A DNA stretch of 64,000 bases. Source: a virus. A model generated the notes under the pieces. That model saw nothing but the letters and a program-made list of their open reading frames with translations. It had not been told where the DNA came from and did not search any database. The position numbers and the translations under genes are program-made. Within the stretch, counting starts at the first letter, position 1, and every line of letters starts with the position of its first letter. The stretch covers positions 1 through 64,000 of the IMG/VR virus record IMGVR_UViG_3300031951_000126; one strand, given 5' to 3'. Of the stretch, positions 1 through 64,000 are shown one piece after another.

Positions 1-222
1 GGCTCTCGTTCGTTTAACCTGTAGCTCCTAACCTTGCTACTGACAGGTTGCCGAATGTTGTCGGCTATTTGCGGGCGAACTCCCGTCGCTTCGTTGCCTA
101 AGCGCTCACCCTCTTTTGATTGTTGCAGAGAGGGAATCAGAACTGCTAGCTATCTTTCAATTTCACACGTCTCACGAGGTATTACTATTGCGGGTGATTT
201 GAGCACTCCGTTGTTCCGTTGA
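1..222 (-). ncRNA. candidate structured RNA, cut by the left edge
   Basis: A good promoter (229-261, minus) fires toward position 1, yet the minus strand from 222 to 1 contains no ATG. It holds five consecutive short hairpins: 109-114/129-134, 87-91/100-104, 71-75/82-86, 50-54/61-65, and a longer one at 16-25/36-49 with an internal loop. This looks like a folded RNA and not a coding leader. The 3' end lies outside the window. A structured 5' UTR of a gene further left is the main alternative. Confidence 0.45.
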
Positions 223-228
223 ACGGGG

Positions 229-261
229 CAAAGATAGGTGAAAGTCTAAGTTCTAATCCAA
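229..261 (-). promoter_or_regulatory. Bacteroidota-type promoter, leftward
   Basis: On the minus strand TTG (261-259) is followed after 22 nt by TATCTTTG (236-229), matching the TTG-N17-23-TAnnTTTG consensus. Transcription would start near 225 and run out of the window. Confidence 0.6.
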
Positions 262-312
262 ATTTTAAACTCGCTCTAAACTACATGTGTTTACGGGGTG
301 TTCAGAAACGTG

Positions 313-660
313 ACCTTCTGAAACCCGCGCCACAAGCGGCCAAAAGTAGATTGCAAATATTTTTTCAATTATTTTCACTTTTCTAGGATTGACGCGGGTT
401 GTAGAGCGTATTTTTTTTTCATTTTTTTCTTGCTTTTCTTGGAAGCCGCGAAAACATTGACTATCTTTGTGAGCAATGGTGCTGAAAGCCGCGTCAGACA
501 AGGGATTCAGGCCGGCGGGAAATAGTCAAAAATGAGCATTTCAGGGTAGGTCAGAGGGTATCAGACAGGGGTAGAAACAGGCCAAAAACAGGGGTAAAAC
601 AAGACCTCAGTGTTTATGCGGGTTGTAGAGGGTCAAAGTGAAAATCAAACCTTCTGAAAC
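313..660. repeat. two short dispersed direct repeats
   Basis: A 12-mer (accttctgaaac) occurs at 313-324 and 649-660, and its first 11 bases recur at 45216-45226. A 13-mer (gcgggttgtagag) occurs at 394-406 and 618-630. All copies lie in non-coding DNA. Confidence 0.6.
439..469 (+). promoter_or_regulatory. Bacteroidota-type promoter of the non-coding region
   Basis: TTG (439-441), 20-nt spacer, TATCTTTG (462-469). It is among the best promoter matches in the window, but no reading frame of useful length follows for almost 1 kb. Confidence 0.65.
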
Positions 661-1340
661 GCAGGCACAGCGCGGGATTCAGGCAGAAGTTATCTAATAG
701 GACAACTTTTCCTGTACGCAAGTCCTCAGAGAGGGGGTCAATCAGGAGACGTCAGAGGGGGTAAACAGGCAAGCCAAGGAGCAGGCAATCGACAGGCCAT
801 GCGCGGGCAAATCAGCCACGATATCCCCTAGGTAATACACATAGAGCATAAGGACAGGCAAAGAGCATACAAAGCACTCATGCGCGCTCGCACATTAGGT
901 CTCCCCAATTCAGGTAACCCCAAGTAGAATTTCCGAGCCTTGCACGCATCGCAGTAATGGCGGGGCTTTCAGGCGGTCAGGCCGTGCGGGTTCTAGGGTC
1001 TGCGGGCTATCTAGTGGGGCATGGTCATGCATGGTGTAACGTGCTGATACTTAACACGTTGTGATGTTTATGCAAACAGGTTGATTATCAATGGGTTAGT
1101 CTACTTTCTCCACGGGGCGGAGACAAGTTGCCGCGCTCCGTGCCGTGGTCAGGTCTCGGTATCTACCTGAGGGTCAAGCAGTTGGCCTTGGTGACATAAC
1201 AGGCTGCAAATCAGTGTGTTAAGTACCCCACCCCTGTTGCTAAATCGACTTCGGAGTGGGTCGCGTGGCCACCTGCCGTGGGGGGTGACCCCAACCCTAG
1301 TAGGTTTACAACCATCCTGAGTTTACAGGACCCTAACCCT
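474..1340 (+). ncRNA. candidate large structured non-coding RNA
   Basis: This stretch follows a strong promoter and has no credible ORF on either strand. Visible stems are 687-691/704-708, 1038-1043/1055-1060, 1111-1115/1138-1142 with 1117-1120/1131-1134 inside it, 1149-1154/1165-1170, 1178-1180 plus 1185-1188 pairing with 1201-1207, 1227-1231/1256-1260, 1269-1272/1278-1281, and 1281-1284/1289-1292 capped by a GTGA (GNRA-type) tetraloop. Several of these are perfect 6-bp stems in a row. Its size is comparable to ornate large phage RNAs such as GOLLD and ROOL, but no sequence match to them is claimed. Both ends are uncertain. A replication origin or packaging region is the alternative. Confidence 0.5.
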
Positions 1341-1349
1341 AGTTGGTTT
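1293..1349. repeat. 15-bp direct repeat pair
   Basis: The 15-mer aaccctagtaggttt (1293-1307) recurs with one mismatch at 1335-1349, 42 bp downstream, between the structured region and the next promoter. Confidence 0.55.
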
Positions 1350-1353
1350 CCAG

Positions 1354-1381
1354 AATGTCTAAAAATGTCTAGGAATGTCTA
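1354..1381. promoter_or_regulatory. three aatgtcta repeats at a 10-bp period
   Basis: aatgtcta occurs at 1354-1361, 1364-1371 and 1374-1381. The exact 10-bp spacing puts the copies on one face of the helix, ending five bases before the -33 element of the next promoter. They look like iterated binding sites for an activator or repressor. The binding protein is unknown. Confidence 0.5.
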
Positions 1382-1386
1382 ATTTT

Positions 1387-1416
1387 TTGGATCATAGACG
1401 ATCTTGCATATATTTG
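1387..1416 (+). promoter_or_regulatory. promoter of the small basic protein operon
   Basis: TTG (1387-1389), 19-nt spacer, TATATTTG (1409-1416), with the first ATG at 1432. No terminator is seen until 3347, so it probably serves all seven genes. Confidence 0.75.
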
Positions 1417-1431
1417 TAAAAAAAAAGGGTT

Positions 1432-1779
1432 ATGACTGCATCAAAAGACTATCGGGACAATATGTTTGGGGCCAGCTACGTGAGCCAGTTCTTGAAGAAG
1501 AAGAAGAAGGATGACGAGGTGACCTGTGGACGTGATGACGCTAAGCCTTGTGGAGAGGGTCGAGGTGAGGTTCGTGCTGGTGGGGATGTAAAGGAGGGCA
1601 AGACTTCGTCTGCTACAACCGGCAAGAAGAACGAGGTTTTGGACCCTAAGGAGGCTAAAAAATGGGGTAAGAAGATTGGGCAGGTTAAGGAAAATGCGCC
1701 AGCGATGAAGAACCTGACGAAGAAACAGCGTGAGGAGTTAGAGAAGATGGGTCCTCCAAAGCCTTCATACTCAAAGTAA
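1432..1779 (+). CDS. small basic protein, unknown function
   Basis: A 115-residue lysine-rich protein, the first gene after the 1387-1416 promoter. It has a KKKKK run near residue 25, a Gly/Lys-rich middle and a C-terminal helix-like segment ending in PPKPSYSK. It has no signal peptide or membrane segment. It leads a run of seven small, strongly basic genes, which suggests nucleic-acid binding, for example DNA condensation or a host-directed role early in infection. That is inferred only from composition and context. Confidence 0.65.
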   Translation: MTASKDYRDNMFGASYVSQFLKKKKKDDEVTCGRDDAKPCGEGRGEVRAGGDVKEGKTSSATTGKKNEVLDPKEAKKWGKKIGQVKENAPAMKNLTKKQREELEKMGPPKPSYSK

Positions 1780-1802
1780 AAATCATAAAACAATCTAGGG
1801 AT

Positions 1803-2210
1803 ATGCCTGAAAAAATTAAAAAGAACCTTCTTGGTCGTACCATTGTAAAGAGTACATCAGATGATGGTAGAAAAGTAAGTCGGGAGGTCTATGGTCGTGA
1901 TGGCCAGCTCGTGAAGAGTAAGACGAAAACCGTTTCGGATAAGGGCAAGAGTGTTACTAAGGTCAAGGGTAACATGACCAAGACCAGATCAACTGGAGAT
2001 TTGGGAGGCGGGATTACAAGGAGTAAGACAAAGACTATGTCTAACCCGGCTACCAAGACTACTGTTACAAAGAAGACTGTCAATGGTCCTGGAATAGATA
2101 AGCAGCGTTCGGTTACTGTAAAGAAGCCGGGTGAGAATTTTACTCATTCCAATATGGGTGTAGTATCCCAGGCTAGGGCATATCGTTATCAAACTAAGAA
2201 AAATAAATAA
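1803..2210 (+). CDS. basic Thr/Lys-rich protein, unknown function
   Basis: 135 residues dominated by Lys, Thr, Ser and Gly with many short KTK/TKT patterns, probably beta-rich or disordered. It starts 23 bp after the previous stop, and its stop overlaps the next start as TAATG. A few degenerate repeats (for example SKTKT at two places) suggest internal duplication. No recognised domain. It probably belongs with the neighbouring basic proteins as a nucleic-acid-associated or virion protein, which is inference. Confidence 0.65.
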   Translation: MPEKIKKNLLGRTIVKSTSDDGRKVSREVYGRDGQLVKSKTKTVSDKGKSVTKVKGNMTKTRSTGDLGGGITRSKTKTMSNPATKTTVTKKTVNGPGIDKQRSVTVKKPGENFTHSNMGVVSQARAYRYQTKKNK

Positions 2211-2485
2211 TGAAATCATCAAATGGTGGACGCGCTGGTCGCGTTGAGAAGCGTGCGGTAAAGACAATGGACCGTGCTAAGAAGAGTTGGAATAAGGCTG
2301 AGGCCATTCGCAAGACGACTCCGAGTTCGAATAAGGTTTCTAACTTTGCTCAAGATGAGTTTGGTCGTACTGCTGAGCAGAAGGCCGAGCGTTTGTATTC
2401 TCGTGCTGCTCGTCAGGAGACGAAGGCTAAGGGCCAGATGGCTAAGGCTCAATACTTGAAGCAGACTGCTAAGAAGAAGAAGTAA
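2210..2485 (+). CDS. small basic helical protein
   Basis: 91 residues, about one third Lys/Arg, and likely mostly alpha-helical (long runs of A, K, E, Q, R). It is coupled by TAATG overlaps to genes on both sides. The charge pattern is that of a nucleic-acid-binding helix. No family recognised. Confidence 0.65.
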   Translation: MKSSNGGRAGRVEKRAVKTMDRAKKSWNKAEAIRKTTPSSNKVSNFAQDEFGRTAEQKAERLYSRAARQETKAKGQMAKAQYLKQTAKKKK

Positions 2486-2604
2486 TGGCTAAGTCACTAG
2501 GAAACGGGGCCAAGATGACCTTTGGCAAGCGCAAGGAGGGGAAGCCTTTCAAGCGAAAGTCTCCCAAGGATAAGAATGTTAAACCAACAAGGGGACAGGG
2601 ATAA
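2485..2604 (+). CDS. 39-residue basic protein
   Basis: A short gene whose ATG overlaps the previous stop and whose stop overlaps the next ATG (TAATG at both ends), which strongly supports translation. The product has about 13 Lys/Arg in 39 residues and begins MAKSLGNGAKMTFGKRK. It is presumably disordered. No family recognised. Confidence 0.6.
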   Translation: MAKSLGNGAKMTFGKRKEGKPFKRKSPKDKNVKPTRGQG

Positions 2605-2759
2605 TGGCAAAAGCAGGATTATACGCAAACATCAACGCCAAGCGCAAGAGAATTGCTGCTGGATCAGGCGAGAAGATGAGGGAACCCGGCAGCAAGGGTG
2701 CGCCTAAGTTGAAGGACTTTATCAAGTCCAAGCTGACCGCTAAAAAGAAAAACAAATAA
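2604..2759 (+). CDS. 51-residue basic phage protein (GLYANI.AKRKRI type)
   Basis: The product contains GLYANINAKRKRIAAGSGEK followed by an MREPGSKGAP stretch. From memory this pattern is widespread in small proteins of unrelated tailed phages, usually annotated hypothetical. Its start overlaps the preceding stop. Its conservation across phages supports a real gene, but the function is unknown. Confidence 0.65.
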   Translation: MAKAGLYANINAKRKRIAAGSGEKMREPGSKGAPKLKDFIKSKLTAKKKNK

Positions 2760-2776
2760 TCTAAAAATCGAACACA

Positions 2777-3043
2777 ATGGCAATTCGCAAAGCAAAACAG
2801 ACGGATCCAAAAAAAACTAATAGCTCTAGCGCTACCTCTAATACAAAACCAACTTATCAAACACCTCCAGATATTCGTTCAAAATACGATCAAATGAGGT
2901 CTGAGAACACACAAAAAGCGCTTCAAAAGTCTAGAGAAACTTCATCATCAGCCCCCAAGAAGCAACTAATGAAGAAGACTGTTAAGGTTTCTGGGTCTAC
3001 TCCAAAGAAACAATTGATGATGAAAACAACAAAGGTAAAATAA
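2777..3043 (+). CDS. small basic protein with a C-terminal repeat
   Basis: 88 residues. The C-terminal third repeats a short unit (PKKQLMKKTVKVSGSTPKKQ, then LMMKTTKVK), so two near-identical strands end the protein. The rest is Ser/Thr/Lys-rich and probably disordered. Its stop overlaps the next start. Unknown function, probably associated with the basic cluster. Confidence 0.6.
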   Translation: MAIRKAKQTDPKKTNSSSATSNTKPTYQTPPDIRSKYDQMRSENTQKALQKSRETSSSAPKKQLMKKTVKVSGSTPKKQLMMKTTKVK

Positions 3044-3306
3044 TGGCCAAGTCACCAGCATGGCAACGTAAGGAAGGCAAGAATCCCGAAGGAGGTTTGA
3101 ACGCTAAGGGTCGAGCTGCTTACAAGCGAGAGACTGGAGGTACGTTGAAACCGCCGGTGTCTGCTAAACAGGCCAAGAAATCACCCAAGTCTGCTGCTCG
3201 TCGTAAGTCGTTCTGTGCAAGGATGGGTGGTATGCCTGGTCCCATGAAGAAACCAAATGGCAAACCCACTCGGAAGGCGTTAGCTCTTCGCAAGTGGGAT
3301 TGTTAA
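3043..3306 (+). CDS. conserved basic phage protein (SPAWQRKEGKNP type)
   Basis: 87 residues with the stretch KSPAWQRKEGKNPEGGLNAK near the N-terminus and FCARMGGMPGPMKKPNGKP near the C-terminus. Both are familiar from hypothetical proteins of many marine and freshwater phages (possibly the DUF6321 family, from memory). It is the last gene of the basic operon and is followed by a terminator at 3347. Function is unknown. The conserved Cys, Gly-Pro turns and Arg/Lys content suggest a compact nucleic-acid-binding protein. Confidence 0.75.
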   Translation: MAKSPAWQRKEGKNPEGGLNAKGRAAYKRETGGTLKPPVSAKQAKKSPKSAARRKSFCARMGGMPGPMKKPNGKPTRKALALRKWDC

Positions 3307-3346
3307 AGATGCACGGGTTGTGTAGACGGCCCGTTGTAGTTACGAC

Positions 3347-3377
3347 TAAAGCCGGGGTAATTCCCGGTTTTTTTATT
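3347..3377 (+). terminator. intrinsic terminator of the basic protein operon
   Basis: Stem CCGGG (3352-3356) / CCCGG (3363-3367) followed by seven T. Two smaller hairpins precede it (3313-3317/3330-3334 and a 4-bp stem near 3337-3348). It lies between convergent gene blocks and may partly stop minus-strand transcripts too. Confidence 0.75.
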
Positions 3378-3465
3378 TGTCAGACCGCTCTACGATCTTG
3401 ACGATTGCGTATGCTAGAATATACAGGGCGCACATGGCCATTAGTCCCGTGATGTAAATGTCCAT
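3373..3465 (-). CDS. 30-residue single-helix membrane microprotein
   Basis: It begins MDIYITGLMAMCALYILAYA and ends with a short charged tail. It is essentially one transmembrane helix. The start lies inside the end of the preceding microprotein gene (3441-3584), consistent with translational coupling. Unknown function. It could act on the host membrane, for example superinfection exclusion or lysis control. Confidence 0.5.
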   Translation of the reverse strand: MDIYITGLMAMCALYILAYAIVKIVERSDK

Positions 3466-3584
3466 ATGAAGAGGATGTAGATTAGGGTTAGGATGAGGTA
3501 GTAAATGACCACGGTGACCCAGTGGGGCTTGTTGAGTTCCCACCGGACCATCCGGAGCATTTTTCTTACATTAGATTTACACAT
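3441..3584 (-). CDS. 47-residue single-helix membrane microprotein
   Basis: A basic N-terminus of about 22 residues precedes a strong hydrophobic segment (WVTVVIYYLILTLIYILFIW), so a cytoplasmic basic head with one membrane helix is likely. It overlaps the upstream gene by 19 bp and the downstream gene by 25 bp in other frames. An ATG nine codons into the gene is an alternative start. Confidence 0.55.
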   Translation of the reverse strand: MCKSNVRKMLRMVRWELNKPHWVTVVIYYLILTLIYILFIWTFTSRD

Positions 3585-3688
3585 ACTTGAATGAGGTAGA
3601 ATGTTGCAACCCCTAGGGCAATCATGACCAGGTAGGGGATCAGGGTTTCAAATTCCCGGCTGTTAAAAAAGTTATACTTCTTGTTCAT
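3566..3688 (-). CDS. 40-residue single-helix membrane microprotein
   Basis: A polar N-terminus of 14 residues is followed by one hydrophobic helix (LIPYLVMIALGVATFYLIQV). It is the first of three overlapping microprotein genes. Upstream lie three copies of a TTTGTTACA motif (3701-3743) that may control it. No family recognised. Confidence 0.55.
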   Translation of the reverse strand: MNKKYNFFNSREFETLIPYLVMIALGVATFYLIQVCVNLM

Positions 3689-3700
3689 TTCGTTTGTTTT

Positions 3701-3743
3701 TGTAACAAATCTGGTAAAAATTTGTTACAGGTTTTGTTACAAT
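3701..3743. promoter_or_regulatory. three TTTGTTACA-type repeats
   Basis: TGTAACAAAT at 3701-3710 and its inverse ATTTGTTACA at 3720-3729 form an inverted pair, with a third copy (TTTTGTTACAAT, 3732-3743) adjacent. They lie between two minus-strand gene groups. A related inverted repeat occurs at 5388-5417. They look like operator sites. The binding protein is unknown. Confidence 0.45.
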
Positions 3744-3760
3744 TCTTCAAATATTTGTGA

Positions 3761-3973
3761 CTACATCTTCATAATCTTCTTGAGATACAGTGCCAGATCA
3801 AGCGCCTCCTCGTATGCGTGTTGAATCCACTCTTTCTGATTTAGGTCATTCCGGTCCATTGTCTTCTTGTACTCGGAGTATCCCTTCTTCTCACGCATGA
3901 TCAAGTCTACAACCACTTCATTGAGAAGGTCCGATGCGTGTTTTATCGGCTTATCGTTGCTTGTATGTCCCAT
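3761..3973 (-). CDS. small helical phage protein, MazG-like motif possible
   Basis: 70 residues, all-helical in appearance, with the stretch WIQHAYEEALDLALYLKKIM. The EEALDLALYL pattern resembles short conserved phage proteins distantly reminiscent of MazG-type nucleotide pyrophosphohydrolases, but the full EExxE...ExxD metal site is not visible, so enzymatic activity is doubtful. The start overlaps the previous gene by 31 bp in another frame. Confidence 0.6.
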   Translation of the reverse strand: MGHTSNDKPIKHASDLLNEVVVDLIMREKKGYSEYKKTMDRNDLNQKEWIQHAYEEALDLALYLKKIMKM

Positions 3974-4131
3974 CTGTATTTATGCCAGTTTCGTTCAGTT
4001 CCCATCATTTTATCCAGCTTCCAGCAGTCGTTGAGGGCCTTGGATTTGGCCAGTTCGGGGGTCTTAGCCCTTGCCTTGGCGTTGTGAACTAGCGTATCGC
4101 CGTCCCAAACCGTTATTACGTAATTATTCAT
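3943..4131 (-). CDS. small protein, unknown
   Basis: 62 residues from an ATG that overlaps the upstream stop in an ATGAATAA arrangement. A longer version from 4200 is possible but would overlap the upstream gene by 77 bp. Tryptophan-rich (WDGDTL, CWKLDKM, NWHKYRWD), probably a small alpha/beta domain. No family recognised. Confidence 0.55.
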   Translation of the reverse strand: MNNYVITVWDGDTLVHNAKARAKTPELAKSKALNDCWKLDKMMGTERNWHKYRWDIQATISR

Positions 4132-4315
4132 GTATCTCGTAGGTTGAATTTTTCCACACACGCACCTGATCGCTGGTAAAGTGCTTGATTTCCCCTCCAT
4201 TTAGGAGAACGACCGTTATCTCGTCATTTTCCAGCATCCCCCCTGCCGTTATGTAGAGGATGTATCCGTCTCCAAGGGGAGTCGTAACTGGGATTGGTGA
4301 AGGGGGAAAGGTCAT
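4124..4315 (-). CDS. small beta-rich protein, unknown
   Basis: 63 residues with alternating hydrophobic strands (GYILYITAGG, ITVVLLNGGEIKHF) that suggest a small barrel or SH3-like fold. The first 92 bp overlap the end of the 4224-4481 gene in another frame. The downstream gene starts inside its last codons. Confidence 0.55.
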   Translation of the reverse strand: MTFPPSPIPVTTPLGDGYILYITAGGMLENDEITVVLLNGGEIKHFTSDQVRVWKNSTYEIHE

Positions 4316-4481
4316 CCTTGCACTTAATGAGTAGATTCTCCACTTCGTCCATCTTCATCGACTTCAATCCCGGCAGGTTGTTCTTCACCACCGTGGTGAT
4401 CAGATCCTGATCCATCTGTGGTCTCCACTCCGTTAGCTGCTGGATTAGATGCTCCTTCAGCGCTTGCTTGGTTCTTTTCAT
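4224..4481 (-). CDS. small helical protein nested in overlapping genes
   Basis: 85 residues. The N-terminal 55 look like a real helical protein (LKEHLIQQLTEW, DEVENLLIKC). The last 30 lie out of frame over the next gene and may be poorly constrained. It shares 158 bp with the upstream gene's 3' end, where the upstream frame becomes low-complexity (Gly, Ser, Glu, Asp), suggesting that this frame was fixed first or is the more constrained one. Confidence 0.5.
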   Translation of the reverse strand: MKRTKQALKEHLIQQLTEWRPQMDQDLITTVVKNNLPGLKSMKMDEVENLLIKCKDDLSPFTNPSYDSPWRRIHPLHNGRGDAGK

Positions 4482-4797
4482 CTATTTGTCGTTTTATGTC
4501 CGAAATTCCTTGATTTACTACCTCCCAATACTCTACCTGCAAGGTTGCGAGGTTCTGGAGCGTGATTTCCATCAAATCTACCGTCTTTAGGTACGCATCA
4601 CCACCCTCAATGTCTCCCATGAGCTTAAACACGGGCATAAGCTCGCGTTCCAGCTTAGAAATAAGGTTTTTTGAGTGCATTTTGAGGTCATGCTTGAAGA
4701 AATTCAAGTCTACACACTCGTCGTGACACTGGGCATAGATTTGTTGTGCGCCTAATGCGGTCACAATCAGTCGTTTTTTTCTTTCGAGATCGTTCAT
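4324..4797 (-). CDS. helical protein with disordered acidic tail
   Basis: 157 residues. The first 105 are helical and coiled-coil-like (MNDLERKKRLIVTALGAQQI and following). The last 50 are acidic and low-complexity and coincide with the overlapping downstream gene. It is the first gene after the minus-strand promoter at 4815-4845. Function unknown. Confidence 0.6.
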   Translation of the reverse strand: MNDLERKKRLIVTALGAQQIYAQCHDECVDLNFFKHDLKMHSKNLISKLERELMPVFKLMGDIEGGDAYLKTVDLMEITLQNLATLQVEYWEVVNQGISDIKRQIDEKNQASAEGASNPAANGVETTDGSGSDHHGGEEQPAGIEVDEDGRSGESTH

Positions 4798-4814
4798 TTC
4801 GTTTAATTATGTGG

Positions 4815-4845
4815 CGAATTTACAACACGAGAGGAGTTAATGCAA
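4815..4845 (-). promoter_or_regulatory. probable promoter for the 4797-3373 gene run
   Basis: On the minus strand TTG (4845-4843), 20-nt spacer and TAAATTCG (4822-4815), one base off the -7 consensus. The ATG of the 157-residue gene follows 18 nt later. Confidence 0.5.
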
Positions 4846-4856
4846 GGATTTTAACA

Positions 4857-5111
4857 TTAATTTGCGCTAAACATAAAGCTCACGTCGCTCATAATGATCT
4901 CGTCTACCTGTTCCATAGAAAGCCCTACGATAAAGTCGTCACCACCGGAACTTACCATACATAGGTTCTTGTAATTTTGATAGGGTCGTACATTATCGAT
5001 GCTGTAGAATATAGCAGGCTCGCATTCGTACTTATCGGGAGTAACCCCAACCAAGTCAGCCAACCGTTTTTCTTCGGTATCAATCACCACAGGTAGTATG
5101 ACTCTCAGCAT
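4857..5111 (-). CDS. hypothetical protein
   Basis: 84 residues, apparently mixed alpha/beta, with no signal peptide, membrane segment or recognisable motif. It directly follows the HExxH gene (1-bp gap), so the two are probably co-translated. Confidence 0.55.
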   Translation of the reverse strand: MLRVILPVVIDTEEKRLADLVGVTPDKYECEPAIFYSIDNVRPYQNYKNLCMVSSGGDDFIVGLSMEQVDEIIMSDVSFMFSAN

Positions 5112-5112
5112 A

Positions 5113-5355
5113 TTAGTCCAAATTTACTCGTCTGTAACCAAGCGCCCATAAGAAGTCTGAGATTTTTATCCCGTACTCTTCAACATACTGCTCATCCCAA
5201 TGTTTGAACTCGTGATGAAGATATTCGTGGATTATTACCTCTAGATGTTCCTTTGCGGGGAGACGCGGATCAATTTCAATCAAGCCGTCCTCATGGTAAA
5301 GACCCCTAGCCTTTTCCCTGCCCAACTTGCGATATTTGATCCTCGGATTCTCCAT
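5113..5355 (-). CDS. small HExxH metallopeptidase-like protein
   Basis: 80 residues with IIHEYLHHEF, a zinc-binding HExxH motif (His43, Glu44, His47) followed by further His at 48 and 52. The size and motif position match minimal phage proteins related to zincin peptidases (ImmA/SprT-like). Activity is inferred from the motif. The ATG at 5355 was chosen because a longer form would need GTG at 5382 and would run through a TATTTTG promoter-like element. A 7-bp inverted repeat lies just upstream. Confidence 0.65.
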   Translation of the reverse strand: MENPRIKYRKLGREKARGLYHEDGLIEIDPRLPAKEHLEVIIHEYLHHEFKHWDEQYVEEYGIKISDFLWALGYRRVNLD

Positions 5356-5387
5356 ACTGCAAAATACAGAAAAAAATTCCACCGGCC

Positions 5388-5417
5388 CGTAACAAAAACA
5401 CGCACAAAAATGTTACG
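5388..5417. promoter_or_regulatory. CGTAACA inverted repeat
   Basis: CGTAACA (5388-5394) and TGTTACG (5411-5417) form a perfect 7-bp inverted repeat with a 16-nt spacer in the gap upstream of the HExxH gene. It shares the GTAACA/TGTTAC core with the cluster at 3701-3743. Confidence 0.45.
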
Positions 5418-5422
5418 AGAGA

Positions 5423-6445
5423 TTATTTAATTCTACCCTCTACGATGCGGTAGTTTGTTACCTCAAAATCCTCATTATCAAATACTTTTACGTGTGCAAA
5501 TCCGTGTGTAAATTTGTTAATTGGCATATAGTCAGGGTGGAGTTCGCACAGGCAGGCCACCGACCAGCAGGTTGTAACCTTCCCGTTGATGTTTGGCTCG
5601 GTATGCTCCGATGTCTGGTGGTGGTGTCCGCAGATTGCGTTGTCCTTGGCCCGGAGATAAAGTCCACGAGCGATGTTTACTGGGCTGAACATACTTGAGC
5701 CGAATTCGTGTCCATGTAACGCCACCAGCTTGCCCATTTTAACAAGTTGCTTGTCTGGAATGAACGTGATGTTCAATTTATCCAGATGTAGGATAGATTG
5801 CAGGGAAAACTCCTCAATTCCTACAAGGTCCGATGCGTTATTGATCAGGTAGTGGTCCCAGCGGATATCGTGGTTTCCTGCTTTGAAGTATATTGCTTGT
5901 GTAGGGAACAGTCGTCGCAAGGTGTAGAGAAAGTCTCTTGCCATGTAGATTTCTGTGGCGAGGTCCCTTTTGCGCGGGTCTTTTTGGAAACGGCTGATCG
6001 CGTAGAAGTCGATGAGGTCCCCATTAATGTAGATTGTGTTGACCTCATTTTCAAGGCCGTACTTGAGTGCAGCTGTGAGGGCAGGAATGTTGTGATATGG
6101 TACGTGAATGTCGGTGAGAAATAGGATATCATTATGATTGACTGGAAATTTATACGGATTGTATTTGTTCTCCTTTGAATCTGGAAGACCCAAGGGATTA
6201 TTTTCGGGCATCAGCTCATTAATGATTTCCTCGAATGCGTTTACTATTGCTTGTGGTTTTAGTCGAGCCTTTTTTACCGGCTCTTTATGTGAGTTTTTCT
6301 TTTTCCATGCCATAAAAGATCTCTTAAAGGAATCTAGGCTACATCCAGTTTCGGTTTTGTGCCATTCCTCTTCAAGTTTTTTGTTCTGACTTAGGTCTCG
6401 CGAATCGTTGAGAATGTTCAGATAGTTTTGTACGTTATTTTTCAT
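5423..6445 (-). CDS. calcineurin-like metallophosphoesterase
   Basis: 340 residues. The C-terminal two thirds carry all metallophosphoesterase motifs in order: DIH (Asp112, His114), GDLID (143-146), GNHD (190-193), HGHE (244-247) and GHHH (273-276). The family uses two metal ions to hydrolyse phosphodiester or phosphomonoester bonds, and many phage members act on nucleic acids. The N-terminal ~100 residues are helical and basic and may bind DNA or a partner. It follows a TATATTTG element at 6461-6468. The exact substrate cannot be read from sequence. Confidence 0.85.
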   Translation of the reverse strand: MKNNVQNYLNILNDSRDLSQNKKLEEEWHKTETGCSLDSFKRSFMAWKKKNSHKEPVKKARLKPQAIVNAFEEIINELMPENNPLGLPDSKENKYNPYKFPVNHNDILFLTDIHVPYHNIPALTAALKYGLENEVNTIYINGDLIDFYAISRFQKDPRKRDLATEIYMARDFLYTLRRLFPTQAIYFKAGNHDIRWDHYLINNASDLVGIEEFSLQSILHLDKLNITFIPDKQLVKMGKLVALHGHEFGSSMFSPVNIARGLYLRAKDNAICGHHHQTSEHTEPNINGKVTTCWSVACLCELHPDYMPINKFTHGFAHVKVFDNEDFEVTNYRIVEGRIK

Positions 6446-6460
6446 TTAGTTGATATATTG

Positions 6461-6468
6461 CAAATATA
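6461..6468 (-). promoter_or_regulatory. -7 element upstream of the phosphoesterase gene
   Basis: The minus strand reads TATATTTG 15 nt before the ATG at 6445. The -33 region falls in the T-run of the preceding terminator and has no clear TTG, so the promoter may be weak or activator-dependent. Confidence 0.5.
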
Positions 6469-6481
6469 ATCACCATCACCG

Positions 6482-6511
6482 AAAAAAAACCGCCCCTAAT
6501 CAGGAGCGGTT
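6482..6511 (-). terminator. intrinsic terminator after the two-helix membrane gene
   Basis: On the minus strand the stem ACCGCTCCT / AGGGGCGGT (one mismatch) with a GATT loop is followed by eight T. It separates the 6806-6597 gene from the phosphoesterase promoter. Confidence 0.8.
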
Positions 6512-6596
6512 CACACAAACGAAATGATTAAAACAAACTGAACTTGCGCCACAACAACGCAACTCAGCAAATGTATCAACAAACATTTTAGTTTGC

Positions 6597-6806
6597 TCAT
6601 TTTCTTTTGATTACGATGACTTTTTGCTTTTTATTTTCTGACCTCATTCCCCTCTTCCAAGCCATGTATTTGATTGGGAGTATTGATCCAATCGTTAATG
6701 CACAGCCCAATGCACTTGCATAGTTTTTTTGCACAATAGAAAGTGCAAAACCAATAAAAAATGCAACAAGGAATGACGTGAGTGTAATGTTGGGAAGCTC
6801 CAACAT
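6597..6806 (-). CDS. two-helix small membrane protein
   Basis: 69 residues from the ATG at 6806. Two hydrophobic segments (about residues 9-26 and 30-47) are followed by a strongly basic tail (KRGMRSENKKQKVIVIKRK). An upstream TTG at 6896 in frame is part of the -7 promoter element and cannot be the start. The size and shape fit a class II holin or a small inner-membrane protein, but it is far from the lysis genes, so no role is assigned. Confidence 0.6.
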   Translation of the reverse strand: MLELPNITLTSFLVAFFIGFALSIVQKNYASALGCALTIGSILPIKYMAWKRGMRSENKKQKVIVIKRK

Positions 6807-6893
6807 ATGTCGAATAAATGATTTTTTTAGTTCCAAAATATGAATTGTGTTTTTGGGGTTATGTCTCCCATTATGATCAATGTCGCTGGGACG

Positions 6894-6927
6894 CAAATAT
6901 ACATCGTTTTATTTTCTCCATTTTCAA
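6894..6927 (-). promoter_or_regulatory. promoter of the two-helix membrane protein
   Basis: Minus strand TTG (6927-6925), 23-nt spacer, TATATTTG (6901-6894). It leaves a leader of about 85 nt before the ATG at 6806. Confidence 0.55.
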
Positions 6928-6963
6928 CCCAGGTAAACCGCTCGAATATCCGTGACTCAATGA

Positions 6964-6996
6964 TTGACATTATGGGGTGATTTTAATTTATCTTTG
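6964..6996 (+). promoter_or_regulatory. promoter of the isolated basic protein
   Basis: TTGACA starting at 6964, 22 nt from TTG to TATCTTTG (6989-6996). The ATG at 7012 follows 15 nt later. Confidence 0.7.
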
Positions 6997-7011
6997 CTAA
7001 AACTAGTGGCT

Positions 7012-7302
7012 ATGAGAAATAAACTTGCCGGTAAATCTTTGGGGAAATCTAAGTCTGCCAAGCATTATGCAAGTAATGCAGAGTCCAGAGAAAAGAAAGC
7101 CGATTATGATAAAAAATATCACTCGACTGAAGAAAGGAAAAAGTACCGAGCATCCCTTAACCGCGCCAACCGCAAGGCAAATACCTACGGTAATGGCGAC
7201 GGAAAGGATATGTCCCACACCAAGTCCGGTAAGATAGTTAAGGAAAAGCAATCTTCTAATAGGGCTAGGAATGGTCATAACGGAAAGTCTTCTAAGAAAT
7301 AA
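7012..7302 (+). CDS. conserved basic phage protein (KKYHST.ERKKYRA type)
   Basis: 96 residues, extremely rich in Lys, Arg, Asn and Ser. The core KKYHSTEERKKYRASLNRAN and a downstream TYGNGDGKDMSHTKSG stretch match, from memory, a small protein family common in marine phages with no known function. It sits alone on the plus strand inside a minus-strand block with its own promoter, and its last 11 bp overlap the end of the convergent gene. An in-frame TTG at 6964 is part of the promoter. Nucleic-acid binding is likely from composition. Confidence 0.75.
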   Translation: MRNKLAGKSLGKSKSAKHYASNAESREKKADYDKKYHSTEERKKYRASLNRANRKANTYGNGDGKDMSHTKSGKIVKEKQSSNRARNGHNGKSSKK

Positions 7303-7570
7303 GTCCGTAGTTTAGCTTATCGTATTGGTCAAGATTAATCAACTTGCCATCGAATTTTCCACGGTAGGTACAATCGATAATCTCACAATCTCCACTAGTT
7401 CCCCAAGCCAAAGCCATTGCGCGGATATGTTTCTTAACGGCCTCAGTGCTATTGAGTATTTCTGAGGTTTGCAATATTTCGTTGTTTTCCCCAATTGTTC
7501 TAACACGAAAGGCGTTAATCTTTTTACCGTCAATTGTTCGTCTTGCATCTTTGATTTCAATTCTGCCCAT
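7292..7570 (-). CDS. YegP/DUF1508-like small protein (weak)
   Basis: 92 residues. The stretch from RIEIKDARRTIDGKKINAFR through VKKHIRAMA has the strand-strand-helix pattern of the YegP (DUF1508) family, in which a short beta hairpin is followed by a helix starting after a Ser/Thr-x-x-x-A turn. The likeness is modest. Last gene of the replication block. Function unknown. Confidence 0.55.
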   Translation of the reverse strand: MGRIEIKDARRTIDGKKINAFRVRTIGENNEILQTSEILNSTEAVKKHIRAMALAWGTSGDCEIIDCTYRGKFDGKLINLDQYDKLNYGLIS

Positions 7571-7826
7571 CTTCTATTTTTTTAAGTTCGTTAAATTGTC
7601 CACCAAGCCAAAGGTACATATCCTTACCTGTAAGTTCATACAGTCGCTTATTAATCAACCTCATAAGGCTGTAATCTCTCTTGTAATCTCTAGATGGCTT
7701 GTACACACCCTTCTTTTTAGGGTATTTGGCGTCAGCCTTCAGCATTTTATGCCTTAGTTTCCGAAGGTGCTGTAACTCGGTCGATGTCGATGGAGTAGGA
7801 GGCAAGGATATCTGGATTCCGTTCAT
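7557..7826 (-). CDS. small basic protein of the replication block
   Basis: 89 residues, basic and mostly helical, with a Pro/Thr-rich N-terminus. Its start overlaps the end of the DnaA-like gene by 80 bp in another frame and its stop overlaps the next start by 14 bp. No motif recognised. Its position suggests an accessory replication role. Confidence 0.55.
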   Translation of the reverse strand: MNGIQISLPPTPSTSTELQHLRKLRHKMLKADAKYPKKKGVYKPSRDYKRDYSLMRLINKRLYELTGKDMYLWLGGQFNELKKIEDGQN

Positions 7827-8232
7827 TGAAAAAGTCTAATAAAAGTTCTTGTTTGGTTGGATCTAGGTCGGCAATGAAGTGACGTATTTTATTGCGGCGT
7901 ACCGCGTTGTATGAGTAATCACCCCTCACGGTTTTGATTGCGTGACAGACAGTTGAATGATCTTTGTTAACTGTTCTGGCAACCTCTGCTAAACTCTTGG
8001 TAGAGCAAACTTTTACAGCAGCCATGTATACATGGCGAGCCAAAACTATGTCAGCATAACGCTTATCACTCTTGATATCCGCAGTAACAACATTGAAGTG
8101 TTTGCTAACCTTTTCTAATATTTCATTTTCATGCGGATTATCTACCTTGTGTAGGTATTCGTAAATCTTCGTGAACTCCGCTCGTCTTGTAACCGGAACC
8201 ATGTCCACTAGGTCTTTGAATGTATATCTCAT
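7747..8232 (-). CDS. DnaA domain IV-like DNA-binding protein
   Basis: 161 residues. Residues about 36-103 match the C-terminal DNA-binding domain of the initiator DnaA, including the signature-like helix VNKDHSTVCHAIKTV (88-102), which corresponds to the DnaA-box-reading DHxTV motif. The ATPase domain of DnaA is absent. The protein could mark the phage origin, compete with host DnaA, or regulate transcription at DnaA-box-like sites. It lies downstream of SSB and primase-helicase genes, fitting a replication role. Confidence 0.8.
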   Translation of the reverse strand: MRYTFKDLVDMVPVTRRAEFTKIYEYLHKVDNPHENEILEKVSKHFNVVTADIKSDKRYADIVLARHVYMAAVKVCSTKSLAEVARTVNKDHSTVCHAIKTVRGDYSYNAVRRNKIRHFIADLDPTKQELLLDFFNERNPDILASYSIDIDRVTAPSETKA

Positions 8233-8253
8233 TGTTCGTTTGTTTAGTTAAGC

Positions 8254-8288
8254 CGTGGCGGGTTTGCTTGCATTTATCCCCCGCCACG
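8254..8288 (-). promoter_or_regulatory. intercistronic hairpin between SSB and DnaA-like genes
   Basis: A perfect 9-bp inverted repeat (CGTGGCGGG, 8254-8262, and CCCGCCACG, 8280-8288) fills the gap between the two genes. No T-run follows, so it is more likely an mRNA stability or processing element than a terminator. Confidence 0.55.
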
Positions 8289-8302
8289 ACTCTTGGTTAA
8301 GA

Positions 8303-8938
8303 TTAGAATGGCAATCCGTCATCGTCCGGATCTTCAACCACCTGCGGGGCAGCATATGAATCCAACTTTTTTACAGAGCTAACCGCCTTTACTTGGGGAA
8401 GGAAAATATCGTTGAGGTGCTTCTCAAAGAACTCCTGGCGCTCTGAGTCATCCCACACAACCTGTCCCTTTACCTTGATCTGTTTCATTTCAGGCATATT
8501 GCCTGGGTTGTCCTTAGTCCAACCCCACTTGATGTCTTCCTGGCCATGACGCAGGTACAACATGGTACGTGTCTTTCCGTCGATCTCCTTTGACCACGGG
8601 GTAAGAGTAATCTCCTTACCTGCATCAATGTTAGGCATTGACAAAAAGAAACCTGATGAGTAACGTGAACTCCACGGCATCTGAATCTGATACTCGTTGT
8701 CACCATCTTTCAGAACAACACAGAGCTGATCGCCATACCCTTGCTCGGACACTCGCTTGAACACGTCTGTAATATATCCTGACAGAGATGTGTAACGCTC
8801 TTCGTACCAAATCTTAGTACCGTCTTTGCTGTTACACTTAATTGAGCCTGCCGTGCCTTCTGCGACACGCTTGGCAATCTTACCGTTAGAAATACTAAGG
8901 TAAGTACGGTTTGATGAACCACCTTGATTTAATCCCAT
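8303..8938 (-). CDS. single-stranded DNA-binding protein (OB-fold, SSB-tail)
   Basis: 211 residues. The C-terminus DPDDDGLPF is the acidic tip that bacterial and phage SSBs use to dock partner proteins. The body is beta-rich with many aromatic residues, as expected of an OB fold. It would coat and protect single-stranded DNA during replication and recombination. It has its own promoter at 8971-9001 and sits between the primase-helicase and the DnaA-like gene. The OB fold is inferred. The tail is directly visible. Confidence 0.8.
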   Translation of the reverse strand: MGLNQGGSSNRTYLSISNGKIAKRVAEGTAGSIKCNSKDGTKIWYEERYTSLSGYITDVFKRVSEQGYGDQLCVVLKDGDNEYQIQMPWSSRYSSGFFLSMPNIDAGKEITLTPWSKEIDGKTRTMLYLRHGQEDIKWGWTKDNPGNMPEMKQIKVKGQVVWDDSERQEFFEKHLNDIFLPQVKAVSSVKKLDSYAAPQVVEDPDDDGLPF

Positions 8939-8970
8939 AGATTTTTTGATTAATTAATTGGTTATATTTG

Positions 8971-9001
8971 CAAATGTAGCATATGTGTTTCTTTTGTGCA
9001 A
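8971..9001 (-). promoter_or_regulatory. promoter of the SSB gene
   Basis: Minus strand TTG (9001-8999), 20-nt spacer, TACATTTG (8978-8971), in the gap after the primase-helicase. The -7 element abuts a plus-strand TATATTTG (8963-8970), giving two back-to-back -7 boxes, though the plus copy lacks a well-spaced -33. Confidence 0.7.
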
Positions 9002-9017
9002 GAAAAAAAATGTTAAA

Positions 9018-10958
9018 TTATTCCCAAGCCTCCTTGTATCCGTTTGGATGCTGGATATCCTCGTTCCATTCCTTGGCCTCCTTAGAGTCGGTCCAGTTTC
9101 TATTTGGTTTAATCGCAGAGGTCTTTGGTTCCTCAATAGCGGCCTGCACATATCTGCCGTCAATCGCCTGCTGTAGGTAATCAACCCCATCAAACGTAAA
9201 CCTGCGGGTATTCCTTTGCAACTGAAACTCAAAGAAGCCCTTTATACCCACGATCTTTTGTCGGCGGATCTTCTTACTGTGGAACTCGCAGATCGGGCTT
9301 TCTGGGGCTGTCTGAGCGAACGGACGGTGGTATATTAGGATGTTATCAGCCTTGTTGTTCCACATCGCACCGTCTGCAAGGTCAAATACCTCCGGACATG
9401 GGTAGTTGCCGTCATCACCCTTCCTCATCTTGTGAGGGTGGACCACGATGTCGAAGTATACGTTGTTCTTTCGTGCGAACCGGGTACAATCCGACAGGAA
9501 CGTCTCCAGGTACTTGTCGCTGCGTCCTCCTCCCTTCGTATAATCATTTGCCATTTGATTGAACGGGTCGATGACAACTCGCTCCACACCATGCTTGACG
9601 ATGAGGGTAAGGAATACCTCCTTAACGTATTCGGGAGTAGGGCTTACACTCTTGGGATAAACCATAAAGATGTGTTCCCCAATCATCTTGTACACCTTCA
9701 TGTACATATCGTATGACGGACGGTTAGGGTTGTTGGGTGTGCAGTCTTTCCCAAAATAGATCTCCACAAGGTCATGGTAGAACTGCTCCGCCGGTAATTC
9801 CTCAGGAGTAAATATGGCCACCTTCTCCCCGAATCTGACTATTCGGAACACCATCTCCCACTTCATGAACGACGACTTACCATAGTTCCCTATACCGGAA
9901 ACAATTGTTAAATCGCCCTTCACTCTTTTGAAGTGTTTGTCAAGTAGTGGAACACCCAGAGGTTGAGCTGCACGATATCCGTGTAAGTAAATGTCGGAAG
10001 CCTGCTCCATAACTTCTTCCGCATAAATCACGTCATTCGCCGCAATATTCTCCGCATCTTCTGCGGTAATTACAATGTCAACCTCCACTCGGTTAGTCTT
10101 ACTAACCAACTGATCCTTGGTAAACTCGGCTGTGTTCCATTGGTTCATATTGGCCCTGTATGCGCTACGAATAGCCTGTCTACACTCGCGTTGGCTGAAA
10201 CTAGCATCAGGCACAACGTAGGTCATCATCATGTTGTAACAGGTCTCCTCAAGCATCCCGAACCGGCAGCAGCTTGCAGCCAACTTGAACACAAAGTGAT
10301 TCCTTTCCCCCTCGCGGAACGCATCACCCTTTGATGTCATCCACGTAAGAAGGTTTTGGAATATCTTGTCGTCGTCGTTAATCGTTTCCGTAGTTGTGCT
10401 TTGGGGCAACCTTTTATCGGCCTTATTTACCGGCAACTTGGAGTAGACCTCTGCGTTCGGGTTGTAATAAAGCTCTGTGTCATACGACTCGAAGCAGAGG
10501 CGGGAAACATTACGGCCAGTCTTATCAATGTCTGGAAACTCCACCATTAAGGCATCAAAATGCTCTTTATGTTTTGTTTTCCATTCAATTTCGACCAAAG
10601 CCTTCAGCCCCTTTCCGGAAGGTGACACCCAAACAGCCGTGATGTAACTTATAAGTGACAATTCATTTCTCTTTTGGGCAATATTTGTCACATTATCGAA
10701 ATCAAGCACGATGTATCCGGAGTGTTCGACAAGTTCGGAGTCCTTTCTTTTGGAGAATGTGCCACTAAAACATACAGCGGGGAGTTTTTTCTTTAAATCG
10801 TCGGCCTCCTTCTTAGTCTTGGCTTCCCTCGCCTGTTCGACAAGTACCTTTGATTTTCCAGTCCGAATTCGTTCAAGTGCGCCCAGCACAGTAATTTGGT
10901 GTCCTTGCAGGTCGTTGAAGTCTTTGTAGATTGATACCTTACCATGTATTGTTGTCAT
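9018..10958 (-). CDS. primase-helicase (VirE_N/BT4734-like primase fused to DnaB-type helicase)
   Basis: 646 residues. The N-terminal ~170 resemble the VirE_N/BT4734-like domain of Bacteroidota replication proteins, with GYIVLDFDN (Asp86, Asp88 as likely metal ligands) and a WVSPSGKGLKALVEI strand. A helical linker (about 195-275) resembles a primase C-terminal segment. The C-terminal part is a RecA-fold helicase with Walker A SGIGNYGKSS (354-363), Walker B VVIDPF (461-466) and a VVHPH motif (506-510). It would prime and unwind DNA at the fork. The start overlaps the upstream replication gene by 20 bp. Confidence 0.85.
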   Translation of the reverse strand: MTTIHGKVSIYKDFNDLQGHQITVLGALERIRTGKSKVLVEQAREAKTKKEADDLKKKLPAVCFSGTFSKRKDSELVEHSGYIVLDFDNVTNIAQKRNELSLISYITAVWVSPSGKGLKALVEIEWKTKHKEHFDALMVEFPDIDKTGRNVSRLCFESYDTELYYNPNAEVYSKLPVNKADKRLPQSTTTETINDDDKIFQNLLTWMTSKGDAFREGERNHFVFKLAASCCRFGMLEETCYNMMMTYVVPDASFSQRECRQAIRSAYRANMNQWNTAEFTKDQLVSKTNRVEVDIVITAEDAENIAANDVIYAEEVMEQASDIYLHGYRAAQPLGVPLLDKHFKRVKGDLTIVSGIGNYGKSSFMKWEMVFRIVRFGEKVAIFTPEELPAEQFYHDLVEIYFGKDCTPNNPNRPSYDMYMKVYKMIGEHIFMVYPKSVSPTPEYVKEVFLTLIVKHGVERVVIDPFNQMANDYTKGGGRSDKYLETFLSDCTRFARKNNVYFDIVVHPHKMRKGDDGNYPCPEVFDLADGAMWNNKADNILIYHRPFAQTAPESPICEFHSKKIRRQKIVGIKGFFEFQLQRNTRRFTFDGVDYLQQAIDGRYVQAAIEEPKTSAIKPNRNWTDSKEAKEWNEDIQHPNGYKEAWE

Positions 10959-11580
10959 CTTGAATAGGTGTTTGTTTTATTGTTTTATTTTGTGTTTCGT
11001 CTTCCCATCTTCTGTCACGAAGGTATCGTACAGGGTCTTTCCAATACTTGGGTTCGCGACCCGATTTATGGTTACCCACGCCTTCTACAGCAAGTATGCG
11101 ATCCTCAGCAGAGAGTTTGTTCCATACAGTTAAGGTCTGTTTCTTATCCACCTTCTTGTTGTATGCTTGCCAAAAATCCTCAAAAGAGTATTTATATGTT
11201 ATTTCTTTTTTTGTATTATCTATATATGTAGTGGCGGGTTTTCGGATATCGGGTTTTCCGCTTTCCGTTAAACCGCTCTCGGTTGGCTCGTAGTAGACGA
11301 TGTAATTAAATCCCCTTGACAACCCATCATTACCAATTATACGCACCGAATGTATGTACCCTAAAAGCTCCAACTCGTCCCAAGCGCTAGATATTGAATC
11401 CTTACCATCTAGCGAGTAATCGGTCAATTTGCTTTTGTAAATAACCCAATCATGGGGGAGGGACAACAGAAATGACAATAGCCCCTTTGCTTTTAGGCTT
11501 ATTGACTTGTCCCTTAAAAATTCAGTAGGAACCATCGCAAAAGGCACGTTCCTGGTTTTAACAATTTGTCCTGTATTCAT
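10939..11580 (-). CDS. replication initiation-like protein with N-terminal helix-turn-helix
   Basis: 213 residues from the ATG at 11580. A longer form would need GTG at 11607 inside a terminator hairpin. The N-terminal ~90 residues (VPTEFLRDKSISLKAKGLLS... then AWDELELLGYI) have the winged-helix pattern of phage replication proteins of the DnaD/RepA type. The C-terminus carries a FEDFWQAYNKKVDKKQT segment typical of DnaD-like or helicase-loader proteins of Bacteroidota phages. Next comes the primase-helicase, so a loader or initiator role is likely. Translation starts only 12 nt after a strong terminator stem. Confidence 0.7.
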   Translation of the reverse strand: MNTGQIVKTRNVPFAMVPTEFLRDKSISLKAKGLLSFLLSLPHDWVIYKSKLTDYSLDGKDSISSAWDELELLGYIHSVRIIGNDGLSRGFNYIVYYEPTESGLTESGKPDIRKPATTYIDNTKKEITYKYSFEDFWQAYNKKVDKKQTLTVWNKLSAEDRILAVEGVGNHKSGREPKYWKDPVRYLRDRRWEDETQNKTIKQTPIQDDNNTW

Positions 11581-11616
11581 AAAATAAAAAAAGCTCGCAA
11601 GAACCACTTTGCGAGC
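11581..11616 (-). terminator. intrinsic terminator in the replication-operon leader
   Basis: On the minus strand, a perfect 8-bp stem (GCTCGCAA, 11616-11609; TTGCGAGC, 11600-11593) with loop AGTGGTTC is followed by TTTTTTTATTTT and then the ATG. Its position between promoter and first gene makes it an attenuator, or the 3' end of a small RNA with read-through into the operon. Confidence 0.8.
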
Positions 11617-11692
11617 CTTTAGGTTGGTAAGAGCAATTCATTACCTTCCAACCCTCGTTTACTGTGGTTCTTTAGCAAACGAGGAGTGAAAT
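11581..11692 (-). ncRNA. structured leader RNA with predicted loop-loop pairing (attenuator)
   Basis: A leader of about 112 nt from the 11699-11729 promoter. Order on the minus strand: hairpin 1 with an 8-bp stem (11684-11677/11660-11653), hairpin 2 (11653-11641 with 11630-11622), then the terminator hairpin (11616-11593). The loop of hairpin 1 contains AAGAACCAC (11672-11664), exactly complementary to GTGGTTCTT (11607-11599) in the terminator loop and upper stem. The pairing could stabilise a compact fold or, by invading the stem, prevent termination. The same plan occurs at 57020-57121. Confidence 0.7.
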
Positions 11693-11698
11693 ATTGGG

Positions 11699-11729
11699 CA
11701 AACATAAACTAACCACGCGAGGTTGTCAA
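11699..11729 (-). promoter_or_regulatory. promoter of the replication operon leader
   Basis: Minus strand TTGACA with TTG at 11729-11727, 20-nt spacer, TATGTTTG (11706-11699). Transcription would begin near 11692. Confidence 0.75.
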
Positions 11730-11917
11730 GTGTTTTCTTCATTATTTTTTATATGCCAGGTTTCGCAATCCCAGCACATATAGACTTTTTGGTCGTAATC
11801 ACAATGAGACTCAGCCTCTTTGCGAGTTTTATAGGTCCGCTTTCCGCAGCCATAAATAGAGTTCTTCATCATGAACCAAATGCAAAATATTGTAAGTACG
11901 ATAGAAACGATAAACAT
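11726..11917 (-). CDS. membrane-anchored zinc-ribbon-like small protein
   Basis: 63 residues. An N-terminal hydrophobic helix (IVSIVLTIFCIWFMM) is followed by a small Cys/His domain: CGKRTYKTRKEAESHC, then YMCWDCETWHI. The pattern of a Cys, a YKTRKEAE helix and a CxxC..WH knuckle is a common phage zinc-ribbon type, usually without the membrane helix. It is the first gene of the minus block, transcribed from 11922-11951. Function unknown. Confidence 0.65.
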   Translation of the reverse strand: MFIVSIVLTIFCIWFMMKNSIYGCGKRTYKTRKEAESHCDYDQKVYMCWDCETWHIKNNEENT

Positions 11918-11921
11918 AGCG

Positions 11922-11951
11922 CAAATTTACACTGTTTAATCTTATTTCCAA
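11922..11951 (-). promoter_or_regulatory. leftward promoter at the early/late divide
   Basis: Minus strand TTG (11951-11949), 19-nt spacer, TAAATTTG (11929-11922), ATG at 11917. With the plus-strand promoter at 11960-11989 it forms a divergent pair at the boundary of the replication and late modules. Confidence 0.7.
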
Positions 11952-11959
11952 GCAAGAAC

Positions 11960-11989
11960 TTGACACAGTGTTGTTTTTCTGTATATTTG
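11960..11989 (+). promoter_or_regulatory. rightward promoter of the late operon
   Basis: TTGACA with TTG at 11960-11962, 19-nt spacer, TATATTTG (11982-11989). The ATG at 11994 follows after only four bases, so the transcript is probably leaderless. Confidence 0.75.
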
Positions 11990-11993
11990 CAGC

Positions 11994-12215
11994 ATGACAA
12001 ACTTGAGACCACCAGACGGAAAAATATTTGTTGACGTTCTTGAAAAAGAAAAGGGCAACGTAACAGCTGTAATTACCCACGTTGGAAAAGAGGTAGATGA
12101 AGAAATAGCGATCGGTAAAAAAGTTTCGCTTGCCAAACTTCCAGACATGGTTGAATTGCAGGGAGTTGAAATGTATTCAATCCACTCATCATACGTACAG
12201 TTTATTTATGAATAA
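11994..12215 (+). CDS. short GroES-like co-chaperonin homologue
   Basis: 73 residues. It starts with LRPPDGKIFVDVLEK (compare the GroES start RPLxDRVxV), has TAVITHVGKEV and AIGKKV in the places of the GroES G-x-V..G and GDxV turns, and ends with VELQGVEMYSIHSSYVQFIY, matching the GroES C-terminal pattern of dG.EY.I...DILA. The mobile loop that contacts GroEL is missing. It probably forms a GroES-like barrel, perhaps as part of a mixed ring with the product of 12733-13536. The role in capsid folding is inferred from T4 gp31 and from position. Confidence 0.65.
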   Translation: MTNLRPPDGKIFVDVLEKEKGNVTAVITHVGKEVDEEIAIGKKVSLAKLPDMVELQGVEMYSIHSSYVQFIYE

Positions 12216-12510
12216 GGTAGACAACTGGAAAAGGGCGATATCTATTATCAATACAATGATTGATGAGAAGATTGAGATTTACGAGGTGATGAAGATTTTC
12301 ACCCCAATGGCATCTTCTGCTCGTAGAAATCTTTTGTATTGCAATCCAAGCATCAGTTCTGATGATTTGGATCAGGTTGAAAAGGCCATTTCGAGATACA
12401 AGAATACGTTGGAAGAAATAGGAAAAACACAAGTTGAGACTCGCATTAAGCGATCAACTTATTTTCAAAAACTGAAAGAGCATTATGATAAGGACAAAGA
12501 CAAAAAATAA
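12208..12510 (+). CDS. helical protein, unknown
   Basis: 100 residues from the ATG at 12208, which overlaps the previous stop as ATGAATAA. The product is charged and helical, ends in a Lys/Asp-rich tail and has no clear motif. It lies between two GroES-like genes, so a chaperone-related or assembly role is conceivable but not supported by sequence. Confidence 0.6.
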   Translation: MNKVDNWKRAISIINTMIDEKIEIYEVMKIFTPMASSARRNLLYCNPSISSDDLDQVEKAISRYKNTLEEIGKTQVETRIKRSTYFQKLKEHYDKDKDKK

Positions 12511-12736
12511 TTACCATAAGATCATTGAGGTTTATCAATACTACATAGACCGCGAGAACGTGGATATGAAAGATGTTGAGCGATTGATGAGTAATTGGGA
12601 CGCAATAAATTTATTTGGCACATATTCATCACTCAGACGAGGCGTGAATAAGATAAAAAAGAAGATGCCAGTAGGTAAAAAGAATTTTGATACACAAAAA
12701 GCCCTATTTGACATTTATAAAAAATCAACAAAATGA
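12485..12736 (+). CDS. small helical protein, unknown
   Basis: 83 residues, basic and helical, overlapping the upstream gene by 26 bp and the next by the ATGA tetranucleotide. It shares general character with its upstream neighbour (Lys-rich helices, YQYYIDRENVDMKDVERLMS near the N-terminus resembling that protein's ..MIDEKIEIYEVMKIF region), so the two may be diverged duplicates. Confidence 0.6.
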   Translation: MIRTKTKNNYHKIIEVYQYYIDRENVDMKDVERLMSNWDAINLFGTYSSLRRGVNKIKKKMPVGKKNFDTQKALFDIYKKSTK

Positions 12737-13536
12737 ATTTTAACGGTATAGATGTAAACACCATAAGGTTGATAAATGGAGAGTGCCTGGTTCAAATCCA
12801 TTCTATGACTGAAGACGAGATAGATTTTAACGGAGGCAAACTAAAGCTGGTTCATTCCCTGAAGTCTGAAACTGGGGATTTCAATCCTAATGAAATTAGA
12901 AGTCTTGTTGACTCAATGAAAAAAAGCCATTACAAGGATAAGGAGGCTAAGAAAAAGTACATGGAACTGTATGGGAAGCAAATACAGGAGGCGGATGATA
13001 AGAAGGAGGACCACAGGATGAAGCAGGCCGTTAGAAGGGGTGTTATTGTAAGGCTTCCAGAAAAAGATCCCAATAACGGTGGATGGGATTTTAACTGCGA
13101 GTTTGATGGGGTTGTTGGTGATGAGGTTTGGTTTGACTCTATGTCCACAAGGGAGAAAATAGAAAGCGGAGAAGGAGGTATTGTGATCGGAGACAAAACC
13201 TACATAAGTGTACCGACCAGAACAGTCCTTGCCGCAAAGCGTGGTGATGAAATAATTGGTCTTAATGGGTACATAATTGGGAGAAGGTTGTCAAACGACA
13301 TAAAGTTTGGTTCCATATACCTGCCAGATTCTAATATAGCCAGGGTGGAAGTTGTATCGCCTCCACAAAGAAATCCATCTTATACTAACAAGATATTGTG
13401 GACTAACACTTCTGTAAAGAAGGGGGATATTGTGTGTTTAAATAAGAATCACGCAATAAAGTTGGATTCTACCATGGCTGAATCAACTGACTTGGTTAGG
13501 TTTCAGTCAAGGGTAATACTTGCATTTGAAGAATGA
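12733..13536 (+). CDS. double GroES-like (two-barrel) co-chaperonin homologue
   Basis: 267 residues. The first barrel: GECLVQIHSM, a Gly-rich mobile-loop-like NGGKLKLVHS, a long charged insert (about 55-95), then RRGVIVRLPE, GVVGDEVWF and KTYISVPTRTVLAAK. The second barrel follows directly: LNGYIIGRR, FGSIYLPDS, VKKGDIVCL and VRFQSRVILAF. Each block follows the GroES strand order. With the 73-residue neighbour, three GroES-like barrels stand at the head of the late operon. Phages T4 and RB49 replace GroES to fold large capsid proteins, and a similar role is inferred here. Confidence 0.6.
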   Translation: MNFNGIDVNTIRLINGECLVQIHSMTEDEIDFNGGKLKLVHSLKSETGDFNPNEIRSLVDSMKKSHYKDKEAKKKYMELYGKQIQEADDKKEDHRMKQAVRRGVIVRLPEKDPNNGGWDFNCEFDGVVGDEVWFDSMSTREKIESGEGGIVIGDKTYISVPTRTVLAAKRGDEIIGLNGYIIGRRLSNDIKFGSIYLPDSNIARVEVVSPPQRNPSYTNKILWTNTSVKKGDIVCLNKNHAIKLDSTMAESTDLVRFQSRVILAFEE

Positions 13537-14186
13537 TAAAACTGGACTTTAGTAAAATATCGTACAACATTGAAGGCATCCCAGATGACGAGTCGGTAAT
13601 ATACCGTTTCTCGGACTTGGCCAGTCAAGCCCATATTCTCGATAGGTCAGATGATCTTCCAGAAGGGGTTAGCGCCGACAAGGTTGTTCGATATCTCATA
13701 TATATGTTCGCTCCAGGTACTCCCGTTAAGGATGCGTATCCGGACATCAACCAGCGCAAACGATATACTCTGAACAAGCTGAACATCATGGTTGATGACA
13801 CGGATCCAGACAACGGGTACGCCCAGCTCTGCATGATGAATGTAGACTGGGCGGTGGAGCGTTACATCACGTTCACGCGCCTACAGTGTTCGGAGGATTA
13901 CTCGATTATGAGTACCGCCGACATCCGAATAGCCGCCCTGCAACGTGCACTCTTGACTCAGCCTGTGGACAGGTCTAATGATGACAAGAACTTCCAGGCA
14001 GGTCTTGAGAGCTGGAGACAGACCCTTGTGGATGCCCGTAGCAGGATAATGAACGACGAGGTTAGCATCACGCTACAGAAAGCAATTACCTTCTCTGTAC
14101 GCGCTGAGAACCTCGGTATTCAACCCGAACACTATGCGCGGGTATGGCGTGAGAAGAAAGAAATATTCCCGGAGGTAATACCATGA
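13533..14186 (+). CDS. candidate small terminase subunit
   Basis: 217 residues, helical, ATGA-coupled to genes on both sides and ending on the first codons of the large terminase. It has no readable catalytic motif. The central region has regular helices and the N-terminus is acidic. Position directly before terL is typical of the small, DNA-recognising terminase subunit, but a helix-turn-helix is not obvious, so this is an inference from context. Confidence 0.45.
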   Translation: MIKLDFSKISYNIEGIPDDESVIYRFSDLASQAHILDRSDDLPEGVSADKVVRYLIYMFAPGTPVKDAYPDINQRKRYTLNKLNIMVDDTDPDNGYAQLCMMNVDWAVERYITFTRLQCSEDYSIMSTADIRIAALQRALLTQPVDRSNDDKNFQAGLESWRQTLVDARSRIMNDEVSITLQKAITFSVRAENLGIQPEHYARVWREKKEIFPEVIP

Positions 14187-16645
14187 AGTACGAATACGAC
14201 GAGGAGGATAAGTACGTTACGTTCCACGAGGACGACGATGAGTTGGACACGATCAGGATTCCGCTGCCGCGTCTTGAGGAGTGGTATTCCCACCATTTAA
14301 AGAGAGAGGTTACAAGGGAAGAGGCTTTTACATATGTTGACGGGTATGGAATCGCCCCAAAAGAGCAAAAGTTCCAGTACCAAGAGGTCCCTGAGAAGAT
14401 AAAGTTAATCTACGAGGTTGTGTTCAATAAGAAGCACGCTACCAACAAGTCCAAGTATAAGGAGGTTGGAGACGTCCGTCTTGAGGACATCTACGAGGAG
14501 GTAGAGTCTAATCAGAAGTATTATGCGATGGAGATTGAATGGATCAAGCTCCAAATCAAGCGCAGATATGTTGGGTACTGGTGTTTCATTAAAGGGAAAC
14601 CTACCTACATCAATGGAGCAAACTATTTCTTTCTGAACTTCTGGACTGTAAAGAATTTTGGTAAAAACAATAACCGTCCAGACTACAGAGATTACCAGCG
14701 CAAGATGTTCCACCTGTTCATGTATGCGTACAGCACAGAGGATGCATTCTACAAGCACAAGATTATATATCGCGAAGATGGTGTTGTGAAAACAAAGTAT
14801 TCAAACCAAGACGTCAAGAACGTAGTGGACGAAATGAACGAAATGGGAGTTGAGTATTTTGTAGAACCAAACATAAACATCACAGTAAAGAAGGGAAAGC
14901 GAACGGTTCACGGAATCAACTTTGTTTCTGGACGACGTATCGCAAAGACAGCTATTGCTTGTTGCTTCTGCACATGGGGTACACTCAATATGCCCGACCA
15001 GACCTTTATCATCCAGGCGATGAACGAGGATCAGGCAGTCAACAAGATATTCATCAAACAAATTCAAACACCTGTAAGCAAACTTCCTTTCTTTTTCCGC
15101 CCCTATTACAGAGGCCGTATAGAAGCAAAGGAGGGTTTGCGATTCCAGTATGAAGGAGCAATCGCATCAGCAGCAAGAGCGGGAATCGTCCCCGAACAAA
15201 TGGAGTGCTTTATCACGCCGTTGCCTTCGACGGAGAAAGCGGCGGACGGTGAGGCGGAAATCGCATTTGTTTATCGTGACGAGCCGGCGAAGAAGACGGA
15301 TGCGAAAGCGGCGGACCAAAACATCCCGACGTGGTGGTATAACACGATGAAGCCAGCGATTGAACGCGGGGAGAACATACGAGGGTTCTGCATCATGCCT
15401 TCTACAGTGGGTGACATGGACACAGGGGGTGGAGCGCAGTTCTTTGATATTGCCAATGACTCGCACTTCTCTGACCGCAACGAGAACGGTACAACTCCAT
15501 CTGGACTCATCAACTTCTTCCTGCCCGGTTACTACGCGGTAGAAGGATACATCGACGAGTACGGGGCGAGCATTATTGATGATCCAAAGGAACCTGTGAT
15601 GTCCAACGAGGGCAAGTGGATTACCAAGGGAGCTAAGTCTTACTTGTTAAACCAGGCGGACTATTTCGAGCGCAAGCGTGAGTGGCAGAAGCTAATTAAG
15701 TTACAGCAGAACTTCCCAATGAGCTGGAAGCAAGCCTTCGCCGTGATTCCCAAGGATATGGGTATGCCTATCGAAAAGATGCGTGACCGCATATCTGAAC
15801 TCAAGTTTTCACGCACTCCAATCACCACGAATATCAACTTCAAGTGGATGGGGGACAAGTTTGGTGGAGATGTATTTGTGGATAATGATCCAAAGGGAAG
15901 TTGGACTATGAGCTATTTGCCCCCGCACGAACAGCGTAACAGAAAAACTGTTGTTACCCCAGAGGAGGGATACATCCCGCCAAAAGCACGTGGACCGATA
16001 TATGCTCCAGATCCATCGGTAATGAATAAGTTTTTCCTCTGTTGTGACCCCGTTAAATTCCACAAGCGAAACACTGTTGGTAAGAAGAAGTCTAACGCAG
16101 CCGCAGCGGTTTTCTATAAGCGAGACAGTCAGGTAGATCCAGATAACAAGCCTAGAAACGAATGGGTGAGTAATGACTGGATTTTGATTTATAACAGACA
16201 AACTGAAGATAAGGCCGAGTATCACGAGGAGTGGTTAAAGGCTGCCGTTTTTCTTGGTGCATACGTATACCCAGAATGGCCTGACGGAGAGGCTTTAGTT
16301 GAGTACTTTAGGGATAATGGATTTGATGGATACCTTCTCAAGGATATAGGATCAGATGGCAAACAGGATAATAGGCCGGGTGTTTGGGCGGGCGAGGCAG
16401 AGAAAAATGAAATGGCTGGAGACATCATGACATTCTTCAATAACAATGTTAAGTATGTGAAAATGTGGGAGATAGTTGAGGAGTGGAGTCAGATGAGGGG
16501 TATAGATGACTTGACAAACCATGACTTGTGCGCCGCAACCGGTTGGTGCATGAGGGCCATAAAAAGCAGAATGCCAGATCTTTACAAGGAGGTTTATCAA
16601 CCCATAGATATAAAGGGAAGTTTTACAATGTTTGATGTAGAATGA
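14183..16645 (+). CDS. terL: terminase large subunit
   Basis: 820 residues. The ATPase domain has Walker A GRRIAKT (250-256) and Walker B IAFVYRDE with Asp366-Glu367. The C-terminal RNase H-like nuclease has LCCDPVKF (Asp622) and NHDLCAATG (Asp781) as metal-binding acids. It pumps DNA into the prohead through the portal and cuts concatemers. Walker A has Ala254 where most families have Gly before the Lys. Overlaps the upstream gene by ATGA, and portal follows. Confidence 0.95.
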   Translation: MKYEYDEEDKYVTFHEDDDELDTIRIPLPRLEEWYSHHLKREVTREEAFTYVDGYGIAPKEQKFQYQEVPEKIKLIYEVVFNKKHATNKSKYKEVGDVRLEDIYEEVESNQKYYAMEIEWIKLQIKRRYVGYWCFIKGKPTYINGANYFFLNFWTVKNFGKNNNRPDYRDYQRKMFHLFMYAYSTEDAFYKHKIIYREDGVVKTKYSNQDVKNVVDEMNEMGVEYFVEPNINITVKKGKRTVHGINFVSGRRIAKTAIACCFCTWGTLNMPDQTFIIQAMNEDQAVNKIFIKQIQTPVSKLPFFFRPYYRGRIEAKEGLRFQYEGAIASAARAGIVPEQMECFITPLPSTEKAADGEAEIAFVYRDEPAKKTDAKAADQNIPTWWYNTMKPAIERGENIRGFCIMPSTVGDMDTGGGAQFFDIANDSHFSDRNENGTTPSGLINFFLPGYYAVEGYIDEYGASIIDDPKEPVMSNEGKWITKGAKSYLLNQADYFERKREWQKLIKLQQNFPMSWKQAFAVIPKDMGMPIEKMRDRISELKFSRTPITTNINFKWMGDKFGGDVFVDNDPKGSWTMSYLPPHEQRNRKTVVTPEEGYIPPKARGPIYAPDPSVMNKFFLCCDPVKFHKRNTVGKKKSNAAAAVFYKRDSQVDPDNKPRNEWVSNDWILIYNRQTEDKAEYHEEWLKAAVFLGAYVYPEWPDGEALVEYFRDNGFDGYLLKDIGSDGKQDNRPGVWAGEAEKNEMAGDIMTFFNNNVKYVKMWEIVEEWSQMRGIDDLTNHDLCAATGWCMRAIKSRMPDLYKEVYQPIDIKGSFTMFDVE

Positions 16646-16675
16646 TTGTTTTCAACTATTTAATAAAAAATTTAC

Positions 16676-16683
16676 TACATTTG
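16676..16683 (+). promoter_or_regulatory. -7 element before the portal gene
   Basis: TACATTTG lies 25 nt upstream of the portal ATG in the only sizeable gap between packaging genes. A TTG at 16646-16648 is 27 nt away, longer than usual, so the promoter may be weak. Confidence 0.45.
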
Positions 16684-16708
16684 TCGTGGTTAACTAAATT
16701 CGTAAAAT

Positions 16709-19108
16709 ATGATATTGCCCCAATTAGCTGGTGGGATGTTGTTTCCTAATGACAACGTACCAGAAGTTGACAAGTTAAAGCCTGATTTTGGATTGCGATG
16801 TGCGAGAGCGCTTTATTCACGTTATTGTAGTGGCGGAACTTATTTTACTTATAGCCAACTTCCTGATATGCAGGAGACAAGAAATTATGGCGCCGGGATG
16901 CAGTCAAGTGACAAGTACAAAAACTGGTTTACTAACGGATCTCCAACCGGCCCTAAAAGCGTGAACTCAGCGGCTGATACTGGAGGCACAAGGGGAGGTA
17001 TGACTAAGGCTCAGAGAAAAGCAATGGCTAACATTAGCTATGACATTTTCTCTCCAATGCGAAAACTATCGAATGTTCTTTTATCAATTCTTGCAGATAA
17101 CGATTATAAACTTGACTGTGTTTCTCTTGATAAAAATATCATCAATAAAAAGAAGCGCAACAAGTATGATATCTACGCTAAAGCGAATTTTACGAATCCG
17201 CTGATGAAAGAGCTTGGGCTTCCTGAGTTCAAGTTGCCATTTGTCCCTAAGGACGAGACCATGCTAGAGATGGCAGAACGTCTTGGTTTTTTTAAAACTA
17301 AGTATGAGGTTGCCTTGGAGAAACTTGCTGAGTCAGGTTTCAGGGCGTCAAATTGGGCTGGAGAGCGCATGGAGTTTAACCGTGATGCTATTGACTTCCA
17401 CTTTAGAATTGCTAAACTCTATAACGATTCAATTACAGGACAGGTTAAGTTTCATTATGTAGACCCTGCTCGCACGGTTATGCTTTGGAATGAAGACAAC
17501 CAAGATGAGCCTGTTGCAATTGGTCACATTCAAGTTGAGACGATTCAATCAATATACAGTGAACTAAAAGAAGCTGGCTTTGGAGATGAAGAAATCCAAT
17601 CGATGGCTAAATCTTACGTTCCATATCAATTGAATGTATCAAACATTCCGCAGTGGGCATTTGAAAGAAAGGACGCAACAACTAACCGTTGGGTGTGGAT
17701 GGACTTCAAGGTTTACGTATTGAAGTTTGAGTATCTTTCTACTGACTATAAGCAGTATGTAGAAAGAACAAACAAGCAGGGTTACACTAGCTATCTACGA
17801 AACAATAAGCCCGTAGAGGACAAGAAAAAGAATCCAAATGACACTTATGAAGAGGTGTCTTGTAACTACTGGTACGAGGGTTCTTATATTATTTCAGGTA
17901 CGGGTCAAGACCGCATTTATGGATGGAAAAAGAAACCTAACCAGATGCAGAAGGGTCTTTCTCCAATGAGTTCTTACGTTGTTCACAGAATCAATGGGCA
18001 GTCCCCCACACGTAGCGTGAAAGGATTGCTTGATGATTTGATGTTTGCTGTACTAAAATTACGAGCAGCTGTATGGGCTGCTGCTCCAAAGGGATATAGA
18101 ATTGATGTCGGTGAGGCCGCTAACATCAAGATTGGGGGTGTAGAGTACGATCTATTCGATCTCATGCACGTCCACCGTCAGAACGGTATTCAGATTGTCG
18201 CAACTAAGTTTAATGCGGCTACCGGTAAGTACGTTTCTCAACCACTTACCGAAATGGACAATGGTCTTGGCCCTCAGGGTCAGGAGTGGCTTTCTCAGAT
18301 TGCCAACATCCAGATGATGATTAAGGATTTGATGGGTATTCCTGATGCAATGGCCGCAAGTCCCGATCAGTCAGCAGAGCGATTGGTTGGGGTAATGGAA
18401 GCTGATTACGTTGCCGGAAATCACGCCAACTGGCCTCTTCGAGAGTCAGAGCGTCAATTTAAACAGAAACTTGGTGAAAGAATTATACACCAGGCGCGTA
18501 TAGATATTGAATTTGACCCAAAGGTAAGAGAGTTCTACGAAAGTATTATTGGAGAGACCATGGTAAACGCCCTTGACGATATTGAGGGTCTGTCATTGGA
18601 TCAGCTCGCTATATCATGCAAGGTTCTTCCAAATGAGAAAGAAAAGAGCGCCATCCTCCAACGCGCCATGCAGATGTCTCAGATGCCAACCAAAGACGGC
18701 GCTGTACTTCTTAGCCCTTCAAGCGTAGAGCGTGTGGCTCAAATGCTGAAGAACGGCGATGTAGATGAGGCGCTATGGTTTATGGCAGCTGAAGAGACAG
18801 AAGCTCGCCAGCGTGAGGAACAACACGCTCAGATGATGCTCCAACAGACAATACAAGGTCAGCAGCAGTCAGCCATGATGACCGAGCAAGCCAAGCGTGA
18901 AACCGCGATGCAGCTTGCTCAGATTGAAATCATGAAGCAGCGCGAGATGGCTAACATGGAACTTATGAAGGAACAGCAGCTTGCTAAGATTAAGGCTGAC
19001 TCAAACTATCAAGTTCAACTTCTCAAGGGTCAGCAAGCGCTACAAGAGATACAACTCGAAGCACAACTAGAGTCAGAATTAGGAAACGAAATCACAGGTA
19101 GAGTATAA
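16709..19108 (+). CDS. portal protein
   Basis: 799 residues, the length of large podoviral portals. It lies between the terminase and a scaffold-like gene. The C-terminal ~100 residues are a long Gln/Met/Glu-rich amphipathic helix (for example AMQLAQIEIMKQREMANMEL), as in the barrel of P22-type portals. The dodecameric portal forms the DNA channel at one capsid vertex and docks the terminase and tail. Assigned from position, length and the helical barrel. No unique sequence motif exists for this family. Confidence 0.85.
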   Translation: MILPQLAGGMLFPNDNVPEVDKLKPDFGLRCARALYSRYCSGGTYFTYSQLPDMQETRNYGAGMQSSDKYKNWFTNGSPTGPKSVNSAADTGGTRGGMTKAQRKAMANISYDIFSPMRKLSNVLLSILADNDYKLDCVSLDKNIINKKKRNKYDIYAKANFTNPLMKELGLPEFKLPFVPKDETMLEMAERLGFFKTKYEVALEKLAESGFRASNWAGERMEFNRDAIDFHFRIAKLYNDSITGQVKFHYVDPARTVMLWNEDNQDEPVAIGHIQVETIQSIYSELKEAGFGDEEIQSMAKSYVPYQLNVSNIPQWAFERKDATTNRWVWMDFKVYVLKFEYLSTDYKQYVERTNKQGYTSYLRNNKPVEDKKKNPNDTYEEVSCNYWYEGSYIISGTGQDRIYGWKKKPNQMQKGLSPMSSYVVHRINGQSPTRSVKGLLDDLMFAVLKLRAAVWAAAPKGYRIDVGEAANIKIGGVEYDLFDLMHVHRQNGIQIVATKFNAATGKYVSQPLTEMDNGLGPQGQEWLSQIANIQMMIKDLMGIPDAMAASPDQSAERLVGVMEADYVAGNHANWPLRESERQFKQKLGERIIHQARIDIEFDPKVREFYESIIGETMVNALDDIEGLSLDQLAISCKVLPNEKEKSAILQRAMQMSQMPTKDGAVLLSPSSVERVAQMLKNGDVDEALWFMAAEETEARQREEQHAQMMLQQTIQGQQQSAMMTEQAKRETAMQLAQIEIMKQREMANMELMKEQQLAKIKADSNYQVQLLKGQQALQEIQLEAQLESELGNEITGRV

Positions 19109-19113
19109 AACAT

Positions 19114-20187
19114 ATGGAAACGAACGAATTAGAAAATCAAAACGAACAAGTGAACGATCAAGTAAACGATCAAGTAGCAGAACAAGTAAACGAACAAGTT
19201 AACGAAGAGGTTAACCCGGTAGATTCGCCGTGGTTTTCCGCTTACGGGTACGACAGCGAAGACTCATTTAAGACCGAGTTCGAACAACTCCGTTCTTATA
19301 AAGGTTTAGCACAGGAGTTGGCTGAAAAGCAGAAAGATATTGAAGAGGGAATTGCTTTGCTCCAAGAAGCGGACGATCCGTTTGGTGGTATTGAGGAGGC
19401 TAAGACAATGGTAGCTTTTGGCAAGAAGGGAATTAATTCCACAATTGCCAATCAAATTGTATCTTCTACAGCGGACAGTTTGATGGAAGATCCTCTCAAG
19501 GCCTTGGTGCTTGCTGAGGCTGTAAAGAACCCAGATAAATTCAAGCGTCTTGGCCAATCGACTATCGAGGAAGCCATTCGTGAAAAATATAACTTAGGTG
19601 AAGGTGAGTATTACGCTACAGCCCTTTTAAAGTCTGATGCAATCGACGCGATCGAAATGCTTGAAAAGACTAAAAAAGATGTTGAAACTGTTAAAAATCC
19701 CTTTACCTTTGCAAAAGAGCTAAAGAGCCAAAATCAAAAACAGATTGCGGAAAGACAGACATTAGCATTTAGCGAGGCAGAGTCCTATGCTAAACAGCTA
19801 AAGGAGGTCCCCTACAAATTCGGCGATACGGAAGTTTCGTTAAAAGTTTCAAACGAAGAGGTCGAATCGATTTTGAAGTCGCAGTATGCAGGTTATTTAG
19901 GTCAAGCCTTTGATACTACCACAAAGGAAGGTAAACAAGCGGTACGTGACTGGTTAGCGAACCAGGTCCTCATTCATAAGGTTCAGTCTGGGGATCTAGG
20001 AGTTCAAATAGCCAAATCACTGACGGCTCAAACCGAAAAAAAGGTGGTACGCGATGTCTACAACGGTCAACCTAAAACGGTTAACCGAGCAGGCAAAAAT
20101 TCTGTTGATAGCAGGGATTTAACTCCAGCGCAAAAAGATCTAATCGCTAGAGGACTTCCATTGCCATCACAGACAATAAAATCATAA
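19114..20187 (+). CDS. scaffold-like protein
   Basis: 357 residues, acidic and largely helical or coiled coil, between portal and major capsid genes, where tailed phages encode the internal scaffold that templates the prohead. The N-terminus holds a tandem repeat of NDQV/NEQV units (residues about 10-32) encoded by ~12-nt DNA repeats. The C-terminus is basic, as in scaffold domains that bind the capsid shell. No protease motif was seen, so the scaffold may leave intact or be cut by another enzyme. Confidence 0.7.
   Translation: METNELENQNEQVNDQVNDQVAEQVNEQVNEEVNPVDSPWFSAYGYDSEDSFKTEFEQLRSYKGLAQELAEKQKDIEEGIALLQEADDPFGGIEEAKTMVAFGKKGINSTIANQIVSSTADSLMEDPLKALVLAEAVKNPDKFKRLGQSTIEEAIREKYNLGEGEYYATALLKSDAIDAIEMLEKTKKDVETVKNPFTFAKELKSQNQKQIAERQTLAFSEAESYAKQLKEVPYKFGDTEVSLKVSNEEVESILKSQYAGYLGQAFDTTTKEGKQAVRDWLANQVLIHKVQSGDLGVQIAKSLTAQTEKKVVRDVYNGQPKTVNRAGKNSVDSRDLTPAQKDLIARGLPLPSQTIKS
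19142..19212 (+). repeat. in-frame ~12-nt tandem repeat in the scaffold gene
   Basis: About six imperfect copies of a 12-nt unit (gaacaagtaaac-like) encode N-D/E-Q-V repeats. The multiple-of-three length would let copy number change without frameshift. Confidence 0.65.
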
Positions 20188-20211
20188 TAACTATTAAAAA
20201 AGCTAAATAAA

Positions 20212-21636
20212 ATGGCATTTGTACAGAGTCCCCCTATCCAACCGTTGTCAACGGGTGCGATGACTTTTGGTGGTATCCAAAACAACTGGGACGCAATTAA
20301 AGAAGACTTTGACGCAGTAGCGTATCTCCCATTCGGTGACGAATATTGGAGCGCTATGAACCAAATCATGAACGGTATTGGTAACCGCGAAATCGCTACC
20401 AACCCACGTGTTCGTTGGTTTGAATTGACTCGTATGGAAGTTCCTATGACAGTAGACACTGGAGCAACATTTACTGCTGGTGCATCTAATGACATTGTTC
20501 TTGTAACTACTGACGCTCAGGAATTGCCAGCTGGTTCTGGTAACTTCTACTCTTGGTGCGCGGTTCACGAGATTTGGCGTGATGCAGCAACTGGTATCCT
20601 TTATCAAATTATTGCTAAAGATCCAGATGCTGTTACTATCACCCTTCAGCCTGTGAATCCTCCTGTAACTGGTGGAGTTGTAGGTAACGTGATAATTGCT
20701 AATGACGCAACTTTGTTCTACGTTGGTGTATCAGTTCCTGAAAACTCTACAGCACAAGCTGGTAAGTTCATGTTCGATGATGTTTACACATCATACTTGC
20801 AAACAATGCGTCACGACATCGTGACTAGCTCTGAGTCATTGTATAACGAATTGTGGTACTCTCAACTTGAGAATGGTACTGCAACTCCATACTCTAACTC
20901 ACGCGACATCATTTACTTGCAGCGTGAACACCAAGTGGCTATCGTTAACAGCTTCATGGCTGGTAGCCAGACTACTAACACCGCTTTGGTAACAAACGGT
21001 CCTACTGCTACTTCATTCCAAACTACTCCAGGTTTGATTCCATCAATCTTTGAGCGTGGTCAAACATTTGACTACGCTGGTACTTTGGATGAAGCTGCTA
21101 TCTATGCACTGGAAGCCCTTTTGACTACCCAGGATGGTTCTGTAAAGAACTACATGGTTTGGACAACTGGTGTTACTTCAGCTGCCCTTGAGCAAGCATT
21201 GTTGGTTCACAACCAGAACGCTAACATCAGCATCAACAAAGTTGCTATGGAGAAGACTTTCTGGGGTGAAGGCTCATATGCTGACTTGATGTCTTCAACA
21301 TACTCATTCAACACTGTTGTGTTCAATAACAAGAACTTCAACCTCGTTCGTATGGGTATCTTTGATAACCCACAAACTTTCGCTACCCCAGGTTCAACAT
21401 GGAGCAACTACGCTGTGTTCTTGCCAATGGCTCCTGGTAACGTAGACGACGGTATGGGTAATCTTGGTAAGTATATCCGTATGGCTCACAAGCCTGGTGC
21501 TTTCATGAATATGTGGCAAACAGGTGGTCGTGCGGCAGCTAACAAGACTGATGCATGGCAGTTGGGAGTTCACATCGTATCTGAAGTTGCGTTCAAGTTC
21601 ATTAACGCAAACAAATACGGTCTGCTCTACTCTTAA
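20212..21636 (+). CDS. major capsid protein
   Basis: 474 residues directly after the scaffold-like gene and followed by a strong terminator. Codon use is visibly more uniform than in its neighbours (repeated ggt, gct, aac, ttc), as expected of the most abundant protein. The predicted pattern, with an N-terminal arm, a long helix region (AAIYALEALLTTQ) and a C-terminal region rich in strands, fits an HK97 fold. It would form the capsid shell around portal and scaffold. Confidence 0.88.
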   Translation: MAFVQSPPIQPLSTGAMTFGGIQNNWDAIKEDFDAVAYLPFGDEYWSAMNQIMNGIGNREIATNPRVRWFELTRMEVPMTVDTGATFTAGASNDIVLVTTDAQELPAGSGNFYSWCAVHEIWRDAATGILYQIIAKDPDAVTITLQPVNPPVTGGVVGNVIIANDATLFYVGVSVPENSTAQAGKFMFDDVYTSYLQTMRHDIVTSSESLYNELWYSQLENGTATPYSNSRDIIYLQREHQVAIVNSFMAGSQTTNTALVTNGPTATSFQTTPGLIPSIFERGQTFDYAGTLDEAAIYALEALLTTQDGSVKNYMVWTTGVTSAALEQALLVHNQNANISINKVAMEKTFWGEGSYADLMSSTYSFNTVVFNNKNFNLVRMGIFDNPQTFATPGSTWSNYAVFLPMAPGNVDDGMGNLGKYIRMAHKPGAFMNMWQTGGRAAANKTDAWQLGVHIVSEVAFKFINANKYGLLYS

Positions 21637-21650
21637 TCTAATCAATAATA

Positions 21651-21684
21651 AAAAGGGAGGGGTGAAAGCCCCTCTCTTTTAAAA
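21651..21684 (+). terminator. terminator after the major capsid gene
   Basis: A 12-bp stem (21651-21662/21669-21680, one G-U pair) with a TGAAAG loop and the last T bases within the stem. It would reduce transcription of downstream genes relative to capsid, or protect the 3' end of the capsid mRNA. Confidence 0.75.
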
Positions 21685-21699
21685 AAAAAACAAACCGAT

Positions 21700-22629
21700 A
21701 TGATTTTTGAATTAAACACAAACCAACCAATGTCTGTCCCAGATTGGGCAGAAAAAGAACTAAGAGAAACATTTCCTTCTTTTTTTAAGGGTTCACCAAT
21801 AAAAATAAAGGCCGTTCCAGGTGCAATGAGACAAATTCACAAAGTGGCTTCTTCAGATAGAGATGCTGGTTCGAGAATGTTAGTCACAGCCCCAAATCCA
21901 CGACCTATGAAGGCTTCTGGGTATTATTATGATCCAGAGTACGGGGATCAAGTTTTTGTTCAGTATTCTGAAGTTGCTCCAAAAATGACTCGTGAAGGAG
22001 TGAAGTTTACATATCCATCAGGGATTATTACAATGAAAAGTGGAATGGTGATAAATCCAAATCAAAAGGATTTGTTGTTTTATTTCCACTACTTGTGTCC
22101 AATTATTAAGGACAACAAATGCTCATACGCAAAAGAGTCAATTTTTGAATACGACAAGCCACAAGAGGCTGCTCAAAACAAAATTAACACGGCCCGCGAA
22201 ACACGTGAGTTTGAAAACCTTATCTATTTCGACACGGCTTACGATGTCGTTTTGAAGGCGATAGATGGTCTTGGGATGAAGCGCATGAAGACAGAAGAGG
22301 AAAACCGAGTTGCTCTTCACGATTCAATTAAGCGTGGTAACGAGACATTCAAGAAAAACGCTTACGAAATCCTCAACTCAGCAAAGCCGGTACAAACTAA
22401 ATCAGCAGAGGGTGAAACTATCCACGAGTTGGTAAACCGACTTTTAAGTGAGAATTTTATCAAAAATGAAGACGGAATGTGGTATATTCGCGACCGTAGA
22501 GGCGATGGAACAAAGTGGTTGAAATCACCATTTTTTGAGTCAGCGCAAACAGGTAGCGAGGCTGCATTTGCATTGATTGACCATCTCAAGGTAAATGAAG
22601 AATTATTAGGTAAATTAAGAAAACTATAA
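21700..22629 (+). CDS. structural-module protein, unknown
   Basis: 309 residues. The N-terminal 160 are mixed alpha/beta (YYYDPEYGDQVFVQYSEVAP, LLFYFHYLCP) and the C-terminal half is helical, ending with a WYIRDRRGDGTKWLK segment. Located between capsid and fibre genes, it is probably a head-completion or virion protein. No family recognised. Confidence 0.65.
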   Translation: MIFELNTNQPMSVPDWAEKELRETFPSFFKGSPIKIKAVPGAMRQIHKVASSDRDAGSRMLVTAPNPRPMKASGYYYDPEYGDQVFVQYSEVAPKMTREGVKFTYPSGIITMKSGMVINPNQKDLLFYFHYLCPIIKDNKCSYAKESIFEYDKPQEAAQNKINTARETREFENLIYFDTAYDVVLKAIDGLGMKRMKTEEENRVALHDSIKRGNETFKKNAYEILNSAKPVQTKSAEGETIHELVNRLLSENFIKNEDGMWYIRDRRGDGTKWLKSPFFESAQTGSEAAFALIDHLKVNEELLGKLRKL

Positions 22630-22633
22630 AAAG

Positions 22634-25009
22634 ATGATTAGCACCGTAACCCTTTCGTTTGACTTAACGTACACCAACCCAGTCACGGGTGCGTTACAGC
22701 CGCGAGGTATTGTTATAGATTCAACTGATTATACTAGTTTAGGAATCGATGTTCTTATTGCGGAGGCAAAGGGGTTGGGCATTATCACCTTTAATGGTGA
22801 TATTATTGTCGATTTGAATACTGTTGGAACTCCCATGATTGACTTGCAAAACTGGGATTTTGTCAATGATGGGGTTCCTACTTACACTTTTGATTTACCA
22901 CTTGATCTTAATGGTAACGTGGCTAATGGTGTTTATTCAATTCAATATTCATTAAGGCTTACGGGAACCAATTATCAATTATTTTCTATAACTCTTCCTA
23001 ATACAATAGTTACCGATGGTAATTTTTGGTTGGCTAATTTCCTTGAGGCAGGAGATACACTTATTTTAGAAGGTCCTGTTGATCAGCCTGTTGTCATTGC
23101 TTCTATTACCCCTGTTGATCCAATTGTAGATCCGGGTGTCGAAATAATAACATCGACTGTTATTAACCCTCCATTCGATTCTTTCGGTTTTGATATAACA
23201 AACATTCAACTTAATGGCGTATATCCATATACTGGATGTACACAGGTCAACGCGGATGTTAGCTTTATTTATGATTGCGAAGTAGGAGACAGTGGGACAT
23301 GGTCTGTTGCAAATACAACTCCTCTTGCTGCTAATGAAGTAGTGGCGAGTTTGAACTGTACGATTAACTACCCATCATGGGCTACTCTTAGCCCAACGTT
23401 CCCAGGCAATGTGGTAGTTACATCGCTTCCGTATCCTAGCGCTCCAGGCGTGGAAACACCGCTTGCAACAGGTACGTATACGGTTTCATTGACACAACAA
23501 ATCCAACAGACTCAAACGAGTGGTCTTATTGTTCTTTACTCAAGATCAGTCATTAAAGAGTTTCAAGTAAGTTGTGCGGGAACCCTTTGTGGACTTGTTC
23601 CTTGTATTGAGAACCTTCGAGCTGCTCATCAAGCGGAACTTGTTCGTAACAGAATCTCTAAGTACCAAGTATTTGTAGACAATGTTTTGATGTATTACAT
23701 CGAGGCAATGAACTATAGGTCTTGTGGGGAGCTTGATAAGTACAGGGCTGCAATTGCTTGTCTTCAGGCTCAACTTGACGCTTCTGGATGCGATTGCGCT
23801 TGTTGTGATGATGAGACTTACTATTGGGTTTCAAATAACTCTGGGGTTTCAGTAATCGAAAGTTTGATTGCTTCGTTTCAGTTTCGACTCTTTAATGGCA
23901 TTCCAGGAATCACTGAAGATGTTACTCAAGGTGTTCAAATTGGCGCACTATGGCAAGATTTTAATACGGGTATTATTTATCGTTGTACGAGTAATACGGA
24001 AGGTGCAGCTGTATGGGAAGAATATTATGCGCCAGGCGTAGCACCTAATGCAATAGATGTACCGGCTGTTCCGAGTCCTAACTTCCTTACAGCCAATAAT
24101 GTTCAACTTCAATTAAATCAGGTTGATGCCCTTGCGGTGTTTGGTGGTACAAATGGTTTGAATAAGGTTGGAAATGATGTCCTTCTCGGTGGAGCTCTTG
24201 ATATATCTACTACAATAAATGTAAACGGAAACGACTTTATATTTACGAGTGATGACTCTACATTAGAGGTAATAGCTACAGGTGGTGTTCCTCTTTTGTT
24301 AAATGTAAACCAACCATTTTCTGGCGTAGGCATAAATGCTATTTTGACTACAACAAACACCGCTGGAGTTGGAGCGAATGGCATTGGAAGTTCTATTCAA
24401 TTTGTCGCCGAAAACGCAGCAGGAAGTACATCTTTAACCTCCACGGTAAGAAGTACATGGGTGAATGCTGCGGCAAGTAATTCAAACTTCCAAATAACCA
24501 CTAAAAACGCCAACGTAGAAAGCCCCGCATTGACATTGAACTTTAATGGTTCAGCAACTTTAAATGAGTATGGTCAAGGCAACTTTATTGAAGCTAACCC
24601 CACGTACTTCTTGTCGTTAAATTCTAGTGGTTCGGGCCAGGTTACTGAAACGGCCTTAGTTGTTCCAAAAATTTATACCGCAATATTAACCCAATCTGGA
24701 TCAGCCGACCCTACAGCCACAGTTGTATTAAATACAACGGGGGAAACAATTTTGTGGAGAAGAGTTGCTGCTGGTTTATATCGATGTGAAGCTACTGGAA
24801 GTCCATTCAAGATAAATAAAACGACTGTATTTGTAAATTACGGAGGGGGAGGCTCCACTAGTTATATCGGCTCGATACAGGGCGTGAGAACTGCCGATAA
24901 TTATGTTATAGTCGGAACATTAGGGGCTGGTGCAACTGGAGCTGGGCCACTAAATTATGAAGACGGCTTATTAGTATTGGCGTCAATAAAAATTGAAGTT
25001 TACCCATAA
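22634..25009 (+). CDS. virion fibre/appendage protein
   Basis: 791 residues, beta-rich, Thr/Asn/Gly-rich with repeated Ig-like strands in the N-terminal half (about 1-320), a Cys-rich helical insert (ASGCDCACCDDETYYW near 380), then a fibre-like C-terminal half containing LNEYGQGNF. The LNEYG plus a downstream L.VDSSG-type strand also occur in the 1799-residue fibre (46117-51516), so the two share a modular domain. Probably a capsid or tail fibre. The TAATG overlap links it to the ring-protein genes. Confidence 0.7.
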   Translation: MISTVTLSFDLTYTNPVTGALQPRGIVIDSTDYTSLGIDVLIAEAKGLGIITFNGDIIVDLNTVGTPMIDLQNWDFVNDGVPTYTFDLPLDLNGNVANGVYSIQYSLRLTGTNYQLFSITLPNTIVTDGNFWLANFLEAGDTLILEGPVDQPVVIASITPVDPIVDPGVEIITSTVINPPFDSFGFDITNIQLNGVYPYTGCTQVNADVSFIYDCEVGDSGTWSVANTTPLAANEVVASLNCTINYPSWATLSPTFPGNVVVTSLPYPSAPGVETPLATGTYTVSLTQQIQQTQTSGLIVLYSRSVIKEFQVSCAGTLCGLVPCIENLRAAHQAELVRNRISKYQVFVDNVLMYYIEAMNYRSCGELDKYRAAIACLQAQLDASGCDCACCDDETYYWVSNNSGVSVIESLIASFQFRLFNGIPGITEDVTQGVQIGALWQDFNTGIIYRCTSNTEGAAVWEEYYAPGVAPNAIDVPAVPSPNFLTANNVQLQLNQVDALAVFGGTNGLNKVGNDVLLGGALDISTTINVNGNDFIFTSDDSTLEVIATGGVPLLLNVNQPFSGVGINAILTTTNTAGVGANGIGSSIQFVAENAAGSTSLTSTVRSTWVNAAASNSNFQITTKNANVESPALTLNFNGSATLNEYGQGNFIEANPTYFLSLNSSGSGQVTETALVVPKIYTAILTQSGSADPTATVVLNTTGETILWRRVAAGLYRCEATGSPFKINKTTVFVNYGGGGSTSYIGSIQGVRTADNYVIVGTLGAGATGAGPLNYEDGLLVLASIKIEVYP

Positions 25010-25764
25010 TGACTACTAACCTCGGTGAAATATACGATGAGCTTCTCTTCAGAGCCGGAAAGGATCTGAGGGGCGGCTACATCACGCCCGATGACTTTAA
25101 TCGGGCTATCAAGATTGTTAATCAGCGTTATCTCAATACGCTCGTAGACAACTTTGAGGAAAACCGAGAGATTACTAGTGATCTTCAGACATTTATCAAG
25201 ACATTGGGTTCTCCGCAATATCCAGCACTGTCTTTTACCGCTGTATTGCCAGGGCGACCTGAGCGCGGTGGATATGCGAACATTCCTGCTGATATTTGGT
25301 ATCAAGCAACTGCGAGTTTCCTTGAGATACTCAACGAGAACTGCTCTTATGACACAAACTATCGAAGCATTGAGTTTGTGAGCCAACATGAGTTCGACGC
25401 CAAGATGCGTAACTCAATCATAAGCCCAGTAGAAAACCCGCAGGAGAACGACCCGATTTTAGTCACACGAAACAATCAGTATTTTATTTATCCGTATATG
25501 CCACGGATAACCTTTACTTACATACGAGAACCGATTCAACCTGTATTTGACTACGACATTATTAACGGAATTCCCGTATATTTACCTCCGGGTTCTGTTC
25601 ACGTCAACAATACTGTAGCAGCTCCAGGTGATCCAAGTTTGAGTGTTGAATTTGAGTATCCAGAAAGCTGTGTAGACCACTTGACAGATTTGATCAAGAC
25701 CTACGTTGGAATTGGTAATGAAAACCAATGGAATATTCAGACTCAAATGCCAAGTAAAGTATGA
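25009..25764 (+). CDS. ring/adaptor-type tail protein 1
   Basis: 251 residues. The N-terminal helices (LGEIYDELLFRAGKDLRGGY) and C-terminal beta segment fit connector or ring proteins that stack under the portal in podoviruses. First of three similar-sized genes overlapping by a few bases, all before the nozzle gene. The role is inferred from order and size. Confidence 0.6.
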   Translation: MTTNLGEIYDELLFRAGKDLRGGYITPDDFNRAIKIVNQRYLNTLVDNFEENREITSDLQTFIKTLGSPQYPALSFTAVLPGRPERGGYANIPADIWYQATASFLEILNENCSYDTNYRSIEFVSQHEFDAKMRNSIISPVENPQENDPILVTRNNQYFIYPYMPRITFTYIREPIQPVFDYDIINGIPVYLPPGSVHVNNTVAAPGDPSLSVEFEYPESCVDHLTDLIKTYVGIGNENQWNIQTQMPSKV

Positions 25765-26381
25765 TAACCAAGCGCCAAGCCATAGAATTAATACAGCACA
25801 GGTTGACTGGCGGGGACACCCCGGAAGACTTGCGCCGCTTGTACCCACGTTCAATCATTTCAAGGGTATTGAACATGGCACTTGCCGACATCGTTTCACG
25901 CGATCCTTACGAGGCAAGCGACATGGCGGTTCCGTATACATTTACTCCTGCTACTGACGCCAATGGTTACTACGTAACCTTGAGTCCACAACCCATCGCG
26001 GGGACTATGGCTATCTTTAGTGTAGAGGACCAAACCACAGGGGACAACGGTTATATCGTTCAAACGAAGGCTGAAGCCACGGCAATTAACATCTTGCGTG
26101 GAGGAAACAATTCGGGAGCAATCCTTTTCAAGGATAAGTTACGTTTTAACAAAAAGCCTACGGGAGATGTGACTGTTACAATGGTTCCCAACGTCTACCA
26201 AATGGAGGATGATGATGTTTTGATCGTCCCAAGCGATGAGACAGGCAAGGGGGAAACCATGCTATTCCAAATGTGTTTGCAGATCCTGTCAACACAAGGA
26301 TATCAAGATGACTTAAACAATGACTCTATCGACGCCCAGAAACTGGCGAGAGATACGTCAAGAATGTATACTAATCAATGA
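25761..26381 (+). CDS. ring/adaptor-type tail protein 2
   Basis: 206 residues with an N-terminal helical part (RQAIELIQHRLTGGDTPEDL) and a central beta sandwich. ATGA overlaps on both sides. Probably another ring of the portal-tail interface. Confidence 0.6.
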   Translation: MITKRQAIELIQHRLTGGDTPEDLRRLYPRSIISRVLNMALADIVSRDPYEASDMAVPYTFTPATDANGYYVTLSPQPIAGTMAIFSVEDQTTGDNGYIVQTKAEATAINILRGGNNSGAILFKDKLRFNKKPTGDVTVTMVPNVYQMEDDDVLIVPSDETGKGETMLFQMCLQILSTQGYQDDLNNDSIDAQKLARDTSRMYTNQ

Positions 26382-27109
26382 CGATTAAGAACATAAAATA
26401 TATTGCTACCTCAGCCCTATACCGTTTGGGCAAGAATCCTGTTGGCCGAGAGTTGACATGGATGACTCAGGTGGCTATTGATTATTTGAGTGAAAAGTCT
26501 CCCCTTGATGGCAACGTATCGCTCAGAACTATTTACGGTAAGATTGACACTGGGGCGCGGGTGTTTACCATGCCCGGAGATTGCATGAGAATTTCCAAGG
26601 TGGGGTTGAAGTCAGGTCGTCGTATTTGGACGTTGACACCAGATACTTCATTGACCTATCCTGAGGAGTTCTTCCAGTGCGAAAGTGACAAGAACGATGA
26701 CGTTGTTTTAGATGGCTTCTTTCCAACTGGTTACTTTGGCTATTTTAACAACTTCCCAAGCTACACTGTGGGCGGGGGTCGAAACGAGAACTACTATCGT
26801 ATAGATGGTAACAATATTATTTTCAGTCACAATATACCCGACGGTCAATTGGTAATAGAATACTTCTCCAATGGGCCTGAGGTAAATGAAAATACACTGA
26901 TTGACACAGCCTATGCCGAGCCTTTCCGTTTGTACTTGATGAGTGAATACTGCTTTCACAAAGGAGGTAGCGAGGATAAGGCTAAGTACAAAGAATTACA
27001 GATTCAATACGAGGCAGCTCAGTGGAGCGCAAACTTGCTTGTCAAGGCTCCACGACTCAGTGAAATGATTGATGCTCTTGCTCAAAGCTCTGAATTTAAC
27101 TTAGGATAA
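26378..27109 (+). CDS. ring/adaptor-type tail protein 3 (gp11/gp4-like)
   Basis: 243 residues. The layout of N-terminal helices, a central beta domain with FTMPGDCMRISKVGLKSG and long C-terminal helices with KYKELQIQYEAAQW is that of podoviral adaptor proteins such as T7 gp11 and P22 gp4, which form a dodecameric ring between portal and nozzle. The nozzle gene follows with a 1-bp overlap. Confidence 0.65.
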   Translation: MTIKNIKYIATSALYRLGKNPVGRELTWMTQVAIDYLSEKSPLDGNVSLRTIYGKIDTGARVFTMPGDCMRISKVGLKSGRRIWTLTPDTSLTYPEEFFQCESDKNDDVVLDGFFPTGYFGYFNNFPSYTVGGGRNENYYRIDGNNIIFSHNIPDGQLVIEYFSNGPEVNENTLIDTAYAEPFRLYLMSEYCFHKGGSEDKAKYKELQIQYEAAQWSANLLVKAPRLSEMIDALAQSSEFNLG

Positions 27110-30100
27110 TGCAGTTCAACGAGATCATAACCTTTGAAGGTGGAATAAACACCGACGACACCCCGCAGGGAATGCCCAAGGGTGACTACCGTGACTTTTC
27201 GTATTGCCGACTTGGATACAATTCTGGTAATGCTTACGCGGTAGAAACTTCTGATGGCACTCTTGTAATCCCGAATCCTCCGGCGACGATAGAGATTCAG
27301 GATCAAATTATAGGGGCTACTCAGTGGCAAAAAGAAAATTCCATTGTATACTTCGTTTTCAAAGCTGATCTCATTCACGAGATATGGGTTTACGACATTA
27401 CTAATCAGACTCACACTCGTGTTATACAGAGTACCGAACTTAATTTCAGTCGCGATTGGCCAGTTTTTCACGCTAATGTCATAGATGATATTTTAAAGTG
27501 GACGGACGGTCGATGGGATCCATTGATGTATGATTCTGATGGAAATCGATTATTCAATCCTCCTTATCAAATCAATCTACGCAAGGCTCTTGATGGTTAC
27601 TATCCTATATTTAATTTACGAACCATTGACGCCGTTAAATGGCCGATGGAGCCGCCAGTAGTAACTTATTTTACTGATCCAACAAGGAATGATAACAAGT
27701 TAAGAAACAAACTCTTTAAGTTCATCATTCAGCCAATATACGAAAACGGGGAGGTAGGTGTTTGGTCAATGTATTCAAATCTTGATTTGCCTAATCAATC
27801 GGAACTCGTTTCTGGAACAAACTGGGTTTTTTTAAATAACGACAATGGTATTAGCATTCAGTTTAATACAGGTCCTTCCATAATCAGAAAATTCAATCTT
27901 GCCGTACAGCAATACGATAGGGAGTCTGAAGGTGCTGAGGTTCCTTTCGGGGTTTTCTTGCAGCTTGACAAAGATTTAGATAGTCTGGCTGACAATGATA
28001 TTTATTTCGTAGATTTTTACGGAGACGCGGCAACTGGTCCAGCAATGGATTTTTCAAAAAATTACGACAGGCTTCCAATAGTGGCTGATTGTCAAGAATA
28101 TCTTCCAACTAATCAGTTGGCGTATATTAATTTTAGAGAGGGGTATGATAAGCCTACTGAGGAGCCTTTTATTGTTGATGCGTCAATGAGCTATGACGTA
28201 ACTGAATTGGTGTGGAGGCCTAGGGCTTTAGAACCCGTTTGGCAAGTTCTCGTTAACACAGTGACAGCTGATTTCGTTATGAGGTTTAACGCCTCTGCCG
28301 TACCTTCTCTAGATGTAAATAACTTTTTTGTTTTTGAGCCTGGAATGGTTATTTCAATTGCAACTCCAAACAACATATTTCCAGCCGAATATAGAAATGT
28401 ATTTTTATATTTTTATGTGACACAAGGTCTTATAAACGAAGCCCTTACTCAACCAACTATTTTTGATCAAAACGCTTTCGTATTTGAAGCAGTGGGAAAT
28501 TCTTTTGTAACTCAATGGGATCCCACCTTATTTATTGTCCCAGGGTCGATTACATCGCTCGGAGCGCTCGGTATGGAATACCAAGCCGCTAATAATCCGG
28601 GGTCTTCAGTTATAACCAACTGGATTCCTGCAACAGCCATTTTAGAAAACAGGACAACTGACGCGCTACCTAGTTTGAAGGTGGGTGCAACGCATGAATT
28701 CGGTATAGTTTATGGCGATCGAGCGTATAGAGATAGCACGGTCTACACTTTAGATTCATTAAAACTTTTTGTTCCGTGGTTCGCAGATGAGCCAGCTAGG
28801 TCTACTTTTGTAGATGGCCGCAGTCCGTACACAGTAACCCCTAGAATGAGGATTGACCACATCCCTCCAGTTTGGGCTACTAAATACTGGGTTGTTGCCA
28901 AGCCAGCCACGGAGATATTGAGCTTTGGCCAGTATATCTCGAACAATAACCAGGACGGAGCGGCAGCCGGATCGGGGTACGTTCAGTCTATTAAACTCGA
29001 CGCAGTAACAAATAATAGATACATAATCTATATTGATAATTATTACGAAAATCAAAACCTAGGAGCCACCATAAAGCACGAGATTAAGATTGGCGATAAG
29101 TTAAGATTTGTAAGACAAAGCCTCTTTGGTACAGGGGCCGTGTACTTAGATTACTTAGAGTTAGATATCATAGATATTGACACGACCATCGGAACAGACG
29201 GCAGGATAGCAGTATACACAAATTTGTTTGATCTTGCCTTAGTAGAACCAGAGCCACCGGAAACGTCTGGTTTTGTGTTTGGTCAAATGATTGAGATATA
29301 TACACCTAGGCCATCAACTGATAGCACAGGAAATATTTTCATATCTACATGGGAAGATGTAACTGAAGCTATACCAATCAGAAATCCTCATACCGAAGAT
29401 AGATCTCATAATGTTCCTCCATTGCATTATCTATATGTAACAGAAGTATTTGCGCCCGGAAATTATAGGTTTAGCATGAATGGAGACCAAACTTCGTTGA
29501 TTGGAGAAACATTTAATTACACCATTTACAATGATGACGGCACTACAATTACTGGATTAACAGATGTTGTAAATGCTCTTTACATTTCATCTTCTAACAT
29601 TACAGCGTTCCTTAGCTTGGTTGGTATAACCGCTGTTCCAAGTATGTCTTATATGACATTTGATGGAAGCGCTGTATTTGGTTATCAAAGACAAGTTGTA
29701 AGTAATTTGACGTCATTTACACCGGCGGTTTTCACTATTGATTACGGAGATGTTTATGTGAGAAAAAGAAACTGGAATACTGGTCTTGGTGGACTTGAGG
29801 AAGAGGCTTATTATTTCATGGAGGACCCTCATTATTCTGATTACTGGAACAGTGATATTCATAACACGGGAAGAACAAGAATAGAGGATGTTAATGCTAG
29901 AATGACTCACCGTCAATCTACTGCAATACACTCAGACTCGTTTATCGTAGGCACTCAAATCAATGGTCTTTCTTCATTTGCTTTAGATAATCAGAACATA
30001 GAGGACATGAACCCGATCTTTGGTCCTGTTACCAGGGCTTATATGTCGGGTAGAGAGGGTAAGACGCTTAAATGCTTACAGCCTAAAAAAGAAAACTCTA

Positions 30101-31527
30101 TTTACATTCAGTATTATCCAAATGAAGTTGGCTCTGACTCAACAGTGCGCGTATCGAATAAAACATTCGCTTCGTGGTTTGACTACAAGAGTTTGCTAGG
30201 ATGTTCTAATGCCGGAGCTACCGCAATCCTACCAAATGGATCGACAATGTATTTTGATAATAATGCAGGGGTGTTTGTTTACTCAGGCGGAAACGGTCAA
30301 ATACAAGTAAGTGAAATTGATCCCGATACAAAGACTGACTACAAGTTCAGAACAAAGACTAAGGCTTTGGCAGCGGCATACAACGCTAGTTCAGCTCCAA
30401 TGGTCCGTACTTACGTCAATGAGTCTGTGGGCGAGGTTGGGTTTGCGTTTCGTTTTGATTCCCCATATTCAGGGGAAGCATTGGGTGGATTTAACCCTGC
30501 GGTTGGTCAGGTATTGGAGGTATTCATTTTGCAAGGAGGTAATTTTGAATATCTATATGGGTATGATATGTTCTTTTATTTTAATGGAACTGGAAACGTA
30601 TACCAGGGTACAGTTAATTTAGTAGACTATGTACCAATTTTCAATTACACACGCATAGGTCTTGAGGGTGTTACTCCAGATATAGCCGATTTTGATGAAC
30701 CTGGTTATTACTACACGACAAGTGGTTTGTCATACGACCATGTTGTATTCGATTATGTAAACATGAGATGGAGGTCCACTTATGACTACAATTTCCAACA
30801 GTATTGCAATCTAGGTCAAACTTTAGTAGGATGGGGCGCAGATAATCAATTATATCTACATAACCAACCTAATCAATGGAACTTCCACGGAGACCCATTT
30901 GTTCAGCAAGTTTCTTTCGTTTCAAATGAAAGCCCGTTAGCTCTGAAGCGATATCAGGACATTGGTTTAGTTTCAGATGATTTGTTTTCTATAACAGCTG
31001 AGTCAGAACCTAACAGGAGCTACCCACGCGGAATGAAAACAACTATGCCCACCAACTTAATCAGCACCTACGAGGGGTATGGTAAGGTCAATTACAGAAA
31101 GAATCTGTATGACCCCAAGTTTTTCATCGATTCAAATACCTCTGCTACTTCTTACGCGCCTCCTTTGTTTCCTACAAATGGATGGACTTTGGCTGGAGAT
31201 CAGACCGGTTTATTGAATGACCCTTTGGCTGTACCACCAATACCCGCAGATACGATTACCATAATTCAACTTGATGGCAACATTTACACCGGACAAGTTG
31301 ATACCGCCGTATACGACGCTATTTTAGACGTTACAACAATCACTCTAGTAGGCTCAGAACCAAGCACATTTGGAGTAAATGGAAGTTGGTACTTTACTGA
31401 ACGAGCGCTTTGTAATGGAGAGGATATTAGGGCTAATGCTTTGACTCATACCTTAGAGTATGACCCAGCAATTAACAACACTCCTTCTATTCTTTTCTCA
31501 GTTGGAATTAGGGGTGTTTTGTCATAA
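27109..31527 (+). CDS. large tail nozzle/stabilisation protein
   Basis: 1472 residues. It begins MQFNEIITFEGGINTDDTPQ followed by a DYRDFSYCRLG segment, the pattern of nozzle proteins (T7 gp12-like) and of crAss-like stabilisation proteins, where FxGGxNTDDxP opens the chain. The remainder is beta-rich, consistent with propeller and fibre-docking domains. It likely forms the tube through which DNA leaves. Very long for the family, so extra domains are present. A promoter for the next gene lies in its last codons. Confidence 0.75.
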   Translation: MQFNEIITFEGGINTDDTPQGMPKGDYRDFSYCRLGYNSGNAYAVETSDGTLVIPNPPATIEIQDQIIGATQWQKENSIVYFVFKADLIHEIWVYDITNQTHTRVIQSTELNFSRDWPVFHANVIDDILKWTDGRWDPLMYDSDGNRLFNPPYQINLRKALDGYYPIFNLRTIDAVKWPMEPPVVTYFTDPTRNDNKLRNKLFKFIIQPIYENGEVGVWSMYSNLDLPNQSELVSGTNWVFLNNDNGISIQFNTGPSIIRKFNLAVQQYDRESEGAEVPFGVFLQLDKDLDSLADNDIYFVDFYGDAATGPAMDFSKNYDRLPIVADCQEYLPTNQLAYINFREGYDKPTEEPFIVDASMSYDVTELVWRPRALEPVWQVLVNTVTADFVMRFNASAVPSLDVNNFFVFEPGMVISIATPNNIFPAEYRNVFLYFYVTQGLINEALTQPTIFDQNAFVFEAVGNSFVTQWDPTLFIVPGSITSLGALGMEYQAANNPGSSVITNWIPATAILENRTTDALPSLKVGATHEFGIVYGDRAYRDSTVYTLDSLKLFVPWFADEPARSTFVDGRSPYTVTPRMRIDHIPPVWATKYWVVAKPATEILSFGQYISNNNQDGAAAGSGYVQSIKLDAVTNNRYIIYIDNYYENQNLGATIKHEIKIGDKLRFVRQSLFGTGAVYLDYLELDIIDIDTTIGTDGRIAVYTNLFDLALVEPEPPETSGFVFGQMIEIYTPRPSTDSTGNIFISTWEDVTEAIPIRNPHTEDRSHNVPPLHYLYVTEVFAPGNYRFSMNGDQTSLIGETFNYTIYNDDGTTITGLTDVVNALYISSSNITAFLSLVGITAVPSMSYMTFDGSAVFGYQRQVVSNLTSFTPAVFTIDYGDVYVRKRNWNTGLGGLEEEAYYFMEDPHYSDYWNSDIHNTGRTRIEDVNARMTHRQSTAIHSDSFIVGTQINGLSSFALDNQNIEDMNPIFGPVTRAYMSGREGKTLKCLQPKKENSIYIQYYPNEVGSDSTVRVSNKTFASWFDYKSLLGCSNAGATAILPNGSTMYFDNNAGVFVYSGGNGQIQVSEIDPDTKTDYKFRTKTKALAAAYNASSAPMVRTYVNESVGEVGFAFRFDSPYSGEALGGFNPAVGQVLEVFILQGGNFEYLYGYDMFFYFNGTGNVYQGTVNLVDYVPIFNYTRIGLEGVTPDIADFDEPGYYYTTSGLSYDHVVFDYVNMRWRSTYDYNFQQYCNLGQTLVGWGADNQLYLHNQPNQWNFHGDPFVQQVSFVSNESPLALKRYQDIGLVSDDLFSITAESEPNRSYPRGMKTTMPTNLISTYEGYGKVNYRKNLYDPKFFIDSNTSATSYAPPLFPTNGWTLAGDQTGLLNDPLAVPPIPADTITIIQLDGNIYTGQVDTAVYDAILDVTTITLVGSEPSTFGVNGSWYFTERALCNGEDIRANALTHTLEYDPAINNTPSILFSVGIRGVLS

Positions 31528-31532
31528 ATTTG
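31502..31532 (+). promoter_or_regulatory. internal promoter at the end of the nozzle gene
   Basis: TTG (31502-31504), 20-nt spacer, TAAATTTG (31525-31532) overlapping the nozzle stop codon. The next ATG at 31539 is six bases later, giving almost no leader. Confidence 0.6.
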
Positions 31533-31538
31533 CAGCTA

Positions 31539-31973
31539 ATGGATACCAAAATATCCTATAGCGCTATTTGTGCGGCTTTTGAAGGGGATGAGGATATAGT
31601 TAGTTATTGCGACCCAAGCAATGTCAATCCAACACCAAAGGGTGTGATTGAAGATGTTTTTGAAAAATTAGTTCAATACGAAACTTTGGTTGATGGGGTA
31701 TTCAGAACCATTCTGTTTGACGACAAAGAGATTGGTTTTATTTACTACTTTGATGATGTTCTTGTTAGCTTTGGTATAAACAAAGGGTACAGAACTAAAG
31801 AGTTTTTGACTGGGTTTTTTGAAGATGTAAAAAAATGGTTGGGGAATGATTTTGTAACCTATATGTGGGAAAGAAACGAAAGAGCCGTAAGATGGTTTGA
31901 AAAGTGCGGTATGGAAAGAGAAGATGTGGATTTAGATAAAATTGTTAAGTTAAGATATAAGTCATGCCAATAA
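31539..31973 (+). CDS. GNAT-family acetyltransferase-like protein
   Basis: 144 residues. The C-terminal half has the GNAT ending: a strand (FVTYMWERN), then ERAVRWFEKCGMERE, equivalent to the N..A..FYEKxGF motif that closes the acetyl-CoA fold. A glycine loop is represented by GINKGYRTKEFL. The enzyme would acetylate an unknown target. The ATG at 31539 was chosen because the in-frame TTG upstream is part of the promoter. GNAT genes amid podoviral tail genes are known, but their role is not. Confidence 0.7.
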   Translation: MDTKISYSAICAAFEGDEDIVSYCDPSNVNPTPKGVIEDVFEKLVQYETLVDGVFRTILFDDKEIGFIYYFDDVLVSFGINKGYRTKEFLTGFFEDVKKWLGNDFVTYMWERNERAVRWFEKCGMEREDVDLDKIVKLRYKSCQ

Positions 31974-32764
31974 CAGCAGCAGTAATAGCCACCGCAGCCA
32001 TAGCCGCCGGAAAAGGTGTACAAAGCGGTGTACGCGCTCGTCGGGCTAAAAAGGAGATTGAGTCTCTTCAAAAGGATTTGAAGGAGCCTACTTACGAACT
32101 ACCCCAGGAGCTTGTTGACGCTTATAACAGACAGCTCGGTCAAAGGACTGATATGCCGGGTAGGGCCTTGGCTCAGTATGGTTTAGATTTGTCTTACAGT
32201 AACGCTCTGGGTAATGCTAGTCGTGCCGCAACAAGCTCTCAAGATCTTTTATCAGTAGCTACTGGGCTTGGCGAACAAAAAATGATGGGTGGTTTGCAAC
32301 TTGCTGAAACAGCCGCTCAATATCAAGGTCAAGCGGAACAGAGAAAAATGCAAGGGATACAACAAGCAGCTGCTCAACTGGCTCCTTATAGAGATACCAT
32401 GTATGAACAGAATGAATTGAATCCTTTTTTGAGAACGTCAGCAGCGATTTCTGCCCTTCGCGAGAAGAGGTATCAAGAATCTAACAATATGTTTGATGCA
32501 TTTGGAAATGTTGCTGGAACTTTGATTGGTGGTTTTGGTGGCGGAGGCGGAGGAGGAGGGATGACCGGTGCAATGCCAGGTGTTCAAGCTAATGCCGCTG
32601 CAAATGCTATAACAAATGCCACTTCTATGCAGGCAAGTCAGTTCGGTAATTACGGCAATCCAGCCGGCGGTTCTGGAATGGGAGCTAATTGGCAAGGTCA
32701 AATAGGGGGATCGTTTGGAGGTGGATACTATGATCCTAATTTACAAACGTGGATTCCAGGATAA
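31964..32764 (+). CDS. internal virion protein with N-terminal membrane segment
   Basis: 266 residues. A short hydrophobic Ala-rich N-terminus (TAAVIATAAIAAGKGV) is followed by Gln/Ala-rich helices and a Gly-rich C-terminus (GGFGGGGGGGG and GSFGGGYYDP). This is the profile of small ejection proteins such as T7 gp14, which insert into the host envelope. Inference from composition and place. Confidence 0.6.
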   Translation: MPITAAVIATAAIAAGKGVQSGVRARRAKKEIESLQKDLKEPTYELPQELVDAYNRQLGQRTDMPGRALAQYGLDLSYSNALGNASRAATSSQDLLSVATGLGEQKMMGGLQLAETAAQYQGQAEQRKMQGIQQAAAQLAPYRDTMYEQNELNPFLRTSAAISALREKRYQESNNMFDAFGNVAGTLIGGFGGGGGGGGMTGAMPGVQANAAANAITNATSMQASQFGNYGNPAGGSGMGANWQGQIGGSFGGGYYDPNLQTWIPG

Positions 32765-32777
32765 AAAATAAATTAAA

Positions 32778-34022
32778 ATGGGAGTACCAAGTGCGGCAAT
32801 AGTTTATACAGGAGAATCTGGCAATATGCCGGGTTCAGGAAGGGGTGCGGCCTATGCTGAGGATGTAAGCTCTACACTAGAGAATACAAATCAATGGCTA
32901 AAGGATATTCGTGAAAACGAAAAACTGAAAAAGAAAGAGGCTCAACAAAAGGCCAACGCATGGAATTCCATGCTTGAGGAAAATCCTGATGTATGGAATA
33001 TTGACTTTGAGAAGGTTAGAGAAAAAGCCGAGGTTTATAACAATTATGTTATTGGTCTAAAGGAGCAGGGATACGACCCGTACAACCTTCCTCCAAGCGA
33101 GATGAAGGAACTCAATAAGCTACAATCAGAACTTGTCCGAGAAACTAACGCAGCTAAGGCCAATAAGGAATGGTGGGACAAGAACACATTCAACATCAAT
33201 GAAGATGCTGGTAAAACTTGGGATCAGGGCCATGCTACAGAATGGTTTAAGCAATATGCAGATCCTAATTTAAGCCCGGTTGAAAGGGCTAAAATGCGTC
33301 AGGAAGGTAATCCATATCTTAAAAATGTAGACCTTGTAGATATCGTTTCTGATCTTACCAATAAAATGGAAGAGCAAAAACTGACTCAGGGTGGGTACGA
33401 TATAACTCAAAAAACTGAGGAAGACTTTAAGAACCTGGTTTCTATTTATTTTGCCGACCAAGCGGGTATGGATGACTACGAGGCGCTTATGGGAAGTGGT
33501 AAATACAAAACCGAAGACGACCTTATTAATGAGGCCGTTTCTATATTTAATAGTCTTTATCAGCCAAGTAAAGTAAAGAGAGGTGGAAGTGGCGGTGGAG
33601 GTAGCGGTAGCGGCGGAACCAAAAAAGAACCAGATGTTTTGATTACTGGTCAAAGCAAAGAAACTGATCCAAAATGGGATCAGTCTTATAGCGTTAACAA
33701 GATAGCCCTTGGTAAAACAAAGCCTGTTTACGTATACGATGTTAACGGAAATCCTGTAATGAATTTCGTTCCGGCTGACGGTTTTTATCTGAAGCCTGGA
33801 GGAGCTGTGGCGGCTGTGGGTTACGGAACTATTGAAGAGGTTCAATTAGATGGAACCAAACTCGCTAAGCAAATTCAAGTAGAAATCGATTACAATAAAA
33901 ACAAAGGTAACTTTGATGCTCAAGGATATCCCAATATCTTTGACGAGTTTAGAACCAGGACATCAAGTACTAGTTCTGCTACCGGAAAAACATTTACAGG
34001 CGTACCACAAGGAGGATTCTAA
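32778..34022 (+). CDS. internal virion/ejection protein
   Basis: 414 residues, helical in the first 270, with a Gly/Ser linker (GGSGGGGSGSGG near 275) joining a beta-rich C-terminal domain. TAATG overlap with the 2255-residue gene. Probably an internal core protein. No enzymatic motif seen. Confidence 0.6.
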   Translation: MGVPSAAIVYTGESGNMPGSGRGAAYAEDVSSTLENTNQWLKDIRENEKLKKKEAQQKANAWNSMLEENPDVWNIDFEKVREKAEVYNNYVIGLKEQGYDPYNLPPSEMKELNKLQSELVRETNAAKANKEWWDKNTFNINEDAGKTWDQGHATEWFKQYADPNLSPVERAKMRQEGNPYLKNVDLVDIVSDLTNKMEEQKLTQGGYDITQKTEEDFKNLVSIYFADQAGMDDYEALMGSGKYKTEDDLINEAVSIFNSLYQPSKVKRGGSGGGGSGSGGTKKEPDVLITGQSKETDPKWDQSYSVNKIALGKTKPVYVYDVNGNPVMNFVPADGFYLKPGGAVAAVGYGTIEEVQLDGTKLAKQIQVEIDYNKNKGNFDAQGYPNIFDEFRTRTSSTSSATGKTFTGVPQGGF

Positions 34023-37000
34023 TGGAAATCAACCCTATATACAAATTCATGAAGGACAATGGTCTCACCCAAAAGGATGAGGCCACTTTTGTATCTGAAT
34101 ATTCTAACCCACAAAAGTCAGCTGAACTTCATAAGTTTATGACTGACAATGGTTTAACCACAAAGGGTGCGGATGATTTCTATAGCGAGTATTTCGCTGG
34201 TTCAAAAAAAAAAGAACCTACTACAACAGGTTCAGAGCAGCCTGGCAAGCCTTCTGCGCCGAGTTTTGGGCAGAAGCTAACTGAGAAGATAACCAAGTCT
34301 GCAATAGAGGTTCCATACAGGGCTGAAGAAAAACCTGTTAAAGAAAAGCAGCAGACTAAACCTCAGTCAAAATACTTTGAGGTTGATGTAGCTGAAAAGG
34401 CTGATGCTACCAAGGTTCCTGTAATTGAAAGTCCTGTTGAGATAGCGAAAAAAGAGGCAGCGGCAAAAGGTGTAAAAAGATTAGAAACCAAAGCCGCAGA
34501 CGATCAGTTTAATCGAAATGTCCTTGAAAAAGAAGTATTTCAAATGCCGACTCGCGGTGAGTCTGAAGAGTACGCCTCTGATATAACTAAGGACTACCTT
34601 CAATACGTCAAGTCAGTTGACCCAAACAAGGGTGAGTATTACGAGTCTAAATACAACCAGTTAAAATCAAAAAGCAAGAAAGATAGAATCTCAGAGGATG
34701 AAAGTTTTTTGAGACAAATTGAGCTTGAGGCGATAGACAAGGCTTACGATTCTAACTACTCTAGGTTGGATTTGCTTGCTCGCAATATTGATGAACTTGA
34801 AAAGATGGCCGTTACTCCATCGGACAAGAGCCGGTTGAATTATATGTACGGTGAGTACGCTGATATCAAAAATAACATAAGGGGTATCGCTGCTACGTAT
34901 AGTCAAAACGCGCTACAGTACGGCAAAATAGCAGGAGAGGAATCGCAAATTGAAGAAGGCAAGAGGAAAAGGTTTGAGGCGATACAGGCAGGAGACGGTA
35001 AGACGGTCGAGTTCTTTAAAAAACTCGGAGACGCTAGTGTAGACCTAGCGTTGAGTCCGTATAAAGTAGCCAAAGTTTTTGGTGATCTTACTGGCGATAC
35101 AGACTATGATGTTTTTGACAAGATGTACGATAGCGTCATGGGGGCTGAAAGAACCTTAGAGGAAGATTTTGGCGCACCATTACCTGCGGGGAAGAGGATG
35201 TCTGACCTACCATTTTCCGCTCGTTTAGCTGTTATTGGTGGTAACGCAATAGGTTCTGCTGGAGTGCTTGCACTTGGAGGAGCTGCTGGTGGAGCGACAA
35301 AAATAGGCAGACTTGCATCGCAATTTGGAACAGGATTTTTAACCGCAGAAGGTAACTATTACCAAGAGGCATTAGACGCTGGTATGTCTCCTGAAGACGC
35401 GGCTTGGGCTGGAACTTATTTAGCAGCTCAACAGTCGGCATTAGAGTTGATGATTCCTGATTTTAAGTATCTTGAAGCGGGAGCTGCTAGAGCTAGTATT
35501 TGGCAAGGCTTCAAGTCTGGAATAGGGAAGGGTTTACCAGCTAAAGAAGCCCTGAAAACATCTGTACAAGGCATATTAAGGGCGGCTCCTGGGTCAATTG
35601 GATCATACGGTAAGGTTGGTACAAAAGAAGCGGGAGAAGAAGTTATTAGTCAAAGCGCAGAAGACATTACTAAGGAAGCAATCAACCTAATAGGTGAACG
35701 CGAATATTTCAACGATACATTTAATCCGGAGGCTTACACTGACGCCATTCTTGGTGGATTTATAGCTGGTCCTGGTATGTCAGCCGTATTTTCTCGTCCA
35801 ACTCAAAAGAGTCCAGTTCAGGCGGAGGTCATGCGGGAAATCGTTGAGAGACGTCCTCACGAAAAAATGAAAGGTACTGCTTCTGATAAAATAAACAAAG
35901 TAGACCTAAGCAACATAGAAGAGGCTGTTGTGATTTATGAGTCTATGAGTTCTCATAGTGCTTGGAATCAAATGGGACGTGAGGAACAGAACCAAGCTCT
36001 TGCCTTGGCCCAACAGATTGAGGTGATGAAGAAGGAGCAGGAGCGTATGAAAGAACTGCGTATTCCTGATGAAAGAAAAGATGCCGAGATTAAGAGACTT
36101 GAGGATGAGGTGAACGAGATGTTCTCCATTCAAATGGAGCAGGATAAGCAGAAGGCCAAGGACGCAAAGCTCAAGGCCATCGAAGACGAGTTCAACAAGT
36201 CTATGGAGGGTGAAGAGTTCCCGGTGCAAGAGGACGAGCGCGACCAGGAGATCGTAGAACTTCAAAAGCAGCGCGAGGAAAAGGGTGTAAGCGAACTCGA
36301 TACATTCCTCGGTGACATGAAGCCAATGGTTCCATTCGCGGTGGAAAGAACAGAACAAGGATTGCCTGTGGCTCAGTCTGTAAAGCAGGCTGCGTCAAAC
36401 TATCTATATAAGAAGTACAAGGAGTTGACCGACATGAAGTCCGATCCAAACCGGATGATGACTCGTCAGCAAATTGCAAGCGTTCAAAAACAATTAGAGC
36501 AGGACATTCGTACACTCGAAGGAACTGCCGAAACAAAAACAGAAGCACGTGATCAAGAAAACATCCAAGGGATACCAAGTCAAGTCCGAGAAGGGCAAGA
36601 ACCTGTCGCAGCCCAACCTGTCGAAGTCCCAAGCGCAGAAGCGGTTGAAACAGGTGGAGTTCTTCAAGCACAAGAAGAAGTAACTCCCGAAGTCACAGCC
36701 GAACCAACCGTCAAGCCTAGCCGCCGTGAGCGTCTGGCAAAGATGTTTGAAACATCCGACGGAGAGATTGCCGCTGAGAAGGTGGCTAGTTTCCTTGGAG
36801 AGGCAAACATCGGAGTTGAGGTTCTCGATCCTAAATCATTTGAAGAAAAGGGTAAGCAACGTAACTTCGAGGGTGGTGCTGACGGTATATTCTTAGTAGA
36901 TAATAACACTGGTAAGATTTACCTCAACAAGGAGAGAATCAAGGGCGCGGAAGGTAAGACGATCGCATTCCACGAGGGTATCCACCCAGTGGTAAACATC

Positions 37001-40000
37001 ATTCGCAATACCAACCCGAAACTATACAGCGCCATTGTTGATGGTCTGAAAGCAGAGGCTGTTAAGAACGCTGGAGTGGCTGAGGCTGCTGAGGCTGTCG
37101 CTTCTTCTGAATACTACCAAGAGCAAGGTCCTTCAGCAATCGAAGACGAAACCGTAGTAGAAACTATGGCTCGTGTAGCTGCCGGGGATATTGACATCGA
37201 TACATTCGAGCCGAGCTTCCGTGAGAAGTTCATCGAGTTCATGAACAAGCTGGCCAAGATGCTTGGACTGAAGGCTATTGCGGTAAACTCTCCACGAATG
37301 GAAGTGAAGCGTTTGGCTGATCAGTTGTCAAAGGCACTGAATGAAGGCGGCAAGCTGAGTGATATTGTTGGGAAGGAGAATGTGGGTAAGTTCCAGGATA
37401 AAGTTGGCGCTCAAAAAAGAGCAGTTAGCATCGCTAAAGGCAAGGAAAGCCTTGTTAAGTATGGACTGAAAAAAGGTGTCAATACCACTAGAAAGATTGG
37501 AGAGGCCCTTGAGAAAAGATCAAGAGAGTTGTATGGGATTATATCCAGAGAGGACAGATCTGAAAAGGCTTTAAAGGCGATATCATCTTTCATGGCTGAT
37601 GAGGTTAGATTTTTTGTGGAAGAGTTTGGTGAAAACAGCGGTAAGGGTTGGTATGGTGAAAAGTTCCAAAAAGGACTTGATGCGATGGCTGCGGTTTTCC
37701 CAGAAATGAAAGATGATCAAAATGCAAGAGATCTCTTTACGATGTTGGTTGCTATAACTTCAGATGGAACTGAGGTTATGCAAAACTTCCAGCAAGCTAG
37801 TTTGGCGTACAAGAATTACAAGGAAACAGGCAAGATGCCTACAGCAGCAAAGGCTCAACGTGCGGAATCTTACCTAGTTAACTTTAACAACATCCAGACA
37901 CTGCTTGATAAATACAATGGCGATATTCAAGCTATTAAAAAAGAATTGTTGACCATAGGGTCGATATCTGAATTAAATCAACAAAGAAAAGCCCAGGGTC
38001 TTGAGAAACTTGACACGAAGTGGCCAGCTTCTTTCAAGGTTCCTTTGGCAGCTTCTATTTTTGGCCCTAAACTCGGGATGTTCTACGCCAACCTAAGCGG
38101 CATGGAACAGTATCCAACCCTTGACAGATGGTGGTCTCGAACATTCAATAGATATCGAGGCACTCTTATTCCTCAAATAACCAGAGGTTACAACAAAAAA
38201 GGAGAAGCGTTAGGTATAGATAGATATCGCGAAATTGCTGGATTAAAAGATGCTTCAGAAGAAGAGGTGTTAGCCAGGATCGTTCAAGATCACGATACTT
38301 ATGAAGATAAGGGATACAAGAAAGGTACTCCAGCTGAAAAAGCTGCTAATACTCTTTACAAGAAATTATATGTAGAATTGAACGATGCTCCTTTTGGAGC
38401 TAAAGATCGTCAATTCATGTATGACGCATTTATTGAAACGCAAAAGAAATTAAAGCGATCTGGAATAAATGTTACCATAGCTGATATCCAGGCTATATTG
38501 TGGTATTTCGAGAAAAACCTATACAAAAAACTTGGGGTTACCAAGCCAATCCAGGGTATAAGTTATGAGGATGCTGCAAACAAAACATACGAAAAGTGGA
38601 AAAACTCAGGCAACTCATTTAATTACACGATCAAAGATTCTGAGCAAGGTGAAACTATAGATGAGGTAGATATAGATGAAGAAACTGCTCCAACAGTTCA
38701 GCCGTCCAAGGGCATCAAGCGCGGAAGCAATCTTGTAAAGGATACCTACTACGAATCAGGTCTGACAGAAGACAAGAACGATTACGTATTCTTCCACGTC
38801 TCGTCAGCCCCGGAAGCATCGATCAGAAAGGGCATCGACAGCACGAAGTACACCTCACTTAGAACTGCAAGGGAAGAGAAAGGTCTTCAGTATGGAGTTG
38901 CTTCCTACTACACTCGTCCAGAGGATGGAGAGAGAATGGTAGGTGGAGAGAAGTATGCCGTGCGTGTTCCTAAGGCCAAGGTTTATCCGATCGACTCCGA
39001 TCCACTTGGATACGGCGAGAAGGCGGAGGCTAAAATTCCACAAGGCACTCCATTCCGTGGTGAGGCTGTGAAGCGTGAAATCGCAGACATGGCCAAGAAG
39101 AACGGCTATGAGATGATCGTCGGAGAGTGGTCCTACAGCAGAACAGGCAAGCCAGCTGGTGAACTCCCAGAGTTTCGTGCAGATGCCCTAGTTCCACTCA
39201 AGCCAACTAAAGAGAAGCCGGATTCATTTACATCCAACGCCGAGAAGGGCATGGAGCGTATTCCATTCCCAAGCCAGCAGAGCGAACAGGCCAAGCAAGA
39301 GCTTGAGTCTATTGCCTCCGAGGTGCGTGATATCATGTCTTCTAAGAAGAAGTTCTCAAGCAAGGAATACCAGCTTGCGGATAGCGTATACATGAACGGT
39401 CAGGTTACCGAGAACAAGGACGAGGATAACGAATTCAAGCGCGACATTACTCCTGAGGAGTACGATACGATGACCAAGGTTCTTCCTAAGTCAATGCAGG
39501 CAGATGCTGCTCGTGTTCGCGGATTGTTGTTCGGTAAAAAAGGTCAGGCTTCTATTGGCATTCCTCGTAGTGTGAAACAGTTCTCTGATAATGTATCAGA
39601 AACCGTTGACCGCATCAAGACCGCTACAAGCGAGGATGGCGCAACACTGAACCTCGACGGTAGTACATATGAGGACGGAGGTCTTGTGGTTCCCGCTGGT
39701 TCAATTAACGTGGCTCAGGATGACGTTAGCGCAGAGGGATTGTTTGAGTTCTTGAAGGATAACGAGGGGAATATTTCCAGCGATATCTTCAAGATTGGTT
39801 TGTACAGGTTCCCGGATCGTCCGGAAGTTTCATACGACTTGAACATCGTAATCCCAAGGGAGTACCGCGATGTGGCATTGAAGTTTGGCGAACTCGCTGG
39901 TCAGGAATCGCTTTTCGATCTTGATACGTTTGAGAACATCAAAACCGGCTCGGACGGTAAGAACCCGCGCAAATTCACGGCTCAAGAGCTTGCTGAGATT

Positions 40001-40789
40001 GCTAAGGACTTGTCTGAGGGTAGATTGCCAAAGATTGTTTCACAAGAAGAGATTGATAGGAAGTGGGGAGAGAAAAAAATGATCGCTTTAACTAAGCGAG
40101 AGGATTTTGGAACAAAGAATGACAGAGAAATTGCTTCATATGCTTCTAAATATCTGAATAAATTCGGACCATATACCAAGGCCAATGTTATTCAGATTAT
40201 GAATATGTCTTCTGAAGAGAAAATCAAACTCATCAACGACACATTCAATGCTAGGGTCAAGAAAATGACAGGCACTAAAGAGCCTGGAAATTATTTTTAT
40301 GATGAAGCAGTTAAGGCTAGGGATCAAGTATTAGATCTAGTTGCATCTGAAAATACAAAAAGAGGCCAACCATCAATGGTCAAGCGTACCTCAGCCGAGG
40401 TTCAGCAATTGATGGGAGACTCAATGGACGCTGTTGACCAGGATATTGCTGACGGAGTTGATGCTCAGACAGCTGTAGAAGACAACATAACCAGCCAGGA
40501 TTGGTACGGTGAGTTGACTCCAAAGCAGAAGCAGCAGTTCGATGAAATTATCAAGGATGAGTTCGGCGTAACACCAAAGGCTCCGGTGGCAAAGCCTACT
40601 GGAATCAAGGCTACGATTGCAAACATCATCGACAATTACTACAAGGGAGACAGACAATCTAAGCTGGATAACAAGCAGATTTTGGAGTCTGACCCTAAGT
40701 TGAAGTATATTTACGACAATATTTCAAGTATTAACAAACAACTGCAATCCGCAGGTGTGATAACAGATAAAACCGACGGTTGCCCGTAA
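34022..40789 (+). CDS. giant polyvalent internal protein with metallopeptidase motif
   Basis: 2255 residues. Two short N-terminal repeats (YKFMKDNGLTQKDEATF and HKFMTDNGLTTKGADDF) open the chain. A Gly/Ala-rich hydrophobic zone spans about 400-560. IAFHEGIHPVV contains a zincin HExxH (His984, Glu985, His988) in a MPTase-PolyVal-like domain. A later domain with YVFFHVSSAPEASIRKGID (His1592) may be ADP-ribosyltransferase-like, which is weak. The rest is helical. Such multi-domain proteins are packaged and injected with the DNA, and their peptidase may act on host proteins or self-process. No RNA polymerase motifs were seen. Confidence 0.7.
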   Translation: MEINPIYKFMKDNGLTQKDEATFVSEYSNPQKSAELHKFMTDNGLTTKGADDFYSEYFAGSKKKEPTTTGSEQPGKPSAPSFGQKLTEKITKSAIEVPYRAEEKPVKEKQQTKPQSKYFEVDVAEKADATKVPVIESPVEIAKKEAAAKGVKRLETKAADDQFNRNVLEKEVFQMPTRGESEEYASDITKDYLQYVKSVDPNKGEYYESKYNQLKSKSKKDRISEDESFLRQIELEAIDKAYDSNYSRLDLLARNIDELEKMAVTPSDKSRLNYMYGEYADIKNNIRGIAATYSQNALQYGKIAGEESQIEEGKRKRFEAIQAGDGKTVEFFKKLGDASVDLALSPYKVAKVFGDLTGDTDYDVFDKMYDSVMGAERTLEEDFGAPLPAGKRMSDLPFSARLAVIGGNAIGSAGVLALGGAAGGATKIGRLASQFGTGFLTAEGNYYQEALDAGMSPEDAAWAGTYLAAQQSALELMIPDFKYLEAGAARASIWQGFKSGIGKGLPAKEALKTSVQGILRAAPGSIGSYGKVGTKEAGEEVISQSAEDITKEAINLIGEREYFNDTFNPEAYTDAILGGFIAGPGMSAVFSRPTQKSPVQAEVMREIVERRPHEKMKGTASDKINKVDLSNIEEAVVIYESMSSHSAWNQMGREEQNQALALAQQIEVMKKEQERMKELRIPDERKDAEIKRLEDEVNEMFSIQMEQDKQKAKDAKLKAIEDEFNKSMEGEEFPVQEDERDQEIVELQKQREEKGVSELDTFLGDMKPMVPFAVERTEQGLPVAQSVKQAASNYLYKKYKELTDMKSDPNRMMTRQQIASVQKQLEQDIRTLEGTAETKTEARDQENIQGIPSQVREGQEPVAAQPVEVPSAEAVETGGVLQAQEEVTPEVTAEPTVKPSRRERLAKMFETSDGEIAAEKVASFLGEANIGVEVLDPKSFEEKGKQRNFEGGADGIFLVDNNTGKIYLNKERIKGAEGKTIAFHEGIHPVVNIIRNTNPKLYSAIVDGLKAEAVKNAGVAEAAEAVASSEYYQEQGPSAIEDETVVETMARVAAGDIDIDTFEPSFREKFIEFMNKLAKMLGLKAIAVNSPRMEVKRLADQLSKALNEGGKLSDIVGKENVGKFQDKVGAQKRAVSIAKGKESLVKYGLKKGVNTTRKIGEALEKRSRELYGIISREDRSEKALKAISSFMADEVRFFVEEFGENSGKGWYGEKFQKGLDAMAAVFPEMKDDQNARDLFTMLVAITSDGTEVMQNFQQASLAYKNYKETGKMPTAAKAQRAESYLVNFNNIQTLLDKYNGDIQAIKKELLTIGSISELNQQRKAQGLEKLDTKWPASFKVPLAASIFGPKLGMFYANLSGMEQYPTLDRWWSRTFNRYRGTLIPQITRGYNKKGEALGIDRYREIAGLKDASEEEVLARIVQDHDTYEDKGYKKGTPAEKAANTLYKKLYVELNDAPFGAKDRQFMYDAFIETQKKLKRSGINVTIADIQAILWYFEKNLYKKLGVTKPIQGISYEDAANKTYEKWKNSGNSFNYTIKDSEQGETIDEVDIDEETAPTVQPSKGIKRGSNLVKDTYYESGLTEDKNDYVFFHVSSAPEASIRKGIDSTKYTSLRTAREEKGLQYGVASYYTRPEDGERMVGGEKYAVRVPKAKVYPIDSDPLGYGEKAEAKIPQGTPFRGEAVKREIADMAKKNGYEMIVGEWSYSRTGKPAGELPEFRADALVPLKPTKEKPDSFTSNAEKGMERIPFPSQQSEQAKQELESIASEVRDIMSSKKKFSSKEYQLADSVYMNGQVTENKDEDNEFKRDITPEEYDTMTKVLPKSMQADAARVRGLLFGKKGQASIGIPRSVKQFSDNVSETVDRIKTATSEDGATLNLDGSTYEDGGLVVPAGSINVAQDDVSAEGLFEFLKDNEGNISSDIFKIGLYRFPDRPEVSYDLNIVIPREYRDVALKFGELAGQESLFDLDTFENIKTGSDGKNPRKFTAQELAEIAKDLSEGRLPKIVSQEEIDRKWGEKKMIALTKREDFGTKNDREIASYASKYLNKFGPYTKANVIQIMNMSSEEKIKLINDTFNARVKKMTGTKEPGNYFYDEAVKARDQVLDLVASENTKRGQPSMVKRTSAEVQQLMGDSMDAVDQDIADGVDAQTAVEDNITSQDWYGELTPKQKQQFDEIIKDEFGVTPKAPVAKPTGIKATIANIIDNYYKGDRQSKLDNKQILESDPKLKYIYDNISSINKQLQSAGVITDKTDGCP

Positions 40790-40795
40790 TAAAAC

Positions 40796-41287
40796 ATGAA
40801 ACCTCATAGCTTAGACAAAGGTGTAGTAGACCTATTAGCGCCACGTCATCTTGACGAGATGGACGCATTTTATTTCTATCGTGCCGCCAGCAACTGGTGT
40901 CAGGGTGTTGGATACTTCAAGGCTGCTGAATTCTTCGCTGCCGAGTCTCAAGACGAACTCGAACACGCTGGCAAGATTGAGAAGTACTTGGTAGACTGGA
41001 ACATCACAGTTTCGCTCCCAAGCGTAGCCAAGCCACAGGTAGAGTTCTCTGGACTTTTGGAAATTCTGGAAGAGGCTTACAAGATCGAGTACGATCTATA
41101 CGAAGCATACGAAGAAACATCAAAGAAACTTTTCAACATGGACCTTTGCACGTTTGACTTCTTGCAGCAGTTCCGTCTTATCCAGACCAAGTCTGTGGCG
41201 GAATACAGCGACAAGCTGAACCTGCTTGAAGACGTAGATGGCAAGGATAAATTCAAGTTGTTACTTCTCGAAGAAAAACTGTTCTAA
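40796..41287 (+). CDS. phage-encoded ferritin
   Basis: 163 residues matching bacterial ferritin (FtnA) position by position around the diiron site: Glu21, Glu54, His57 and Glu98 align with FtnA Glu17, Glu50, His53 and Glu94, including the conserved WC (34-35) and DELEH (53-57). Gln130 aligns with Gln127, but the third-site Glu130 of FtnA is Ser133 here. It should oxidise and perhaps store iron. Its place between two giant virion proteins, 6 bp after one and overlapping the other, suggests it is made late and may be packaged. Confidence 0.8.
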   Translation: MKPHSLDKGVVDLLAPRHLDEMDAFYFYRAASNWCQGVGYFKAAEFFAAESQDELEHAGKIEKYLVDWNITVSLPSVAKPQVEFSGLLEILEEAYKIEYDLYEAYEETSKKLFNMDLCTFDFLQQFRLIQTKSVAEYSDKLNLLEDVDGKDKFKLLLLEEKLF

Positions 41288-44200
41288 TGGCAGCACCCTG
41301 TAAGGTAACCATAAAAACATCCCCAAATGCAGCTCCCAAGGAAATGTCCTATGAGGAGTACATGGAGATGCTCTATAACGGAGGGCTGGAGCAGTTCATT
41401 AAAGATGGATTTGTAAGCGTAGACGGCCTTAAAGGAGATAGTCCATTCGAGGCTAAGACGCCACCAAAGGCTGGGCCTACCAAGAGACGTGGTTTTGTCA
41501 AGTCTGTAGAAGACAACGACGACATCCCGGACAACGTGAAGGCTGCCTTCTCCGAGGATCGTGTGAATTACGAAGTTCTTCCTAATGATTTATCGGTATC
41601 TGCTGCCAACGGAATTATAGATTCGGTTGGAATAGATGAGGCAGAGAAGATTGCCCTTACAGGAAGTAAAAATATGCCCACGGCATTTAGAGTGGCACTT
41701 GCTCAGGTATTGATTAAGCGATTCTCAGCAAGCGGTGAAACCCAACGTGCGGTTGAGCTTGTAGAGAGTATTGCTGAATTGGCAACTGACTTTGGTCAGG
41801 CCATTCAAGCATTATCGTTGTTTGCTCGCCTAACCCCAGAAGGGGCGGTGCTTGCGGTTACTCGTCAGATTAAGAAGTCTCGCGAGAAACAGCTGGCTAA
41901 ATACAAGTCAAATGTCAAGAAGATTCAAAAGGAATTAAACGACATCAATAAAGATGCGGCTAAACAGGTTGCTAATATTGTAGAAAAGGATGTAGAGAAG
42001 ACTACAACCACGGTTCGTATGCCTAAGCGCCCTGCTGCGTATGGGGCCAAGAACAAAATCGTAAGCAAGGAGCGTTACGAAAAGGCTAGACAAAGCCTAA
42101 AGGGAAAAATGTTTAGTGCTGTGGCTCCTCCGCCCGAACTGGTTGAGGTGGCGATGTTCCACATTGAGGCTGGAGCTAGAAACTTTGCAGACTTTGCACA
42201 GCGCATGGCTGAAGACTTTGGTGACAAAGTTTCTGAGTACTTACAGTCTAGTTATGATGCGGCTACCGATCGTTTGAACGCGGAGGCTGCACAGAAAGAG
42301 ATTGACAAGAATGTAAAGAAGTTTGGGACTATGATGTCCCAGCAGCTTCCCAAGCAACCAGACAGAAGATCTAAGATAGAGAAGTTGCAAGAAATGGCTG
42401 ACGCCATCGATGCGGCTACCGGTAATGATGCGTTCAATCAAATCCTAAATGACTACAAAGCGATTCTGGCCCAGGAGCAGCTTGACAAAGATGCTGTAAA
42501 GGCCCAGAAGAAACTTGACAAGCTGGTGGCTTACATGGCTACCGAGGCCGGAGTTAAGAAGGGCTTGAAGGAAATGAACGTGAAGATTAGTGACTTGATC
42601 AAAAAGCACTATTCCGAAGTTGAAGCTACCAAGCAAGATCTGGTAGATAAGTTTGTTAACGAGGCTGGTTTGACTGGGGCGGAGGCTGATGCCCTTGCCG
42701 ATAAGGTGCAAGCAGAATTTGAAAAGATCGTAAAGGAAAGAAAGGAAAGTGCCATAAAAAGATATATGCCACGCAAGGGCGAACCTTCCAAGAAGAAGGA
42801 AGCCTTTGAGAAGTTGGTTGAAGCATCTAACCTTGGTGCGGTAACCGAGGCTATGGTTAATGACGCCCTTGCTGAGTCACTGGGTATCGAAGGATTGTCC
42901 GCTGATGATGCTAAGAATATACAAGACTTGGCCAACAAGGTGCAGGAAGCCGAGACAGAGCGTGAGGAGTTGAGGGCAGTTCAGGATCTTTTGACCTACC
43001 AGGAGAACATGAAGGGCTTCTCATGGTTTGACGCAACTCAGGCTGTATGGATGGCAAGCATCCTTTCTGGTTGGAAGACTCAGACTATTAACGCGATAGC
43101 AAACTTGTACAATACAGGAGCGCTATTCATAACTGCTTCTGCTCAAAAGAACACAAGCCGCAGAATGCTTGCAAAAGGTCTGGCAGTTGGTTGGAAGAGG
43201 GGATTCTTCGAAGGATTGGATACCTTGAAAACAGGATACAGTCCTATTCGCGATAAGTCTGAAACGCCTACCATTCTTGAAAGAACTAAGTTCAAGGGCG
43301 GTAAATTCAACCCACTTAACTACGCGAAATACGTTCGTCGTCTTATGACCGCTGTAGACGTTGTGGCCTTTGAGGGTCTTCGTCAAATGCGATCATTCCA
43401 AATGGCTTACAAGAAGGCTGCTGCTGAGAACGAGGGGATGTCTCGAAAGGATTTGCGTGACAAGACTCTTGAGATATTGAATCGTAATGATGAGACTTTG
43501 AATAATGCAATTGCTCAGGCAGAAAAAGAACGTAAGGATAAAGAAACTCAACTTAATCAACAGCTTGCCAATGGTGAAATAACCAAAGAAGAGTTCAAAA
43601 AACAGATGGACTTTGCTCGTACAGATGAGCGTTTCCGAATCCACGAACTTCTTGAAGAGGGTCGTCCGGAAGAAATCATGCAGGAGGCTAAAGACTATGC
43701 TGCAAGGGGAACATTCAACTACCAGCCAACTGGACTGCTTGGAATGCTTTCCACTTACATGAACTCTGCTTCCAGAGATTTTCCACCGCTTAAATTTGTG
43801 ATCCCATTCGTTAACGTAATTTCTAACGTGGCTAACGAGACGCTGAATTACACGCCAGTTGGATTTGTTAGAGGGGCTAGAGAGGGAGGTACTATTACCG
43901 GTCTCAAACCTCAAAGGGACTGGAACGCTCAGCACAGGACCGAGCTTATGATCAAAGCCACCATGGGTACAGCTTTGATGGCTACGGTTTATCTATTGAC
44001 CAAATTAAATGACGATGATGACGAGCCGATTCTGGAGATTACCACCAACGGATTTGGTGAGTACAAAAAGAATAAGGAGCTTGCAGAAACAGGTTGGCAG
44101 CAGTATTCATTGCGTATTAAGAATCCAATAACCGGCGAGTACTCTGCTTGGATGTCGTACAAGACAACTCCATTCATGGTTGGCCTTTCTTACATCGGGG

Positions 44201-44952
44201 CATTGAATGATGCTGAGAAGTATAGAGGAGAGGACATATCCGAGAACGGATACGCTAAGGCCGGTTTTGCTACGACAGCTCTCATGAGGTCATTCCTTGA
44301 CCAAACATTCTTATCAAGCGGCGAGGATTTCTTGTCGGCCATGTTTGATGAGAAGGATGAGAACTTACTTGATAACGTGGGAGAATCACTCAAGAAAACA
44401 GCTGGAGCTATTCTTCTTCCAAACATCTACACTCAGACCGCTCAGAAGATTTCTGAAATCATGGAGATCCCACAGAAGGATATCAAGGAAACATACCTAG
44501 GTCGTATGCTACGTGATGTTCCTGTTGCAAGGGATAAGTACAACAACATGATTAATGCCTTAGGTGATGAGGTTACTTACGATACCGACTTAATGTTCAG
44601 CACCGAAAAAGGTAAGCCAGAAGATAAACTTTGGAAACTTGTCATCGATAAGAAGCAGACCATCGGTACTGCTACAGCTCCTGAAACTTATGTAGACAAG
44701 AGTGGGAAAGAAGTTCAAGTAACTGATGATCAAGCGTATCAATTTACGAAGATCCGTGGTGGCTATATCAAGAAGTCTTTGGAAAAGAATTACGATAAGC
44801 TCGCCAAAATGGATAATAAAGACTTTGCTGAGTATCTCAAGAATGTAAAATCAAAGGCAACCAATTTTGCAAAGGCTTCTTTTAGTGCAGACAAAGCACA
44901 GCTAGAAAAATTCATGGAAGATTATGTAAAAAAACCACTGGACGAACAATAG
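41287..44952 (+). CDS. large internal virion protein
   Basis: 1221 residues, mostly helical and charged, with long coiled-coil-like stretches (about 200-600) and a hydrophobic segment near residue 900 (MIKATMGTALMATVYLLTKL) followed by an acidic DDDDEP. The pattern resembles large podoviral ejection proteins (T7 gp15/gp16-like) but no lytic transglycosylase motif was found. TAATG overlap with the ferritin gene. Function inferred from size and order. Confidence 0.65.
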   Translation: MAAPCKVTIKTSPNAAPKEMSYEEYMEMLYNGGLEQFIKDGFVSVDGLKGDSPFEAKTPPKAGPTKRRGFVKSVEDNDDIPDNVKAAFSEDRVNYEVLPNDLSVSAANGIIDSVGIDEAEKIALTGSKNMPTAFRVALAQVLIKRFSASGETQRAVELVESIAELATDFGQAIQALSLFARLTPEGAVLAVTRQIKKSREKQLAKYKSNVKKIQKELNDINKDAAKQVANIVEKDVEKTTTTVRMPKRPAAYGAKNKIVSKERYEKARQSLKGKMFSAVAPPPELVEVAMFHIEAGARNFADFAQRMAEDFGDKVSEYLQSSYDAATDRLNAEAAQKEIDKNVKKFGTMMSQQLPKQPDRRSKIEKLQEMADAIDAATGNDAFNQILNDYKAILAQEQLDKDAVKAQKKLDKLVAYMATEAGVKKGLKEMNVKISDLIKKHYSEVEATKQDLVDKFVNEAGLTGAEADALADKVQAEFEKIVKERKESAIKRYMPRKGEPSKKKEAFEKLVEASNLGAVTEAMVNDALAESLGIEGLSADDAKNIQDLANKVQEAETEREELRAVQDLLTYQENMKGFSWFDATQAVWMASILSGWKTQTINAIANLYNTGALFITASAQKNTSRRMLAKGLAVGWKRGFFEGLDTLKTGYSPIRDKSETPTILERTKFKGGKFNPLNYAKYVRRLMTAVDVVAFEGLRQMRSFQMAYKKAAAENEGMSRKDLRDKTLEILNRNDETLNNAIAQAEKERKDKETQLNQQLANGEITKEEFKKQMDFARTDERFRIHELLEEGRPEEIMQEAKDYAARGTFNYQPTGLLGMLSTYMNSASRDFPPLKFVIPFVNVISNVANETLNYTPVGFVRGAREGGTITGLKPQRDWNAQHRTELMIKATMGTALMATVYLLTKLNDDDDEPILEITTNGFGEYKKNKELAETGWQQYSLRIKNPITGEYSAWMSYKTTPFMVGLSYIGALNDAEKYRGEDISENGYAKAGFATTALMRSFLDQTFLSSGEDFLSAMFDEKDENLLDNVGESLKKTAGAILLPNIYTQTAQKISEIMEIPQKDIKETYLGRMLRDVPVARDKYNNMINALGDEVTYDTDLMFSTEKGKPEDKLWKLVIDKKQTIGTATAPETYVDKSGKEVQVTDDQAYQFTKIRGGYIKKSLEKNYDKLAKMDNKDFAEYLKNVKSKATNFAKASFSADKAQLEKFMEDYVKKPLDEQ

Positions 44953-44960
44953 TCATTAAC

Positions 44961-44968
44961 TATATTTG
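44961..44968 (+). promoter_or_regulatory. -7 element before the small holin-like gene
   Basis: TATATTTG ends eight bases before the ATG at 44977. A clear TTG -33 is lacking, so strength is uncertain. Confidence 0.5.
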
Positions 44969-44976
44969 TAAGCGCA

Positions 44977-45189
44977 ATGCAGCATGATATCAATCATACA
45001 GAGATGACAGGACAGGGATATGTAGATGGATTGGCGTCGGTTTTGTTAACCAGCTTCGCCGCCGTAGTTTCATGGCAAGAGCAGGCTGAATGGGCCTTCC
45101 GTATCTTCTCTCTATTCCTCGCTTGCACTGTGTCTATGGTGGTTCTTTACGGCCACTACAAGAAGAGCAAGAAAAAGCCTCGTTCCTAG
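44977..45189 (+). CDS. holin-like small membrane protein
   Basis: 70 residues with two hydrophobic segments (about 20-35 and 42-59) and a very basic C-terminus (HYKKSKKKPRS), the profile of a class II holin. It lies after the internal virion genes with its own promoter element. The lytic peptidase is 7 kb away next to another membrane protein, so which of the two is the holin is not settled. Confidence 0.55.
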   Translation: MQHDINHTEMTGQGYVDGLASVLLTSFAAVVSWQEQAEWAFRIFSLFLACTVSMVVLYGHYKKSKKKPRS

Positions 45190-45221
45190 TAAAATTCTCC
45201 CGATTGTTTTTGTATACCTTC

Positions 45222-45296
45222 TGAAAACACAGAGGGCGGTGATCAGCCCGCCCTCAAAGTTCTCGTCTCCCGACTGCACTAACATGCGCGAACTTG
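45222..45296 (-). ncRNA. candidate short RNA from a leftward promoter
   Basis: The promoter at 45302-45331 points left, toward the end of the holin-like gene, with no ORF following. The RNA would begin with hairpin 45295-45290/45262-45257 and continue with a perfect 8-bp GC-rich hairpin (45255-45248/45239-45232), then TGTGTTTT as a poor terminator. The GC hairpin's loop contains the palindrome TGATCA. It could be an antisense or regulatory RNA. Confidence 0.4.
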
Positions 45297-45301
45297 CGGG
45301 A

Positions 45302-45331
45302 CAAATATACAACAAATCTTAATTAATACAA
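45302..45331 (-). promoter_or_regulatory. leftward promoter in the gap after the holin-like gene
   Basis: Minus strand TTG (45331-45329), 19-nt spacer, TATATTTG (45309-45302). It opposes the late transcription direction. Confidence 0.6.
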
Positions 45332-45411
45332 AATAATTTGGTCTATGCAAAATCTGCACATACCTTCGCCCCGGTTTTGGTAATACACGTATTTAGTATT
45401 TATTGTTGGAT

Positions 45412-45442
45412 AACCCAGGCAACGGCTTGGGTTTTCTTTTTT
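45412..45442 (+). terminator. intrinsic terminator in the late region
   Basis: A 9-bp stem (AACCCAGGC 45412-45420, GCTTGGGTT 45425-45433) with an AACG loop is followed by a T-rich tail. It closes the internal-protein transcript just before the next promoter. Confidence 0.8.
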
Positions 45443-45444
45443 AG

Positions 45445-45452
45445 TATATTTG
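45445..45452 (+). promoter_or_regulatory. -7 element for the 45470 gene and fibre
   Basis: TATATTTG, 17 nt before the ATG at 45470. The nearest TTG (45427) is only 15 nt away, so the -33 is poor. Confidence 0.55.
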
Positions 45453-45469
45453 CACCACAACGAAATGAT

Positions 45470-46117
45470 ATGATTGAACTAAAATTAGCGGATCCAACCC
45501 CGCACGAATTAGGAGAATATAGAGAGTTAATTAAGGAACTGAAAAACAAGTTACCGGAAGCCTGGGTGATGGTTGATCGAGGGGCTAGTGATTACGCTAT
45601 ATGTACTACATCAATTTGGATAGAAGATGATCGAAAAACTGACTGGCACTCCGCTATCTACCCCTCGGTTCCCAACCGGGGAACAGCGCAAATCAAGGCG
45701 GATATTCTCGCCCTTACCTTCGCTATGCGCGAACTTGGGTTTGATATCAAGTTTTTGGACAGCGATCCGCCGGTTCGTGAGAAGGTTTCGATAACCCGTG
45801 GGAGGCTCGATGGCTGCGTTTCCTTGCGTCAATTAGTGGAGCTGCTCGAAGATGCGAACCACGAAAAGTTGTCGGAGGTAAAGACGATGATAGAGAACAA
45901 GCGCAAGGAGGGCGGGCGTCCAAGCAAGAGGTCGGTCATTGATTTTATCTTTTCGGGCGCCAAGGAAGAAAAGCGGGCGCAGCCTGTACGAACCGGCCCA
46001 GAGTGGGCGCGTGTCAAGATGGAATGGCGCGATAAATTTGCATCTTCTAAGTATGCGAAAATGTATAAAAGTCTCGACGAGTTTTGTACCTTTGCTTCTG
46101 AAGAAGAATGTAAATAA
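45470..46117 (+). CDS. hypothetical protein upstream of the tail fibre
   Basis: 215 residues from the ATG at 45470. Longer in-frame starts are upstream of the promoter and terminator and are therefore excluded. Mixed alpha/beta N-terminal domain (WVMVDRGASDYAICTTSIW, DILALTFAMRELGFD), then a basic helical C-terminal half. Its stop overlaps the fibre start by one base. No family recognised. Possibly a fibre assembly or chaperone protein, from position only. Confidence 0.6.
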   Translation: MIELKLADPTPHELGEYRELIKELKNKLPEAWVMVDRGASDYAICTTSIWIEDDRKTDWHSAIYPSVPNRGTAQIKADILALTFAMRELGFDIKFLDSDPPVREKVSITRGRLDGCVSLRQLVELLEDANHEKLSEVKTMIENKRKEGGRPSKRSVIDFIFSGAKEEKRAQPVRTGPEWARVKMEWRDKFASSKYAKMYKSLDEFCTFASEEECK

Positions 46118-49100
46118 TGGCTACAAGACAAGCAGTTAACAATACTAGGGCGATTACTCCGGTTAGCGTTCCTGAAATTACTCGAATACAAGTAGAGGGT
46201 AACGACACCGTGTCTTTCCTGTATGGTGTAACTCCACCGTATCAATGGGTGCGGGGCATGAGCCAGATCATGGATCAGAATCCTGCCTACATCTCGTATC
46301 GTTATGATACGATCACAATTTCGCAGGTAGCTGGCGAGTCTTTTACATTCACGACCTATAGCATTACAGACGTTGGAGGTAATACGTTTACCGCTCTAAC
46401 TTCGTTTGATACATCTGATGTTGTAGCCAGAAAGACACAGGAAGTCTACCGACTGCTTGTAACTGCTATATTCAAAGGTTGTTGCGAGTGTGGTAACACC
46501 GAGCCAGAGTGTTCCATTCAATATACTTCGGGCAACGGAGTTGATCCCGGTACTTTGTTGATTGACGGATCAGATACTAGAATAAACTACTTCACCGCCA
46601 ACAACCAAGACTTCACTGGCTTCTGGCCAATCATACAGGACGGTTCTTGGATATTCATATTCAGTAAAACAGACCCAACGGTATACGGCGTATTTCAACT
46701 ATCTAGTTACTTTGACGGAGGAACGTTTGCTCAATTTAGTATAACCCTTCTTGCAGGTACAGACACCTTCCCAGAAGGCACTGAGCTTTGTGTAGACGTA
46801 ACTAGCGTTGGTGGATCTCTTGTTCAAGGATGGCAGGACACCTTGATTGTTGATTCTGTGTTGACTCAAGACAACACGGTTGATGGAGGAAACTTTGACT
46901 TTGTATTTAATAACAATAACTCCTTTACAGTCAACTCACCAGGGGGCTCCCTTGAGATTAATTCGGGCGGATCGTCTTTGGTTTCGGGTTCTCAGTCCAT
47001 AACTGTTAACGCAAGTTATATCGATATAATCACGCCCGACTATGCGTCAGCAAGTACGGGTTGGGTGTTGGCTCTTGATGCATTGGGCCACGTAGAATAC
47101 GTTGAGGCGGGTACGGGAACTATAAGTTCTATTGGACTCTTCATGCCTCCTGCCTTCACGGTAAGTACGCCAAACCCTCTCACGAGCAATGGCAGCTTCA
47201 CGGTGACTGGTGCGGGAACCGATTTACAATACATCGACGGAACAGGAAACCTTCAAACTTTTCCAACCTATACGGTAGAGAACGGTCTCCATGCCTTTGG
47301 TGGGGTTCCCGGAGAGGCTCCAGCTGATCCTTTCTTGTTCCACCTTGGGGGACTTCTTATTGAGGACACCGTTATAACCGCTACAAACGGACTAACGGAG
47401 TACGTTCTTGGAGTGGCGGGTACTGTTAACCAAGACACTCGACAGCCTCTTGCTGTTTCTAACTTAGGTCTTGGTGGTACTGCTGTGTTTGCTGATTACG
47501 GGGCTGGATTTAGGCCAAACCCGACCGTTCAAATGCTAACGGACAATGACTTGTATCAGCCGATTCTAGAGTTGACCATGCAGGGTAACCTTCCCAACCT
47601 AGCCCCTGTCTTAGCGAATCGCATCTCGTTGTTGCGTTTGAAGTACGATGGCGCTCCGGCAAATGCTCGGACAGCTATGGATTTCTCATTTAGAAATAAT
47701 GACCCAAATCCAAACCTTGATTTGTTTCCGGCGGTTCAATTGACGGCTGAGGTTACCAATTTCACGGTTAACAACGAGACAGCTAATCTTGAACTGATGA
47801 TTTTCCAAGGGGGTTCACAGCAGGTGAAGCTCATCATGGAAGGTAAAGGGCAGCTTTGGTTGAACGAGTATGGTGCAGACGTTTTTTCAGACGGTAGTGA
47901 TAACAGAAACAACGCCCTTACTTACGTCCTATCGGTAGATAACTTGGGCAGGGTATGGAAGAAGTTGGCTACCGGCGGAGGAACCGTTACATCCGTGGGT
48001 GCTACAGGTCTTTTGACTACGACTGCTACCAACCCATTTACCACTTCAGGAGTCGTGACGTCTGAGATGGCAAGTGGATTCTTGGTGGGTCGTTACAGCC
48101 CTGGAACAGGCGTGTTCCAACAGATTACTATTGGAGATGGCCTTACGTTGACAGGAGACACGTTGAGCGCGGATGGCGGAGGCGCAACTTACGATGGCGA
48201 TCAGGGTGTTTATAAAGACACCGCCCTAGTCAACGACACGTTCATGCTCGGCGCCCCCATTGGGTTTGGTAGCACCATTTCATTCCAAGTCGATCGAGAG
48301 ATAGACGTGGATGATAAAAAGTTTTTTATCAACGGAGCTGAGCCTGGTTATGGCGCGGAAGGCATGGTCAATATTATAGGTAATGGATCTGGTCTTGGTG
48401 GCTCCTTGTTAAATATAGATGGTTCTACCTCAGCGGGTATACAGATTAACACTCCTAGCAACTTTGGATATGAAATCTATCAAGGATTTGGCTCATATAT
48501 AGAAAACAAAAGTGATACGGAGCAAGATGTTTTATATCTATCTAGAACTACTGTTTCCTCTGCTCCTGGGTTTGACAAGAAAACCTCACTAACTTTTTAT
48601 ATTCCTAATCCAGCAAATGGATCAATCCCTAAAATAGCAGGTCATATTACAGCTAGGAGTGAACCAGAAGGAGCTGCTGTATTACACGCTACAAATATCG
48701 TAACAGAAGCGTATGATTTTGTTGGAAATAGAATTGATATAACTACCTTATATGGACAAAATGGACTTGTTCAGTTTAATTTCTATGGAGACGGAACATT
48801 TTATGACGCTTCTCCAGTATGGGCTTTAGGAGTAGATGGAAGCGGTAACATAGTTGAGATTGATCCAGGCGGAGGCGGGGGAACCTACACGGTAAACAAC
48901 GGTCTTTCACCACAAACACTTCCAAGTCCAGACCCCAACAACTTTCAACTGGGCGGACTGCTTATTCAAGACACAACTATAGTTGGCGCATCAAACACCT
49001 ACAACATGGTGTTTGACGAGATGAAAAACTTTACAGTAAACTCTAGTAACGCCAGTAAGATAATACTTAAAAACTTTGACCTAGCCGACCCTGCTAGGTT

Positions 49101-51516
49101 CTCTGAATTATACGCCGCTGAAGGATCATCTTACATTCAACACGTAGAACCCGATGGCTCAGCGGCAACTGTAGTCTGTCAAGCGGCATCAGCTGACATT
49201 GGCTTTTCTGGTCCCTCAGGAATTGGTACTGGATTAAAGGCCGAGGTAGCACAAATACTTTTATCATATTCTGACCCCATATTAGCACCGGATGCTTACA
49301 CAATAGGTATTGATGTAGATGGAATAAAAACTTTTACTCCAGCTGTTTTGGCGGGAACGGCTACTGTCGGACAAGTTTTGACATTACAAAACGCTACCAC
49401 TGGAGAGGTAGAGTTTCAAAATGCAGGACTAGGCGCAACCTACGACGGGAATGAGGGCGTGTATAAAAATACAGCGCTCGCTAATGACACGTTCCAACTT
49501 GGTTATTTGACATTGGCTGATTCAATACTCGCAGGAAACCAATTTAGTGTTGACAGATTTGTGGACACTGGAGTAAGCGTGTTTAATGTGAACGGGACTC
49601 CAAATGCGTCAAATGGAGTTATAAGGGTTGTTAATAAGTCTAGCTCAGCCTCAAATACATTTGGTGTGTATGCAAGTAATGACAGCACCGTGTCAAGAAC
49701 TTCTGGCGCTATTTTTGGCCAGGGAGGTTCTGCCGGAATAGGTGTTATCGGAACTACAAATAATGTTTTGGCCACAAGTACAACCCGCGCATTTGGCGGC
49801 TCATTTGGAAGTCTTAACGCAGATACGGATGCTACTAGACTTTTAAGGAGTCCGCTCAACGTGTTTGCTACTCGTTTAGGGGGTGGAGTTGTTGATCATG
49901 GCGCACAAATATTATACACTTTAAACAACGATGTTGCAGCCTCTTTTGACGCGGGTGGTGTAGGGTTTTTGTCTACATCGGTAACCTCCGCTGCGGATGC
50001 TGAGACGTCTAAGTTCTTTGTTTCAACAAAAGAGTCTGGTATTGCTCTTCCTACTAACAAACTAGAAATAGATACTCTTGGTCAAGCCAGACTCAACGAG
50101 TACGGTCAAACTCCGGCCAAATTCCCAGACGCATCTCCTGTATGGGCGCTTGGTGTTGACTCTACAGGTAAGATGGTTGAGTTTACTCCAAGTGGAGGAG
50201 GCGGTTTGAAGTCTGGAATTGCGACTCAAGTGTCTCCAGGTGTCTATGAGGCTACTATTACTGGAGTAACAGCATTAGCTGCCGGGGACACGTTCATGAT
50301 TCAGTTCGATAGCGCAAACCAGGGAGCCTCTACTTTAGAGATAAACACGTTAAGCGCGTTCGATATATTCAAAAACACGGACGTCAAGATATCTAGTGGC
50401 GATATAAAGACAGACCAAGAGATCACCATAGTATACGACGGCACGGCATTCCAAGCCATCGGACTTGTGACCAACCAACTTCTCGCATACGTTCACAATA
50501 GTGAAGCAACCGCAATTACTAAAGGTCAAGTGGTTTACGCCTTTGGTGCAAGCGGGGACAGGATGAGCGTTAAGTTGGCTATGGCTGACGCAGACGCAAC
50601 TTCGGCCAAGACCATTGGAATGGTTTACGACTCTAGCATCGCATCTGGCGGCGAGGGTTACATCATCATCCAGGGTGTCATTGAGGGAATTAACACAGCA
50701 GCCTTTGCTGCGGGAGACACGCTATACTTGAGCGGATCTACCCCAGGCGGCTACGTTTCAACTCCTACCTATGCTCCTGTACACCGTGTATATGTCGGCA
50801 TAGTTGAAAAGGCCAATGCCGGTAACGGGCAGATATATGTCCGCTGTCAGAACGGATATGAGTTGGATGAAATTCATGACGTGGATCTTATAACAACCCC
50901 TCCAGTCAACAACGACGTGCTTGTGTTTGACACAAGTACAACTCCTGACCTTTGGGTAGCCAAGAGCATTCCAACAATATTGGGAGCAACCACCGTGGGG
51001 CTTGAACTAGTAACTCTACCTAACCCTAGTGCGGTTCGTTACATACGAATTAACGCGGACAATACCGTTGACGCAATTACAGCGGCAACTTTAAAATCTG
51101 AATTGCTTGCCACTACTCCCTACGGGGTGGTTGCTTATGGAACTGCATTTGTGGCAACAGTGTTAGCAGGTACTACTACTTATGGTGTTGTTACCTCAGG
51201 GACTCTTGCATTCAATACTAATTTTAATAACCGCGAGTTTACTATACCATTTGGAGGAACAGTCAAAAATCTATATTTACACACTTCAAATCAACAAGGT
51301 GCTGGCGGATCATTAGAAGTTAGTGTTGCAAAAAACGGAGTCAATACTGCGTTATCGATTAGTGTCCCCGCCTTGGGATTAAGTGGTGTACGCAGCAATA
51401 CAACCGACACTTTTACGGCTGTAGCTGGAGATAAGTTGGTCTTTAGATTACAAAACAATCACACCAACGTAAGCGCAGTCGTAGTTTCAGTATCATTTAT
51501 AATTGAACAATTATGA
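46117..51516 (+). CDS. giant tail fibre protein
   Basis: 1799 residues, beta-rich, low in Lys and His. Internal cassettes recur: an ATYDGDQGVYKDTALVNDTF-type unit appears twice (48182-48245 and 49433-49496), a DASPVWALGVD..GK(I/M)VE unit twice, a LGGLLI(E/Q)DT unit twice and LNEYG twice. This marks a modular shaft with domain duplications. The C-terminal ~80 residues form a separate domain, probably the receptor-binding tip. It would bind a host surface receptor. Confidence 0.8.
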   Translation: MATRQAVNNTRAITPVSVPEITRIQVEGNDTVSFLYGVTPPYQWVRGMSQIMDQNPAYISYRYDTITISQVAGESFTFTTYSITDVGGNTFTALTSFDTSDVVARKTQEVYRLLVTAIFKGCCECGNTEPECSIQYTSGNGVDPGTLLIDGSDTRINYFTANNQDFTGFWPIIQDGSWIFIFSKTDPTVYGVFQLSSYFDGGTFAQFSITLLAGTDTFPEGTELCVDVTSVGGSLVQGWQDTLIVDSVLTQDNTVDGGNFDFVFNNNNSFTVNSPGGSLEINSGGSSLVSGSQSITVNASYIDIITPDYASASTGWVLALDALGHVEYVEAGTGTISSIGLFMPPAFTVSTPNPLTSNGSFTVTGAGTDLQYIDGTGNLQTFPTYTVENGLHAFGGVPGEAPADPFLFHLGGLLIEDTVITATNGLTEYVLGVAGTVNQDTRQPLAVSNLGLGGTAVFADYGAGFRPNPTVQMLTDNDLYQPILELTMQGNLPNLAPVLANRISLLRLKYDGAPANARTAMDFSFRNNDPNPNLDLFPAVQLTAEVTNFTVNNETANLELMIFQGGSQQVKLIMEGKGQLWLNEYGADVFSDGSDNRNNALTYVLSVDNLGRVWKKLATGGGTVTSVGATGLLTTTATNPFTTSGVVTSEMASGFLVGRYSPGTGVFQQITIGDGLTLTGDTLSADGGGATYDGDQGVYKDTALVNDTFMLGAPIGFGSTISFQVDREIDVDDKKFFINGAEPGYGAEGMVNIIGNGSGLGGSLLNIDGSTSAGIQINTPSNFGYEIYQGFGSYIENKSDTEQDVLYLSRTTVSSAPGFDKKTSLTFYIPNPANGSIPKIAGHITARSEPEGAAVLHATNIVTEAYDFVGNRIDITTLYGQNGLVQFNFYGDGTFYDASPVWALGVDGSGNIVEIDPGGGGGTYTVNNGLSPQTLPSPDPNNFQLGGLLIQDTTIVGASNTYNMVFDEMKNFTVNSSNASKIILKNFDLADPARFSELYAAEGSSYIQHVEPDGSAATVVCQAASADIGFSGPSGIGTGLKAEVAQILLSYSDPILAPDAYTIGIDVDGIKTFTPAVLAGTATVGQVLTLQNATTGEVEFQNAGLGATYDGNEGVYKNTALANDTFQLGYLTLADSILAGNQFSVDRFVDTGVSVFNVNGTPNASNGVIRVVNKSSSASNTFGVYASNDSTVSRTSGAIFGQGGSAGIGVIGTTNNVLATSTTRAFGGSFGSLNADTDATRLLRSPLNVFATRLGGGVVDHGAQILYTLNNDVAASFDAGGVGFLSTSVTSAADAETSKFFVSTKESGIALPTNKLEIDTLGQARLNEYGQTPAKFPDASPVWALGVDSTGKMVEFTPSGGGGLKSGIATQVSPGVYEATITGVTALAAGDTFMIQFDSANQGASTLEINTLSAFDIFKNTDVKISSGDIKTDQEITIVYDGTAFQAIGLVTNQLLAYVHNSEATAITKGQVVYAFGASGDRMSVKLAMADADATSAKTIGMVYDSSIASGGEGYIIIQGVIEGINTAAFAAGDTLYLSGSTPGGYVSTPTYAPVHRVYVGIVEKANAGNGQIYVRCQNGYELDEIHDVDLITTPPVNNDVLVFDTSTTPDLWVAKSIPTILGATTVGLELVTLPNPSAVRYIRINADNTVDAITAATLKSELLATTPYGVVAYGTAFVATVLAGTTTYGVVTSGTLAFNTNFNNREFTIPFGGTVKNLYLHTSNQQGAGGSLEVSVAKNGVNTALSISVPALGLSGVRSNTTDTFTAVAGDKLVFRLQNNHTNVSAVVVSVSFIIEQL

Positions 51517-51773
51517 GAAATATACAACCTTTGGACATTTGGAGTAATGGCGATGTAAAGACAGCTGTTACCTTGAGCCTTTACATTAGTTATGACGACC
51601 TATCAACCCAAGCGGCCTTGATATACAAGCTACTGGATGTAGATGGTTCGTCTATTTATGAAGGGCAAATATTTTTTAAAGACCAGACCTACATTGATTG
51701 GGGAAGCAGCGGCGACTCTAATTCAGAGGCTTACACGCTTGCGGCAGCTCAATTAAACCTAACGCTTATATGA
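51513..51773 (+). CDS. small protein after the fibre
   Basis: 86 residues, ATGA-coupled to the fibre and to the next membrane protein. Beta-rich with tyrosines, no motif. A short fibre-tip, collar or fibre-assembly protein is possible from position. Confidence 0.55.
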   Translation: MRNIQPLDIWSNGDVKTAVTLSLYISYDDLSTQAALIYKLLDVDGSSIYEGQIFFKDQTYIDWGSSGDSNSEAYTLAAAQLNLTLI

Positions 51774-52168
51774 AAAAGATTCTTCGCAAACTTCAACTCT
51801 TCGACGGGATATGGACTATCCCCCTAGCGTTCTTTTTATTCCTACTCGCGGGGTCCTACAGCGCGGAATATTTCGGCGACGGACTCATCTCCACGGAGTA
51901 CATACAGCAGGTTCTTCTTGCCGTACTTATCATGATTATTGGTAACTTTGTGGTGTTCCTAGGATCGTTCATGAACTTCCGTGGAATACAGAACTACTTC
52001 TACTCCAAGGAGGCGAAGAAAGAGGTTGAATATTCCGCATCACCATGGGAAAGAATAAAATTATATCTACTTGTTTACTTTGGGCTTTTCTTGCTCTTCC
52101 TATTCACATTGTGGCTGATAATGACGGCTACTGCGTCCGCGCCACTGCCGCATCTTTTGTCGGAGTAA
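51770..52168 (+). CDS. three-helix membrane protein, candidate holin
   Basis: 132 residues with three hydrophobic helices (about 14-30, 47-68 and 99-120). Directly upstream of, and overlapping by 124 bp, the gene for a secreted peptidoglycan peptidase, the usual holin position. The length is at the upper range for a class I holin. Holin function is inferred. Confidence 0.6.
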   Translation: MKKILRKLQLFDGIWTIPLAFFLFLLAGSYSAEYFGDGLISTEYIQQVLLAVLIMIIGNFVVFLGSFMNFRGIQNYFYSKEAKKEVEYSASPWERIKLYLLVYFGLFLLFLFTLWLIMTATASAPLPHLLSE

Positions 52169-52632
52169 AGGAGAAGGGAGGCAACAACCAAGGCTTTGGA
52201 GATAAAGAACTCCAGAAGATGATGGCTGCTGTAGGGTGGAAACCCGGTCATGCTTGGTGTGCCTATTTTGTCAGGGCCATTTTGGATGAATGTGGAATAC
52301 CAAGCAACATAACAGGCTGGTCACCAACGGCTTACAATAAACAGGATGTTGTCTTCACTGACGGTAAATTTTACAGGTTATTCCAAGATGGCGATGTTCT
52401 TGTTGCTACATTTACGTACTCTAACTTTAAGGGCAAACGATTTAAGGGCATTGGTCATACCGGGATTGTAGACAGGATTGGCGAGCATTCCATAAGGACG
52501 ATTGAGGGAAACACAAACGAGCAGGGGATGCGAGACAGCCGTTCACGAGACGGGGTTTACATCAAGATAAGACCATTATCCAAGAATACACACATAACGA
52601 GGTGGAAGAAAGCCACTCGTTTTAGAGGGTAA
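52045..52632 (+). CDS. secreted peptidoglycan peptidase (CHAP/NlpC-P60-like endolysin)
   Basis: 195 residues. A signal peptide (MGKNKIISTCLLWAFLALPI) covers about 1-24. The catalytic domain has HAWCAYFVRAIL (Cys72), GIGHTGIVDRI (His138) and TIEGNTNE (polar third residue), the Cys-His-polar triad of CHAP/NlpC-P60 amidases. It would cleave peptidoglycan peptides at lysis, exported by Sec and perhaps released by membrane depolarisation. The first 124 bp overlap the upstream membrane gene in another frame. No in-frame ATG lies between the signal sequence and the catalytic domain, so the overlap is needed. Confidence 0.8.
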   Translation: MGKNKIISTCLLWAFLALPIHIVADNDGYCVRATAASFVGVKEKGGNNQGFGDKELQKMMAAVGWKPGHAWCAYFVRAILDECGIPSNITGWSPTAYNKQDVVFTDGKFYRLFQDGDVLVATFTYSNFKGKRFKGIGHTGIVDRIGEHSIRTIEGNTNEQGMRDSRSRDGVYIKIRPLSKNTHITRWKKATRFRG

Positions 52633-52648
52633 ACATAAAAACAAAATA

Positions 52649-54694
52649 ATGAGTTTAAATTCAGTAAAATTCAAGGACAAGGCGTCCTTTGAGAAAAACA
52701 AAAACAAACCGAACGTGGTTGAGGTGCATGAGCCATTTGGCATCATCGTGTTCCGTGACGAGCAACCAGTAACTCCAGATCCTGCCAAGGTATCTCAGTC
52801 TAACAGCGTGGACGAATCGCTTGACCACATCGACACAGGTATGGCGATTGTAATTGCCAAGGACTTTGATCAGGCGCAAAAGTACTTTGCCGCTAGTGGT
52901 ATCGTTGTGAAGGATTCATTTGAAATGTCCAAGACATTCTTCGTGGAAACCCCAGCATTCGCCACATTCGATTCATTCTACGGCAGCCTTATGGCTACAG
53001 GTCATTTCATTAGCGTGGAGCCTGACTACATCGTGTCTATGACTGCACACGCTGAGTACGAATACTCTGCACACTGGCATCTTCCAAACATGAAGTGTCA
53101 AGAGGCATGGGATCAAATCAACACAGACTTCGTTGGTGACGTGGCCGTACTCGACATTGCTTGCGAGACAAACCACGAGGACTTGGCTGGTATGATTAGC
53201 TCTGCTAGTTGGAACTGCGTGACTGACGCTGCTGACGTTAATCCTATTTCAGAATTCGAAAAGCACGGAACAGCTTGCTCCGGAGTTATCGCAGCCAACA
53301 CTGGCAACGGTATCGGAGTAAAGGCCATTGGTAACAACCACTTGAAGGTGCAGTTCCTCCACATCGGGTACGACAGCACTTCGGGAGGTAGCTTCCGAAC
53401 ATCGGACACAATCATTACCCGTGCGGTAAACAAGGCTATTGCAAATCCTAATTGTGTTGCCATGTCTATGTCTTGGGGTAGCCTTGGTTCTGGGTATCCA
53501 ATGTTCAGCAACGCTTTGACAGCGGCACGTACATCTGCCCGTAACGGAAAGGGTATTCCACTCTTCGCCTCTTCGGGTAATCAGTCTCAGTCAGACTTCA
53601 TTCAGCTTCCTGCCTCTTACCCATCGGTAATGGCTGTTGGTGCAAGCACTCAAAACAATACCCGTGCTTCTTTCAGTAACTACGGCCCTAAGTTATTCGC
53701 TGCTGCTCCCGGAGCGGCCTTGTTGACTGTGGATCGTACAGGAGCTGATGGTTACGGCCCAGATTCATATCGTGGATTTAGCGGTACGTCTGCTTCATGC
53801 CCTGCTATGGCTGCTGTTGCTGGTCTTGTACTCGTTAAGAACCCTGACCTTACAGAGGTGCAGGTGCGTGATATTCTGAAGAACTCATCTCGCAAGGTGG
53901 GTGGATATGCTTACGATGCCACCGGAAGATCAGCAGAGCTTGGCTTCGGTGTGATTGACGCTAATACTGCCGTGTCTCTTGCCGCAGGTACAACTCCTCC
54001 ACCTCCACAGATTGTGTTCAATGCATATGGAGTAATCAGTTCTGCTGCTAACGCAGAGGCTGGAACTACAACTAGCGTTTCTTACTCTGTACTGGTGGAT
54101 AAGCCATTGTCAGGAGACTTGCTTGCCCCTATCGTGATCTCATTTAAGAATCCGAACGGCGCTATCTTGAACTTCTACACCGGAACCGTGACAATACCAA
54201 AAGGTCAGACCTCTTTCACGGCTAACATTCCTTACACAGTGCCTAACAATATCAGCGGAGTTTGTCAGTTTGTATTGACCATTGATCCTAACAATGCGGT
54301 CAATGAATCAAACGAGAACGACAACATTGCTCAGACTGCAATCACCGTGTTTACTCCAACCCCTCCTACACAGAGCCTAGATGCACAGGCTGAGGTTACG
54401 GGCTTTGAGTGGCTTGACACAACCCGTGTACGTATTCGATACAAGATAACCAACAGAGGAACTGCCCCAATCACTTCATGGAAGGCTGTGGTAGGATTTG
54501 ATGGTCAGTGGCAAAGCACATGGAACCGTACTGAGACAATACTCCCAGGACGTTCAACCACGGGTGGAACCGTGTGGTCATCTAGCGTGCAGGGTACGCT
54601 TCCAAACACATGGAGAATCCGTGTGACTGAGTTGAATGGTTTGCCTGACAGCAATCCGGCTAACAACGAGGCGAGCATCCTTGTGACTCGATAA
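52649..54694 (+). CDS. subtilisin-type serine protease with C-terminal Ig-like domains
   Basis: 681 residues. Residues ~1-135 may be a propeptide. The S8 catalytic triad is complete: Asp169 (AVLDIACE), His206 (HGTACSG) and Ser381 (GTSASCP), with oxyanion Asn311 (SSGNQ). Two C-terminal domains (about 455-560 and 575-681) contain an NESNEND or SNPANNE loop, like CARDB adhesion domains. No signal peptide. Last late gene, so a virion-associated protease that degrades host surface protein, or a processing enzyme, is possible. A gene acquired from a bacterium is likely. Confidence 0.88.
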   Translation: MSLNSVKFKDKASFEKNKNKPNVVEVHEPFGIIVFRDEQPVTPDPAKVSQSNSVDESLDHIDTGMAIVIAKDFDQAQKYFAASGIVVKDSFEMSKTFFVETPAFATFDSFYGSLMATGHFISVEPDYIVSMTAHAEYEYSAHWHLPNMKCQEAWDQINTDFVGDVAVLDIACETNHEDLAGMISSASWNCVTDAADVNPISEFEKHGTACSGVIAANTGNGIGVKAIGNNHLKVQFLHIGYDSTSGGSFRTSDTIITRAVNKAIANPNCVAMSMSWGSLGSGYPMFSNALTAARTSARNGKGIPLFASSGNQSQSDFIQLPASYPSVMAVGASTQNNTRASFSNYGPKLFAAAPGAALLTVDRTGADGYGPDSYRGFSGTSASCPAMAAVAGLVLVKNPDLTEVQVRDILKNSSRKVGGYAYDATGRSAELGFGVIDANTAVSLAAGTTPPPPQIVFNAYGVISSAANAEAGTTTSVSYSVLVDKPLSGDLLAPIVISFKNPNGAILNFYTGTVTIPKGQTSFTANIPYTVPNNISGVCQFVLTIDPNNAVNESNENDNIAQTAITVFTPTPPTQSLDAQAEVTGFEWLDTTRVRIRYKITNRGTAPITSWKAVVGFDGQWQSTWNRTETILPGRSTTGGTVWSSSVQGTLPNTWRIRVTELNGLPDSNPANNEASILVTR

Positions 54695-54715
54695 TAAACT
54701 CAATGTTTTAAATCA

Positions 54716-54750
54716 AAAAGGGAGACCACGCTTGGCCTCCCTTTTCTTTT
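54716..54750. terminator. bidirectional terminator between late and right-hand blocks
   Basis: A 12-bp stem (54716-54727/54734-54745, one mismatch) with loop ACGCTT. T-runs occur on both strands, as expected between convergent genes. Confidence 0.8.
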
Positions 54751-54771
54751 AACAATAAACAATAAACACAA

Positions 54772-55188
54772 CTATAACAACAACAAATACAACGAAACAC
54801 CAGACAAGGTGATCGTTGTACATTTCCAAAATATCTTTCTTCTACGCTCCTTTTTCATTTCTGATCTCATGTCGGTGTACTGAATCTTGAGGAAGCGAAT
54901 CTCAGCGAGTTGGTTTTGTCTTACCTCTTCGCACAGGTCACCATTCTGTATAGCAAGGTCGAGTGCTACTTGAGCAGCCTCGATTTGGTCTTTCATCATT
55001 TGAATACGCTGCGAACGGGACTCGATCGTCACCTTGTCCTGACGGATGGTCTCGGCAGCAGCAGATATGACCTCCTGAGCCTCCCTAGGAAGCTGTGGGG
55101 TACTAGTTGGCTGGGCGTAACTTCCCATTACGATACTCATTGAGAAGATAATTCCAAGAGCTAACGTATAAAGTCTTGAGCGAGTCAT
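54772..55188 (-). CDS. spanin-like protein with N-terminal signal and C-terminal helix
   Basis: 138 residues from the ATG at 55188. A signal sequence (YTLALGIIFSMSIVMGSYAQ), a long helical central part (DKVTIESRSQRIQMMKDQIE and following) and a C-terminal hydrophobic helix after RRRK. The two-membrane-anchor layout resembles unimolecular spanins, but no lipobox Cys is present. Overlaps the end of the next gene upstream by 86 bp, as spanin pairs often do. Confidence 0.5.
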   Translation of the reverse strand: MTRSRLYTLALGIIFSMSIVMGSYAQPTSTPQLPREAQEVISAAAETIRQDKVTIESRSQRIQMMKDQIEAAQVALDLAIQNGDLCEEVRQNQLAEIRFLKIQYTDMRSEMKKERRRKIFWKCTTITLSGVSLYLLLL

Positions 55189-55501
55189 TGGGTAGGTGAG
55201 GTATTCGTGAAACAATTTTTTGTGATCTCTCTATGCGTTCCTGTTCAAGCATGAACTGCTGCTGGTCCTGTACCATAAACGAGTCAAGTGCTGCCTTGGT
55301 TGCCGTTACTACGAGCAGGTTAGAGTCCATCTGTGCTACGTACTTTTCGTTTATTTCGTTTAGGCGTTCAATGGCCACGGCCTCGTTCTCTGAACTATTG
55401 TGGAGAATACCCATCCGGAATACCATAAAGAATACTCCGAATAGGATCACCACGCTCAGCGCAAGAATAATTAAGGTATATATATTTTTGGTCTTGTCCA
55501 T
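55103..55501 (-). CDS. spanin-like inner membrane protein (Rz-like)
   Basis: 132 residues with one N-terminal transmembrane helix (YTLIILALSVVILFGVFFMV) and a periplasmic helical domain, matching the Rz i-spanin layout. The start was moved to the ATG at 55501. Paired and overlapped with the 54772 gene, but divergent in direction from the lysis genes. Spanin assignment is tentative. Confidence 0.5.
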   Translation of the reverse strand: MDKTKNIYTLIILALSVVILFGVFFMVFRMGILHNSSENEAVAIERLNEINEKYVAQMDSNLLVVTATKAALDSFMVQDQQQFMLEQERIERSQKIVSRIPHLPNDSLKTLYVSSWNYLLNEYRNGKLRPAN

Positions 55502-55549
55502 GTCATTCAAAGTTAGCGTAACCTAGGTCTTCCCAAGTCGGTGGATCAA

Positions 55550-56089
55550 TCATTTTTTTATCTCTTTTACTTTGTCCTTGTATTGATATATCAATTCTTT
55601 TATCATGTCAAGCGGTAGGCTGAGCCTTCCGTTTCTTTGGGCGTGTAGTTCTTCCAGTCTTCCCTTCCCGATCCTCTTCTCAATCCGGATGCCGTATTCG
55701 ATCAGGTTACCGTGTTTGTGTTGGTTACACTCCACGCACTGGCCGTGTACGTTGTCCTCATGGAATCTCAGGTTTGGGTACGAGCCGACACTGAAATAGT
55801 GACCGGCATCGTACTTACCCTGTAGCTTCTTTCCGCAGGATATACACCCCTTCCCTTGGTCACGAAGCCTAATGAATTGGTTAAACACCTGCTGTAGTTC
55901 CTTGCGCCATTGTGATACGGATTTGTTCCGCTCCTTCATGACCTTCAGGTCTCGTTTAACCTTCCTATCTTTCTGCTTGGAGGAATAGGCGAGCATACAT
56001 TCTATGTTCTCGCACGTTGCCTGCATTGTGCTGTACTTGGGAATGAATTCCTGTCTACAGATCCGGCACTTCTTATTCCTCACCTTCAT
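55550..56089 (-). CDS. ninG: NinG-like recombination protein (HNH/zinc)
   Basis: 179 residues. N-terminal zinc finger Cys8, Cys11, Cys26, Cys31, then a helical region and the NinG core: GKGCISCGKKL, DAGHYFSVGSYPNLRFH and NVHGQCVECNQHKHGN, an HNH-like nuclease site with Cys82, Cys85, His97, His115, Cys118 and Cys121. NinG (lambda Rap) is a Holliday-junction nuclease that supports phage recombination. With NinB it forms part of a Nin-type repair set. Confidence 0.85.
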   Translation of the reverse strand: MKVRNKKCRICRQEFIPKYSTMQATCENIECMLAYSSKQKDRKVKRDLKVMKERNKSVSQWRKELQQVFNQFIRLRDQGKGCISCGKKLQGKYDAGHYFSVGSYPNLRFHEDNVHGQCVECNQHKHGNLIEYGIRIEKRIGKGRLEELHAQRNGRLSLPLDMIKELIYQYKDKVKEIKK

Positions 56090-56097
56090 ACGCTATA

Positions 56098-56376
56098 TTA
56101 TTTTTCGGCAGGTTTCCACACTGCCTGTTCTTTAGCCAAGTTCGCCTTGACGGTCTCTTTGAGAGTGCCAACCGCAAAGTCCTGCGCCTCGCTGCATCCC
56201 TCAAAGTGTTCATAGAATTGTGCTTCATCGATTTCTACGTCAAAGGTAGTGACTCCGTTCGTTGTACGCAAGACCGTGAACGTCCATTCCTTGTTTTTAA
56301 CATCAGGAAAAGACATGGTAATTGTGCCGGCAAAGTACTCGACTTGCTTGGATGGCTTGTTGGATATGTTTATCAT
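56098..56376 (-). CDS. hypothetical protein
   Basis: 92 residues, beta-rich N-terminus, helical C-terminus, soluble, no motif. Overlaps the next upstream gene by 4 bp. Confidence 0.55.
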   Translation of the reverse strand: MINISNKPSKQVEYFAGTITMSFPDVKNKEWTFTVLRTTNGVTTFDVEIDEAQFYEHFEGCSEAQDFAVGTLKETVKANLAKEQAVWKPAEK

Positions 56377-56588
56377 AGTTTGATGTTGTTTTGTTCAAGT
56401 AGTCTGTAAAATTCTTGGTATATCTCATCGCACAGCTCCCACTTGTCGGCTGGCATCTCCTCGTACTTGACCTTGCGTCGGAGGTATTCCTTCACGTCGT
56501 TGAGTGCGTGTGACATCTCCTGAGCCTTGTTGCATAGGTCGTACTCGGCCTGATCGTCCGGTAGGTTAAATTCGATTGTCGCTTTCAT
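56373..56588 (-). CDS. small helical hypothetical protein
   Basis: 71 residues with an acidic, helical sequence and a short N-terminal strand (MKATIEFNLPDDQAEYDLCN). Conserved-looking start common in phage helical proteins. Overlaps neighbours on both sides. Confidence 0.55.
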   Translation of the reverse strand: MKATIEFNLPDDQAEYDLCNKAQEMSHALNDVKEYLRRKVKYEEMPADKWELCDEIYQEFYRLLEQNNIKL

Positions 56589-56835
56589 AGGAGTAAACGA
56601 TTTTAGGTGATGTATTTACAATCTCTCTTTTTGTTTCTGTCCCGTCATACCAACACAGGTTTTCTTGGGCTTCTTCCAAGGTGTCGTATAAAGTCCTCAG
56701 GCATTCGTCATCCCAAAGGCTTGCCTCTTTCCACTTATAGCCGCCAAAGAAACGTTTTTTCTTCTGTTCGATGGTGTAGTATTCTCGGCCATTGGGCAGC
56801 GTGGTCTTTATGATTCGGCATTCTTTTTTACTCAT
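56566..56835 (-). CDS. hypothetical protein with strong ribosome-binding site
   Basis: 89 residues, mixed alpha/beta with several aromatics (ETYDTLEEAQ-like helix near the end). A strong AAAGGAGGTGAGC Shine-Dalgarno precedes its ATG, unusual in a Bacteroidota phage where most genes lack one. The ATG overlaps the stop of a 31-residue upstream gene by ATGA. Confidence 0.6.
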   Translation of the reverse strand: MSKKECRIIKTTLPNGREYYTIEQKKKRFFGGYKWKEASLWDDECLRTLYDTLEEAQENLCWYDGTETKREIVNTSPKIVYSYESDNRI

Positions 56836-56927
56836 TGCTCACCTCCTTTTTTTATTTGGTTAGACAGGTCTCGCAATGCGAGAGCGATTATCCACAGGGG
56901 GATTGATACTATTATTGCGCTTATCAT
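56832..56927 (-). CDS. 31-residue membrane microprotein
   Basis: It begins MISAIIVSIPLWIIALALRD and ends KKGGEQ, so one membrane helix plus a charged tail. First gene after a strong promoter and ATGA-coupled to the next gene, which supports translation. Function unknown. Confidence 0.55.
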   Translation of the reverse strand: MISAIIVSIPLWIIALALRDLSNQIKKGGEQ

Positions 56928-56942
56928 GGCTGTTTATTTTTA

Positions 56943-56973
56943 CAAATATAACTCGTGTGTATTGTTAATGCAA
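56943..56973 (-). promoter_or_regulatory. leftward promoter of the 56927-54772 genes
   Basis: Minus strand TTG (56973-56971), 20-nt spacer, TATATTTG (56950-56943). It is divergent from the ncRNA promoter 10 bp away, so the two may interfere or share regulation. Confidence 0.75.
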
Positions 56974-56982
56974 TTATTTTTT

Positions 56983-57014
56983 TTGACTTCCGGAGTGTGA
57001 CCTCCATACATTTG
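56983..57014 (+). promoter_or_regulatory. rightward promoter of the small RNA
   Basis: TTTTGAC with TTG at 56983-56985, 21-nt spacer, TACATTTG (57007-57014). Confidence 0.75.
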
Positions 57015-57019
57015 TCCTG

Positions 57020-57121
57020 TTCTCACATTGCAGTGTCTGGTAGCAGTGCAATGTGGGAAGATGAGAAATCTAATTCTCAACTCAAAACGCCCTCGGACTA
57101 CCAGACGAGGGCTTTTTTTTT
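57020..57121 (+). ncRNA. small structured RNA with predicted loop-loop pairing
   Basis: A ~100-nt transcription unit opposite to its neighbours. Hairpin 1: a 12-bp stem (57021-57032/57047-57058, one G-U). Hairpin 2: TGAGAA/TTCTCA (57062-57067/57074-57079). Hairpin 3: terminator (57089-57095/57106-57112) and nine T. GTCTGGTAG in loop 1 (57035-57043) is exactly complementary to CTACCAGAC (57098-57106) in the terminator loop and first stem base. No ORF inside. The plan matches the leader at 11581-11692. A trans-acting sRNA or an RNA with a pseudoknot-like core are possible readings. Confidence 0.75.
57089..57121 (+). terminator. terminator of the small RNA
   Basis: A perfect 7-bp stem GCCCTCG/CGAGGGC with a 10-nt loop and nine T. 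Confidence 0.85.
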
Positions 57122-57311
57122 ACCCGTCCCCCATCCATCCGAATCTGCCTTGTCGGTGCAATAGGCCACACTTCATGCGAGAGTATGTTGGATCAGACAC
57201 CTGCCCCTATGCGGGGCGGAGATGTTTGTTTTTCACGGGGGGAGGCTTTTTCTTTTCTTCTCTTTAGGTTTCTTCTTGACTTGTTTCTTTTCTCTGTCTT
57301 TTCTTTTGAAA
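57122..57311. other. non-coding gap, nothing convincing
   Basis: This stretch contains a GCCCC/GGGGC hairpin near 57206-57224 and a pyrimidine-rich plus strand (57240-57305) beyond the end of ninB. No gene or promoter seen. Confidence 0.4.
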
Positions 57312-57746
57312 TCACCCAATCTCTAGCTGTTCATTAGGATCGGGTATGTACAAATCAAGTGTCTCAGCAGCGAACTGCTTGACGTGTTCAAGGTAATCCA
57401 TAAACTCGCCTGTTGCAAGTTCCGACGTTTTGCGTGGGATTTTCATCAACTCACCGGTATTCGGGTCGGTGAGTTCAGAGTAAAGGAACCGGCCTTTGAG
57501 AAACTCATGCGCGAGGTCACGGTCAACGTCATGGCCAAGCTCCCTGAGCCTTTCCACTATCATCGCTATGACCACGCCCCAGTAGTATGCGTTCTGCACG
57601 TCTGACCGGAACCTGCGTTTCAGTTTGACTTCGATGGTCACAGCCAAGTCCTTTTCACGGGACATGGCTCTGACTTCCTCATCGAAGAGGGGGCGATTGT
57701 AGATTCGCAATGCCCCCTGTGGTGTGATTACTCCGTTGTGCTTCAT
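57312..57746 (-). CDS. ninB: NinB-like recombination protein
   Basis: 144 residues from the ATG at 57746, which overlaps the upstream stop by ATGA. The sequence RSDVQNAYYWGVVIAMIVE followed by LAHEFLKGRFL, then SELATGEFMDYLEHV and LDLYIPDPNE are NinB-family hallmarks (QNAYYWG, LK..F, T..L...EF..Y.E, IPDP). NinB (lambda Orf) helps load recombination proteins onto SSB-coated DNA, consistent with the phage SSB. Transcribed within a long minus operon. Confidence 0.85.
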   Translation of the reverse strand: MKHNGVITPQGALRIYNRPLFDEEVRAMSREKDLAVTIEVKLKRRFRSDVQNAYYWGVVIAMIVERLRELGHDVDRDLAHEFLKGRFLYSELTDPNTGELMKIPRKTSELATGEFMDYLEHVKQFAAETLDLYIPDPNEQLEIG

Positions 57747-57973
57747 TTTATCCTCCACGTTCTAACTCCGGTATCGAATACTTTGGTAGAGAACTTGACT
57801 CCGTGCTTCTTGGCATAGGCACAGGCTGCTGCCGACACACGGCCACGTTCATGCTCGGGGAAGGATGACTTCATGAAGAAGCTATCGCCCACTTCCATAG
57901 TTGCGAATGGGTACTTGGCACGGGCTGTCGATCGGGTTGGTGCGGGGTATCCGCTTTCTACTTTGATTTTCAT
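57743..57973 (-). CDS. small conserved phage protein
   Basis: 76 residues. The order of a strand-rich start, an FATMEVGDSFFMKSSF segment, a Cys-containing helix (AACAYAKKHGVKF) and a closing basic strand (GVRTWRIK) is common in small phage and plasmid proteins of unknown role. Coupled to both neighbours. Confidence 0.6.
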   Translation of the reverse strand: MKIKVESGYPAPTRSTARAKYPFATMEVGDSFFMKSSFPEHERGRVSAAACAYAKKHGVKFSTKVFDTGVRTWRIK

Positions 57974-58188
57974 AATTGGTCGATTAGTTGTTGGCGTGAG
58001 TTAAATACTTTGTGGGGACGTATCACTACGGAGTTGTGGTCTTTTGTTTTAACAAACAGGAATGCGCTTTGACCATCTTCATCAAGAGTTGCGTCTATTC
58101 TGTAGATAGTGCCTGCTGTGATTTTGTCGTTGTGTATGAAGTACACAAAGTCTCCCAAGTTGTGGGTTGTTTCTAATTGGATTGTCAT
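57970..58188 (-). CDS. small beta-rich hypothetical protein
   Basis: 72 residues, strand-rich (DFVYFIHNDKITAGTIYRID), possibly a small barrel. ATGA-coupled. Confidence 0.55.
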   Translation of the reverse strand: MTIQLETTHNLGDFVYFIHNDKITAGTIYRIDATLDEDGQSAFLFVKTKDHNSVVIRPHKVFNSRQQLIDQL

Positions 58189-58505
58189 TTGGTTGATGTA
58201 TAAAAATGATTATTGATTACTAAAAAATTGTACAGGTCAGGCAGTGTCTGACATATCTCGTTCTTGTTCTCATCCCATGCCTTCATGTCCTCCTTGAGTT
58301 CGTACAGGTATGCCTTCTCGTACATGAACCATGAGAACCAGTCGTATCCTTCCGGAGTCAGGATGACGCTCCACAGGTGTTGAACCACCCAATGCTCGTC
58401 ATCCATAAACTCGTGCAGGTCGATGTTGAGTTTGTATACTGCGTCTATGTTGTTGGATGCTGTCTTCATCCTTTCACAACACTTCATGAACATATCTTTT
58501 GTCAT
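58185..58505 (-). CDS. hypothetical protein
   Basis: 106 residues, helical, aromatic-rich (WVVQHLWSVI, WFSWFMYEKAYLY). Soluble by charge balance. Coupled to the nuclease gene by ATGA. Confidence 0.55.
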   Translation of the reverse strand: MTKDMFMKCCERMKTASNNIDAVYKLNIDLHEFMDDEHWVVQHLWSVILTPEGYDWFSWFMYEKAYLYELKEDMKAWDENKNEICQTLPDLYNFLVINNHFYTSTK

Positions 58506-59497
58506 GCTTCGTCCTCCTCTTCGGTTACGCCAAACTGCTTGGCTTGTTCTACGATTTGATTAAAGTTATATCCGGCTGTTTCGATCTCAGTGCGTACCTC
58601 TTCGTTCTTTGCTGTAATCTTATCGCCCTTGGCATAACGTGCAATGACGCGAGTCCAACGTGCGACCTGAGACTTGACTGAGTCAGCGTAGTCACGGGGT
58701 TCTTCGAAGTCGTACAGGAACTTGAGGTAGTTGGAGTATTCGATGCCGAAGTTCTTCTTGAACTTACCATCCTCAACCATGATGTGGTTCTCAAGTGGCG
58801 GGCGTTCTGACTTGTTGAAGTAGTAGGTTATCTTCTCAAGGTCTGCTAGGTACTCAGCCTCTAGTTCAGCCGATGGCTCGTACTGGAAGCACATCATTCG
58901 TAGGTCGTCCTTGCAGATGTACACGAGTTCGCCATTGAGACCGAGTCCCTTCATGTAGTGGAAGAGTTGGAGGCGGTGGTGTTTGATAGGCTTCTCAGTC
59001 TTCTCCATCATGTCCATGACAAAGGATGAGCAGGACTTAATCTCTAGGACTTTCTTCTCAAGCTCCTTGTCACCGAACTTCTCATGCAGCTTCTCTGCGA
59101 TGTACAGGGAGGACGCTTGGATAGATTCCGGCAGGTGCGATGAGGTGATGTCCTGCTTGGCACGTTCGATGTCAATCTTGCCACCGGCTAGGAAGTCGAG
59201 GCGACCCGATACCTTGAGCATATTGGGGTACTCGACCATCACACGTTCTTGGGTGTTGTTGATGAGTCCTGCACGTTCGAGAACGTAGCGCACTACCCAC
59301 TCTACAAGGTTGCCGGCCTCGAACTTGCGGAGGCTTCTCATGTTGGGTGGGTTGGTTGGTGTAACGGCTTTCATCTTGAGGTAGCGGTCAACCAAAGGCT
59401 GTCCGATTTCAGATGCATAGCAGTAGTCGCGTGGTTCAAGCGCACGCTGTTGGGAATAAACGCATTCATTCCATAGTTGTTGGAGATTCCAATTCAT
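58502..59497 (-). CDS. PD-(D/E)XK nuclease (RecB/Cas4-like)
   Basis: 331 residues with the ordered motifs SGRLDFLAG (Asp101), VLEIKSCSS (Glu152, Lys154) and HHRLQLFHYM (Gln177), the RecB/Cas4-type nuclease core. The four-Cys iron-sulphur cluster of Cas4 is not visible. It would degrade or process DNA in recombination or recycling of host DNA, alongside NinB and NinG. Confidence 0.85.
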   Translation of the reverse strand: MNWNLQQLWNECVYSQQRALEPRDYCYASEIGQPLVDRYLKMKAVTPTNPPNMRSLRKFEAGNLVEWVVRYVLERAGLINNTQERVMVEYPNMLKVSGRLDFLAGGKIDIERAKQDITSSHLPESIQASSLYIAEKLHEKFGDKELEKKVLEIKSCSSFVMDMMEKTEKPIKHHRLQLFHYMKGLGLNGELVYICKDDLRMMCFQYEPSAELEAEYLADLEKITYYFNKSERPPLENHIMVEDGKFKKNFGIEYSNYLKFLYDFEEPRDYADSVKSQVARWTRVIARYAKGDKITAKNEEVRTEIETAGYNFNQIVEQAKQFGVTEEEDEA

Positions 59498-59712
59498 GAT
59501 TGTTGTGTTATTTGATTTGTAAATTGTAAGTTGTGGTAATCGCAGAACTCCTTGGCCACGTTCTCATTCTCGATGAGCATAAACATCAGCCCATTGGGTT
59601 TGAGGTTCATGTTGCGCCAATAGTTCCATGCGTCAGGGTATGACCCGAAGGTTTCGATGTTGCCGGTCAGGTTAGGGTTAATCGAGATAACCCAATACGG
59701 AGGATTATTCAT
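59494..59712 (-). CDS. small hypothetical protein
   Basis: 72 residues from the ATG at 59712 (MNNPPYWVISINPN...), which overlaps the preceding stop as ATGAATAA. A longer frame to 59871 overlaps another gene and is rejected. Aromatic-rich, mixed alpha/beta. Confidence 0.6.
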   Translation of the reverse strand: MNNPPYWVISINPNLTGNIETFGSYPDAWNYWRNMNLKPNGLMFMLIENENVAKEFCDYHNLQFTNQITQQS

Positions 59713-59896
59713 TGCGTTGGATGTTAAAGAATATTGTTTTGATTTCATTTGGTATACTCTTGAGCAGTCGCCCGCTCGATTGATAGCTTGATGATACCTT
59801 GCCCACATACTTGACGTGCTTGCCTGTGATTGCATAAACGTCACGCGAATGTTTGACAACTTCATAGCCATCTTTGGTTTTGTACAGCCGTGTCAT
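59705..59896 (-). CDS. small hypothetical protein
   Basis: 63 residues, basic and strand-rich (MTRLYKTKDGYEVVKHSRDV). First gene after the 59905-59933 promoter, with its ATG eight bases from the -7 element. Confidence 0.6.
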   Translation of the reverse strand: MTRLYKTKDGYEVVKHSRDVYAITGKHVKYVGKVSSSYQSSGRLLKSIPNEIKTIFFNIQRNE

Positions 59897-59904
59897 TTAG
59901 ATTG

Positions 59905-59933
59905 CAAATATAGTGTAACTTCTAGGTTCTCAA
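59905..59933 (-). promoter_or_regulatory. promoter of the nuclease/NinB operon
   Basis: Minus strand TTG (59933-59931), 18-nt spacer, TATATTTG (59912-59905). It probably drives the minus operon through 57312. Confidence 0.75.
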
Positions 59934-59944
59934 CTAAATTCAAA

Positions 59945-60265
59945 CTAATTAGTGTTAATTAGCGGCTCTGAAAGCACCTGTTCTAGTACTTCTGCGAGGT
60001 CTGCCTCTTCCGATCGGGATAGCAGTCTCCGGAATGAACGAGCATCGACCCACCATATGTTGTCGGTCTTCTCGTCGTTCATATCGCATACAGGACACTT
60101 TGTAAATCTCCTGTCAGATTTCAAACCTATGTCCACAACGAAGATGCATCCACAGCTATTCCTTTGCAGGGCAATAGCCGTGAACACATCCCCCTTGAAG
60201 AACACACCCTGAGAGTGGTCTCTGATGGCGATGATGTCGTCGCCTGTTCGATAGTCTAATATCAT
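59945..60265 (-). CDS. hypothetical protein with zinc knuckle
   Basis: 106 residues. N-terminal strands, NSCGCIFVVDIGLKS and FTKCPVCDMNDEK give a CxC...CxxC zinc site. C-terminal acidic helix. Possibly a small DNA- or protein-binding zinc protein. Confidence 0.6.
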   Translation of the reverse strand: MILDYRTGDDIIAIRDHSQGVFFKGDVFTAIALQRNSCGCIFVVDIGLKSDRRFTKCPVCDMNDEKTDNIWWVDARSFRRLLSRSEEADLAEVLEQVLSEPLINTN

Positions 60266-60330
60266 TTGTCAATATCTTTAAGAAGCCACATCATTAGAGT
60301 GAACACGATGGAATCAACGATTCGTCTCAT
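60262..60330 (-). CDS. 22-residue microprotein (tentative)
   Basis: An ORF encoding MRRIVDSIVFTLMMWLLKDI and two more residues, starting inside the end of the upstream gene and ending with an ATGA overlap on the next start. The couplings and the single hydrophobic helix suggest it may be translated, but the size makes chance likely. Confidence 0.35.
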   Translation of the reverse strand: MRRIVDSIVFTLMMWLLKDIDK

Positions 60331-60685
60331 CTTGTACAATCTTTAGGATTTTGGAATGAACCTGCTCGAACTCCGCGTAGAACTCCTGCATGGTGATGTA
60401 CTCGAAGTTTTCGTAGTTGGACTTGACTCTATCAATCTCGCTGTACACGTCCTCAACATAGGTCTCGATTTCGTCAATGTCTATCGTTCTGAGTCCTCCG
60501 ATATTCCATATCTTGATGTCGTATCCTGAGGTAGTAATCATGCCGTAGAAGTGTCTCCTGTTCCATTTCATTTGGTACTTGAAATAGATTGGCTCTTCAA
60601 TGCGAGGCTTGGTGTCCTCGGTGTAGTGTCCATCGTCATCGGGATTGGACAACTTCCATTCGTCGTAGTTGTGGTAGTATGTCAT
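60314..60685 (-). CDS. hypothetical protein
   Basis: 123 residues, acidic, helical C-terminus and a strand-rich centre (YDIKIWNIGGLRTIDIDEI). No motif. Overlaps the upstream gene by 4 bp. Confidence 0.55.
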   Translation of the reverse strand: MTYYHNYDEWKLSNPDDDGHYTEDTKPRIEEPIYFKYQMKWNRRHFYGMITTSGYDIKIWNIGGLRTIDIDEIETYVEDVYSEIDRVKSNYENFEYITMQEFYAEFEQVHSKILKIVQDETNR

Positions 60686-61056
60686 AGCGTTTGAGTTGCT
60701 TGGTTAATTGAATTTGCGATGTCTTCTATGATGTAGTCACCTGAAAGGATTGTATCAAGGATGGCGTATGCATCGTCATCGTTCATATCCTTCAAGCCCT
60801 TCACGTCATCGACGTGCCACAGGTTGTCAACGTAGTAGCCGGCATCCTTGAGGATGGCCTTGGCTTGGTTGACTGAGGTCTCTAGCTGATTGAGGATAGT
60901 GGTATAGATGTACACCTTCTCCTTCTCTACTGCGATGCAGTCCTCGATGATTTGGTCGTGACCGATCGTTCTCAGTTGTTCTTCATAGTTCATCACGGCT
61001 TTCCATGAAAGCATGATTTGGTTTTGCACGTGTGCAATTGATTTATTGTTGCTCAT
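60682..61056 (-). CDS. hypothetical helical protein
   Basis: 124 residues, all-helical and acidic, with two probable helical hairpins. No motif recognised. Confidence 0.55.
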   Translation of the reverse strand: MSNNKSIAHVQNQIMLSWKAVMNYEEQLRTIGHDQIIEDCIAVEKEKVYIYTTILNQLETSVNQAKAILKDAGYYVDNLWHVDDVKGLKDMNDDDAYAILDTILSGDYIIEDIANSINQATQTL

Positions 61057-61057
61057 A

Positions 61058-61306
61058 TTACTTAGTTATTTCGATGTCTAGTTGATACTCTTCGATTGCT
61101 GTGTCAGCGTCCTCTTCTACCTCGAACCTATCCATGTAGGAGAAGAAGTCAAGGAAGTCCTCGAATTGGTCGTAGGCATAAGCGCTGACGATGCCGTCCT
61201 CGTTATCCTCCTCCACCCGAAGCGTAATCTTCGAGTGGGGGGTGTCTTTTGCTGTCCGCTTCACGAACGTAGCGAAGCTAGAGTTGTGGTAGTTTGAATC
61301 AAGCAT
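61058..61306 (-). CDS. small acidic hypothetical protein
   Basis: 82 residues, strongly acidic C-terminus (RFEVEEDADTAIEEYQLDIE). It could be a DNA-mimic-type protein by charge, but no fold evidence supports this. Overlaps the next upstream gene by 8 bp. Confidence 0.5.
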   Translation of the reverse strand: MLDSNYHNSSFATFVKRTAKDTPHSKITLRVEEDNEDGIVSAYAYDQFEDFLDFFSYMDRFEVEEDADTAIEEYQLDIEITK

Positions 61307-61778
61307 GGCCGGTGAGGATTTTGTGTGAGATTGCTGTTGCTGTCATCTTAGCGTAGTCGAGCGCCTGAGTCATTGTGCCGTGAGTCTGACCTTCGGGCAG
61401 TTCGATTGACTCGTCTCGGTTGAAGTCGTAGATGGCCTTCTGATTGTTCAGGATGCCGAATAAGACAGCATCGTAGAGTCCATCGAACACGCGGGTCACA
61501 TCGAGGTAGATGTTGCCTTCATGAGTCCATGCTCCGATGTAATCCCATGCAGTCTCTAGCTGAGTCCCGTTGGTTACGATGAAGTCAAGGACGTGCTGCT
61601 TGATGTACATTCCCCTGTCACTGCTCGACATGGAATCCCATGTGTCAGGAAGATTGATGACCTTCTCGTGTCCCTGCATTGATGCGGCATAGCCTGAGTT
61701 TGGGCTGTCGCCTGTCGTGATGTTGTAGGTTGCTCCACCCGTGGTAGCAATCTGCGTTGTAAATTGTGCTAAGTTCAT
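61299..61778 (-). CDS. hypothetical protein
   Basis: 159 residues, mixed alpha/beta, no signal, no motif. Central segment WTHEGNIYLDVTRVFDGLYD. Unknown role. Confidence 0.55.
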   Translation of the reverse strand: MNLAQFTTQIATTGGATYNITTGDSPNSGYAASMQGHEKVINLPDTWDSMSSSDRGMYIKQHVLDFIVTNGTQLETAWDYIGAWTHEGNIYLDVTRVFDGLYDAVLFGILNNQKAIYDFNRDESIELPEGQTHGTMTQALDYAKMTATAISHKILTGHA

Positions 61779-61783
61779 ATTGA

Positions 61784-62119
61784 TTATTTATTTTTGATTT
61801 CATTCATTTCGTTGGCTAGTGCTGCTAGGTTATCCTCGTCGGATTGGAGAGCAAGTTGTCTGAGCATCTGCTCTTCCATGCCGAAGGCTCTAGTGACTAG
61901 CTCCATTGTTTCGCCATCCATGGATTGAATATCCTTCCATGCATCAGACTCCGTGTCTTCTAGGTCTGCTGCGATTTGGATGTTTGACAGGTGTGTGTAC
62001 CCGTCGTCAGCAAAGCCCGTGAATTCGCTCATGTCTTTGCCTGACTCTAGGTGTAGAAGTAAACGACTCGCGTCATCGATGATGAACAGGAGCCTGCGTT
62101 TGATTTGTTCTTGCGTCAT
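61784..62119 (-). CDS. acidic helical hypothetical protein
   Basis: 111 residues, acidic, helical (RRLLFIIDDASRLLLHLESG). First gene after a TACTTTTG element (62149-62142) that has no good -33. Confidence 0.55.
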   Translation of the reverse strand: MTQEQIKRRLLFIIDDASRLLLHLESGKDMSEFTGFADDGYTHLSNIQIAADLEDTESDAWKDIQSMDGETMELVTRAFGMEEQMLRQLALQSDEDNLAALANEMNEIKNK

Positions 62120-62196
62120 GTTGCTGTTGTTTTAAGTGGTACAAAAGTATATTAAAGTTTAAATTACACTTGTTAAGAAATGTTAACTCACAGGTA

Positions 62197-62304
62197 GGGA
62201 GGGTGCGAGCCGTTGCCGCTCCCCTCCCCTCGTTGCATTACGAGCCTGCTGTGAGCAGAGAACATGGCAGGGGATTCGAACCCCCGCTTGCTCCATAGCC
62301 ATGT
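62197..62304 (-). ncRNA. tRNA-like element followed by tandem hairpins
   Basis: Immediately after a stop codon, the minus strand reads ACATGGC (62304-62298), a 12-nt linker, GGGGG, TTCGAAT, CCCCT (62285-62269), then GCCATGT (62268-62262). This is a 7-bp acceptor stem stacked on a canonical T-arm, with no D-arm or anticodon arm in the linker. Three more hairpins follow: 62258-62254/62250-62246, 62244-62240/62233-62229 and a 7-bp plus 4-bp compound stem at 62228-62197. A complete tRNA could not be drawn. A tRNA remnant, a minimal tRNA-like structure or a 3'-UTR element are alternatives. Confidence 0.5.
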
Positions 62305-62489
62305 TAGTTGTGCCAACCGCACCCGCCATTGTCATGGCGCACCCAATTCTGAGTCGGTGCTGACCGCAGGTGGTCTTGGTAGTTGTTATGACGCGAGGTA
62401 CTGCATGAACTCATGAGTACAGCCGCTGTAATGATTGCGGCGATGTAGGCGAGCCAAAGGAGTGGCTCAATGCGAAGTGTGTGTTTCAT
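62304..62489 (-). CDS. small probable lipoprotein
   Basis: 61 residues. A hydrophobic stretch (LLWLAYIAAIITAAVLMSSC) with Cys29 after LMSS resembles a lipobox, followed by a polar tail. It could anchor in the envelope, for example in exclusion or lysis. Its stop codon overlaps the tRNA-like element's first base. Confidence 0.55.
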   Translation of the reverse strand: MKHTLRIEPLLWLAYIAAIITAAVLMSSCSTSRHNNYQDHLRSAPTQNWVRHDNGGCGWHN

Positions 62490-62716
62490 TTTAGTTGGTC
62501 GTTATAGGTGAATATTCCGGAATTAATGTACTGCTTGACCTCGGCCTCGTAAGCGTAATGGATGGTCGTGTCAGGAAGAATGATAGTGAACATCGCTCTG
62601 CCTGTGTCCTCGTCCTCCCCTTCGTACACGATTGTGCCGTCGTCCTGCATCTCTTTGAAGCGCATTTCAGCGTTGTGCTCGTGCAGCATCATGGCTGCGA
62701 AGAATAGTATTTTCAT
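62486..62716 (-). CDS. small hypothetical protein, possible envelope protein
   Basis: 76 residues with a short hydrophobic N-terminus (MKILFFAAMMLHEHNAEMRF), then a beta-rich acidic part. Coupled by ATGA to the lipoprotein. A signal-like N-terminus is possible but short. Confidence 0.5.
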   Translation of the reverse strand: MKILFFAAMMLHEHNAEMRFKEMQDDGTIVYEGEDEDTGRAMFTIILPDTTIHYAYEAEVKQYINSGIFTYNDQLK

Positions 62717-62727
62717 TTGCGTTGTGT

Positions 62728-62961
62728 TTATTGTGCTAGTTCATATTGAGCGCTGTGATTACCCTTTGCTTTGTACACGGGTAGCTTTGTTTTGAAGAAT
62801 TGTTGGATTTTATACACGCTCATCCATTGAACGTGTTCGTAATAGCCATGAGTAGTTTTTATGTATAGCGTCCACATGTTTTCATTCGACCAATCGCTTG
62901 TGTCTTTTACTGCTTGGAGGTTGCCTTCTACAACCTCGAATGGTTTGATTCCGTTGTTCAT
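62728..62961 (-). CDS. hypothetical protein
   Basis: 77 residues, mixed alpha/beta, aromatic-rich (WTLYIKTTHGYYEHVQW). No motif. Confidence 0.5.
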   Translation of the reverse strand: MNNGIKPFEVVEGNLQAVKDTSDWSNENMWTLYIKTTHGYYEHVQWMSVYKIQQFFKTKLPVYKAKGNHSAQYELAQ

Positions 62962-62974
62962 AGCTGTGTTGTTT

Positions 62975-63121
62975 TTAAAATGAATTGAGGTGTTCGATTT
63001 CGTCGTCGGCTAGGTAGATGATAAGCCCGTTGCCTAGCTTAATCCAATTCTCGCCTGTGCTTTCGATTGTGAGTCCTACCAACATATCGTTGGCCTGCTC
63101 GTTGAGTTTCTGGGTTGTCAT
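62975..63121 (-). CDS. 48-residue hypothetical protein
   Basis: A short frame starting MTTQKLNEQANDMLVGLTIE and ending IYLADDEIEHLNSF. It lies in the 230-bp gap between two similar genes and starts with MTTQ like the next upstream gene. Good composition, no motif. Confidence 0.5.
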   Translation of the reverse strand: MTTQKLNEQANDMLVGLTIESTGENWIKLGNGLIIYLADDEIEHLNSF

Positions 63122-63190
63122 GTTATTGTGTTATTGGTAAAGACCACAGGAGACCTGTGGTTTCGGCTATTGAAGCCTCATCAGTTTACC

Positions 63191-63523
63191 TTATAGCTCC
63201 TGCATGAGCAAGGCGTAGCCAACCTTTGCCCTTTCCTGCTCGACCTCGCGTGACTTGTTCCTAGCCCAACTGCGGTCTCTAATCCACCATTGGACTAATT
63301 CCCTGTTGTCGTCGCTGTTGCTTGCGCCCCACGTCATAACGTAAGCCCCGTGGAAAGATACCCGCAGGGTCATTTGCAGTGGCATAGCGTCGTCCTTCAG
63401 GAGCATCTCGCTTATCTCGACGCGGTAGGTTATCTCTAGGCCATTGGCCATGTAGATGGTGTCGTTCTCATACTTTGCGACCTGCATTGCGGTCAGTTGC
63501 TTAATGAATTCTTGTGTTGTCAT
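63191..63523 (-). CDS. hypothetical protein
   Basis: 110 residues. It starts MTTQEFIKQLTAMQ (compare MTTQKLNEQAND in the neighbouring small gene), strand-rich centre (LEITYRVEISEMLL), basic helical end with WSARN-like segment. Its similarity to the adjacent start suggests local duplication. Confidence 0.55.
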   Translation of the reverse strand: MTTQEFIKQLTAMQVAKYENDTIYMANGLEITYRVEISEMLLKDDAMPLQMTLRVSFHGAYVMTWGASNSDDNRELVQWWIRDRSWARNKSREVEQERAKVGYALLMQEL

Positions 63524-63527
63524 GTTG

Positions 63528-63782
63528 TTATAGATTTTGATATTGATATGAATTGATTAGTGCGGGTAGCCATGCTACCTCTACCCCTATCTCGTTGCCC
63601 GATTCGAGAGCCTTGTCGAGATGTTCGCGGGTAAGTATTAGGTCGGCCAACGAACTGCTTTCAGAATCGCTGTCTTCAAAGATTTCGTAGATAGCAAGCG
63701 CTCCCGATGAGAATAGTTCCTTGGCTGAGTCGGTTACGATGAGCCACACGAAGCCTTCTTCTGTGATTTTGATGTTGTCCAT
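63528..63782 (-). CDS. hypothetical protein
   Basis: 84 residues from the ATG at 63782. A longer frame to 63872 runs over another gene and is rejected. Mixed alpha/beta (EEGFVWLIVTDSAKELFSSG), acidic. No family recognised. Confidence 0.55.
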   Translation of the reverse strand: MDNIKITEEGFVWLIVTDSAKELFSSGALAIYEIFEDSDSESSSLADLILTREHLDKALESGNEIGVEVAWLPALINSYQYQNL

Positions 63783-63786
63783 GTTG

Positions 63787-63954
63787 TTATTGGTTTGGGT
63801 ATGTTCCGTATACTTTGTAGTAGCACTGCTCGCAGTCTGCGTCAGTGCCTTCGCTCTGCTGTACGCATTCATGCAGCAGGACTTCCTTGTCTAGGGAAGA
63901 GCCAACCCACAGCCCCGCTGTGAGTATGGCTACAAAAATGATCGATAGTCTCAT
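63787..63954 (-). CDS. small membrane-anchored or secreted protein
   Basis: 55 residues. N-terminal hydrophobic helix (LSIIFVAILTAGLWVGSSLD), then a short polar domain with Cys at 30, 41 and 44, which may form a disulphide in the periplasm. ATGA overlap with the gene entering from the right. Confidence 0.55.
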   Translation of the reverse strand: MRLSIIFVAILTAGLWVGSSLDKEVLLHECVQQSEGTDADCEQCYYKVYGTYPNQ

Positions 63955-64000
63955 TTCCCGTGTTGGTATTTGTACGAGTCCACGAGAGATGATAATGGCG
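63951..64000 (-). CDS. partial gene at the right edge
   Basis: Only the 3' end of a minus-strand gene is inside the window, ending PLSSLVDSYKYQHGK with its stop overlapping the next ATG. No function can be told. Confidence 0.5.
   Translation of the reverse strand, partial: PLSSLVDSYKYQHGK

Follow-up and report, generated by a model that had tools for sequence, protein, structure and literature searches.

Does the RNA in front of the replication genes of a Bacteroidota virus control the transcription of these genes, and do other phages use the same kind of RNA? This question is raised by a leader in a 64,000-nucleotide stretch of viral DNA, referred to here as the window, which is part of a 66.4-kb virus record (IMG/VR record IMGVR_UViG_3300031951_000126, positions 1 to 64,000). 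The leader appears to represent a hitherto undescribed RNA switch that acts on phage replication and is widespread in Bacteroidota viruses; its paired loops change in concert in many phages that are unrelated to one another. In the enterobacterial phages P1 and P4, the control of early genes by RNA is well known; no equivalent from Bacteroidota phages is described in Rfam or in the literature that was searched.

The replication leader and the free-standing unit

The leader lies on the minus strand at positions 11581-11692 and is arranged in the order promoter, hairpin 1, hairpin 2, intrinsic terminator, U-run, and initiator start codon. The promoter is of the Bacteroidota type (TTGAC-N-TATGTTTG, 11729-11699, minus strand), and its pattern, TTG-N17..23-TAnnTTTG, occurs at 26 sites in the genome compared with 7.8 expected from Markov-1 simulations. 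Hairpin 1 (11684-11653) is the 5' hairpin, with a stem of 11 bp, and its loop exposes the kissing segment AAGAACCAC (11672-11664), which contains the conserved core GAACCAC. Hairpin 2 (11652-11623), recognized by its fold, is followed by the intrinsic terminator hairpin (core GCTCGCAA[AGTGGTTC]TTGCGAGC, 11616-11593), whose apical loop and upper stem hold the kissing target GTGGTTCTT (11607-11599). A U7 tract (11592-11586), the letters AUUUU, and the ATG at 11580 complete the arrangement, and the 3' end of the kissing target is 18 nt upstream of this ATG. Hairpin 1 is defined by its fold and the terminator by both sequence and fold; both stems covary, that of hairpin 1 across 32 homologous leaders. 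The initial annotation had described two hairpins, a terminator with a T-run at the start codon, and an exact 9-nt complementarity between loop 1 and the terminator loop and upper stem. All of these are present, and AAGAACCAC is the exact 9-nt complement of GTGGTTCTT.

The leader is predicted to fold at -40.8 kcal/mol (z = -4.5), and none of 200 shuffled sequences was equally stable. The chance of a 9-nt match between two such loops is estimated at about 1e-4 per unit. Within the 66.4-kb record, the 9-nt word occurs in the leader and in one distant copy at 45139. A promoter-like site is also present at 45302 on the minus strand, inside the structural gene region, and the 60 nt that follow it fold at -19.3 kcal/mol without a terminator.

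The first gene of the operon (10939..11580, minus strand) encodes a RepO/DnaD-like replication initiator with an HTH_36 domain (phrog_270, "replication initiation protein", E 4.5e-19). The second (9018..10958, minus strand) encodes a primase/helicase with a BT4734-like N-terminal domain and PriCT-1 (phrog_18375). The same strand run also encodes a small protein (7747-8232, minus strand) that has the C-terminal DNA-binding domain of DnaA (PF08299, E 4e-18), and similar proteins are annotated near the replication genes of Cellulophaga and tooticki phages.

A second unit, at 57020-57121 on the plus strand, had been said to be built in the same way from different sequences, and this description is correct: its plan is that of the replication leader, its loop pair is GTCTGGTAG/CTACCAGAC, and its folding z-score is -6.3. 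The promoter (TTGAC-N-TACATTTG, 56983..57014), identified by the same pattern, precedes hairpin 1 (57020..57059), which is supported by the fold and by the alignment of relatives; this alignment also places the loop-1 kissing segment GTCTGGTAG (57035..57043). The terminator (57089..57112) carries the apical loop CTACCAGAC at 57098-57106 and is followed by a U tract (57113-57121). Among the relatives of this RNA (alignment A5), the stems are nearly constant and the loop code varies (GTCTGGTAG, GTCTGGTAC, GGCTGGCAC, GTCTGACGG, GTCTGGCTGG), with a complementary terminator loop each time.

This unit appears to stand alone, because a common open frame downstream of it is absent from the window and from seven of the eight sampled relatives, and because the divergent neighbour gene varies between phages. 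The term "free-standing" is therefore justified for these loci but not for relative L128, in which the same RNA is immediately followed by an ATG and a reading frame of about 81 codons. Additional, apparently free-standing units are found in two unrelated phages, G024 and G028 (GATGCAA; TTCGCAGT). The approximately 190 nt on the 3' side of the window RNA (57122-57310) are strongly conserved in relatives and have no common frame on the RNA strand; ESALSVQEANFIREYVGSG-like frames are broken in the window.

Covariation of the paired loops

Scanning for the initiator identified 79 loci, all of which were inspected for what lies upstream. The close relatives of the window leader use three loop codes (AAGAACCAC, AAGAGCAAC, and AAGAGTCAC), and the terminator loop always matches. 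In an alignment of 32 distinct homologous leaders (A1), the 7-bp loop-loop core GAACCAC/GTGGTTC is paired in all 32. Three of its seven pairs show compensatory changes (splits of 16/16, 17/15, and 31/1), and there are no one-sided changes. When the partner was shifted by one to three columns as a control, 35-46% of the cells, counted over the whole structure, could pair. The core is situated wholly within both loops, whereas the two outer A-U pairs of the original 9-nt match would have to reach into the terminator stem and persist in only 22-23 of the 32 leaders. Thus, the conserved part of the pairing is the 7-bp core.

The same behavior is seen in an unrelated leader family (alignment A3, eight distinct leaders), the sequence of which is unlike that of the window leader and which is without hairpin 2. 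All seven loop-loop pairs are kept in all eight members, two of them with compensatory changes, and the loop codes are GGGAAAC, GTGGAAC, and GGGGAAC. In both families, the U-run of the terminator adjoins the initiator start. The relatives of the free-standing RNA, which form the third alignment, covary as well. From these comparisons, the kissing structure of the leader can be considered nearly certain.

The stems of the three alignments contain 58 G-U pairs and no A-C mismatches, which indicates that selection acts on the RNA of the transcribed strand. This count bears on the idea that the hairpins function as DNA, as an origin or as a single-strand initiation or packaging site. Such a role would suit their position, close to both the initiator gene and a strand switch, but it is at odds with the stem substitutions and with the presence of both a promoter and a U-run. 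In the cumulative GC skew, no turning point marks out the units, and the skew is uninformative about the origin. A DNA function is considered highly improbable.

The loops and stems may also differ in their rate of change. Pairs with at least two Watson-Crick types make up 8 of 24 kissing pairs and 10 of 61 stem pairs, which is suggestive at best of loops that evolve faster than stems, as for immunity specificity. When 34 leaders were compared, pairing with the own partner was stronger than cross pairing (means of -10.2 and -2.6 kcal/mol; 0 of 20000 permutations), a comparison that is partly circular because many representatives were chosen for having a match. In three loci (L087, L100, and L109, the last a short contig; contigs 3300036399_000656, 3300005805_000090, and 3300033992_001693), a nearly identical leader stands before a different protein start, ATGCACAATCAATACTCAATCATCCC / ATGCATAATCAATATTC replacing the usual ATGAAYACAGGACA. 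This different start is initiator-like, so the RNA is a movable module that is exchanged independently of the initiator.

Recurrence of the design in other phages

The design is found before the replication operons of several isolated phages. The loop code is AGCATCCTAC in Tenacibaculum phage JQ, GTGAGACG in Flavobacterium phage tooticki6-1, GTGGAGG in Flavobacterium phage elemoF_6-3D, and GTACGAC in the Cellulophaga phages phi19:1 and phi10:1. Scans with three isolate-phage initiators yielded 40 distinct upstream regions, and the design is present in 17 of them, compared with one in the same-strand control, none in the reversed control, and four in the complemented control. Further loop codes (TAGTATG, TAGTGTG, GTGGCTT, GTGAAGA, and GTGCAG) were obtained by reading the upstream regions of distant initiator loci. 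The design was absent from the Bacteroides and Parabacteroides isolates that were inspected, in which the initiator lies within an operon, and it was not seen in Maribacter phage Panino.

Hairpin 2 is missing outside the family of the window leader. Consequently, the initial definition by three hairpins has to be given up, hairpin 2 being a feature of one family and not of the class. As judged by comparison, two parts are essential, the 5' hairpin and the terminator, and a "kissing" helix between their loops connects them. Some members are followed by antirepressor (ANT/AntA/Bro-N), HNH-endonuclease-like, or primase genes, so the class is not confined to replication initiators. At two loci (L363 and L384), antirepressor genes with AntA or Bro-N plus ANT/KilAC domains are downstream of the leader, as in the C4-ant arrangement of P1.

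Several side observations concern these phages. The kissing loops are skewed toward a GTGG/CCAC core even between unrelated families (GTGGTGG, GTGGAGG, GTGGAAC, GTGGCTT, and GTGGAATTC; GAACCAC in the window). In tooticki6-1, the U-run of a second unit (L192, 11641-11689, GTCGTCG/CGACGAC) lies near the beginning of an endonuclease gene. One contig of 99577 bases (3300046002_004363; L265 and L275) carries two homologues of the elemoF-type initiator, which differ from each other and are encoded at separate positions.

In several terminators, an internal motif, GGAGTAGAG-loop-CTCGAAAC, flanks the loop, and IMG/VR was searched with this motif while the loop was left free (any 6-10 nt). The search gave 44 matches, 23 of which have the outer stem and the U-run. 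In all 23, with eight distinct loops among them, the complement of the own loop occurs within the preceding 110 nt; it occurs in none of the 23 in each of two controls. A third control, complement without reversal, gave 12 of 23, a value that is inflated because CCACCAC is nearly mirror-symmetric. The same motif has 46 matches in 84,980 bacterial and archaeal species, none with the design, which therefore looks restricted to phages. An internal loop, GGAGTA/GAAA, is strongly conserved in the terminator hairpins of many flavophage leaders (L363, L365, and L370-L406); by eye, it resembles the sarcin-ricin type (AGUA/GAA) and may serve for contact with a protein or for a tertiary contact.

Exact-loop patterns in IMG/VR gave 30 matches to the leader loops, about half of them genuine leaders, and 15 to the free-standing loops, of which 4 are genuine; the remainder are chance matches, mostly in coding sequence. 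A loose descriptor applied to the whole isolate genomes of A+T-rich phages gave no excess (93 matches compared with 136, 104, and 86 in the controls), and an energy-weighted descriptor gave only a modest one. Since the raw counts show no excess, the signal rests on position, covariation, and the motif. Short loops can match accidentally, and the loose descriptor does yield many such matches. Still, chance complementarity as an explanation of the design is refuted by the covariation in three alignments and also by the outcome of the motif search, and its probability is negligible.

Database comparisons agree with an undescribed RNA. At gathering score, Rfam 15 has no family that matches the window or 25 related loci, apart from two tRNA genes in the flanks. 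At E<=10, nothing credible appears, the best sub-threshold result being a trpB motif with 24.3 bits against a cut-off of 59. BLASTN of the leader against phage records found no relative, and the design is undescribed within the open-access papers of one library. Classical attenuation by a leader peptide or a metabolite (riboswitch) would also place a terminator upstream of an operon. However, the aligned leaders have no conserved ATG or reading frame, and they have neither an aptamer core conserved beyond the paired segments nor an Rfam match, so this explanation is regarded as very improbable. The initial proposals of an undescribed RNA class and of a shared architecture without a shared sequence are well supported by the compensatory changes in three alignments, the many unrelated loops before replication operons, the motif search, and the Rfam result. 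Far from being peculiar to this virus, the architecture is found in many other phages.

A predicted attenuator and its relation to known RNA switches

The reading that best accommodates these observations is that the leader is a promoter-proximal RNA attenuator on early or replication genes (a probability of about 0.6). Sequence comparison establishes the layout of promoter, hairpin, and terminator, the loop-loop helix, the selection on the RNA strand, and the recurrence in unrelated phages; we infer that the terminator works and that the pairing changes read-through, in one direction or the other. The 5' hairpin would be transcribed first, and its loop would already be available when the terminator's apical loop is transcribed, immediately ahead of the 3' arm and the U-run. 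A loop-loop helix could thus form before or while the terminator closes, that is, at the moment of the stop/go decision. The fraction of polymerases that pass would set the expression of the initiator-primase operon, and each polymerase that stops would set free a compact transcript, about 110 nt long, whose two loops are complementary to each other. Such control may also time replication, as was initially proposed.

The pairing could also lead to refolding. Loop 1 could invade the terminator loop and the upper 3' arm, so that both hairpins open and transcription continues; the 9-nt match of the window does reach 2 nt into the 3' arm. Against such a refolding antiterminator, forcing the nested refold costs 6.8, 15.3, and 13.3 kcal/mol relative to the hairpin fold in three leaders, and only in phage JQ do the two folds have about the same energy. 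In addition, 9-10 of the 32 leaders lack the two invading pairs, whereas none lacks the loop-only core. This explanation is improbable. The favored shape is a kissing complex in which the terminator stays intact, because the nested refold is less stable in three of the four leaders and the core is inside both loops; kissing, therefore, need not disturb the terminator.

An alternative with somewhat better prospects, although still unlikely, is a stable phage sRNA that is folded by an intramolecular kissing helix and located here merely for early expression, with its target elsewhere (a host RNA, a protein decoy, or counter-defence). The loop-loop pairing could, indeed, merely build a stable RNA. 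The RNA begins with a 5'-end hairpin and finishes with a terminator, its core pairs are compatible with that terminator, and units without a downstream gene exist in two unrelated phage groups. Nevertheless, most of the members identified immediately precede early operons, and the U-run often abuts the start codon, a position that a free sRNA gene does not need.

Judging from the free-standing units, the terminated RNA may itself be a product, and the attenuator reading can be extended in this direction. The terminated RNA could offer its loops to the nascent leaders of other genome copies, which would provide dosage feedback in trans. In this tentative extension, which we hold to be possible but less than even in its odds, the RNAs would be homotypic "kissing attenuators", a class defined by architecture, and each terminated leader would be both a product and a trans-acting regulator of the transcripts of its own promoter. 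No integrase (PF00589) was found in the window record or in 12 relatives, records that may be incomplete; this fits expression control, and prophage immunity is not an obvious purpose.

By analogy, the logic of the predicted switch is nearest to that of P4 CI RNA and P1 c4 RNA; it resembles the known systems in how it would work and is not assigned to any of them. Termination in P4 is Rho-dependent. The C4 RNA of P1 and P7 shares a promoter with its target and acts at the ribosome-binding region, whereas the target here is the terminator loop; C4 (RF01695) gives no gathering-score match here. In P4, the structured CI leader, made from the replication-operon promoter, pairs within its own transcript, and this results in premature termination before the replication genes (PMC4825925). 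Likewise, the hairpin loop described here is complementary to a sequence in the same transcript between the RNA and the replication genes. However, CI RNA undergoes processing and has its role in prophage immunity. The leader described here, which is not known to be processed, has its target in the apical loop of an intrinsic terminator, and the search for an integrase was negative. P4 also has two targets, seqA upstream and seqC downstream of CI RNA, whereas a second target is absent here, the one further copy of the 9-nt word in the record being the distant one at 45139. The c4 RNA of P1 represses antirepressor synthesis (PMC8546580). Its loops regulate an early antirepressor gene, and antirepressor genes follow two of the present members (L363 and L384), with replication or other early genes after the rest.

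Plasmid systems provide further parallels. As in pT181-type attenuators, RNA pairing is predicted to decide termination before a replication initiator gene. The pT181 type, however, needs an antisense transcript from the opposite strand, and no countertranscript promoter is visible here; the opposite strand of either unit has no -7 element TAnnTTTG, which concerns this promoter type only. In the initiator pseudoknots of IncI-alpha, IncB, and IncL/M plasmids (repZ/repA), a leader hairpin loop pairs with a distant segment near the initiator start (references in PMC10724649). The partner of the leader loop is also next to the initiator start here, but it is the terminator loop, whereas the IncI-alpha-type pseudoknot switches translation, which is enhanced by the pairing and inhibited by an antisense RNA. 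For plasmid initiators, there was no Bacteroidota relative among the matches listed.

Sequence and covariance-model searches overlook a pseudoknot of this kind, in which a hairpin loop pairs with a terminator loop and the sequence drifts freely; it can be found through its architecture and covariation. If the RNAs are indeed homotypic kissing attenuators, the leader RNA would count genome copies during infection, and the loop pair would be a specificity code against cross-talk, both between units of the same phage and between co-infecting phages. The finding offers one testable switch at the replication decision in many Bacteroidota phages, including isolates with laboratory hosts (Flavobacterium, Cellulophaga, and Tenacibaculum).
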